From a virus, in IMG/VR virus record IMGVR_UViG_3300021959_000204, positions 1 to 32,798 of that record: DNA of 32,798 bases. One strand, 5' to 3'. Positions within the stretch are counted from its first letter, which is position 1, and every line of letters starts with the position of its first letter. Position numbers and translations under genes: made by a program. Below are positions 1-32,798 of this stretch, piece by piece. The notes under the pieces are model-generated. The model was not told the DNA's origin. It saw nothing but the letters and a program-made list of their open reading frames with translations, and searched no databases.

Positions 1-13
1 GGTAACGCGCTAC
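1..13. repeat. Left terminal repeat, probable filled-in cos overhang
   Basis: The 13 bases GGTAACGCGCTAC recur exactly at the right end (32786-32798). Joining the ends once gives GGGTAACGCGCTACCC, a 16-bp palindrome with a single mismatched pair. Lambda-type cosN sites have this partial dyad symmetry, and the large terminase here belongs to the lambda GpA family, which cuts cos sites. Filling in 5' overhangs before sequencing would yield such a short direct repeat. An assembly overlap left at both ends of a circular contig is the alternative. Confidence 0.6.
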
Positions 14-61
14 CCTGATGTTTTTCTAGCGATAGCATAAAAGAGGACGTTTCGTTTTATT

Positions 62-1330
62 ATGGAAATACAAATAGTTGATATAGACAGCGTTATACCA
101 TACGCAAAAAATCCGCGAAATAATAAAGAAGCTGTGTCGAAAGTAGCGGCATCATTGAAAGAATTTGGTTTTAGACAGCCTATAGTAGTTGACGCGGAAA
201 TGGTTGTAATCGCTGGACATACGCGGTTAGCGGCATCTTATAAAATAGGTTTAAAGCAAGTGCCGATTCATATTGCAACCGACCTCACAGAAAATCAGAT
301 AAAGGCATATAGAATTGCAGACAACCGCGTTAGCCAAGAGGCGAAATGGGATGAAGATTTACTGGCGATTGAATTAGGCGATTTAAAGCTAGATGATTAT
401 GACCTATCGCTTACAGGTTTTGATGATAATGAATTAGATGCGTTACTAGCTGAAGCGATAGAAGAAGGGCTGGTCGATGAAGACCAAGTGCCAGCAGAAC
501 CAGAACAGCCAGTTAGCGTTATTGGTGATGTTTGGATATTAGACCAGCATAGGGTTATGTGTGGCGACAGCACCAGCATCGATGCGGTAGATAAACTAAT
601 GTATAACCAGCAAGCTGATATGGTTTTCACAGACCCGCCTTATGGGATGTCTTATGGGGGTGGACGAGCTAGGGGAGACCATTTATCTTTTAAAAACAGG
701 TCGGGCGATATAAAAGCGCACGGAATGATTAAAGGTGATGATTTGCAAGGTAATGATTTAATAGACTTGGTTAAAGACGCAATATCTTTATGCATTCAAT
801 CATCTAAACAGGGCGCGGCATATTATATATGTTTCACTTGGCGCACTTATTCAGAATTCGAAGAAGCCATAGAATTAGGTGGTGGTCATGTGGCTAACTG
901 CATTGTCTGGGACAAAAAAAGCATAGGTTTGGGGAATTCTAATTATAGACCACAGCATGAATTTATTTTTTATGTTAAAGGTGGTTCTTGGTATGGCGAC
1001 AAAAGTGAGAGTGATGTTTGGTATATGAGTCGCGGCGCGACAGGTCAGTATGTTCATCCAACACAAAAGCCAGTTGAATTAATAGAACGCGCTTTGAATA
1101 ATAGCAGTAAAGCTGGCGATGTAATTCTAGATGTTTTTGGCGGTTCTGGTTCTACATTAATAGCGTGTGAAAAAACAGGTCGAAAGGCTAGGTTAATGGA
1201 ACTAGACCCTAAATATGTAGATGTAATAATTAAACGATGGCAAGATTTTACAGGCAGAAAAGCAACACACGCCGAATCTGGCAAAACATTTGATGAACTA
1301 GAAAATGTCAGCAACAACATTTCCGCTTGA
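62..1330 (+). CDS. ParB-domain / DNA methyltransferase fusion (beta-class N6-adenine or N4-cytosine)
   Basis: Two modules. Residues 1-105 form a ParB/sulfiredoxin-like N domain (VIPYAKNPR; AGHTRLAA at 51-58). Residues 150-400 form an S-adenosylmethionine-dependent amino-methyltransferase: catalytic DPPY at 191-194, HPTQKP at 332-337, and the AdoMet-binding FGGSGS at 359-364. DPPY preceding FGGSG is the beta-class order. It probably methylates phage DNA; the target site cannot be read from sequence. It lies between the left end and the small terminase gene and overlaps the latter by 26 nt. The GAGG at 43-46 is rather far (15 nt) from the ATG. The ParB part may position the enzyme on DNA; that is inference. 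Confidence 0.9.
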   Translation: MEIQIVDIDSVIPYAKNPRNNKEAVSKVAASLKEFGFRQPIVVDAEMVVIAGHTRLAASYKIGLKQVPIHIATDLTENQIKAYRIADNRVSQEAKWDEDLLAIELGDLKLDDYDLSLTGFDDNELDALLAEAIEEGLVDEDQVPAEPEQPVSVIGDVWILDQHRVMCGDSTSIDAVDKLMYNQQADMVFTDPPYGMSYGGGRARGDHLSFKNRSGDIKAHGMIKGDDLQGNDLIDLVKDAISLCIQSSKQGAAYYICFTWRTYSEFEEAIELGGGHVANCIVWDKKSIGLGNSNYRPQHEFIFYVKGGSWYGDKSESDVWYMSRGATGQYVHPTQKPVELIERALNNSSKAGDVILDVFGGSGSTLIACEKTGRKARLMELDPKYVDVIIKRWQDFTGRKATHAESGKTFDELENVSNNISA

Positions 1331-1859
1331 TACAATAGCAAAATTATTAGATTTGACCCCGCGTAGGGTTCAGCAACTATCGGCAGAGGGCGTTATACCG
1401 AAAGCAGAGCGTGGAAGATATGAATTAGTGCCAGCCGTTCAGGGTTATGTTAAATATCTTAAAGAAAGGTCAATAAGGGCTGATACATCTGGCGATGATT
1501 ATAACGCCCATAGAACGCGGCTAACAAAAGCTAAAGCAGACATGGCAGAAATGGAAAAGGCGCAAATAGAAGAACAGCTTATACCAGCTAATGATGTGGA
1601 AAAAGTATGGGTTGAGGTTAGCCAGAATATGCGTCAGAAATTATTGACCTTGCCACAACGCGCCGCCCCTGAAGTTTTTGCCGCAGAAAAATTAGTTGAA
1701 GTTAAATCGATTTTAAAAGAACAGGTTTATGATGCCTTACAAGAAATCGCGGAAATTGAAGTCAGAGTCAGTCAGCCTATCCGCGCATCCGACAGCGATA
1801 CGGATAGCACAGGCAACGCTGAACACGATGAAACCGCCAACAGACCTAAAGCTGGATGA
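1305..1859 (+). CDS. Terminase small subunit (Nu1-like)
   Basis: 184 residues, the usual length for the family. An N-terminal winged helix-turn-helix (about 8-50, PLDTIAKLLDLTPRRVQQL) would bind the packaging initiation site. It is followed by a long charged helix (about 70-100, NAHRTRLTKAKADMAEMEKAQ) and a C-terminal part that contacts the large subunit, as in gpNu1-type proteins. It sits just before the large terminase gene. It overlaps the methyltransferase gene by 26 nt and the large subunit gene by 32 nt, implying translational coupling. The family assignment rests on the HTH, the LIPANDVEKVW segment and gene order. Confidence 0.85.
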   Translation: MSATTFPLDTIAKLLDLTPRRVQQLSAEGVIPKAERGRYELVPAVQGYVKYLKERSIRADTSGDDYNAHRTRLTKAKADMAEMEKAQIEEQLIPANDVEKVWVEVSQNMRQKLLTLPQRAAPEVFAAEKLVEVKSILKEQVYDALQEIAEIEVRVSQPIRASDSDTDSTGNAEHDETANRPKAG

Positions 1860-3612
1860 ATGGGCTGATAAATACAGACGTTTATCAGCGGAATCATCCG
1901 CAGAAGCTGGCTTATGGAATACTAATCGCGCCGCATACCAGCGCGGAATGATGCAAGCTATATCAGACCCTGCTATTGAAAATGTAGTTTTTATGACAGG
2001 GGCGCAAGTTGGCAAAACAGAAATTATAAATAATGCTATAGGTTATTTCATACACAACCAGCCGTCGCCAATGTTGGTTGTTCAACCGACTTTAGAAATG
2101 AGTAAAATGTGGTCTAATGATAGGCTTGCGCCTATGCTTAGGGACACGCCAGTTTTAAAGAACGCGGTTAAAGATGCGCGGTCTAGGGATTCAGGTAATA
2201 CACTTTATCAGAAATCATTTAGCGGCGGTTATATAGCTATTGTTGGCGCAAATAGCGCGGCTGGGCTGGCTTCAAGACCAGTGCGGTGCGTTTTTTTAGA
2301 TGAGGTTGATAGATACCCGCATTCGGCTGGTTCAGAGGGCGACCCGATAGATTTGGCAAGGGCTAGGACTAAAACATTTAGCTATAATAGAAAAATCGTG
2401 ATGGTATCAACGCCAACTAATAAAGGCGCGTCCAGAATTGAAGCCGCTTATGAAGAATCTGACAAGCGTATGTATTATGTTCCATGCCCAGATTGCGACC
2501 ATAAACAGACCTTGAAATGGTCGCAAGTTAAGTGGGAACAAGATAAACCTGAAACCGCACATTATATTTGCGAAGAATGTGGCAGTGTATGGGATGAAGC
2601 AAAGCGATTAAGGGCTATAAGATTCGGCGAATGGCAAGCGACCGCCCCTTATACTGGCACTGCGGGGTTTCATCTTAATGGCATTTATAGCGTTTGGGTT
2701 GGTTTAGACAGGGCGGCTAAAGAATTTCTAGCCGCAAAAAAATTGCCCGATACATTGCGCGTTTTTATAAATACCTATTTAGCTGAATCTTATGAGCAAG
2801 AGGGCGAACGCGTGGATGATTATGCGGTTGCAGAACGCGCTGAAGCGTTTGGCGATAGGTTAGATAGCCGCATCCAGATAATAACCGCTGGAATTGATAC
2901 GCAAGACGATAGGCTGGCTATTGAGGTTGTAGGACATGGTCGGGACGAAGAAACGTGGAGTTTAAGTTTTAAAGAACTTTACGGCGACCCATCGACGCCC
3001 CAATTATGGCAAGATTTAGACAACGAACTAAAAGCAACTTACATAACCGAAGATAATCGCAAGCTAGACATCCGCGCCGCTTGCATAGATTCGGGCGGTC
3101 ACTATACGCAAGCCGTTTATAATTTCGTTAGAAGCCGTGAAGGTCGCCGCATTTTTGCTATAAAAGGTATGGCTGGGGAAAGCCGCCCGATTGTTTCCAG
3201 ACCCAGCCGAAACAACATCGGCAAGATAAGGTTGTTCACTTTGGGGGTTGACAACATCAAGGAATTGATTTTTTCGCGATTAAAGATTATAATTGAAGGG
3301 GCTGGATATTGTCATTTTCCAAATGACAGACCAGATGAATATTTTAAACAGCTTGCGGCATCAGAAAAGATTGTCACAAAGTTTCATAAAGGATTCCCAC
3401 GGCGGGAATTTGTAAAAACAAGAACGCGGAATGAAGCATTAGACTGCCGCGTTTACGCTATAGGGGCTTTAGCTATTTTGAATTTGAATCTAAATGCTTT
3501 AGCAGACCGCACTGAAAAACGTAAAGCTGAACAATCAGCCGATGAACAACCGTCTGTAAATAGACAATATCAACAAAGAAGAACTAGCAATTTTGTGAAT
3601 GGGTGGCGTTAA
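1828..3612 (+). CDS. Terminase large subunit (GpA family)
   Basis: 594-residue packaging motor that uses ATP to translocate DNA and cuts concatemers at cos. It opens with the family signature PPTDLKLDEWADKYRRLS. Walker A is GAQVGKTE at 58-65, Walker B is FLDEVDRYP at 156-164, and a coupling motif VSTPTNKG follows. A zinc-ribbon-like insert has CPDC at 220-223 and CEEC at 248-251. The C-terminal nuclease has GIDTQDD, ACIDSGG and NEALDCRVYA. The reading frame is open further upstream to an ATG at 1729, but family N termini start near PPxDL, so the ATG at 1828 was chosen. The stop overlaps the next start as TAATG. Confidence 0.95.
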   Translation: MKPPTDLKLDEWADKYRRLSAESSAEAGLWNTNRAAYQRGMMQAISDPAIENVVFMTGAQVGKTEIINNAIGYFIHNQPSPMLVVQPTLEMSKMWSNDRLAPMLRDTPVLKNAVKDARSRDSGNTLYQKSFSGGYIAIVGANSAAGLASRPVRCVFLDEVDRYPHSAGSEGDPIDLARARTKTFSYNRKIVMVSTPTNKGASRIEAAYEESDKRMYYVPCPDCDHKQTLKWSQVKWEQDKPETAHYICEECGSVWDEAKRLRAIRFGEWQATAPYTGTAGFHLNGIYSVWVGLDRAAKEFLAAKKLPDTLRVFINTYLAESYEQEGERVDDYAVAERAEAFGDRLDSRIQIITAGIDTQDDRLAIEVVGHGRDEETWSLSFKELYGDPSTPQLWQDLDNELKATYITEDNRKLDIRAACIDSGGHYTQAVYNFVRSREGRRIFAIKGMAGESRPIVSRPSRNNIGKIRLFTLGVDNIKELIFSRLKIIIEGAGYCHFPNDRPDEYFKQLAASEKIVTKFHKGFPRREFVKTRTRNEALDCRVYAIGALAILNLNLNALADRTEKRKAEQSADEQPSVNRQYQQRRTSNFVNGWR

Positions 3613-4199
3613 TGGTTAATTTGTTTGATAACACTAACGCCCCTAAGTTAGAACCAGACCAGATTGTAGTCGGTGACAGGTCGGTTTGGCGTAAAACAAA
3701 TTTAGCTTCAACCTATCCATCCGACACTTATTCAGTTAATTATATTTCTAGGGTTACTAGCGGCGGCGGTACACATGAATTTAGTGTTTCGGGTGTCGCT
3801 GATGGAAATGATTATCTATTTACAATTTCATCAGCTAATTCAGATGAATATGATGTCGGGCATCACCATTGGCAATTAGAGGTTACAAGAACGGCGGATT
3901 CAGAGCGCATTATTTTGCAAACTGGGAGTTGGGATATTATAACCGACTTAGATAACAATATTGACCCGCGCTCACACGCTGAAATTATGATTGAGAAAAT
4001 AGAAGCAGTTTTGCAAGGTCGTGCCGATGCTGATATTGCCAGTTATAGCATACAAGGAAGGTCTTTGACTAAGATTGCGCCTAACGAACTGATAGAATGG
4101 CGCAATTTTTATCGCGCAGAATTGACAATGGAACACAGAAAAGACCACATCAAGAACGGTAGGGCGACATCAGCAACCATAAAATATAGGTTCACATAA
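3612..4199 (+). CDS. Head-tail joining protein, gpW-like in its C-terminal part
   Basis: 195 residues between the large terminase and portal genes, the place of lambda W. The last 60 residues (IEAVLQGRADADIASYSIQGRSLTK..ELIEWRNFYRAEL) resemble gpW-like connector proteins with two helices around a short hairpin. The first 120 residues are a beta-rich domain (WRKTNLASTYPSD, then GGTHEFSVSGVAD) much longer than gpW, so this looks like a fusion of a beta-sandwich domain to a gpW-like tail. A GTG at 3603 could start it. The ATG at 3612 overlapping the terminase stop (TAATG) is preferred because the same junction recurs at the portal gene. Confidence 0.6.
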   Translation: MVNLFDNTNAPKLEPDQIVVGDRSVWRKTNLASTYPSDTYSVNYISRVTSGGGTHEFSVSGVADGNDYLFTISSANSDEYDVGHHHWQLEVTRTADSERIILQTGSWDIITDLDNNIDPRSHAEIMIEKIEAVLQGRADADIASYSIQGRSLTKIAPNELIEWRNFYRAELTMEHRKDHIKNGRATSATIKYRFT

Positions 4200-5677
4200 T
4201 GGGGTTTTTCGATTTTCTAAAGAAACAAGAGCCAAAAGTCGCTTCAAAGCGCAACTATGCGGCGGCTAGGGGTGGCAGATTATTCGGTGATTTTCTAGGG
4301 GCAGACAATTCAGCGGATGGCGAATTAAGATTTAATCTAGAAACATTGCGCAACAGGTCACGAGAATTAGTCCGCGATAATGAATTTGCGCGTCGTTATA
4401 TGACGCTTTTAAAAACAAATGTGGTTGGCGATACTGGCTTTCATTTGCAAGTCAAGGCGCGAAATGAGGATGGCAAGCTAGACGCGTCTGGGAATACTAT
4501 AATTGAAAATGCATGGAAACGCTGGGGTCGTTTAGGTTCGCCAACAGTTGACGGCAAAATGACATGGTATGACTGCCAGCGGTACGCGATAGAGGCGTTA
4601 GCGCGTGACGGTGAATGCTTTATTAAGTTAATTCAAAATTCTAGATATCGCGATGGGTTTGCTATACAGTTTTTAGAAGCTGACATGATTGATGAAAAAA
4701 AGAACGACGTTTTAGACAATGGCAATCAAATTCGCATGGGCATTGAAATGGATAAGGCTCATAAACCGATTGCCTATTGGGTTTTAACAGCGCATCCGAA
4801 CGATAAATATTATTTACAGCATCAAGAGCGCAAACATCAGAGAGTTCCCGCGTCTGAAATAATTCATCTTTATATGCCAAATCGGATGCATCAATCGCGT
4901 GGCGAACCATTCATGGTTTCAGCTATGTCTGCGATGAAAATGTTGGGCGCGTATCGTGAAGCTGAAGTTATTGCGGCGCGGTTAGGCGCAAGCCAGATGG
5001 GTATGATAACAACGCCAAGCGGCGATGATTATATGGGTGATGGGCTGGAAAACGATTTTACGCCAGTTATAAATGTAGAACCAGCCGCTATGCATCAGTT
5101 GCCAGCGGGTTATGATTTCAAAATGTTTAGCCCTGAACATCCTAATACTGGCTATGCGGAGTTTGAATCTGCAATGCTACGCGGTATTTCATCGGGGTTA
5201 GGCGTATCTTATGCCAGCTTATCTAATGATTTATCCAGCGTAAATTATTCTAGTATTCGCCAAGGCGCGCTAGATGAGCGCGATGGATATCGCGCATTAC
5301 ATCAATTTATGATTCAGCATTTTTGCGAACCTATTTTTAGACATTGGCTAGAATCAGCCATGGATTTCGGTGGCATACCATTGCCAGCATCAAAGTTTGA
5401 TAAGTTTAGCGACAATTCCAACTTTAGGGGTCGGGGATGGAATTGGGTAGACCCACTAAAAGAGATTAATGCGGCAGTGGTCGGGTTGAATAATGGGATA
5501 ATGTCAATGCAAGATGTGGCTGGACATTATGGTCGCGACGTCGAAGAAACATTTAGCGCGATTAACCGCGATAAAGAACTTGCAGAACAGTTTGGTTTAT
5601 CAATGGCGTTTGAGCCGTTTGGCACTAAATTGCCTGTTGAAGCTGATATAGCTGGGGGCGATGATGGCGACGTATAA
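4199..5677 (+). CDS. Portal protein (lambda gpB family)
   Basis: 492 residues, typical for lambda-like portals. The portal is the dodecameric ring at the capsid vertex through which DNA enters and to which connectors bind. Characteristic segments are the N-terminal RGGRLFGDF, LRNRSRELVRDNEFARRY and the NVVGDTGFHLQ strand, then LARDGECFIKLI, QFLEADMID, PNDKYYLQHQ, IIHLYMPNRMHQSRGEPF and the SSGLGVSYASLSNDLSSVNYSSIRQG loop. Start and stop overlap neighbours (TAATG at the start, 17 nt into the capsid gene), which suggests coupled translation. Confidence 0.93.
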   Translation: MGFFDFLKKQEPKVASKRNYAAARGGRLFGDFLGADNSADGELRFNLETLRNRSRELVRDNEFARRYMTLLKTNVVGDTGFHLQVKARNEDGKLDASGNTIIENAWKRWGRLGSPTVDGKMTWYDCQRYAIEALARDGECFIKLIQNSRYRDGFAIQFLEADMIDEKKNDVLDNGNQIRMGIEMDKAHKPIAYWVLTAHPNDKYYLQHQERKHQRVPASEIIHLYMPNRMHQSRGEPFMVSAMSAMKMLGAYREAEVIAARLGASQMGMITTPSGDDYMGDGLENDFTPVINVEPAAMHQLPAGYDFKMFSPEHPNTGYAEFESAMLRGISSGLGVSYASLSNDLSSVNYSSIRQGALDERDGYRALHQFMIQHFCEPIFRHWLESAMDFGGIPLPASKFDKFSDNSNFRGRGWNWVDPLKEINAAVVGLNNGIMSMQDVAGHYGRDVEETFSAINRDKELAEQFGLSMAFEPFGTKLPVEADIAGGDDGDV

Positions 5678-8042
5678 AGGCGAAGATATAGACCTAAAGC
5701 CAACTGAAGCTATGGCAAATGAAGCGCAACGCGGTTTAGATTGGCGCAAGGAACATGGTCGCGGCGGCACTGAAGTGGGTGTCGCTAGGGCTAGACAGTT
5801 AGTTAATAGACAAGAATTGTCTGCTGATACTGTTCGGCGAATGCATAGTTATTTTAGCCGCCATGAAGTTGATAAACAGGGCGAAGGGTTTACACCAGAT
5901 GAAGATGGATATCCATCGGCGGGGCGTATAGCATGGGCGTTATGGGGCGGCGATGCTGGACAAAGCTGGGCGCGGAACAAAGACCGCCAGCTAGACAACA
6001 TTGACGAAGAACGCGGAATATCAGATAATGTCGAAACACAAAAAATAGGTGATGAAATGGAAAAGCGGCATATTGTGGATGTGCAAGAATTAGAAGATGC
6101 TTATGTCATCACTTTTGCAAAGCCACGCGAACAAGAATTAGAAACATCTGGAAACGATGAAATGGAATCTAGACCATATCACGATGAAGAAGAAGAACGC
6201 ATTAGCCGCGCAGATTTAACTTTACGCGCTATGGAGTTAGAAGAAAAAACAATAGACACAGAAAAAAGAACTGTATTGGTTGGAGTTTCATCAGAAGCAC
6301 CAGTTGAACGCAGTTTTGGGCTAGAGGTCATTGACCATTCTCGCGAAAATATGAACCTTGATTTTTTAAATTCAGGTCGTGCGCCATTATTGCTAAATCA
6401 CGACATGGAACAGCAAATCGGGGTGGTTGAATCTGTTGAACTGGATGAAAATGCTCGTAGACTACGCGCTAGGGTTCGCTTTGGAAAAGGTGAGCGCGCT
6501 TCAGAAGTGTTTGACGATGTTGCCGATGGCATTCGGCAAAATATCAGCGTTGGTTATCGCATAGATAGCCGCGTTGAGCGTGAAAACGACCCAGAAGATT
6601 ATTATCGGGTTGCTACTACGCCAATGGAAATTAGTTTTGTTCCACTTCCAGCAGACCAGTCCAGTCAGGTTGGGGTCGGACGTTCGCTTTCCGAAACTTT
6701 AATATCAACTCCAATCGAAAGGAAATCTGAAATGTCAGAAAATATCGATTTAGAGGCAGTTAAAGCGGAAGCCGCCAAGACTGCCCAGCGCAATGCAAAG
6801 GACATAATGACCCTTGCGCGCAAACATAACAAGGCTGATTTAGGTGAAGATGCACTTGGTCGCGGATTGTCAATAGATGATTTTCGCGGTGAATTGCTAG
6901 AATCAATCGGCAACCAGCCACTAGAAACACCAGCGAGTGTTGTAGACGCACCAGTTAAAGAACAGCGCGCTTACAGCCTAGCTAAAATGTTGAGGGCGCA
7001 AGTGACGCAAGATTGGTCTAGCGCAAAGCTAGAACAGGAAATGCATCAGGAAATTGTGAAAAACACTGGAAAAGAGGGTCGCGGAATTTACGTGCCAGAT
7101 TTTGCATGGGGTTCACGTTCTGGTGTTATGACAACAGCCGCTACTGGCGCAATTTCTGGTGAAAATGTAACAGATGCTTTTGTTCCAACAATTCAGCGTG
7201 GCGACTTGTTCATTGAGGCGTTAAGAGCAAGGCAAATCATGTCAGGTCTAGGCGTTACTTATATGTCAGGTTTAACAAATCGCGTCAGAATACCAAAGTT
7301 TTCTGCTGGTGCAACTGCCGCATTTGTTGAAGAAGCTGGCGACGTTTCAGACCAATCACAAACAGATGCATCTGTAACTTTACAGCCTAGAACACTAGGC
7401 GCAAAAGCTACAATGTCACGTTTGTTGATGCTTGAATCAGTGCCATCAATTGAACAGGTTGTTCAAAATGACTTGCTACGTTCACTTGCTGATGCGATTG
7501 AATATTATGCAATTCAGGGTTCAGGTTCTTCAGGTCAGCCAACAGGCTTGCTAAACACAAGCAACATTGGAAACGTGGATATTTCTGCTGGAACTGATGT
7601 AGCGGCATTAACATGGGCAGATATTACTGATATAGTTAAAACCGTTGAAGATGCAAATGGCATAACTAATCAAGCCGCGCTTGGTTGGTTGTCTAACCCG
7701 AAGGTAAAAGCAAAACTAGCTAATACTGTAAAGGTTGCAACAACCGATTCAATCATGTTGTTAAACGACCCGTGGAATAACATTTATGGGTATCGTGCAG
7801 AGTTCACAACAAATGTTCCATCAAACCTAGATTCAGGTGATGGCGGTTCTGATGCGTCAGCATTAATATTTGGTGATTTCTCACAGTTGATGGTTGGTCT
7901 ATTTGGTGCGCCATCAATTCTTGTTGACCCTTACACAGCATCTGCATCTGGTGACGTTACAATTAATGTTCATCAAGAGGTCGATGTTGCTGTCAGAAAT
8001 GCGGAATCATTCGCAATCACTGACGAAGTTTCAACAGCTTAA
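5661..8042 (+). CDS. Fused N-terminal module / HK97-type prohead protease / major capsid protein
   Basis: 793 residues in three parts. Residues 1-110 are a small module often attached to phage head proteins (ARARQLVNRQELSADTVRRMHSYF; YPSAGRIAWALWGGDAG). Residues about 190-345 match the S78 prohead protease: RTVLVGVSSEAPVERSFG, LLLNHD with its His near 247, and the Ser of QNISVGY near 296. Residues 358-793 are the HK97-fold capsid subunit with a helical delta region (358-470), FVPTIQRGD, RIPKFSAGATAAFVEEAG and the C-terminal DVAVRNAESFAI. In-frame ATGs with good Shine-Dalgarno sequences at 6732 (capsid alone, 436 residues) and 6057 (protease onward) suggest the modules are also made separately. 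The first two codons are ATG ATG, so 5664 is an equal start. Confidence 0.9.
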   Translation: MMATYKGEDIDLKPTEAMANEAQRGLDWRKEHGRGGTEVGVARARQLVNRQELSADTVRRMHSYFSRHEVDKQGEGFTPDEDGYPSAGRIAWALWGGDAGQSWARNKDRQLDNIDEERGISDNVETQKIGDEMEKRHIVDVQELEDAYVITFAKPREQELETSGNDEMESRPYHDEEEERISRADLTLRAMELEEKTIDTEKRTVLVGVSSEAPVERSFGLEVIDHSRENMNLDFLNSGRAPLLLNHDMEQQIGVVESVELDENARRLRARVRFGKGERASEVFDDVADGIRQNISVGYRIDSRVERENDPEDYYRVATTPMEISFVPLPADQSSQVGVGRSLSETLISTPIERKSEMSENIDLEAVKAEAAKTAQRNAKDIMTLARKHNKADLGEDALGRGLSIDDFRGELLESIGNQPLETPASVVDAPVKEQRAYSLAKMLRAQVTQDWSSAKLEQEMHQEIVKNTGKEGRGIYVPDFAWGSRSGVMTTAATGAISGENVTDAFVPTIQRGDLFIEALRARQIMSGLGVTYMSGLTNRVRIPKFSAGATAAFVEEAGDVSDQSQTDASVTLQPRTLGAKATMSRLLMLESVPSIEQVVQNDLLRSLADAIEYYAIQGSGSSGQPTGLLNTSNIGNVDISAGTDVAALTWADITDIVKTVEDANGITNQAALGWLSNPKVKAKLANTVKVATTDSIMLLNDPWNNIYGYRAEFTTNVPSNLDSGDGGSDASALIFGDFSQLMVGLFGAPSILVDPYTASASGDVTINVHQEVDVAVRNAESFAITDEVSTA
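6717..6734 (+). promoter_or_regulatory. Internal ribosome-binding site and start for free major capsid protein
   Basis: GAAAGGA at 6717-6723 lies 8 nt before an in-frame ATG at 6732 (Met358 of the fusion, MSENIDLEAVKAEA). This is exactly where the capsid delta domain begins, and the match is better than at the fusion's own start. It would yield capsid subunits in excess over protease without a processing step. A second possible internal start is ATG 6057, behind AGGTGA at 6047-6052. Confidence 0.5.
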
Positions 8043-8057
8043 TTTAACATTGTTGAG

Positions 8058-8075
8058 GGGCGGCGATCGCCGCCC
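8058..8075. other. 18-bp perfect GC-rich palindrome after the capsid gene
   Basis: GGGCGGCGATCGCCGCCC is a perfect palindrome in the 53-nt gap between the capsid gene and the next gene. As RNA it would fold into a 7-bp G/C stem with a GATC tetraloop. No T-run follows, so it is a poor intrinsic terminator. It is more likely an RNA-stabilising or attenuating hairpin, or a protein-binding site. It holds the only GATC seen in the whole sequence. Confidence 0.7.
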
Positions 8076-8095
8076 TGAAACATCAAGGAAATGAA

Positions 8096-8287
8096 ATGAA
8101 AATACAAATCTTAGAGAAATGTTACACTGGTACTGCTGGCAATATGTTTGCTGGCGAACAGCATGATGTTAATAATGAAATTGCAGAAAAATTAATCCAG
8201 CGCGGATATGCTACAAAAGTCAAAGCAGAATCTAAAAAGAAATCTGACCGCGCTATAAAAGAATTAGTAACACCAGAAAGTGAATAA
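8096..8287 (+). CDS. Small head-region protein, unknown function
   Basis: 63 residues behind a good Shine-Dalgarno (AAGGAAATGAAATG). The sequence MKIQILEKCYTGTAGNMFAGEQHDV..AEKLIQRGYAT follows a pattern (short beta strands, a G-x-x-G turn, then a helix ending in LI.RG.A) found in short proteins beside many phage capsid genes. The last 20 residues are Lys/Glu-rich. By position it corresponds to lambda FI, but there is no clear sequence reason to equate them. It is the first gene after the palindrome at 8058. Confidence 0.6.
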   Translation: MKIQILEKCYTGTAGNMFAGEQHDVNNEIAEKLIQRGYATKVKAESKKKSDRAIKELVTPESE

Positions 8288-8598
8288 TGGGCGTTGAATC
8301 TGACATTGACCGCGCTGTTTTTTTAAGCGTTGATGATTTTGGAATTGCGGCTAAATTTACGCCGCAAAACTCATTTGAACGCGATATTACAGGAATTTTT
8401 GATAACGATTTTGTTGAGGTCGATGCTGGTGGCGGGGTAGGGTTTGCGCTACAGCAACCTAGATTTTTATGCAGAACATCAGACGTGTCAACTGCAACAC
8501 AAGGCGATAAATTAAGGGTTAATAGTACAAATTACACGGTTCAAATAGTGCAAGATGATGGCACTGGTATGACCACACTTGTTATGGAAAAACAATAA
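8287..8598 (+). CDS. Head-tail joining protein (gpFII-like)
   Basis: 103 residues, close to lambda gpFII in size and position between capsid and tail-terminator genes. The C-terminal half is a beta-barrel-like pattern (RFLCRTSDVSTATQGDKLRVNSTNYTVQ, then DDGTGMTTLVME) typical of proteins that seal the filled head and dock the tail. Starts by TAATG overlap with the previous gene and ends the same way. Confidence 0.65.
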   Translation: MGVESDIDRAVFLSVDDFGIAAKFTPQNSFERDITGIFDNDFVEVDAGGGVGFALQQPRFLCRTSDVSTATQGDKLRVNSTNYTVQIVQDDGTGMTTLVMEKQ

Positions 8599-9041
8599 TG
8601 GCGCACGTCAGAAAACAAATTCGTGATGCTGTTAAAACAGCTTTAACTGGTTTGACAACGACTGGTTCTAATGTTTTTCAAAGTCGGGTATTCCCTTTTG
8701 AATCTGGTAAATTACCAGCACTATTAATCTACACTAAATCAGAAACAACAGAATTTGACACAATAACACTGCCCAGAAGCACTATGCGCGTTTTAGAAAT
8801 CAACGTAGAAGCATACTGTCAAGGGACTGCTAATTATGATAATACTTTAGACACGATTGCGGTTGAGGTTGAGGAAGCCATTGCCGCAGATGTAACTCTT
8901 GGCGGTTTGACAAAAGACTTGCAGACCGTTGGGTTTGAAGCTGATTTTAGTGGCGATGGTGAGCAAACCGTCGCGATTGGTCGCTTCACAATATCGGCAA
9001 CCTATCGGACAGCCGAAAATGATGTAGAAACAGCCGCGTAG
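8598..9041 (+). CDS. Tail terminator / minor tail protein U-like
   Basis: 147 residues. MAHVRKQIRDAVKTALTGLTTTGSNVFQSRVFPF..LPALLIYTKSE is the typical start of tail-terminator proteins: an N-terminal helix, then a strand with LP.L.IYT. These form a hexamer capping the tube and stopping polymerisation. It lies just before the tube gene, as lambda U does. No gpZ-like gene lies between it and the FII-like gene; a gpZ-like gene is instead found at 32142. Confidence 0.7.
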   Translation: MAHVRKQIRDAVKTALTGLTTTGSNVFQSRVFPFESGKLPALLIYTKSETTEFDTITLPRSTMRVLEINVEAYCQGTANYDNTLDTIAVEVEEAIAADVTLGGLTKDLQTVGFEADFSGDGEQTVAIGRFTISATYRTAENDVETAA

Positions 9042-9053
9042 AAAGGAAACAAC

Positions 9054-9443
9054 ATGGCGACTTTTGCTGGTAAAGATGGGATTGTTAAGATTGGAAGCAA
9101 TACCATCGGTGAAATACGAAGTTATTCAATCGAACAAACTATGGACACGATAGAAGATTCAAGCATGGGTGATGCAGACAGAACCTATGTAGCATCTTTA
9201 AAATCATTTAGCGGGTCTATGGACGTTTATTTTGATGAAGCTGATGCTGGTCAATTAGATGTTCAAGTCGGCGACACTGGCACGATTAACGTGCAAATGG
9301 AAGGCGACACAACTGGCGACCATCAACTATCTGGGGCAATATTAGTAACAGGTAGAACAATCACAGCCGCGTTTGATGGAATGGTTGAGGCATCTCTAAC
9401 ATTTCAAGGAACAGGCGCACTAACTGAAGGTACTGTTGCATAA
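9054..9443 (+). CDS. Major tail (tube) protein
   Basis: 129 residues with a strong Shine-Dalgarno (GAAAGGAAACAACATG). The start GKDGIVKIGSNTIGEIRSYSIEQTMDTIEDSSMGD and the later SFSGSMDVYFDEADAGQ are typical of short tail-tube subunits with the common beta-barrel fold that stack as hexamers around the tape measure. Position between the terminator and the chaperone genes agrees. A single-domain tube protein without the extra Ig-like domain of lambda gpV. Confidence 0.85.
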   Translation: MATFAGKDGIVKIGSNTIGEIRSYSIEQTMDTIEDSSMGDADRTYVASLKSFSGSMDVYFDEADAGQLDVQVGDTGTINVQMEGDTTGDHQLSGAILVTGRTITAAFDGMVEASLTFQGTGALTEGTVA

Positions 9444-9790
9444 TGTCATTAGCAAAGACGATAAAAAGCCGTCTGGATGCGAAGCCAAGGCGCGTTATTG
9501 AAGTCCCTGAATGGGGTGAAGATGGCGCGCCATTGCTTTTATATGTTTCAGACATAACGGCTGGCGATATTCACAAGCTACAGCGCAAGCATAAAGATTT
9601 TTTAAATAATCAAACTATGGATGCGATGGTTGATTTAATTATTCAAAAAGCTGAATTGCAAGATGGGAACAAGGCGTTCACGCTAGAAGATAAACCTGTT
9701 TTAATGACTTTTAATTTATCTGAAATAGCAAGCGTGGCTGGCAATATGTTCGGCGATGTTGATAGTATTGAAGAAATTGAAAAAAACTAA
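9443..9790 (+). CDS. Tail assembly chaperone, upstream part (gpG-like)
   Basis: 115 residues between the tube and tape-measure genes, the place of lambda G. The sequence is helical (LAKTIKSRLDAKPRRVIEVPEWG; ITAGDIHKLQRKHKDFLNNQTMDAMVDLIIQKAE) and ends EIEKN. The last sense codons GAA AAA AAC contain the slippery heptamer A-AAA-AAC, directly followed by the stop TAA. Ribosomes that slip back one base continue into the T extension, so two products are expected, as for lambda gpG and gpGT, which bind the tape measure during tail assembly. Confidence 0.8.
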   Translation: MSLAKTIKSRLDAKPRRVIEVPEWGEDGAPLLLYVSDITAGDIHKLQRKHKDFLNNQTMDAMVDLIIQKAELQDGNKAFTLEDKPVLMTFNLSEIASVAGNMFGDVDSIEEIEKN

Positions 9791-9833
9791 AAAACGATTC
9801 GTTTAGAATGAATGTTCTGGCACTAGCGAATCG
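9781..9833 (+). promoter_or_regulatory. Programmed -1 ribosomal frameshift signal with downstream stem-loop
   Basis: Slippery heptamer A AAA AAC at 9781-9787 is in the correct phase (gaA AAA AAC) and abuts the zero-frame stop TAA at 9788. After a 7-nt spacer, CGATTCG (9795-9801) can pair with CGAATCG (9827-9833), extendable by a wobble pair and an A-T pair. This is a stem of 7-9 bp with a loop of about 20-25 nt. Slippery site, spacing and stem match known -1 frameshift signals. Confidence 0.8.
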
Positions 9834-9936
9834 GTTGCATAAGACCCAGCCAGAAATTGAACAGCTTACTTTATCAGAACTGAATGAATGGTTCGCATAT
9901 TTTAAGGTTATAGAAGATGGCAGACCAAAAACTTAA
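9787..9936 (+). CDS. Tail assembly chaperone, frameshift extension (gpT part of gpGT)
   Basis: Read in the -1 frame after the slip at 9781-9787, this adds LKNDSFR and then MNVLALANRLHKTQPEIEQL..ELNEWFAYFKVIEDG, 49 residues in all, giving a G-T fusion of about 164 residues. The segment with NRLHKTQPEIEQLTLSELNEWFAYF is typical of short tail assembly chaperone partners. It has its own ATG at 9808 (42 residues) but no clear Shine-Dalgarno, so frameshifting is the more likely route. It overlaps the tape-measure start by 20 nt. Confidence 0.75.
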   Translation, partial: LKNDSFRMNVLALANRLHKTQPEIEQLTLSELNEWFAYFKVIEDGRPKT

Positions 9937-11845
9937 TATTAGAATAGCCGCCATCGATAAAACGCAAAAGGCGTTTGCAACTGTTAAGCGTAGTTTATCA
10001 GCGGTTACTAAAGCCATGTTTAGCTTCAGGGCAAGCATTGTTGCGGCGGTTGGCATTGGCGGTTTAGGTCTGCTAGTCAAAAAATCATTAGATGGCATCG
10101 ATAGAATCAGCAAGCTATCCCGAACGCTGGGCATAGCGACTAATGATTTGCGAAAATTAGAACTAGCGGCGGGGCTGTCAGGCGTAGAACTAGAAACATT
10201 GGCGCGAGGCGTTAGAACCTTAAACGCTGGAATGTTTGATTTTGTAGAAAAAGGAACTGGAACGGCTGTTGATGCATTTGGCGCGTTAGGTATAAGCGCA
10301 GAAGAATTAAGCGGCGTTATGGGCGACCAGTTTAAGGTCTTAGAACTTATTTCGGACAGATTGCTAGACGTAGAAAATAGCGCAACACGTTCTGCAATAG
10401 CGCAAGATTTGTTTGGCGGTAGGGCTTCTGAATTATTGCTGGTGCTAGAAGAAGGTTCTGAAGGCATTGCCAGAATATCAAAAGAGGCAGAACAGTTTGG
10501 TCTGACTTTATCAACACTTGGCGGCAGAAATGTCGAAGATGCGAATGACGCTATATTTAGATTGCAGATGGCGTTTAAGGGGTTGCGGGATACAACTGTA
10601 ACAGCTTTATCGCCAGCAATAACAACGCTTGCGGATGCATTGCGCGGGAAACTACTTAAAGCCGCTGAAGATACCGAAGGCGGGATGGCTGGGCTAGGTC
10701 AGAATATTGCGCTTAAAATGATAGACGCGGCAGAAGCAATCACAAATGCCTTTATTAATACGTTTAATAGTGTCAGCCAGCTAGTCGCCAGAATTTCATC
10801 GCAGTTAATAAAGTTTCAGGATTTGTTTTCTTTTGAAGCACCATTAACAAGGCAATTATCGGCTAATTATAACCATTTATCATTGTCATTAAAAAACGCT
10901 GGCGGCAATTTCAAAGCATTAAGCGGCGAAATAAAAAATATGTCTGTTGATGAATTAAAATCATTACAGGCTTTAGCTGATGATTTAGGAAAAGATGAAA
11001 CAGGTCTTGTAAAGCCATTCAATGTAATGAGTGAGGCAATAAACCGCGTCATAGCTAATTTAGAACAAATGAAAATGCGTTCTGAAGCTATTGCCCCGAC
11101 TTTGATTCCTAGTGCAACAGGTTTCGATGCGTTGAGGGAAAGCGTTAAAGCAACCTCAGTCGAGGCAGAAAAGGTCGAAAAAGCTACAGAAGCCATAGCA
11201 TTTAACGTCGTTAATATGGGACACGTTAAAGGCATGAAGGTTTTTGACGAAGGTTTGTTGCCAGATTTTGCGCTAGATGATTTGCCAGCGGTAAAGTTCG
11301 AGGTTAAAGAGGTCACAAAAGCAGTCGAAAAATTTGGTCTGACTATGCAAGACGTAGCGCAACGCGGCGTTAGGTCATTAGAAGATGCGATGGTTGATTT
11401 GATATCTGGCACAAGGTCGGCTAAAGACGCGTTCGCAGATATGGCGCGGTCTATTATTCGCGATATTATTAGAATGCAAGTTCAGCAGAACATTACTCAG
11501 CCATTAAACACAGCTATCAGCGGTTTCTTTAATCCTGTCGGCGGCGGTATGGGTGGCGGCGGAAAAGCCATCGGCGGGGCGGTTCAAGCTGGAAAGCCAT
11601 ATATGGTCGGTGAGCGCGGGGCAGAAATGTTCGTGCCAAATCAGTCAGGCGCGATAGTTCCGAATGATAGACTAGGCGGCGGCAATGGTGTTATAATCAA
11701 TCAGACTATTAACGTTTCAACAGGCGTTCAGCAAACAGTACGCGCAGAAATAAGCCAGCTTATGCCGCAGATTTCTGAAGCTACAAAAGCGGCGGTTATG
11801 GATGCTAGACGGCGTGGTGGTTCATTTAGTGCGGCATTTGGGTGA
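9917..11845 (+). CDS. Tail tape measure protein
   Basis: 642 residues, mostly helical. The N terminus has DKTQKAFATVKRSLSAVTKAMFSFRASIVAAVGIGGLG, the usual charged helix followed by a hydrophobic segment (about 30-57). Next come LGIATNDLRKLELAAGLSGVELETL and LFGGRASELLLVLEEG, standard tape-measure motifs. A lambda-H-like C-terminal domain has KDAFADMARSIIRDIIRMQVQQNITQPL, then a Gly-rich linker (about 541-555) and AGKPYMVGERGAEMFVPNQSGAIVPND. At the common ratio of about 0.15 nm per residue the tail would be near 95 nm long (inference). It sets tail length and is ejected with the DNA. Confidence 0.92.
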   Translation: MADQKLNIRIAAIDKTQKAFATVKRSLSAVTKAMFSFRASIVAAVGIGGLGLLVKKSLDGIDRISKLSRTLGIATNDLRKLELAAGLSGVELETLARGVRTLNAGMFDFVEKGTGTAVDAFGALGISAEELSGVMGDQFKVLELISDRLLDVENSATRSAIAQDLFGGRASELLLVLEEGSEGIARISKEAEQFGLTLSTLGGRNVEDANDAIFRLQMAFKGLRDTTVTALSPAITTLADALRGKLLKAAEDTEGGMAGLGQNIALKMIDAAEAITNAFINTFNSVSQLVARISSQLIKFQDLFSFEAPLTRQLSANYNHLSLSLKNAGGNFKALSGEIKNMSVDELKSLQALADDLGKDETGLVKPFNVMSEAINRVIANLEQMKMRSEAIAPTLIPSATGFDALRESVKATSVEAEKVEKATEAIAFNVVNMGHVKGMKVFDEGLLPDFALDDLPAVKFEVKEVTKAVEKFGLTMQDVAQRGVRSLEDAMVDLISGTRSAKDAFADMARSIIRDIIRMQVQQNITQPLNTAISGFFNPVGGGMGGGGKAIGGAVQAGKPYMVGERGAEMFVPNQSGAIVPNDRLGGGNGVIINQTINVSTGVQQTVRAEISQLMPQISEATKAAVMDARRRGGSFSAAFG

Positions 11846-11851
11846 TACATT

Positions 11852-12484
11852 ATGACAATTACATATCCGCTTACATTGCCAACACAAACAGGCATCTCAT
11901 CTGTTGAATTAGAAGCGTTAAACGCAGTTGCAATCAGTCAATCGCCGTTTAGTTTTAAGCAACAGGTCGTGGCTTTTTCTGGGCAAAGATTTGGCGCAAA
12001 TGTGACCTTGCCGCCGATGAAACGAGCAGACGCTGAAGTCTGGATATCTTTTTTAATATCGCTAAAAGGTCAAATCGGCACTTTCCTAATGGGCGACCCT
12101 AACTGCGCTACGCCGCAAGGTTCAGCATCCACTAACGCTGGGACGCCGCTTGTCAATGGCGGTAGTCAAACAGGCGCAACTCTATCAATAGATGGCTTAC
12201 CAGCAAGCGCAACAGGCTATTTAAAAGCTGGTGATTATATCCAATTAGGTTCAGGGACAGGGACGCAGTTATACAAGATTTTGGCTGATGTTGATTCAAC
12301 CGCTGGCGGTAATGCTACAATAGATATTTATCCAAATTTGCGGAGTTCACCAGCCGATGACGCGACTGTTATTGTAAGCAATGCCAAGGGATTATTTAGG
12401 CTTGCAAACCCGCAAACAAACTGGTCGATAAATAACGCATCTTTTTATGGCATAACATTTTCAGCAATCGAGGTTCTAACATGA
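11852..12484 (+). CDS. Minor tail / distal tail protein
   Basis: 210 residues directly after the tape measure, the place of lambda M. The first 90 residues (SPFSFKQQVVAFSGQRFGANVTLPPMKRADAEVWISFLISLKGQIGTFLMGDP) form a beta-rich domain frequent in phages of this type. The rest is a Ser/Thr/Gly-rich beta domain ending WSINNASFYGITFSAIEVLT. It probably forms the ring closing the tube at the tip. The role is inferred from order; no catalytic motif is present. The stop overlaps the next start as ATGA. Confidence 0.6.
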   Translation: MTITYPLTLPTQTGISSVELEALNAVAISQSPFSFKQQVVAFSGQRFGANVTLPPMKRADAEVWISFLISLKGQIGTFLMGDPNCATPQGSASTNAGTPLVNGGSQTGATLSIDGLPASATGYLKAGDYIQLGSGTGTQLYKILADVDSTAGGNATIDIYPNLRSSPADDATVIVSNAKGLFRLANPQTNWSINNASFYGITFSAIEVLT

Positions 12485-13110
12485 GCCGCGATTTAATCTC
12501 AGGATTATCAGCACTAACGACAGCCGCAAAGATAGAACCATTTTTTGCGGTTCGTGTTTTTTTTGACACGCAAACGCTGAATTTCTGGTCTGGTCTGGGC
12601 GATATGAATCTAGACGGCGTGACCTATACTGGCACTGGCAAGATGCTACAAATATCCGACATAGGCGAGACAGCCGAAATAGCCGCAAAGGGCGCGGTTA
12701 TAACATTGTCGGGTATTCCATCGGATTTATTATCACTGGCTATTTCAGAGCCGTTTCAGGGGCGTGAATGCCGCATATTTTTCGGGGCAAAAGATGTTAG
12801 CGTTGATTTGCTAGATGCTGAAAATACTGATGATATTACTACAGAGGGCGGGTTAAGAATACGACTAACGCAAGATGATGGGCTTGGTATGTCAGAAATA
12901 TTTTCTGGATATATTGATACCATGAATATCGACGAGGGCGCAGAAACTAGCACTATTGCGCTGACTGTTGAAAGCAAGTTGATTGATTTGGAACGTCCCA
13001 GAATTTTTAGATATACAGACCAATCGCACAAAGCCAGATATCCAGCCGACAAGGGGTTTGAATTTGTTGAAGATTTGCAAGATAAAGTGTTTAGCTGGGG
13101 GCGTAAATGA
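12481..13110 (+). CDS. Tail hub-associated minor tail protein (gpL position)
   Basis: 209 residues. The N-terminal part (KIEPFFAVRVFFDTQTLNFWSGLGDMNLDGVTYTGTGKMLQISDI) and GREC RIFFGAKD segments resemble tail proteins that follow the distal tail protein in siphoviruses and gene transfer agents. Beta-strand rich throughout, with a charged C-terminal end (RYPADKGFEFVEDLQDKVFSWGRK). It has only one cysteine, so the iron-sulfur cluster known in lambda gpL is not expected. Overlaps both neighbours by ATGA junctions. Confidence 0.55.
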   Translation: MSRDLISGLSALTTAAKIEPFFAVRVFFDTQTLNFWSGLGDMNLDGVTYTGTGKMLQISDIGETAEIAAKGAVITLSGIPSDLLSLAISEPFQGRECRIFFGAKDVSVDLLDAENTDDITTEGGLRIRLTQDDGLGMSEIFSGYIDTMNIDEGAETSTIALTVESKLIDLERPRIFRYTDQSHKARYPADKGFEFVEDLQDKVFSWGRK

Positions 13111-13526
13111 CTGATTGGATGTCAAAAACAGATGAATATATCTTTTCAGTCAAGCATCGACCGTTTGAGTGGGGCAAACATGATTGCTTGCGGTTTGCGG
13201 ATAATATTGTCGAATGCAGAACTAGTAAAAAGATTTTTGAAGATTGGTATGGCAAACACACAACCGCATATGGCTGTTTTTACAATTACAAAAAGAAGCT
13301 AAAACAAACTGGCTTTAAAGATTTGGTTGATGCCATTGATAGCCGTTTAAAGCGCACCAATAGCAGTATTGCTAACAGATACAGTATTATAGGCAGAAGG
13401 TCAGAAGGCGGCGCGACAGGGCTTTATTTGGGCGTTTCGTTAGGCAAATGGTTTGCGTTTGTTGGCTATGATGGTTTGGAATTTGTAAAGCCGCAAAGCG
13501 ATGATATAGAATGGCTGGTATCGTGA
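13107..13526 (+). CDS. NlpC/P60-like tail protein (gpK position)
   Basis: 139 residues. PFEWGKHDCLRFADNIVE at about 19-36 is the hallmark of the NlpC/P60-like cysteine peptidases found in tail tips (catalytic Cys27 after W-G-x-H-D). The later GATGLYLGVSLGKWFAFVGYDGLEFV has the strand pattern of the second half, but the usual H-x-G motif with the catalytic His is not obvious, so activity is uncertain. Such proteins locally open peptidoglycan during DNA entry. Its place between the hub and J-like genes agrees with lambda K. Confidence 0.65.
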   Translation: MTDWMSKTDEYIFSVKHRPFEWGKHDCLRFADNIVECRTSKKIFEDWYGKHTTAYGCFYNYKKKLKQTGFKDLVDAIDSRLKRTNSSIANRYSIIGRRSEGGATGLYLGVSLGKWFAFVGYDGLEFVKPQSDDIEWLVS

Positions 13527-16150
13527 AAAAATTACTATCTGGAACATTTTTAGCATCGATGGGCATCTTAACGGCGAGTGCGGTGCAAGCTGACCCCATC
13601 ACTATCGGGGCGGCAGTTAGTGCGGCGTCTGCTACTTATGGCGCGGCGGCGGCGGCTGGTAGTTTTGCGGCTATCGCTGGCGGGGCGTTTACGTTTTTTG
13701 CAAAGTCTTTTCTGGTTTCTGCGACACTAGGTTTAGCTTTAAACGCGTTGACGCCAAAGCCAAAAAGCCAAGGCATTGCTGGGGCTGGTATATCTGGCTA
13801 TCAGGTCAGCGGTATATCATCGGCGGCAGACCAAGCGGTAATTTATGGTCAAACAAGAATAGGCGGCGTTATAGTCTATAAAGAAACAACAGATAATAAT
13901 AAATATCTGCATTCGGTTATTGCGTTTGCTGGGCATGAAGTCGAAGAAATTTCAACGATATATTTGAACGATGAAGCATTGACGCTGGATGGTTCTGGGA
14001 ATGCAACCGCCCCAGCTAAATATGTTGGCTATGTTCGCGTTATTAAGCATCTGGGCGAATCTGACCAAGTAGCAGACGCAACTTTGATTTCCGAATCTAA
14101 TGGTAAATGGACGGCAGACCATAGACTGCGCGGAATAGCTTATATTTATTTGCGATTGCAATTTAACGGCGATGCGTTTCCAAATGGTGAGCCGCAAGTA
14201 ACCGCGCTGGTCAAGGGAAAAAAAATATTTAATCCAAACACATCGACAACAGCTTGGTCAGCTAATGCCGCTTTATGCTTGCGCGATTATCTGGTCAGTA
14301 ATTATGGCTTAAATGTGGCAAGCGGGGATATAGACGATACAAGTTTTGGGACAGCCATAAACGTCTGCGATGAAAGTGTAACGCTGGCGGTTGGCGGTAC
14401 GCAGTCGAGATATACTTGCAACGGCAGTTTTTCGCTAGGGCAACAGCCAAAAGATATTATCGATGGTTTATTGCGTTCAATGGGCGGTATCTTATGGTAC
14501 GCGCAAGGCAAATGGCGGGTGAAGGCGGCAGAATATACAACGCCAGCAATATCATTTGATGAAGATGATTTGCGTAGCGGTTTAGCTATACAAACGCGGC
14601 ATAGTCGGCGCGATAATTTTAATATAGTGCGTGGCAAGTTTAGGGGCGCGGAAAGTAATTATCAGGTCAGCGACTTCCCAGAAATTAAATCATCGGCGTT
14701 TATAACTGTTGACGGCGGTGAAGAAAGCGCAGTTGATTTAGATTTGACTTTTACTGATACGGCGGCGATGGCGCAACGGATTGCTAAGATAGCTTTATAT
14801 CGCAATCGTGAACAGCTAACTTTATCAGGTTCATTTGGGTTGAAAGCATTGCAAGTTCAAGTCGGTGATATTGTATCGCTTACTAATACGCGCATGGGTT
14901 TTTCTAGCAAGCCGTTCGAGGTTTCGGAATGGTCTTTTAAGCCATCAAGCGAGGGTGATTTGCTTGTTGACATGACATTGCGCGAAATATCAAGCGCGGT
15001 TTTTGATTGGAATGCAGAAGAAGCCGCATTTGAACAAAATAATACAGTTTTACCAGACCCATTTGACGTCCCATCCGTCGGCATATCATTATCGCCGACG
15101 ACCAGAATTATTAATGAAGATTTAACAAACGTCGTTACCGTTGATGTAACCAGTGATTCACCAGAGCGCGTTGACTTGGTAGAAGTTCAATATAAAAAAA
15201 CAACAGACACAAATTATATTTCTAGCGGATTCGGTGAATTAGGCGTTTTTGAGATTATAGATTTGGAAGATGCAAATTATGATATCCGCGCAAGGGCTAT
15301 AAATACATTTGGTTTAAAAGGCGATTTCACAACCAGATTAGATTTTGCGGTTCAGGGTTTAGCAGACCCGCCAGCCAATGTTGCAAATTTCAGATTCGAT
15401 GTTAATTCTGGTGGGATTGTTTTAGAATGGGACGCAGTGCCAGATTTAGATTTATCTTTTTATCGTTTGAGATACGCACAACAGGAATCAGGCGCGACGT
15501 TTGCCAATGCTACAACGGCGATTGATAAAGTAGCACGACCAGCGAACAGCGTGACAGTGCCAGCGCGGTCAGGCACTTATCTTATTAAAGCGTATGATAA
15601 GTCAGGCAACCAAAGTGTCGCCGCTTCTACTGTTGTTATTCGCGCTGAAGATTTAGCGGTTTTTACTAATAATTTAACGCAAGCTGAAGCCACTGCATTT
15701 TCTGGAACTAAAACAGGTTGTTCGGTGGTTTCTAACCAGCTTAGAATTACCGACCCATCATCTGCACCGTCAACAGCAACCTATGAATTTAGTAATTATA
15801 TAGACACTGGCGCGGTTAGGCTTGTTAGGGCTACGATGAATATTGAGGTAGTGCGAATAAATGATGCGGCAACAGTTACGTTTGATACGCTAACAGGCAA
15901 CTTTGATTCGCTGGCTGGTAATTTTGACGATTTATCTGGCGGCAGTAGTTTTGCAGATACAGACGTTTTGATGTATATTGCAACGACGGATGACGACCCC
16001 AGCGGAACGCCAACTTGGTCAGATTTCAAAAGATTTAAAGCTGGTGACTTTAGTGGACGCGCTTTCAAATTTAAGATAGAATTAAACAGCGATTCCGATG
16101 ATGTCACACCAGCCGTTGACACGCTAACAGCTAAAGTGAGTTATAACTAA
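13511..16150 (+). CDS. Tail tip / host-specificity protein (gpJ-like, with gpI-like hydrophobic N terminus)
   Basis: 879 residues. The N terminus looks like a signal peptide: KK at 6-7, a hydrophobic run 8-22, then SAVQA (23-27) before DP. A second Ala/Gly-rich hydrophobic stretch spans about 36-81. The central part has J-like segments (AVIYGQTRIGGVIVYKET; LHSVIAFAGHEVEEISTIYLNDEAL; QQPKDIIDGLLRSMGGILWYAQGKWRVKAAEY). A fibronectin type III-like domain starts near 617 (ADPPANVANFRFDVNSGGIVLEWDAV) and a beta-rich C terminus follows. A GTG at 13523, overlapping the previous stop as GTGA, is a reasonable alternative start that would place KK right at the N terminus. It forms the central tip and probably contacts the receptor or the base of the fibres. 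Confidence 0.85.
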   Translation: MAGIVKKLLSGTFLASMGILTASAVQADPITIGAAVSAASATYGAAAAAGSFAAIAGGAFTFFAKSFLVSATLGLALNALTPKPKSQGIAGAGISGYQVSGISSAADQAVIYGQTRIGGVIVYKETTDNNKYLHSVIAFAGHEVEEISTIYLNDEALTLDGSGNATAPAKYVGYVRVIKHLGESDQVADATLISESNGKWTADHRLRGIAYIYLRLQFNGDAFPNGEPQVTALVKGKKIFNPNTSTTAWSANAALCLRDYLVSNYGLNVASGDIDDTSFGTAINVCDESVTLAVGGTQSRYTCNGSFSLGQQPKDIIDGLLRSMGGILWYAQGKWRVKAAEYTTPAISFDEDDLRSGLAIQTRHSRRDNFNIVRGKFRGAESNYQVSDFPEIKSSAFITVDGGEESAVDLDLTFTDTAAMAQRIAKIALYRNREQLTLSGSFGLKALQVQVGDIVSLTNTRMGFSSKPFEVSEWSFKPSSEGDLLVDMTLREISSAVFDWNAEEAAFEQNNTVLPDPFDVPSVGISLSPTTRIINEDLTNVVTVDVTSDSPERVDLVEVQYKKTTDTNYISSGFGELGVFEIIDLEDANYDIRARAINTFGLKGDFTTRLDFAVQGLADPPANVANFRFDVNSGGIVLEWDAVPDLDLSFYRLRYAQQESGATFANATTAIDKVARPANSVTVPARSGTYLIKAYDKSGNQSVAASTVVIRAEDLAVFTNNLTQAEATAFSGTKTGCSVVSNQLRITDPSSAPSTATYEFSNYIDTGAVRLVRATMNIEVVRINDAATVTFDTLTGNFDSLAGNFDDLSGGSSFADTDVLMYIATTDDDPSGTPTWSDFKRFKAGDFSGRAFKFKIELNSDSDDVTPAVDTLTAKVSYN

Positions 16151-17049
16151 TGGCGACCCATGATTACGTAATTGATGACCAAACTACCCCGCAATTTCGG
16201 TCAGATTTAAACAATGCTTTATCAGCTATTGTATCTAACAATAATAGCGCAACCGAACCAGCAGATACTTTTGCGAATATGTGGTGGGTTGATACAGCTA
16301 ATAATTATTTAAAGATACGCGATGAAAACGATGCGGCGTGGATTATTGTTGCTGAAATGGATGTGACCAATAGCAGAATTAAGCATATTACAAATAGCAT
16401 AACGGCGGCAACAGCGGCTGGCATAGATATCTTTAATTCATCTGGGACTAAAATAATTGATTTGCAAGTGGCATCTCAAGCTACCGCTGAAGCTGGAACA
16501 AATAACACAGAACTAATGACGCCGCTTAGAACAAAACAAGCGATAGCAACTAATCCATCATATCCATCTGACATTATAAGATTAGACCCAGCAGATACTA
16601 GCTACACTTTACCAGCGGGGACATCTGCTATTTTGATAAAAGCGTCAGGCGGCGGCGGTGGTGGTGCAAGGCGCGTTTATTCTGGAAATTCCGCATATAC
16701 TGGTTCTGATGGCGCAGATACCACAGTCACTTGCACTGCATTATCAATAGCTATAACTGCAAAACATGGTCGCGGTGGTATTAACTCAGGAAACAGTTTG
16801 CGCCCAATTAACACAACAGATGTTGGCGGGGATTTTACGCATCGTGGCGGCGGTGCAATAGGTGGCTTTGCTGACCAAGATAACTGGGACGTCGCCGCTT
16901 TCGATGGCAAGCCAGCAAATTTGGTCGTAAAATATGTAACTGGTGATTTAGGTGGTGAGGTTTTGACTTTGTCAATAGGTGCTGGCGGTGCTGGTGGTTC
17001 ATCTGCCGAAGATGGTCAAGATGGTTATGTAGAACTTTGGATGTGGTAA
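16150..17049 (+). CDS. Tail fibre/adhesin with Gly-rich C-terminal domain
   Basis: 299 residues. The N terminus (HDYVIDDQTTPQFRSDLNNALSAIVSNNNSATEPADTFANMWWVDT) is the attachment module of many tail fibres in marine and alphaproteobacterial phages. The C-terminal 140 residues contain Gly-rich runs (SGGGGGGARRVYSG; RGGGAIGGFAD; SIGAGGAGGSSAEDGQDGYVELWMW), resembling Gly-rich receptor-binding tip domains. It probably binds a surface receptor directly. Starts by TAATG overlap with the J-like gene. Confidence 0.75.
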   Translation: MATHDYVIDDQTTPQFRSDLNNALSAIVSNNNSATEPADTFANMWWVDTANNYLKIRDENDAAWIIVAEMDVTNSRIKHITNSITAATAAGIDIFNSSGTKIIDLQVASQATAEAGTNNTELMTPLRTKQAIATNPSYPSDIIRLDPADTSYTLPAGTSAILIKASGGGGGGARRVYSGNSAYTGSDGADTTVTCTALSIAITAKHGRGGINSGNSLRPINTTDVGGDFTHRGGGAIGGFADQDNWDVAAFDGKPANLVVKYVTGDLGGEVLTLSIGAGGAGGSSAEDGQDGYVELWMW

Positions 17050-17050
17050 G

Positions 17051-17494
17051 ATGGCAGAAAAAAAGATATCAGAATTAACATCAATAACAGGCGGCGAATT
17101 AGCTGACGATGATGTTTTTCTAGTAGTAGATACAAGTGCGACACAAACAAAAAAATTGTCAAAAAATCAGTTATTTCAGCAAATAGAAAGTGAACCGCAT
17201 TATTACGGAGTGCAAAACGAAACTGGGACAACTTATACGCTAGACCTTACTGACGCAAATAATTTTATAACATTCAACAATTCTAGCGCGATTTCGGTTA
17301 CTTTACCAACAAACGCTACAGTAGAATTATCTATTGGTACAAAAGTTTATATTTGCCAGTTAGGTTCGGGCGCGGTGACAGTTGCTGGTGACACTGGGGT
17401 AACTTTAACAAACAACAGGTCTGCATCAACCGCTGGGGCTGGGGATGTAATAACTTTAATGAAAATTGACGATGATAGTTGGGTAGGTTTCTGA
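17051..17494 (+). CDS. Short tail fibre-associated protein
   Basis: 147 residues. KKISELTSITGGELADDDVFLVVDTSATQTKKLSKNQLFQQI at the N terminus is a recurrent fibre-attachment motif. Residues 60-147 are a short beta domain (TLPTNATVELSIGTKVYICQLGSGAVTVAGDTGVTL) like the caps found on tail fibres and appendages. It lies between the Gly-rich adhesin and the long-fibre genes, and probably belongs to the same appendage. The precise role is unknown. Confidence 0.6.
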   Translation: MAEKKISELTSITGGELADDDVFLVVDTSATQTKKLSKNQLFQQIESEPHYYGVQNETGTTYTLDLTDANNFITFNNSSAISVTLPTNATVELSIGTKVYICQLGSGAVTVAGDTGVTLTNNRSASTAGAGDVITLMKIDDDSWVGF

Positions 17495-17841
17495 TGACGG
17501 CTGGCGCATACGATTTTATTATTGAACAAGGCTCAACTTTTACGAGATTAATAACTTGGAAAGATGCTAATGGCGGTTTAATAGATTTGTCATCTTATAC
17601 AGCAAGAATGCATTTGCGACGCACTGCCGATGAACCAAAAACAGTAATAGAATTAACAACAGAAAATGGACGTATAACTTTGGGTGGTTCTGATGGCACT
17701 GTAACGCTTACTATTTCTGCGACAGACACAGCGGCACTAGACCCTATAACTGGGGTTTATGACTTAGAGATGGTCAGCGGGGCGGTTGTGACTAAAATAA
17801 TAGCTGGCGCATTTACAGTCAGAAAAGAGGTAACGCGATGA
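17494..17841 (+). CDS. Small baseplate/fibre connector-like protein
   Basis: 115 residues. FIIEQGSTFTRLITWKDANGGLIDLSSYTARMHLRR is the start of a beta-sandwich seen in baseplate upper and fibre-adaptor proteins (BppU-like N-terminal domain). The rest (GRITLGGSDGTVTLTISATDTAALDPITGVYDLEMVSG) completes the sandwich. Start chosen at the ATG overlapping the previous stop (TGATG); an in-frame GTG-initiated extension of five residues exists. Probably adapts the following long fibre to the tail; that is inference from order. Confidence 0.6.
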   Translation: MTAGAYDFIIEQGSTFTRLITWKDANGGLIDLSSYTARMHLRRTADEPKTVIELTTENGRITLGGSDGTVTLTISATDTAALDPITGVYDLEMVSGAVVTKIIAGAFTVRKEVTR

Positions 17842-20800
17842 CAACTGTAACAATCACAGAAACATCTAACGCGGTTACAGTAGACGATGAAAATGTTCAA
17901 GTTGTTGACGTTAGGGTTGTAAATACTGCAACAACTACTAGCGCGGGATTAATGTCATCTAGTGATAAAAGCAAGCTAGATAGCATAGAAACTGGCGCAG
18001 ATGTAACAGACGCAACAAATGTTGAAGCCGCTGGCGCAGTTATGGAAACAGACACCAGCACAACAAATATGCAATTTGTGGTTGATGAAGATAATATGGC
18101 TTCAGACAGCGCAAGCAAAATCCCAACTCAGCAATCAGTCAAAGCATATGTTGATAGTCAGATATCCAGCAAAGATGAATTATCTGAATTATCTGGTGAT
18201 TTAGACGATATTTCTGATGGCACTAATCATGTAAAAATGACTAATGCAGAGCGCACTAAATTAACTGGTATTGAGACAGGTGCGACGGCTGACCAATCTG
18301 CTTCAGAAATAAAATCATTATATGAAAGCAACACTGACACTAATGCTTTTACAGATTCAGAACAAACAAAATTAAGTGGTATCGAAAACAATGCCACGGC
18401 TGACCAAACTGCTTCAGAAATAAGAACGCTAGTTGATAGTGCAACAGATAGCAACGTATTTACGGACGCCGACCATACCAAGTTAGATGGCATCGAGGCG
18501 AATGCAACGGCAGACCAAACAGATGCAGAAATTAAAACTGCATACGAAAACAATAGTGACACAAACGCATTTACAGATTCAGAGAAAACAAAACTTTCTG
18601 GCATTGAAACTAATGCGACGGCTGACCAATCTGCCAGCGAGATATTAACAGCTTTAAAAACAGTTGATGGCTCGACAAGTGGTTTAGATGCTGACTTGCT
18701 AGACGGTCAAGAGGGGTCTTACTATCAGCAAGCAAGCACCGCTTTAAACACGACCACTAGTTTCGGCGGGGATGTTTCTGGCACTTATGATGCTATTGTT
18801 GTCGCTGACGACAGTCACAATCACGTTATTAGCAACGTAGATGGCTTGCAAACCGCTTTAGATGCAAAAGCACCATTGGCATCACCAGCCCTAACAGGTA
18901 CGCCAACAGCACCAACAGCGGCAATAGACGATAGCACAACTAAGATAGCTACAACGGCATTTGTTCAACAAGAGTTAGCGCAGTTGGTCGATAGCGCACC
19001 ATCAACGCTAGACACGCTAAATGAAATTGCGGCGGCTATTAATGACGATGCCAATTTTAATACAACAGTCACAAATTCGTTAGCAAATCGATTGCGGGTT
19101 GATACTGACGCGCAAGGTCTGACCAGCACCCAGCAAAACAACGCTAAAACAAATCTAGGGCTAGATGATGTTGCAACCAGTGGCGCATATTCCGATTTGA
19201 CTGGTACGCCAACGAATGCGACAACATCAACAGATGGTTTAATGTCGTCGTCTGATAAAACAAAATTAGATGGCGTTGAGGCGGGGGCAACCGCTGACCA
19301 ATCAGCAAGCGAGATTAAGACTGCTTATGAATCAAACGCCGACACAAATGCGTTCACAGACGCGCAACAAACTAAGCTAACTGGCATAGAAGCAAATGCA
19401 ACTGCCGACCAGACTGATTCAGAAATTAAAACCGCCTATGAAAATAACGATGACACTAACGCCTTTACTGATGCAGAAAAAACAAAGTTATCTAATATAG
19501 AATCAAACGCTACTGCTGACCAATCAGCAAGTCAAATTTTAACATTAATTAAAACAGTAGATGGAACAACATCTGGGCTGGATGCTGATGTGTTAGATGG
19601 TCAAGAGGGTTCGCATTACTTAGATTATAACAACTTTACAAACACGCCAACTATACCAACAAACAATAATGAACTCACTAATGGTGCTGGTTACATCACA
19701 AGCGCGGATGGCGGTAACGCACAAACCCTAGACAGCCTAGATAGCACATCATTCCTACGCAGTGATGCGGCAGATACAAAGACAAGTGGTAATTTGACGT
19801 TTAACGATGATATCAAAGCGGTGTTTGGTACTGTTAGTGATTTACAGATTTGGCATGACGGCACTAACTCAAACATTGTGAACGGGACTGGTTCTCTTAT
19901 TATTGCTGACACATCAGGCGATGTAAAAATACAAGGTAAGTATGGTGAGCAAAGTATAGTTGCTAACAATGATGGCTCTGTAGAGTTATACTACGACAAT
20001 GCATTACGTTTTACCACAACAACCACTGGCGCAAAGGTAACAGGCGGTGCTGGTGATGGTGTTCTTATTATTGAGGGTGACACAGATAATGTAAATGAAA
20101 GTGACACTGCATTACTACAACTCACTCAAGATGGGGGTCTTGTTAATGCATATATAGGTTTTGATGGTGTTAATAACTTATTTATCAAAGGCACTAGCAC
20201 TGGAGATATACAGCTTCTAACTGCAACAAGTGAGGTGTTAGCTAAAGGAACTGGTGATGGTGCGTTTGAGCTATACCATGACAACAGTAAGAAGCTAGAA
20301 ACAACCTCAACTGGCGCGACAATCACAGGAGTGCTTACTGCTGATGGCGTAGATGTAGGTGATGATGAAAGAATAAGATTAGGTGCATCTCAAGATTTAG
20401 AGATATATCATATTTCTAGTTCTGGTCACAGTATAATAAGTGAATCAGGAACAGGAAATTTATTTGTACGAGCAACTAATTTAACTTTAGATGGTGCTAA
20501 TGGTGAACCTTATTTAAGGGGAATCGCTGATGGCGCAGTAGAACTTTATCATAACAACAGCAAAAAGCTAGAAACCACATCAACTGGTGCGGAAGTAACA
20601 GGCGACCTTACTGTGTCAGGCGATTTGTTTGTTAATGGTGGCACTCTTCGTTCAGAGGATGGCACATTAGACTTTGGTAACAACAGCGGTGATTTGTGGG
20701 GTCAAATTAGCTTTCAGGCTGGTGCAAATATTAATGGATTTTCATCTCAGTTTGATAATGCTATTCGCTTTACTAATGAACAAGGTGGCACTATTCAACA

Positions 20801-21227
20801 TATGTTGCTTCTTGATTCTGGCGCAAATAACGCTGGTAACTTGTGGGGTATTAGCGTAAATGACACGCCTATCTTTGGTATAACAGGTCAGTCTCATCTG
20901 AAGATGTATTACCCTAATGGGGCTAGTAATTCTGTTACTATTTCGCCTACCACTCCCACAGCCGACCGCACGATTACATTACCCGATGCCTCTGGCACTG
21001 TTGCGCTTACAAGTGACATTACTGGCGGTGGTGCTGGTTTTTTCCAAGGTGAGAACGGAAACACTGGCGATACAACAAACGGCAAAGGTGATATATTTAG
21101 AACACATGAACAGGTGTTAAATACAAACACAACAATAGCTACTGGCGATAACTCAGGATGCTTCTTCAGCTTAGAGGTTGCAACTGGTGTAACGCTAACA
21201 GTGAACGGAAACTTGGTGATAGCATGA
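17838..21227 (+). CDS. Long tail fibre with internal repeats
   Basis: 1129 residues, the longest product. Two blocks of about 37-residue repeats (consensus TNAFTDxEKTKLSGIEANATADQ, then a variable helix) lie at about 134-270 and 468-568, seven copies in all. Each block ends with TVDGxTSGLDADxLDGQEGSxY. Between them are phage-fibre motifs (VDGLQTALDAKAPLASPALTGTPTAP; AFVQQELAQLVDSAPSTLDTLNEIAAA). Residues 650-950 hold three copies of a module ending ELYHxNSKKLETTSTGAxxTG. The C terminus has DRTITLPDASGTVALTSD and a Gly-rich end. Expected to form a trimeric, largely beta-helical or coiled shaft that carries receptor-binding parts. Confidence 0.85.
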   Translation: MTTVTITETSNAVTVDDENVQVVDVRVVNTATTTSAGLMSSSDKSKLDSIETGADVTDATNVEAAGAVMETDTSTTNMQFVVDEDNMASDSASKIPTQQSVKAYVDSQISSKDELSELSGDLDDISDGTNHVKMTNAERTKLTGIETGATADQSASEIKSLYESNTDTNAFTDSEQTKLSGIENNATADQTASEIRTLVDSATDSNVFTDADHTKLDGIEANATADQTDAEIKTAYENNSDTNAFTDSEKTKLSGIETNATADQSASEILTALKTVDGSTSGLDADLLDGQEGSYYQQASTALNTTTSFGGDVSGTYDAIVVADDSHNHVISNVDGLQTALDAKAPLASPALTGTPTAPTAAIDDSTTKIATTAFVQQELAQLVDSAPSTLDTLNEIAAAINDDANFNTTVTNSLANRLRVDTDAQGLTSTQQNNAKTNLGLDDVATSGAYSDLTGTPTNATTSTDGLMSSSDKTKLDGVEAGATADQSASEIKTAYESNADTNAFTDAQQTKLTGIEANATADQTDSEIKTAYENNDDTNAFTDAEKTKLSNIESNATADQSASQILTLIKTVDGTTSGLDADVLDGQEGSHYLDYNNFTNTPTIPTNNNELTNGAGYITSADGGNAQTLDSLDSTSFLRSDAADTKTSGNLTFNDDIKAVFGTVSDLQIWHDGTNSNIVNGTGSLIIADTSGDVKIQGKYGEQSIVANNDGSVELYYDNALRFTTTTTGAKVTGGAGDGVLIIEGDTDNVNESDTALLQLTQDGGLVNAYIGFDGVNNLFIKGTSTGDIQLLTATSEVLAKGTGDGAFELYHDNSKKLETTSTGATITGVLTADGVDVGDDERIRLGASQDLEIYHISSSGHSIISESGTGNLFVRATNLTLDGANGEPYLRGIADGAVELYHNNSKKLETTSTGAEVTGDLTVSGDLFVNGGTLRSEDGTLDFGNNSGDLWGQISFQAGANINGFSSQFDNAIRFTNEQGGTIQHMLLLDSGANNAGNLWGISVNDTPIFGITGQSHLKMYYPNGASNSVTISPTTPTADRTITLPDASGTVALTSDITGGGAGFFQGENGNTGDTTNGKGDIFRTHEQVLNTNTTIATGDNSGCFFSLEVATGVTLTVNGNLVIA
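18237..18647 (+). repeat. Fibre repeat block 1 (four 37-residue units)
   Basis: Four tandem units of about 111 nt encode TNAxTDxExTKLxGIExxATADQxxSEI. The protein copies are very alike, but codons differ at many third positions between copies, so the DNA repeats are much less alike than the protein ones. Confidence 0.8.
19239..19541 (+). repeat. Fibre repeat block 2 (three 37-residue units)
   Basis: Three further units with the same consensus, opening with GLMSSSDKTKLDGVEAGATADQ, which also echoes GLMSSSDKSKLDSIETGA near residue 37 of the fibre. The block is followed by the same TVDGTTSGLDAD..LDGQEGS cap as block 1, suggesting duplication of a whole block followed by divergence. Confidence 0.8.
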
Positions 21228-21613
21228 GTACATTAAAAGCAGATACAATACAGAATACATCTGGCGGTGCTGTTACGCTGACTAAGCAAGAAGCCGTAAA
21301 AATGTGGACAAAACACGATAGTGGAACTGCTATCGGTTCGTTTAATCAATCTAGCATAACAGACAATGCAACAGGCGATTACACCCTTAACTTTACTAAT
21401 AGTTTTTCTGACACAGATTATTGCCTTACAAGTTCAGCTAGAATTGAAAGCTCTACTGCTGGTTCTATGGTCAGTTATGGAATAAAATATGATTCCGCAA
21501 CTATCGTATTTACTGGGTCTGTAAGAACTGGTGGTAGTGCCGTGAGTGCTGTTACCAATAGATTTGCGGCTGGTGGTGGGTTAAATGCGTCTATTAATGG
21601 AGACTTAGCATGA
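21224..21613 (+). CDS. Small tail-appendage protein, paralog 1 of 3
   Basis: 129 residues. First of three tandem related genes: MSTLKADTIQNTSGGAVTL, then K-x-W at 27-31, SFNQSSITDNATGDYTLNFTNSFSDTDY, and the C terminus NGDLA. Marine phage fibres often carry the I-x-A-D-T-I-x-N-x-S-G start. The beta-rich central motif suggests a fibre tip or decoration. Start chosen at ATG 21224, which overlaps the fibre stop as ATGA. Likely a structural adhesin component; no direct functional motif. Confidence 0.65.
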   Translation: MSTLKADTIQNTSGGAVTLTKQEAVKMWTKHDSGTAIGSFNQSSITDNATGDYTLNFTNSFSDTDYCLTSSARIESSTAGSMVSYGIKYDSATIVFTGSVRTGGSAVSAVTNRFAAGGGLNASINGDLA

Positions 21614-22050
21614 GTGAAATAATCGTAGACGAACTCAAGGGCAAGACTTCCACTGGTGACATTACAGTTACAAGCGAGGGTGGTGCGGCTACGCAATCCT
21701 TACAACAGGGGTTGGCGAAGTCTTGGGTTAATTACAATAACTCAGGAACAGTGGCGGCAAGAGATAGCTTTAATATTTCTAGCTTAACTGATAACGCAAC
21801 AGGAGACACGTCATCTTCCTATACTAATTCTTTCTCAAACGTGAATTATGCTACTGCTAGTACGTGCAGTTTATCAGATGGCTCAAGCACCAATTTGGGT
21901 AACTTAGGACTAATCGCGCCTACAAGGAATGCTTATGGACAAACAACTGGTGATGTTAGGATGAACCATATTTATAATACTGCTGACGCTAACGATTCCT
22001 TTTTTGACACTCAGCTTAACACTATTATTTTTGCAGGAGACTTAGCATAA
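21610..22050 (+). CDS. Small tail-appendage protein, paralog 2 of 3
   Basis: 146 residues, related to its neighbours by the N terminus (SEIIVDELKGKTSTGDITVTSEGG), by KSWVNYN, by SFNISSLTDNATGDTSSSYTNSFSNVNY, and by the C terminus AGDLA. Starts by ATGA overlap; the GGAGA ribosome-binding site lies within the last codons of paralog 1. The middle differs most from the other copies, as expected for adhesins under diversifying selection (inference). Confidence 0.65.
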   Translation: MSEIIVDELKGKTSTGDITVTSEGGAATQSLQQGLAKSWVNYNNSGTVAARDSFNISSLTDNATGDTSSSYTNSFSNVNYATASTCSLSDGSSTNLGNLGLIAPTRNAYGQTTGDVRMNHIYNTADANDSFFDTQLNTIIFAGDLA

Positions 22051-22436
22051 TGGCTGGAAAGATTATAGCAGACACAATCGAACATAGCAGTGCTGGGTCA
22101 GTAGACACAACTTATGTTGTTGATGGGGTTACAAAAACTTGGGTAGCTTGTAATGGACTTGCCTCTCCTAGCGCGACTATTACCGCTAGTCTTAATGTGT
22201 CTTCTATAGCAGATAATGGCACAGGCATTTATGCTTTTACTCTGACAAATGCCTTCTCAGGAACTATATACGAAAATTGTGGAATTGGTGGGATTGCTGG
22301 CGGTAATACTGGCGTTATTTTAAGGGTATCCACTGGCGCTACCACCTCCAGCGTTTTAGGGGTCAGAGTTGAAAACCACACTGGCTCGGCACAAGACAGG
22401 GAAAACAACTTTGTTATATCAGGAGATTTAGCATGA
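22050..22436 (+). CDS. Small tail-appendage protein, paralog 3 of 3
   Basis: 128 residues. MAGKIIADTIEHSSAGSV, KTWVACNG, SLNVSSIADNGTGIYAFTLTNAFSGTIY and the C terminus SGDLA align with the two preceding products. TAATG junction with paralog 2. The conserved C-terminal GDLA codons again supply GGAGA as the Shine-Dalgarno for the next gene. Probably a fibre-tip or decoration protein like its paralogs. Confidence 0.65.
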   Translation: MAGKIIADTIEHSSAGSVDTTYVVDGVTKTWVACNGLASPSATITASLNVSSIADNGTGIYAFTLTNAFSGTIYENCGIGGIAGGNTGVILRVSTGATTSSVLGVRVENHTGSAQDRENNFVISGDLA

Positions 22437-22876
22437 CACCTGATTTCAAAGGCACACATTTATTTGACAGACTATGCTGGGCTAAAGAAAACCTAGACGG
22501 AGTGCAGTCAGACTACCGTGTAGTCTATGAGGACAGCGTAGATGAGTGTGCTAAAATCCTAGTTGCAGACCCTAACTGGATGGCTTGTGCATTGCAAGGT
22601 GGCATACTACCACCAGTGTGGGTGTACCATGAGTTAGCTAAGGATGAAGCACAACCTGATTTTAAGAAGCATACACGAGGCTATCTTCTGCATGAGACTG
22701 AGCCTATGCCAGCTATGACAGAAGAAGAAGCTATTGAATATTTAATTATGAAGGACATCCCTCAGTCTGTTTGGCAGAACTGGGATGAGGGCAACCGCCC
22801 GAAGATGGTAATATGTACTAAGCAACAATTACCAACAACTAGACAGTGGCGAAACGCATGGAGATTAGCGGCATGA
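22433..22876 (+). CDS. Hypothetical protein of the fibre region, possible assembly protein
   Basis: 147 residues, not recognised with certainty. Acidic and Trp-rich (DPNWMACALQGGILPPVWVYHEL; IPQSVWQNWDEGNRPKMVICTKQQL), without membrane segments or signal peptide. The end (TTRQWRNAWRLAA) resembles the NFRDAWSLSGD motif early in the next protein, a motif shared by many tail-fibre assembly and cap proteins. Its place between adhesin genes and a likely fibre-assembly gene suggests a chaperone or tip component. Codon use is less GCG-rich than in the head genes. Confidence 0.5.
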   Translation: MTPDFKGTHLFDRLCWAKENLDGVQSDYRVVYEDSVDECAKILVADPNWMACALQGGILPPVWVYHELAKDEAQPDFKKHTRGYLLHETEPMPAMTEEEAIEYLIMKDIPQSVWQNWDEGNRPKMVICTKQQLPTTRQWRNAWRLAA

Positions 22877-23241
22877 CTACATACATAAGAGACAAGGACG
22901 GTAACCAAATCGATGCGTCACAAGCTACCGTTCCAGCAAACAGAAATTTTAGAGACGCATGGTCATTATCTGGTGATGTTATCACAGAAGATTTAGACAC
23001 AGCCAAAGAATTATTTAGAGACAAAATACGTCAGGTACGCATACCCCTGTTAGATGCAGAAGATGTTGTGTATATGAAGGCGTTAGAGGCTGATGATTCT
23101 GCGGCTAAAACAGCTAGTGTTACACGCAAGCAAGCATTAAGAGATGCACCAGCGGCATCTGCTATTGCTAACGCTACTACGATTACAGAGTTAGTAGCGG
23201 CTTGGGATACCAGCATTTTAGGCGAAAGCCCTTACGCATAA
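22873..23241 (+). CDS. Probable tail fibre assembly protein
   Basis: 122 residues. TTYIRDKDGNQIDASQATVPANRNFRDAWSLSGDVITEDLDTAKELFRDKIRQVRIPLLDAEDVVYMKALE is the usual pattern of fibre-assembly proteins: a short beta part with the R-x-A-W motif, then helices with KELFRDKIRQ and DAEDVVYMKAL. The C-terminal helix (NATTITELVAAWDTSILG) is also typical. Starts by ATGA overlap at 22873. It likely helps fold or join the fibres encoded upstream. Confidence 0.6.
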   Translation: MTTYIRDKDGNQIDASQATVPANRNFRDAWSLSGDVITEDLDTAKELFRDKIRQVRIPLLDAEDVVYMKALEADDSAAKTASVTRKQALRDAPAASAIANATTITELVAAWDTSILGESPYA

Positions 23242-23330
23242 TGAGACAGAACTGGCAAATGTGGTCTGGTGTAATACAGCCAGATGTAATAGACGCAATC
23301 AAAAAACGTGCAGAAGATGTGGCAAGCTAA
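23241..23330 (+). CDS. 29-residue ORF, possible remnant of an oxygenase-like gene
   Basis: MRQNWQMWSGVIQPDVIDAI, then KKRAEDVAS. It is tied to both neighbours by TAATG junctions, so it is probably translated. The N-W-Q-x-W-x-G/x-I-x-P-x-x-x-D-x-I opening resembles the start of 2-oxoglutarate/Fe(II) oxygenase-like proteins common in marine phages, but nothing of the catalytic core follows. It may be a decayed leftover or a short independent peptide. The resemblance is from memory and weak. Confidence 0.4.
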   Translation: MRQNWQMWSGVIQPDVIDAIKKRAEDVAS

Positions 23331-23500
23331 TGTCTGACGATTTACACGCCCATGAAGAATTATGTCTTGAACGCTATCGCGGGATTCGCTTGCAATTAGA
23401 TAATCTAGAAAAGCGGATGTGGCGTCTTGAAGGGCTGATTATGATTAGCACTATAACAGTTATTGGCGCGACAGTAGCTGTCATAACGATGGTGGTCTGA
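23330..23500 (+). CDS. XhlA-like small membrane protein (lysis-associated)
   Basis: 56 residues: an amphipathic coiled-coil-like helix (about 10-34, LCLERYRGIRLQLDNLEKRMWRLEG) followed by one C-terminal membrane segment (about 36-56, IMISTITVIGATVAVITMVV). This is the layout of haemolysin XhlA-type proteins, which act with holins or endolysins. The start at 23330 overlaps the preceding stop as TAATG. It is the first gene of the lysis cassette. Confidence 0.6.
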   Translation: MSDDLHAHEELCLERYRGIRLQLDNLEKRMWRLEGLIMISTITVIGATVAVITMVV

Positions 23501-23958
23501 TGGTTGTTGCAGAAGCATTAGCGGGAATTGCATTAGTTAAAGCTGGGGTTGACGGGATTAAGTCGGCTATCGCAACTGCTAATGATATAGGCGACATAGC
23601 GCATCACATCGACAGCCTTTTTAAAGGCGAACAGGATATCCAGAAAAAGCGCAGTAAAGCGCAGAAAGACCCATTCAGCGTCAATTCGGTTGCAGAAGAA
23701 ACCATAAACGCAAAGCTGGCGCAAGAACATATGACCGAAATGAAAAATCTGGTAAATATGCGTTTTGGGGCGGGGGTCTGGGAAGGTATTATTGCGGAAC
23801 GCGCAAAGCGGATTGCAGAAGCAAAAGAAGCTGAAAAAAAAGCGAGGGCGGCAAAGCTAAAAGCGCGCAAAGAATTTATCCATAATGCAGAAATATTTGG
23901 CGCAGTTATGCTGGGGGCTGTTGTATTGGTCGTCATGGCGATTATTCTGGTTCTATGA
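23500..23958 (+). CDS. Membrane-anchored coiled-coil protein of the lysis region
   Basis: 152 residues. A mildly hydrophobic N-terminal helix (1-28), a charged middle, a Lys/Ala/Glu-rich helix (about 98-125, AERAKRIAEAKEAEKKARAAKLKARKE) and a C-terminal membrane segment (133-152). Not recognised as a known holin. The shape would also suit an inner-membrane spanin-like or regulatory protein, but a spanin usually has its membrane segment at the N terminus. Starts as TGATG after the XhlA-like gene. Confidence 0.5.
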   Translation: MVVAEALAGIALVKAGVDGIKSAIATANDIGDIAHHIDSLFKGEQDIQKKRSKAQKDPFSVNSVAEETINAKLAQEHMTEMKNLVNMRFGAGVWEGIIAERAKRIAEAKEAEKKARAAKLKARKEFIHNAEIFGAVMLGAVVLVVMAIILVL

Positions 23959-24374
23959 CCAGCGCAACGAAAACAGGTTTAATCGGGGAACACATAGCTT
24001 TAAGTAGCATTTTATTGATTGACGGATTCAGCGCGGCGCATACGCCGATGGATAAAGTAGATATTATAGCGTGGGATAATATAGGCAGTTTGCGGATACA
24101 AGTTAAAGCTAGTTCGTTTAGGTTCGCAAAAAATAATTCCAGCCATAAACAGTTCTGTTATAATGTCGGGGTCGGCGGCAAAAAAAGAATGCCAACAAAA
24201 GAAGATTTTGACATACTGGCGTTTGTTGCAATCGAGGAAAGAAAGTGTTTTTTTAGGTCTGTTCAATGTTTAAAGAAAATCAGCTATAGAATAGATAGAG
24301 GTTTTTTTTACACGCCCGATATTGAATTTGAATCATGGCAAAAGGCAGTTTCTATTTTCAGAGGTGAAATATGA
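23955..24374 (+). CDS. PD-(D/E)XK nuclease-like protein
   Basis: 139 residues. TGLIGEHIALSSILLIDGFSAAHTPMDKVDIIAWDNIGSLRIQVKASS shows the fold's core: Glu12 in the first helix, Asp36 in the VDII strand, and Q49-V-K51. This matches the small group of PD-(D/E)XK proteins related to group I intron endonucleases. Such proteins cut DNA or resolve branched DNA. Its location within the lysis cassette, with ATGA overlaps on both sides, is unusual. It may be a free-standing homing-type or host-DNA-degrading enzyme; substrate unknown. Confidence 0.65.
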   Translation: MTSATKTGLIGEHIALSSILLIDGFSAAHTPMDKVDIIAWDNIGSLRIQVKASSFRFAKNNSSHKQFCYNVGVGGKKRMPTKEDFDILAFVAIEERKCFFRSVQCLKKISYRIDRGFFYTPDIEFESWQKAVSIFRGEI

Positions 24375-24763
24375 TTGATTGGTTAAAATACGGCTATTTT
24401 AAAGAATATGAATTTAAATGTTCGCACACGGGAAAAGCTGATGTGAAGGTTGAATTGCTGGATAAGTTGTCAGAGGTTCGGAAGATGCTTGATAAGCCGA
24501 TGGTCATTACCAGCGGATTTAGGGATATTACGCATCCGATTGAGGCGGCGAAGATTGAAGCTGGTAGACCGCGTGGCGTTCACACGATGGGGATAGCGGT
24601 TGATGTGGCTTGCAATGGACAGCTTTGTTATGAGATGATTAGGTATGCAACAATGGTTGGTTTTACTGGCATCGGAGTTAGTCAAAGCGGCAGTTCCAGA
24701 TTTCTGCATTTAGACTTGCTGGAAGGGGCAAACACGCCCCGCCCGAACATATGGTCTTACTAA
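24371..24763 (+). CDS. Endolysin, M15-family peptidase (D-Ala-D-Ala carboxypeptidase-like)
   Basis: 130 residues, a complete single-domain enzyme. SGFRD at 48-52, His71 and Asp78 in GVHTMGIAVDVA, and FLHLD at 111-115 with His113 are the zinc ligands and catalytic region of the M15 peptidases (SGFR, HxxGxAxD, HxD). It cleaves peptide cross-links of peptidoglycan. No signal peptide, so it depends on a holin for access to the wall; the 3-TM holin gene lies two genes downstream. Confidence 0.88.
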   Translation: MIDWLKYGYFKEYEFKCSHTGKADVKVELLDKLSEVRKMLDKPMVITSGFRDITHPIEAAKIEAGRPRGVHTMGIAVDVACNGQLCYEMIRYATMVGFTGIGVSQSGSSRFLHLDLLEGANTPRPNIWSY

Positions 24764-24882
24764 TGCCTGAATGGTGGGAAGCATTGCTAGTGGGGCTTAT
24801 AGGGCTAAACACTGCGGTTAATTTATATAGATGGCGCGCAGATGTGGTGCGTCGTAAAAATCGATGTAGGTGCGGAAAATGA
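24763..24882 (+). CDS. Small single-membrane-segment protein between endolysin and holin
   Basis: 39 residues: MPEWWEALLVGLIGLNTAV at the N terminus, a membrane segment of about 20 residues, then a strongly basic tail (YRWRADVVRRKNRCRCGK). TAATG overlap with the endolysin and ATGA overlap with the holin show it belongs to the cassette. It could be an antiholin, a pinholin or a spanin partner. No family recognised. Confidence 0.55.
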   Translation: MPEWWEALLVGLIGLNTAVNLYRWRADVVRRKNRCRCGK

Positions 24883-25265
24883 TTGCAAATTTATTGCCAA
24901 TATTACAGCCAGCATTGGGAAAAGTTCTGGACATGATACCAGACCCCGAAGCTAAAGAAAAAGCGCGCCAACAAATAGAATTAGAAGTGCAAAACGCTGA
25001 ATCTAGCTTTAGGGATTTTGTAGTGGCTTATGAAGGTCGCGGCGAAGATGTTCATCCAATTATTCAGATATTGCGTGGGTCTGTCAGACCAGTTCTAACT
25101 TATGCATTAGCTGGCGCGTTTATTTATGGATTTTTAACGCGCAATATAGAAAAAGATGCGATGGAAATGTTGTGGCAGTTAAACCTGTTATCGCTGGGCT
25201 TCTGGTATGGTGAACGTGCGCTAAAGAATTTAGGGTTGGACATGGGAAAAAAGAAACCAGACTAA
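24879..25265 (+). CDS. Holin, GTA 3-TM type
   Basis: 128 residues. LLPILQPALGKVLDMIPDPEAKEKARQQIELEVQNAE followed by GSVRPVLTYALAGAFIYGFLT (about 68-87) and WQLNLLSLGFWYG (about 99-111) fits the holin family of gene transfer agents and related phages, in which R-P precedes the membrane hairpin. It times lysis by permeabilising the inner membrane. Start at ATG 24879 overlapping the previous stop; three codons upstream an in-frame GTG exists. Last gene of the long rightward unit; its end overlaps the convergent leftward operon by 4 nt. Confidence 0.75.
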   Translation: MIANLLPILQPALGKVLDMIPDPEAKEKARQQIELEVQNAESSFRDFVVAYEGRGEDVHPIIQILRGSVRPVLTYALAGAFIYGFLTRNIEKDAMEMLWQLNLLSLGFWYGERALKNLGLDMGKKKPD

Positions 25266-25272
25266 TCGTCTG
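25258..25272 (-). terminator. Possible weak terminator of the leftward operon
   Basis: On the minus strand CAGAC-GATTA-GTCTG forms a 5-bp hairpin followed, after five bases, by a T-run (GTTTCTTTTTT). It lies exactly at the convergent ends of the leftward and rightward units. The stem is short, so read-through and antisense overlap are likely. Confidence 0.3.
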
Positions 25273-25474
25273 ATATTCGCCAGATACGCCAGCCATTATC
25301 TTGTCTGCGGCACATAGGTTTCAAGCCACGATATCGCATAGCGTGGCGAATACTGTCTTTTTCCTGTTCATCTTCTACAAATATTGAATCGCCAACTTTC
25401 ATATTCTGCAAGATGCTTCTTTTGCCATAAATCGTAAATTTTGGCATCGGTATGTTTTTTTCAATCTTTACCAT
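25262..25474 (-). CDS. Small conserved-type phage protein, unknown function
   Basis: 70 residues, the last gene of the leftward operon. VKIEKNIPMPKFTIYGKRSILQNMKVGDSIFVEDEQEKDSIRHAMRYRGLKPMCRRQDNGWRIWRI matches a pattern frequent in small phage proteins beside recombination genes (basic Pro-rich start, M-x-V-G-D-S-I/F-F, a helix, then G-x-R-x-W-R). Probably a small winged or beta domain binding nucleic acid; function unknown. The ATG at 25474 follows GGAAA. A longer reading frame up to 25531 exists but overlaps the upstream gene more. Confidence 0.6.
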   Translation of the reverse strand: MVKIEKNIPMPKFTIYGKRSILQNMKVGDSIFVEDEQEKDSIRHAMRYRGLKPMCRRQDNGWRIWRISDD

Positions 25475-25631
25475 TTCGCAATTTCCATCGTTGATGAAAG
25501 CACTTGTCGTGCAATAACTTGCCGCCGCCATCTACAACATAATCAAAGCCGTTTAGGTCGAATTGTGTTTCACACCAGACACAAGTTGCCCAGCGCGGTA
25601 GTATCGGGGCTTTAATCTTTTTTTTCGGCAT
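25461..25631 (-). CDS. Small CxxC/HxxC zinc-binding-like protein
   Basis: 56 residues: MPKKKIKAPILPRWATCVWC, then ETQFDLNG..VVDGGGKLLHDKCFHQRWK. Cys17, Cys20, His41 and Cys44 form a plausible treble-clef zinc site (CxxC...HxxC), and both ends are basic. It overlaps the genes on both sides in other frames (20 nt with the next, 14 nt with the last), as is normal for this operon. Possibly a nucleic-acid-binding adaptor. No family assigned. Confidence 0.5.
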   Translation of the reverse strand: MPKKKIKAPILPRWATCVWCETQFDLNGFDYVVDGGGKLLHDKCFHQRWKLRNGKD

Positions 25632-25782
25632 CCTCTAGCGACCTTAACAAATGCATAGCCAATTCGTGTTTTTCTTGACGGCTAAAATCCACTTGAATTA
25701 GTTTTTGACCGATAGCGACAACCAAGCCATCGCTATCGAGCGTTAATGCTATTTCTTCAAAATCAGAATGGAATTTCATCAT
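25612..25782 (-). CDS. Small hypothetical protein of the recombination operon
   Basis: 56 residues, MMKFHSDFEEIALTLDSDGL, then VVAIGQKLIQVDFSRQEKHELAMHLLRSLEDAEKKD. An acidic beta part followed by one amphipathic helix. Two ATG codons stand in tandem at its start. It overlaps the SSB-tailed gene by 20 nt and the CxxC gene by 20 nt. The even third-base pattern and tight packing suggest a real gene; function unknown. Confidence 0.45.
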   Translation of the reverse strand: MMKFHSDFEEIALTLDSDGLVVAIGQKLIQVDFSRQEKHELAMHLLRSLEDAEKKD

Positions 25783-26002
25783 CTAGCTTATTTACCGCTG
25801 GTTGCACTGCTTGCTGTTCTTCTTTTGGCTGAACAGATACGCTAAAATAATCGCCAGTTTTAGGGCTATTAGCATTCCAGATTGAAAGCCAATAATCTTT
25901 ACCATCGACGTTTAGATTGCCGCGATAATCTGGCTGGGTGTCTTTTTCTTTCCGATTGTTAAGAAACGCCGCCCCGCGATTTGTGTTATCATATTGTGAC
26001 AT
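25763..26002 (-). CDS. SSB-tailed DNA-binding-like protein
   Basis: 79 residues. NRGAAFLNNRKEKDTQPDYRGNLNVDGKDYWLSIWNANSPKTGDYFSVSVQPKE is a compact beta domain common in phage recombination operons (Y-x-G-x-x-N-V-x-G-x-x-Y-W-L-S-x-W). The last residues DDEIPF copy the acidic tip of bacterial SSB, which recruits replication and repair partners. Likely binds single-stranded DNA or docks host SSB partners and acts with the ERF and exonuclease proteins upstream. Much shorter than true SSB, so an OB fold is not assured. Confidence 0.6.
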   Translation of the reverse strand: MSQYDNTNRGAAFLNNRKEKDTQPDYRGNLNVDGKDYWLSIWNANSPKTGDYFSVSVQPKEEQQAVQPAVNKLDDEIPF

Positions 26003-26612
26003 TTTTTAAGCCTTTCACTTTTTCTTTTTTCATTTTAAATAATTCAATTTGGTCGTCGGTTGGTTTGATGTTTTTGCTGGAAAACAGCCGTTTATAAACA
26101 TCGTTTATTTCTGATTCACTAGCACAAGCAATCAAAGCATCCGCCAATGTTTTATCAGTGACTTTAGGTGCGGCTGATACTGGTGGGAGGAAACCAGCAC
26201 CAGCCGCTTTTTGCTTATCGCCGCTTGAAGGAGAGACAGCGCGACCAGCAAAACTTGTTGCACCATTGGCATCATCGTCGTCAGCATTTAAACCAAACAT
26301 AGTCATTAAGCTGGCGCGACGCAGATAAGTGACGCAAGACATGAATGCTTGCGGGGTATCTTTTTCTGGCTTTATTATTATTCGACTAGCAAATGATTCA
26401 CCGCTTTCTAAATGCATAACGTCGGTCACTAGCGCATCGTTGTCGAAATACTGGTCAAATGTTAAGCCGTATTCATGGACGCCAGCCAGCGCGCTTAAAA
26501 CGTCGCCAAGCGTGGTATATTCTGACTTGAACATCGGATTGCGACCCGACTTGCCAACTGATGCCTCAGCGCGGAACTTAGATAAAGACCGCATTAAATT
26601 TACATTTCCCAT
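25989..26612 (-). CDS. erf: ERF-family single-strand annealing protein
   Basis: 207 residues. The ERF core is clear: KFRAEASVGKSGRNPMFKSEYTTLGDVLSAL, then HESGxxxAS-type (HLESGESFASRI), then PQAFMSCVTYLRRASLMTMFGLNADDDDANGA, the family's AITYxRRYxLxxxxGIxxEDDDG motif. A flexible linker (SPSSGDKQKAAGAG) leads to a helical C-terminal end. It anneals complementary single strands during phage recombination and genome circularisation. Start at ATG 26612 after AAGGG; a longer frame to 26654 overlaps the exonuclease gene further. Confidence 0.88.
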   Translation of the reverse strand: MGNVNLMRSLSKFRAEASVGKSGRNPMFKSEYTTLGDVLSALAGVHEYGLTFDQYFDNDALVTDVMHLESGESFASRIIIKPEKDTPQAFMSCVTYLRRASLMTMFGLNADDDDANGATSFAGRAVSPSSGDKQKAAGAGFLPPVSAAPKVTDKTLADALIACASESEINDVYKRLFSSKNIKPTDDQIELFKMKKEKVKGLKNVTI

Positions 26613-27457
26613 AATTGTTTCGCCCTTTTTAAATATTCTGGTTGTAGTTTCCATTGGTAATTATGACCCCAATCGGGGTCTGTGATAGATGCTAGAAACT
26701 TAACATCGCTAGATAAACAGACTAGATTCTGGCGCAACAAGGCGCGCTGACGCGCTTCATCAAGATAGTGCATCATCGCATCATGTTTCAGTTCATCGCA
26801 GTTATAAGCCGTGAAAAGCACTGCATCGTCCGCTGATATGTAGCAGATAGATGGCGTTATCTTTAATGCATGATAATATATGCTAGTTTGAATTAAATGG
26901 GCATGGTCTGGCTTTTTGGGCAAAGTAGCTTTTGCCCATCCCTGTTCGCCCGATTTCAGCACTTTTGTTTTCCGCGACGCTTTGGTTTTCATTTCGCAAA
27001 ACATGGTTTCTGGAACGACCAAATCAACATAGCCAATAACATCAATATGAATATCTGGAATCCGCGTCGATATCTTTTCTTCTGGCAAGCCGCCAATAAA
27101 ACCAGCTTCTGCTAATATCTGGACACCGTTATTAATAGCGTTGGGCAAATCATCTTTATATTTTGCCAGCGTTACATCATCAGGTTCTGGCACGTTTTGG
27201 AAAGCCAGATTAATCTGTTGCTGTTTAATTTCGTCAGCTATATCTGCGCCAGCCGATAATATATTTTGAATCCCAGTATGGGTTGCAGTTCCAAAATGCG
27301 CGTTATAACCAACTAGCAATTCTTGACGTTCTTCACTGGTCAATAAGCCGTACTTAAATAGCCAACTGCTAACTGTAGATGTTAATCTGCTAGGGCTAAT
27401 ATAGGGCTGATTAAATCGTTTCCACGCCGCTTCTATTTGTTCTATTGATAATTCCAT
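26600..27457 (-). CDS. PD-(D/E)XK exonuclease (RecB/Cas4-like), partner of ERF
   Basis: 285 residues. YNAHFGTATHTGIQ holds His60, IDVIGYVDLVV gives Asp145, CEMKTK gives Glu155 and Lys157, and HLIQTSIYYHAL gives Gln190 and Tyr194. This is the H-D-ExK-QxxxY order of RecB-type nucleases. First gene of the leftward operon and followed by the annealing protein, so it should make 3' single strands from double-strand ends. Close to the size of other phage exonucleases paired with annealing proteins. Confidence 0.85.
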   Translation of the reverse strand: MELSIEQIEAAWKRFNQPYISPSRLTSTVSSWLFKYGLLTSEERQELLVGYNAHFGTATHTGIQNILSAGADIADEIKQQQINLAFQNVPEPDDVTLAKYKDDLPNAINNGVQILAEAGFIGGLPEEKISTRIPDIHIDVIGYVDLVVPETMFCEMKTKASRKTKVLKSGEQGWAKATLPKKPDHAHLIQTSIYYHALKITPSICYISADDAVLFTAYNCDELKHDAMMHYLDEARQRALLRQNLVCLSSDVKFLASITDPDWGHNYQWKLQPEYLKRAKQLWEM

Positions 27458-27529
27458 AAAGAACCTTACAATTAAACTATTTGACTTTTCAACAATTATT
27501 TATCATGTTTTAAAAAAAAAGGAGCGCAG
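27458..27529. promoter_or_regulatory. Divergent intergenic region with early promoters
   Basis: The only divergent junction in the window. Rightward, TTGACT at 27481-27486 and TATCAT at 27501-27506 are promoter-like but only 14 nt apart; CATGTT at 17 nt is the alternative -10. Leftward, TTGAAA with TGTAAG about 16 nt downstream is possible. TTGACTTTTCAACAA contains a short inverted repeat. AAGGAG at 27518-27523 is a strong ribosome-binding site for the rightward gene. Confidence 0.45.
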
Positions 27530-27835
27530 ATGCCGAATAGACAAAAAGAAAAAGGGTCACGTTTTGAGCGTGAACTTGTTGAAATAGCCAAAAAACATGG
27601 TCTAGAAAGCTATCGCGTTCCGCTTTCTGGGGCGGGTTCTATAAAGAATGATGTTCATATAAAGGTAGGGCGCACAGTTTGGGAAATTGAAGCTAAAAAA
27701 CGCGCTAATGGGTTTAAGTTCATTTATGACAACATCGAGGGCGCGGATATATTGGTCATCGGTTCGGATAGGAAAAAACCGCTTGCAGTTTTAGATTATC
27801 AAGATTTATGCGACTTACTAGCGGGTAAAATATGA
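27530..27835 (+). CDS. Holliday-junction-resolvase-like PD-(D/E)XK protein (Hjc type)
   Basis: 101 residues. EKGSRFERELVEIAKKHGLESYRVPLSGAGSIKNDVHI..VWEIEAKKR shows the resolvase pattern: Glu13 in the first helix, R-x-P-x-S-G-A-G, Asp41, and E54-A-K56, followed by GADILVIGSDRK. Archaeal Hjc and phage homologs cut four-way junctions. It could clear branched DNA before packaging. It is the first gene of the rightward unit, with the strong AAGGAG site. Confidence 0.75.
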   Translation: MPNRQKEKGSRFERELVEIAKKHGLESYRVPLSGAGSIKNDVHIKVGRTVWEIEAKKRANGFKFIYDNIEGADILVIGSDRKKPLAVLDYQDLCDLLAGKI

Positions 27836-28170
27836 AATATAACGATAATTTCGCTTATGATTTAGCTATAGGACAAGCAGAAGAAATTTGGCTTGGCAAC
27901 TTACTTAAAGGTAAAAAGATAGAAATCAAGCGGGATTTTGTAGCTGGCAGAACTGGCAATATATTCGTGGAATATGAAAGCTATGGAAAACCAAGTGGCA
28001 TAAAAACAACACAAGCCGATTATTGGGCGTTTATTTTAGACAATCAGCGCGTTATTATAGTCCCGACAGAATTTTTAAAAGATGTTGCGCGTCACTGCAA
28101 ACAGGTTATTGGCGGCGATAAAAAAGCCAGCAAGGGCGTTTTAGTCCCTGTTGACAAATTGGTAAGATAA
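27832..28170 (+). CDS. PD-(D/E)XK-like protein, possible nuclease
   Basis: 112 residues. FAYDLAIGQAEEIWLGNLLKGKKIEIKRDFVAGRTGNIFVEYESYGKPSGIKTTQADYWAFIL is the core of a recurrent phage family: an N-terminal acidic helix, I-E-I-K-R-D, GNIFVEYES, then G-I-x-T-T-x-A-D-Y-W. These are the features expected of a PD-(D/E)XK fold. It overlaps the resolvase-like gene by ATGA. Having two such genes in a row suggests a joint role in DNA processing; substrate unknown. Confidence 0.65.
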   Translation: MKYNDNFAYDLAIGQAEEIWLGNLLKGKKIEIKRDFVAGRTGNIFVEYESYGKPSGIKTTQADYWAFILDNQRVIIVPTEFLKDVARHCKQVIGGDKKASKGVLVPVDKLVR

Positions 28171-28183
28171 AAAAGGAACGAAA

Positions 28184-28495
28184 ATGAGTAATGAGTTTTT
28201 TGAAGAAATTTCACAAATCGTTGAACAGAGAGGAAAAGATTATGGTTCACCACTTGAAAATCATGTCAGGATTGCTAAAGGATGGGCTGGCATACTTGGC
28301 TTTGAGCCATCGCCAGTTCAGGTCGGGCTTTGTATGCTTTATGTCAAGCAAGCTAGATTATCTAAAACGCAAAACCATTTGGATTCGATTAAAGACATTG
28401 CTGGGTACGCATACGTCATTAATGAAGTCGTCAAAGCCATGTCAGAAATGCAAGGGCAAGGGGTGGACGTACCAACAGAACCCGATGTCGGGTGA
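28184..28495 (+). CDS. MazG-like (all-alpha NTP-PPase-related) phage protein
   Basis: 103 residues. IVEQRGKDYGSPLENHVRIAKGWAGILGFEPSPVQVGLCMLYVKQARLSKTQNHLDSIKDIAGYAYVINE matches a phage protein family related to MazG-type pyrophosphohydrolases: R-G-x-x-Y-G at the start, a helix with K-x-A-R, then H-x-D-S-x-x-D-I-A-G-Y. Possible role in nucleotide-pool or alarmone control; catalysis is not proven. Good Shine-Dalgarno (AAAAGGAACG). Its last 25 codons are overlapped by a zinc-finger ORF in another frame. Confidence 0.65.
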   Translation: MSNEFFEEISQIVEQRGKDYGSPLENHVRIAKGWAGILGFEPSPVQVGLCMLYVKQARLSKTQNHLDSIKDIAGYAYVINEVVKAMSEMQGQGVDVPTEPDVG

Positions 28496-28553
28496 GGGTG
28501 ACGTAATGCCCGACGATTGTCCATATTGTTACGGCTCTGGCGATGAGCGTTAA
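28422..28553 (+). CDS. Small DnaJ-type zinc-motif protein, overlapping gene
   Basis: 43 residues: MKSSKPCQKCKGKGWTYQQN, then PMSGEGDVMPDDCPYCYGSGDER. Two CxxCxGxG motifs (Cys7/Cys10 and Cys33/Cys36) would bind one zinc ion, as in the DnaJ cysteine-rich domain. It starts inside the MazG-like gene in a different frame (74-nt overlap) and runs 11 nt into the replication gene. Upstream the frame stays open to 28191, but that part looks like a shadow. No clear ribosome-binding site; the motif itself is the main support. Confidence 0.5.
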   Translation: MKSSKPCQKCKGKGWTYQQNPMSGEGDVMPDDCPYCYGSGDER

Positions 28554-29220
28554 GAAAGTCGCGGCGGTCTTGTACGACCTGAAAATAAAGGACGCATCTG
28601 CAAAGCTGGTTCTGCTGGTTTTAGCTGACCATTATAACGAATCAACAGGCGATTGCTTTCCCAGCCAGCAACGGATTATGGACGCAACCAGTTTAAGTCG
28701 CGCTACAGTCATCAGAAAGCTAAAATGGCTAGAAGAAGCTGGGCTAATATCCCGCGTCAAACGCTACAATAATTCCGATATTTATAGCTTGGAATTTGAA
28801 AAGTCGCATATTGAGACGTCTCAAATTGAGACTTTTGGGGTATCACAGTGCGACACTAACCAGAAAGAACCATTACCTATAAATAAAAATAAAAAATATT
28901 TGGTTGAAGATTTACAGCTAGACGATGAATTAATTGACTATGCTAAAGAAAAAGGCGTTGACCCTCACCAGCTATTAGAGACTTTGCATTTATGGTCGGA
29001 ACAAAATGGCGGCAAAAGATACCACAATCTAAAAGCATTCTTTAAGAATTGCGTCAGGAAAGAAGCTGACAATCCAAGAAAGTTACAAAGCAAAAAGGAT
29101 TCAGTTATTGGGGGCGGCAAGAAGATGCTGACTATGGAACAATGGGACGCGCTATCGGACACCATGCGCGATTATTACAGAAGAATGCGTCCCGACGTCA
29201 TTAGACAACTGGGTTTGTAA
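28543..29220 (+). CDS. Winged-helix replication protein (lambda O-like role)
   Basis: 225 residues. Residues 1-90 form a winged helix (KLVLLVLADHYNESTGDCFPSQQRIMDATSLSRATVIRKLKWLEEAGLISR), the DNA-binding part of many phage replication initiators. A linker (90-125) follows, then a helical C-terminal part with LETLHLWSEQNGGKRYHNLKAFFKNCVRKEA and an end typical of partner-binding domains. The linker-coding DNA carries a perfect palindrome with an extra half-site and a 24-bp A/T tract (28811-28901), as expected for an origin. No helicase gene is present, so it would load the host helicase. Confidence 0.7.
   Translation: MSVKKVAAVLYDLKIKDASAKLVLLVLADHYNESTGDCFPSQQRIMDATSLSRATVIRKLKWLEEAGLISRVKRYNNSDIYSLEFEKSHIETSQIETFGVSQCDTNQKEPLPINKNKKYLVEDLQLDDELIDYAKEKGVDPHQLLETLHLWSEQNGGKRYHNLKAFFKNCVRKEADNPRKLQSKKDSVIGGGKKMLTMEQWDALSDTMRDYYRRMRPDVIRQLGL
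28811..28901. other. Candidate replication origin inside the initiator gene
   Basis: TTGAGACGTCTCAA (28811-28824) is a perfect palindrome made of two inverted TTGAGAC sites, and a third TTGAGAC follows at 28826-28832. About 45 bp downstream lies an uninterrupted A/T tract of 24 bp (28878-28901). Binding sites beside an A/T-rich unwinding tract within the linker of the initiator gene mirror the lambda origin in O. Confidence 0.5.
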
Positions 29221-29249
29221 AAAAAGTTTAAAAAAAGTTAAATTAGTTG

Positions 29250-29293
29250 TTGACCCTATTATTTATAGTGTGGTAGGCTGGGGGTGTACCACA
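29250..29293 (+). promoter_or_regulatory. Promoter with overlapping inverted-repeat operator
   Basis: TTGACC at 29250-29255 and TAGGCT at 29274-29279 (18-nt spacer) form a fair sigma70-type promoter in the 94-nt gap after the replication gene. TGTGGTA (29269-29275) and TACCACA (29287-29293) are a perfect 7-bp inverted repeat with an 11-nt spacer. They overlap the -10 and the expected start point, as a repressor operator would. TAGGAGAGACTAAAATG then gives a strong ribosome-binding site. Confidence 0.55.
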
Positions 29294-29314
29294 TTTTAAT
29301 TAGGAGAGACTAAA

Positions 29315-29509
29315 ATGGAAGACATGGCAAACGCCTTAGAAAACATCAAAAAAATCGAAGCGATGCAAAATCAAATTATAGGGTTACAAAGCAAACCAAA
29401 TACAAAGTTTGACGATGATTGCAGAGAGGCTTTTGTAGCTTTAGAGACAGCAAGCCAAAAATTAGCAAATCTTTTTTTTCAACAAGCTAAAGAAAGGGAT
29501 GCGGCGTAA
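29315..29509 (+). CDS. Small helical protein, unknown function
   Basis: 64 residues, mostly amphipathic helix (MANALENIKKIEAMQNQIIGLQS; DDCREAFVALETASQKLANLFFQQAKERDAA). Directly downstream of the promoter/operator at 29250 and with a strong Shine-Dalgarno, so likely well expressed early. No known family; could be an oligomerising host-takeover or regulatory protein. Confidence 0.6.
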   Translation: MEDMANALENIKKIEAMQNQIIGLQSKPNTKFDDDCREAFVALETASQKLANLFFQQAKERDAA

Positions 29510-29533
29510 GCCGCCCCAGAGGGAGAGTAAAAG

Positions 29534-29626
29534 ATGAAATGGTATGAGATTTTTGCGGAGTTTTTGGTAACAGCCGCGCTTTTTATTACTATGTATGTAG
29601 TAATGGTTTTTGTATTTGTCCTATAG
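29534..29626 (+). CDS. 30-residue membrane peptide
   Basis: MKWYEIFAEFLVTAALFITM, then YVVMVFVFVL: one membrane segment covering most of the peptide. GGGAGAG lies 6-7 nt before the ATG, a good ribosome-binding site. Small membrane peptides of early regions may affect host membrane processes or superinfection; no specific family recognised. Confidence 0.5.
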   Translation: MKWYEIFAEFLVTAALFITMYVVMVFVFVL

Positions 29627-29635
29627 CAGATAACG

Positions 29636-29866
29636 ATGATTTATAAGAATGGAGAGCCTTTGGATGGCAAAGTTAAGTGGGGTGAAGTTTTGAGATATTT
29701 GGATGATGCGGATATATTTGTTGCTACTAACCAACATGATTATTCGGTTCTAAGTTCTGCTTTGAGAAGAAACTTTTACACGTTCTTGTCTGGCAAGCAC
29801 GATGGCAAATATGTTGCTCGAATTATAGCACCCAAATTATTTAAGGAGTTAAAAGATTATGATTGA
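29636..29866 (+). CDS. Hypothetical small protein
   Basis: 76 residues, MIYKNGEPLDGKVKWGEVLR, then YLDDADIFVATNQHDYSVLSSALRRNFYTFLSGKHDGKYVARI. Mixed alpha/beta with a basic C-terminal half; no signal peptide, membrane segment or catalytic motif. Soluble and likely early. It overlaps the next gene by 8 nt. Not recognised. Confidence 0.55.
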   Translation: MIYKNGEPLDGKVKWGEVLRYLDDADIFVATNQHDYSVLSSALRRNFYTFLSGKHDGKYVARIIAPKLFKELKDYD

Positions 29867-30227
29867 GAGGAAAGAAGAAAAGCTGGATGCGGTGGAATTA
29901 TATTTATTTGAACGCCGCCGCATCAAAGCTGAAAAAACTCAAGCCAGATGGCGTAAGGCTAATGCAAAAAAAAGGGATAGGGTTAAACGTCGCCAGCGGC
30001 ATCTAACAAGCTACAAGCTGGCAAAAGGTTGCCAGCGATGCGGCTATAACCAGCATCCTAGCGCGTTATATTTTTATCACGTTAATGGAAAAAACATGAA
30101 GATTGCCAAAGCTATGGAATATGGTTTGACAACTTTATTTAAAGAATTGCGTAAGACAATGGTGACTTGCGCAAACTGTGTTGCAATCGCAACAGCAAAA
30201 TCAATAACCAATAAGGAGAAAAAATGA
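29859..30227 (+). CDS. HNH-like zinc-finger protein with eroded active site
   Basis: 122 residues. A long basic helix (FERRRIKAEKTQARWRKANAKKRDRVKRRQRHL) precedes an HNH-type treble clef: C58QRC61G, ALYFYHVNGKNMKI, and C104ANC107V. In the usual family form the central motif is FHH or DHH and the last is CANCH. Here the residue before H74 is Tyr and the final His is Val108, so cutting may be lost while zinc and DNA binding remain. Might be a former homing endonuclease serving as a regulator (inference). Confidence 0.65.
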   Translation: MIERKEEKLDAVELYLFERRRIKAEKTQARWRKANAKKRDRVKRRQRHLTSYKLAKGCQRCGYNQHPSALYFYHVNGKNMKIAKAMEYGLTTLFKELRKTMVTCANCVAIATAKSITNKEKK

Positions 30228-31108
30228 TGTTTGCACAAAAGAAAAATAATAATGATTTGGATTATTTATTAGATTTAATAAATATGAAAACTTTAGCACC
30301 AGCCAATAGCGTCGTTTTAAATATAACGCCAAACATGGCAAATTATATTTTGGAAAATCTTAATGTGAATAACAGAAGATTTAAAAGGGAAAAAATAAAA
30401 CAATATGCATCTGATATGCTTATGAATAACTGGTTATTAACTGGTCAGCCTATAATATTTGGAAATGATGGATTGCTAAAGGACGGTCAAAATAGACTAT
30501 CCGCGTGCGTTAAAGCTGAATGCGCTTTTGAATCTCAAGTTGTTTTCGGCGTTCATCCAGATAGCTTTTCGGTTATGGATACTGGCGCGAGGCGCGATTT
30601 AAAAGATATTATGACAATCTTAAATGTTAAAAATGCAGTTCAAGTTGCATCTTGTTTAAGGCAATATTTATCATTTGAATCTGGTGCGTCTGATTCAAAA
30701 ACAGATTCTTTATATTTAACTAACGATTTCATGCGGGAATATTATGAAGAAAAAATTGATAGTGATTTGATGCAGAAAGCAGTTCTGAAAGCTAAACAAG
30801 TTTATGAAGTTACTGGATTGAGCAAATCAATTTTAGGTGCTTTATATTATTGGGCATCAGTCAATGGTAATAACGCACAAATAGTTGCTTTTTTTGAAAG
30901 TCTAATAAATAGCCACGGCGGTCAGCGTTCCCCGCAAAAAATTTTAATGCGAGCTATGGCAGAAATAAGAAACAACCCAGCACTAAAGATTTCAATCCGC
31001 GAACAATCAATTATGATTGGTCGTTCTTGGTGCAATTTTAGAGACAAAAAACTTTCTAAAAAATCAGACATGAATGTTTACGCAAACGACGTTTTGCCAA
31101 AAATCTAA
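30224..31108 (+). CDS. ParB/Srx-fold-like phage protein (DGQxRL family)
   Basis: 294 residues. ITPNMANYILENL..NNRRFKREKIKQYASDMLMNNWLLTGQPIIFGNDGLLKDGQNRLSACVKAE is the N-terminal signature of a widespread phage protein family related to ParB N domains, in which DGQHRL is usual; here it is DGQNRL (87-92). Then VVFGVHPDSFSVMDTGARRDLKD, and a helical C-terminal part. ParB-like folds can bind CTP or ATP or act as nucleases, but the role of this family is not known to me. Two ATGs in tandem at the start; strong AAGGAG site. Confidence 0.6.
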   Translation: MMFAQKKNNNDLDYLLDLINMKTLAPANSVVLNITPNMANYILENLNVNNRRFKREKIKQYASDMLMNNWLLTGQPIIFGNDGLLKDGQNRLSACVKAECAFESQVVFGVHPDSFSVMDTGARRDLKDIMTILNVKNAVQVASCLRQYLSFESGASDSKTDSLYLTNDFMREYYEEKIDSDLMQKAVLKAKQVYEVTGLSKSILGALYYWASVNGNNAQIVAFFESLINSHGGQRSPQKILMRAMAEIRNNPALKISIREQSIMIGRSWCNFRDKKLSKKSDMNVYANDVLPKI

Positions 31109-31122
31109 GAAAGGGATGACCG

Positions 31123-31548
31123 ATGTTTGAAGCGGCACTAGTATGTTTGGCGATGAATATCTATCACGAAGCAAAGAATCAACCAAGCATCGGTCAAATC
31201 GCTGTTGCGCAAGTGGTTATGAACCGCGTTATGGATAGCCGATATCCTGATGACGTTTGTTCTGTGGTAACGCAAGGGCAGACTTATTCATGGAATCCTA
31301 GCCAGCCCATTCGTCATAAATGCCAGTTTAGTTGGTATTGTGACGGAAAGTCAGACCAGCCGAAGGATGGCGAAGCATGGCAGAACGCTATGCTTTTAGC
31401 TGGCGGGGTATTGCTAGGGCGCATAGATGATATGGTTGAAGGTTCGACGCATTATCATGCAACGTATGTTCAGCCCGATTGGGCGCAAACAAAAACCTAC
31501 GTGGTCAGGATAGATGACCATATATTTTATAGATGGGAGAAAAGATGA
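31123..31548 (+). CDS. SleB/CwlJ-type cell wall hydrolase
   Basis: 141 residues. ALVCLAMNIYHEAKNQPSIGQIAVAQVVMNRV carries Glu16, the expected catalytic acid, and the N-R pair of the family. CQFSWYCDG, GSTHYHATYVQPDW and the C-terminal DHIFYRW complete the SleB-type hydrolase fold, which cuts the glycan strand of peptidoglycan. No signal peptide. It is separate from the lysis cassette and far from the M15 endolysin, so it may be a second lysin or be used at entry if carried in the virion. Confidence 0.82.
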   Translation: MFEAALVCLAMNIYHEAKNQPSIGQIAVAQVVMNRVMDSRYPDDVCSVVTQGQTYSWNPSQPIRHKCQFSWYCDGKSDQPKDGEAWQNAMLLAGGVLLGRIDDMVEGSTHYHATYVQPDWAQTKTYVVRIDDHIFYRWEKR

Positions 31549-31709
31549 AAGCTACAGAAATGACTGTTGAACAGTTTAAAGCAGAATTAAAAGAAATCAA
31601 AAGGCGTTCTTTACAAATTGAAAAACAAGATTGGTCAGGTTTTAGAACCAAATCAACAAAATATGTTGGCAAGCAAAAGCCACTTAAAACGCATTGGAAA
31701 ATGATATGA
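31545..31709 (+). CDS. Small basic hypothetical protein
   Basis: 54 residues, MKATEMTVEQFKAELKEIKR, then RSLQIEKQDWSGFRTKSTKYVGKQKPLKTHWKMI. Helical N-terminal half and Lys-rich end. ATGA overlap with the hydrolase gene and ATATGA overlap with the lipoprotein gene support its reality. No family recognised; perhaps DNA-binding by charge only. Confidence 0.5.
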   Translation: MKATEMTVEQFKAELKEIKRRSLQIEKQDWSGFRTKSTKYVGKQKPLKTHWKMI

Positions 31710-31939
31710 GATATTTAATTATAGCAATAGCATTGACAGGATGCGCTAACTTTGAACCTGTTGTTGATTTAAGAGCCAGCGAAGAAAAGGCGCATTTATA
31801 TCAGCGAGACTTGACGGAATGTCGTATGCTGGCATCTATGGCTAGGGGTTGGATAGATAAAGCATTGATAAGCGACAGCCCTATGGTTACTAAATGCTTA
31901 CAAGGGCGAGGGCATAACGTCTTGAACAATCCATCCTGA
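31706..31939 (+). CDS. Small lipoprotein
   Basis: 77 residues. MRYLIIAIALTGC is a lipoprotein signal peptide with lipobox L-T-G-C (10-13), giving a 65-residue mature part with acylated Cys13. The rest (VVDLRASEEKAHLYQRDLTECRMLASMA; KCLQGRGHNVLN) has two further Cys that could form a disulphide, as in many bacterial envelope lipoproteins of this type. It may be an outer-membrane spanin subunit or a superinfection-exclusion protein. It implies a Gram-negative host. The start at 31706 overlaps the previous stop. Confidence 0.65.
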   Translation: MRYLIIAIALTGCANFEPVVDLRASEEKAHLYQRDLTECRMLASMARGWIDKALISDSPMVTKCLQGRGHNVLNNPS

Positions 31940-31956
31940 TATGTCATTGTCGCGAT

Positions 31957-32142
31957 ATGGAAGTAGAATTTTTTGAAGAAGATGTTATCTGTCATCATTG
32001 CGAGGAACTTACACGCGGAATCGTGGAACAGCACTCAGCGCAAATCATTTGTTCGGTTTGCGCTGATGTTATTTTCGATGCTAGGGGCATCGGCGGTGGC
32101 AGTGTCTTTATGTTGACCTTAGAAGACGAGAGCGTTCACTAA
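31957..32142 (+). CDS. Zinc-ribbon-like small protein
   Basis: 61 residues. C12HHC15 and C32SVC35 form a four-cysteine zinc ribbon within a mostly acidic protein (MEVEFFEEDVI; LTLEDESVH). No clear Shine-Dalgarno. It ends in a TAATG overlap with the gpZ-like gene, so the two may be co-translated. Possibly a regulator or adaptor; no family assigned. Confidence 0.5.
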   Translation: MEVEFFEEDVICHHCEELTRGIVEQHSAQIICSVCADVIFDARGIGGGSVFMLTLEDESVH

Positions 32143-32756
32143 TGCAGATAAATGTTACCAGCAATGCAAGCGCACTGTCTAAAGCAATAGATGGTTTAGG
32201 ACGCAATCAACTGCCATTTGCAATGCATCGTGCGATTAACGATGCGGCGTTTGCAGTAAGAAAAGAAATAGTGGAGCGCACATACCCTCAATCGTTTGTT
32301 GTTAAGAACAGGTCGTTTGCTAAAGCGATGTTCAGGGTTGATAAGTCACCAAACAAACGCAAACTGGTTGCGCGGGTTTATGATAGATTCGGTAAAGACT
32401 ATATGGTGAATCAAGCAGAGGGCGGCACTAAGTTCGTGCGCGGTCAGTATCTAGCTATTCCAGCACAAGACCGTCCAGTTGTTAAAAGCAAAGCCAGCTA
32501 TAATCGCAACGCCCCTAGAACATTATTGCAAAAGCCAAAAGTGTTTGCACAAGATGTTAATGGTCAACCGATGATATTAGAGCGCAGAACTAAAAAGCCA
32601 TATCCATTAAAAAGATTGTATCTATTAGAAGAACAGAATGCGAGAATACCAAAGCGTTTCCCATTCTATGAGCGAGGGCAAGCAGTGGCACGTAAATCAT
32701 TCGCTGATAACTTTACAAAGCGGTTTCAACAGGCAAAAAGGTCGGCGCGCAGATAA
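32142..32756 (+). CDS. Minor tail protein Z-like (tail completion)
   Basis: 204 residues, basic. ASALSKAIDGLGRNQLPFAMHRAINDAAFAVRKEIVERTYPQSFVVKNRSFAKAMFRVDKSPNKRKLVARVYDR resembles the start of lambda gpZ-type proteins: a helix with A-x-x-x-A-I/L-N, an R-x-x-I/V, then short strands. The C-terminal end is Arg/Lys-rich. In lambda Z lies between FII and U; here that place is empty (8598) and this gene sits beside the right end, so in the circular form it is upstream of the methyltransferase and terminase genes. The family assignment is tentative. Confidence 0.55.
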   Translation: MQINVTSNASALSKAIDGLGRNQLPFAMHRAINDAAFAVRKEIVERTYPQSFVVKNRSFAKAMFRVDKSPNKRKLVARVYDRFGKDYMVNQAEGGTKFVRGQYLAIPAQDRPVVKSKASYNRNAPRTLLQKPKVFAQDVNGQPMILERRTKKPYPLKRLYLLEEQNARIPKRFPFYERGQAVARKSFADNFTKRFQQAKRSARR

Positions 32757-32785
32757 AAAGGTACTGGGACAGACTAACCGTCGTG

Positions 32786-32798
32786 GGTAACGCGCTAC
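32786..32798. repeat. Right terminal repeat, probable filled-in cos overhang
   Basis: Exact copy of bases 1-13, preceded by GTG. The 42 bases after the last gene hold nothing else recognisable. Joined to the left end, the repeat sits at the centre of a 16-bp near-palindrome, consistent with cosN. Confidence 0.6.

Follow-up and report, generated by a model that had tools for sequence, protein, structure and literature searches.

How a phage can obtain some 415 coat subunits and only a small number of proteases from one fused gene has previously been left open or ascribed to polyprotein cleavage. This question is raised by a head gene within a 32.8-kb viral record of a marine phage (32,798 nucleotides, analysed over its whole length and referred to here as the window) that is related to the CRP-822-type roseophages (PMC12629253). 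An N-terminal domain (module 1), a prohead protease and a major capsid protein are joined in this gene in one frame, and a preliminary description had proposed that internal starts at the module borders give rise to nested products.

Organization of the fusion gene

The ORF at positions 5661-8042 of the window comprises 793 codons and is uninterrupted. The gene start, placed at 5661 in the preliminary description, was corrected to the ATG at 5664, which is more likely to be the start of the full-length product because its anti-Shine-Dalgarno pairing is -8.4, compared with -2.6 at 5661. The portal gene is located upstream, and its end, with the stop codon at 5675-5677, overlaps the start of the fusion gene. 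A fusion of a ParB N-terminal domain with an N6/N4 DNA methylase was found immediately upstream of the terminase genes (62-1330), and a small ORF right behind the capsid gene (8096-8287) matched phrog_2616, a family of unknown function. Rfam and tRNA scans of the 32.8-kb window gave no matches.

Table 1. Features of the fusion gene, with positions in the window
Feature	Position	Strand	Basis
Full-length fusion gene (module 1, protease, capsid)	5664..8042	+	start scoring, ORF check
Module 1, mainly helical phage-specific domain, codons 2-119	5664..6017	+	phrog_2859 match
Disordered linker 1, codons 120-137 (model residues 119-136)	6018..6071	+	AlphaFold low confidence
Shine-Dalgarno AGGTGA, internal start 1	6047-6052	+	sequence, pairing score
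In-frame ATG, codon 133; predicted start of 661-aa protease-capsid product	6057..6059	+	
Prohead protease, Peptidase_S78, residues 239-343	6375..6689	+	Pfam
Disordered linker 2 joining protease to capsid, codons 344-365 (model residues 343-364)	6690..6755	+	AlphaFold low confidence
Shine-Dalgarno GAAAGGA, internal start 2	6717-6723	+	sequence, pairing score
In-frame ATG, codon 358; predicted start of 436-aa capsid-only product	6732..6734	+	
Putative helical delta (scaffold-like) segment, model helices 364-415	6753..6908	+	AlphaFold model
HK97-type major capsid domain, Phage_capsid, residues 515-786	7203..8018	+	Pfam

The protease part belonged to Peptidase S78 (PF04586; 36.2 bits, cut-off 21), and its His at codon 247 and Ser at codon 296 were invariant in alignments. 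The capsid part was assigned to the HK97-type profiles PF05065 (107.8 bits, cut-off 24.2) and TIGR01554 (79.4 bits, cut-off 27.5), its closest solved relative being the capsid of R4C (8gta). Residues 189-790 matched PHROG 617, a family of major head proteins with a protease part, over profile positions 11-624 of 626 (E = 2e-106). Two further assignments were rejected: the score was 44 bits for the HK97 prohead protease equivalog TIGR01543, with a curated cut-off of 59, and 139 bits for the prohead protease/major capsid fusion family NF045541, with a cut-off of 525 and a match limited to residues 198-446.

An AlphaFold model of the fusion protein (mean pLDDT 73; pTM 0.44, so that the orientation of the domains is unreliable) showed module 1 and, between it and the protease, a small beta-hairpin unit; the protease was followed by a helical delta-like segment and this by the capsid fold. 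The three-module description given earlier is therefore a simplification. The helices at residues 364-415 probably represent the delta domain, as judged by their position. The first 106 residues had phrog_2859 (function unknown) as their sole profile match. Module 1 showed no Pfam match and no relative among solved structures by sequence or by fold, and an assignment of its function from structure was dropped for this reason. Its viral matches were other phage proteins, portal and protease fusions included. Module 1 is a widespread, mainly helical phage domain that also occurs in fusions with portal proteins, prohead proteases, ParB-like proteins and further proteins of phages.

Internal start sites

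Every in-frame ATG, GTG and TTG of the ORF (n = 45) was scored for anti-Shine-Dalgarno pairing. The three strongest were those at 6732 (-9.8), 5664 (-8.4) and 6057 (-7.5), and codons 133 and 358 each lay inside a low-confidence linker of the AlphaFold model. Coordinates, frame, linker position and Shine-Dalgarno (SD) ranking all agreed with the earlier proposal that the ATGs at 6057 and 6732 are in frame, carry good ribosome-binding sites and lie at module borders. Because of their place among the top three in pairing and their position at module borders, the internal sites were confirmed as genuine and as exceeding chance expectation. Local RNA structure at the window's own 6732 site was merely average.

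Conservation of the capsid-border start

A first scan covered 40 viral relatives, and 34 sequences (the window copy and 33 relatives) spanned the region. All 34 showed a 6732-type ATG preceded by an SD, despite indels and differences in linker length and residues; within this first set the SD was encoded by residues as different as ERKSE, IKGDDN, STGEIK, LEDV/KEDV and VKEKP. A later profile search added viral and bacterial-genome loci. A protease or capsid part was recognisable in 212 loci; 207 of these had both in one open frame, and the remaining five were contig fragments. The 207 include CRP-823, in which module 1 is cut off from the rest by an indel upstream of the protease. The dereplicated set consisted of 115 fusions with a median pairwise identity of 38%, and an ATG 5-65 codons from the protease end was present in 115/115, a count that, like the other conservation counts, comes from relatives not fully independent of each other. 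The preliminary description had regarded loss of the internal sites in relatives as evidence against its proposal; for the capsid-border ATG, no such loss was observed in either the 34 spanning sequences or the 115 fusions.

An SD of ≤ -6 kcal/mol preceded the border ATG in 74% of the fusions (n = 115), compared with 8.5% of the remaining in-frame ATGs (n = 1537) and 12% of equal-size random windows (Mann-Whitney p ~ 1e-52). RNA structure was weaker at the border starts (median -7.7 vs -14.9 kcal/mol; p ~ 8e-41), and the border linker is charged and flexible, which alone favours purine-rich, unstructured RNA; resampling of synonymous codons with the protein fixed, which corrects for this in part, gave a mean pairing of -4.8, compared with -7.4 observed (p ~ 9e-19). 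On the strength of three controls, a chance origin of the border start was rejected. Sliding windows along the gene revealed a single peak, located at the border (71%), with values of mostly 2-17% elsewhere, and the median SD was ≤ -6 in 23 of the 27 clusters made at 50% identity. The same threshold was reached by 59% of 88 annotated starts from phages of this kind; the border starts match or exceed them in strength. The residue following the border ATG was Ser, Pro or Thr in 71%, compared with 18% elsewhere. A weak border SD was seen in about 12% of lineages, the cyanophages S-CBS1/3 and S-LBS1 among them. Comparison across relatives showed the capsid-border start to be maintained by selection.

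The putative protease start and inserted modules

An ATG or GTG with an SD of ≤ -7 was found before the protease in 67% of 60 dereplicated relatives carrying module 1, compared with 10% of control windows; at a threshold of ≤ -9, the values in this region were 50% and 3.5%. In some close relatives (L005, L021 and L041), GTG replaces ATG at the codon-133-type start, with a strong SD. The position of this start shifts between relatives, and in some it is weak. The expectation that the 6057 site is kept in relatives was borne out by the enrichment of the SD, but its place, codon and strength proved irregular.

This variation favours an explanation in which the capsid start at 6732 alone is functional and 6057 is unused, so that two products are made and not three. 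The distant fusions VP882, RcCronus, R4C and ep3 lack module 1 and have their start close to the protease, so the site at 6057 may be a remnant of the gene start used before module 1 was acquired. Two products are a genuine possibility, if an unlikely one, since this explanation is opposed by the strong enrichment at the ≤ -7 threshold, by the exchange of ATG and GTG at a fixed place and by the strength of 6057, which ranks third among the sites of the window ORF. The simplest history would be that an older protease-capsid gene gained module 1 and other modules in frame while its old start was retained.

Small swappable modules were observed between module 1 and the protease in varied combinations (L004, L013, L022, L029, L017, L042 and L045). 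They comprised DUF5824, a PYPNEH module, Hva1_TUDOR and a cupredoxin-like stretch, and were mostly located upstream of the codon-133-type start. Similar small modules are also present in other phage proteins. The CRP-823 sequence (L043) contains one extra T compared with CRP-831, at about position 3090 of the locus and upstream of the codon-133-type start, which splits the fusion gene. CRP-823 was set aside as a natural split gene, since the phage was not purified (PMC12629253) and the indel may be an error.

Proposed expression of the fusion gene

Nested products are very probably made from the one frame, mostly as capsid alone, with a minority of protease-capsid that co-assembles. We infer the use of the internal starts by ribosomes, the product ratios, the co-assembly and the cleavage as follows. 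Ribosomes starting at 5664 would produce the full-length protein with module 1, protease and capsid, those probably starting at 6057 the protease-capsid protein, and those starting at 6732 the capsid with its delta segment. SD-like sites within genes do not serve as starts in every case. The product of 6732, the strongest of the starts, would furnish most of the shell, and the longer products, sharing the capsid domain, would co-assemble as a minority, so that the protease and module 1 would enter the procapsid with them. The protease would then release itself there and cut the delta segments.

The shell of R4C consists of 415 copies of the capsid protein (PMC10276861). In its solved chain (8gta), residues 362-629 of the fused ORF are modelled and no others, which fits the nested model and equally fits polyprotein cleavage. 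According to the latter explanation, the full-length protein alone is made, the protease cuts the linker, and the internal ATG and its SD are incidental. Proteins of the PAJU2 type have been described as such autocleaved polyproteins (PMC8306868), and the mature R4C capsid is without the N-terminal 361 residues of the ORF, as the nested model likewise predicts. Polyprotein cleavage leaves unexplained, however, the border ATG in 115/115 fusions, the SD above the synonymous null, the weak RNA structure and the start-like second residues. Packing is a further difficulty, because an additional N-terminal stretch of about 40 kDa on each of 415 copies would occupy about two thirds of the interior of a T=7 procapsid (our own estimate, from general knowledge); we estimate the extra protein inside a shell of full-length chains alone at about 16 MDa, which seems too much.

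PAJU2 itself also has the same border site. The strongest in-frame SD start of its fusion (L215:2032-4035) is the ATG at codon 197, at the protease-capsid border, and a border SD start was kept in 89% of 45 dereplicated PAJU2 relatives. Exclusive synthesis of a true polyprotein is, on this evidence, improbable. That the starts are functionless relics, left over from a fusion of protease and capsid genes that used to be separate, is more improbable still: their border position and N-termini such as MSE, MPE and MTD do resemble former gene starts, but all 207 loci holding both parts have one open frame, at a median identity of 38% in the dereplicated set, and over such divergence a neutral SD would decay, whereas the SD persists even where the residues that it encodes differ.

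A scan of 12 dereplicated relatives of the ClpP-type Fels-1 fusion gave no distinct border peak, and a rule for all protease-capsid fusions was unsupported for this type. A moderate, conserved GAGGA...ATG was observed in Fels-1 (L297:20750-22870) at codon 220, after the protease. It is conceivable, albeit doubtful, that the protease-capsid 'polyproteins' of tailed phages are nested genes generally, and that their variable N-terminal modules, confined to the rare longest product, are addressed procapsid cargo: a small number of capsid subunits would take them in, and the adjoining protease would release them, for a role in assembly or for delivery with the DNA.

Comparison with known systems

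The capsid, protease and module 1 of the window are closest to those of the CRP-822-type roseophages (CRP-831, CRP-821/822/823, CRP-406 and CRP-811), which have the same fusion and, in the region compared, the same gene order around it; capsid identity with five of these phages was 63-66%. In most of them, module 1 and the protease are separated by additional modules that are absent from the window, and their fusion has been published as 'major capsid protein' and nothing more. R4C, RcCronus, VP882 and phiHAP-1 have a homologous protease-capsid fusion with a border ATG and SD, but are without module 1 and internal start 1. The 'capsid polyprotein' of PAJU2 likewise combines an S78 protease and an HK97-type capsid with a strong internal border start, but belongs to another lineage, with another gene order and without module 1.

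The protease-capsid fusion as such is already known (PAJU2; NF045540/NF045541). The papers searched contained no prior description of an internal capsid start in such fusions. The internal start, conserved in two lineages of these fusions, offers a simple, directly testable answer to the question of stoichiometry, and it amends how a large class of head genes in phages and prophages is annotated. It would also represent a natural means of tethering an enzyme, and possibly further modules, to a minority of shell subunits.

In lambda C/Nu3 and Mu I/Z, the protease is part of the long product of one frame, an internal start yields a more abundant C-terminal product, and a shared assembly domain brings few protease copies into the procapsid. 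The conserved in-frame internal start at a domain border, characteristic of the lambda C/Nu3 type, was also found in the fusion family of the window. The nested product of lambda and Mu is the scaffold, with a separate coat gene, whereas that of the window is predicted to be the coat protein, delta segment included. The nested capsid start is a new version of the lambda/Mu nested protease/scaffold design.
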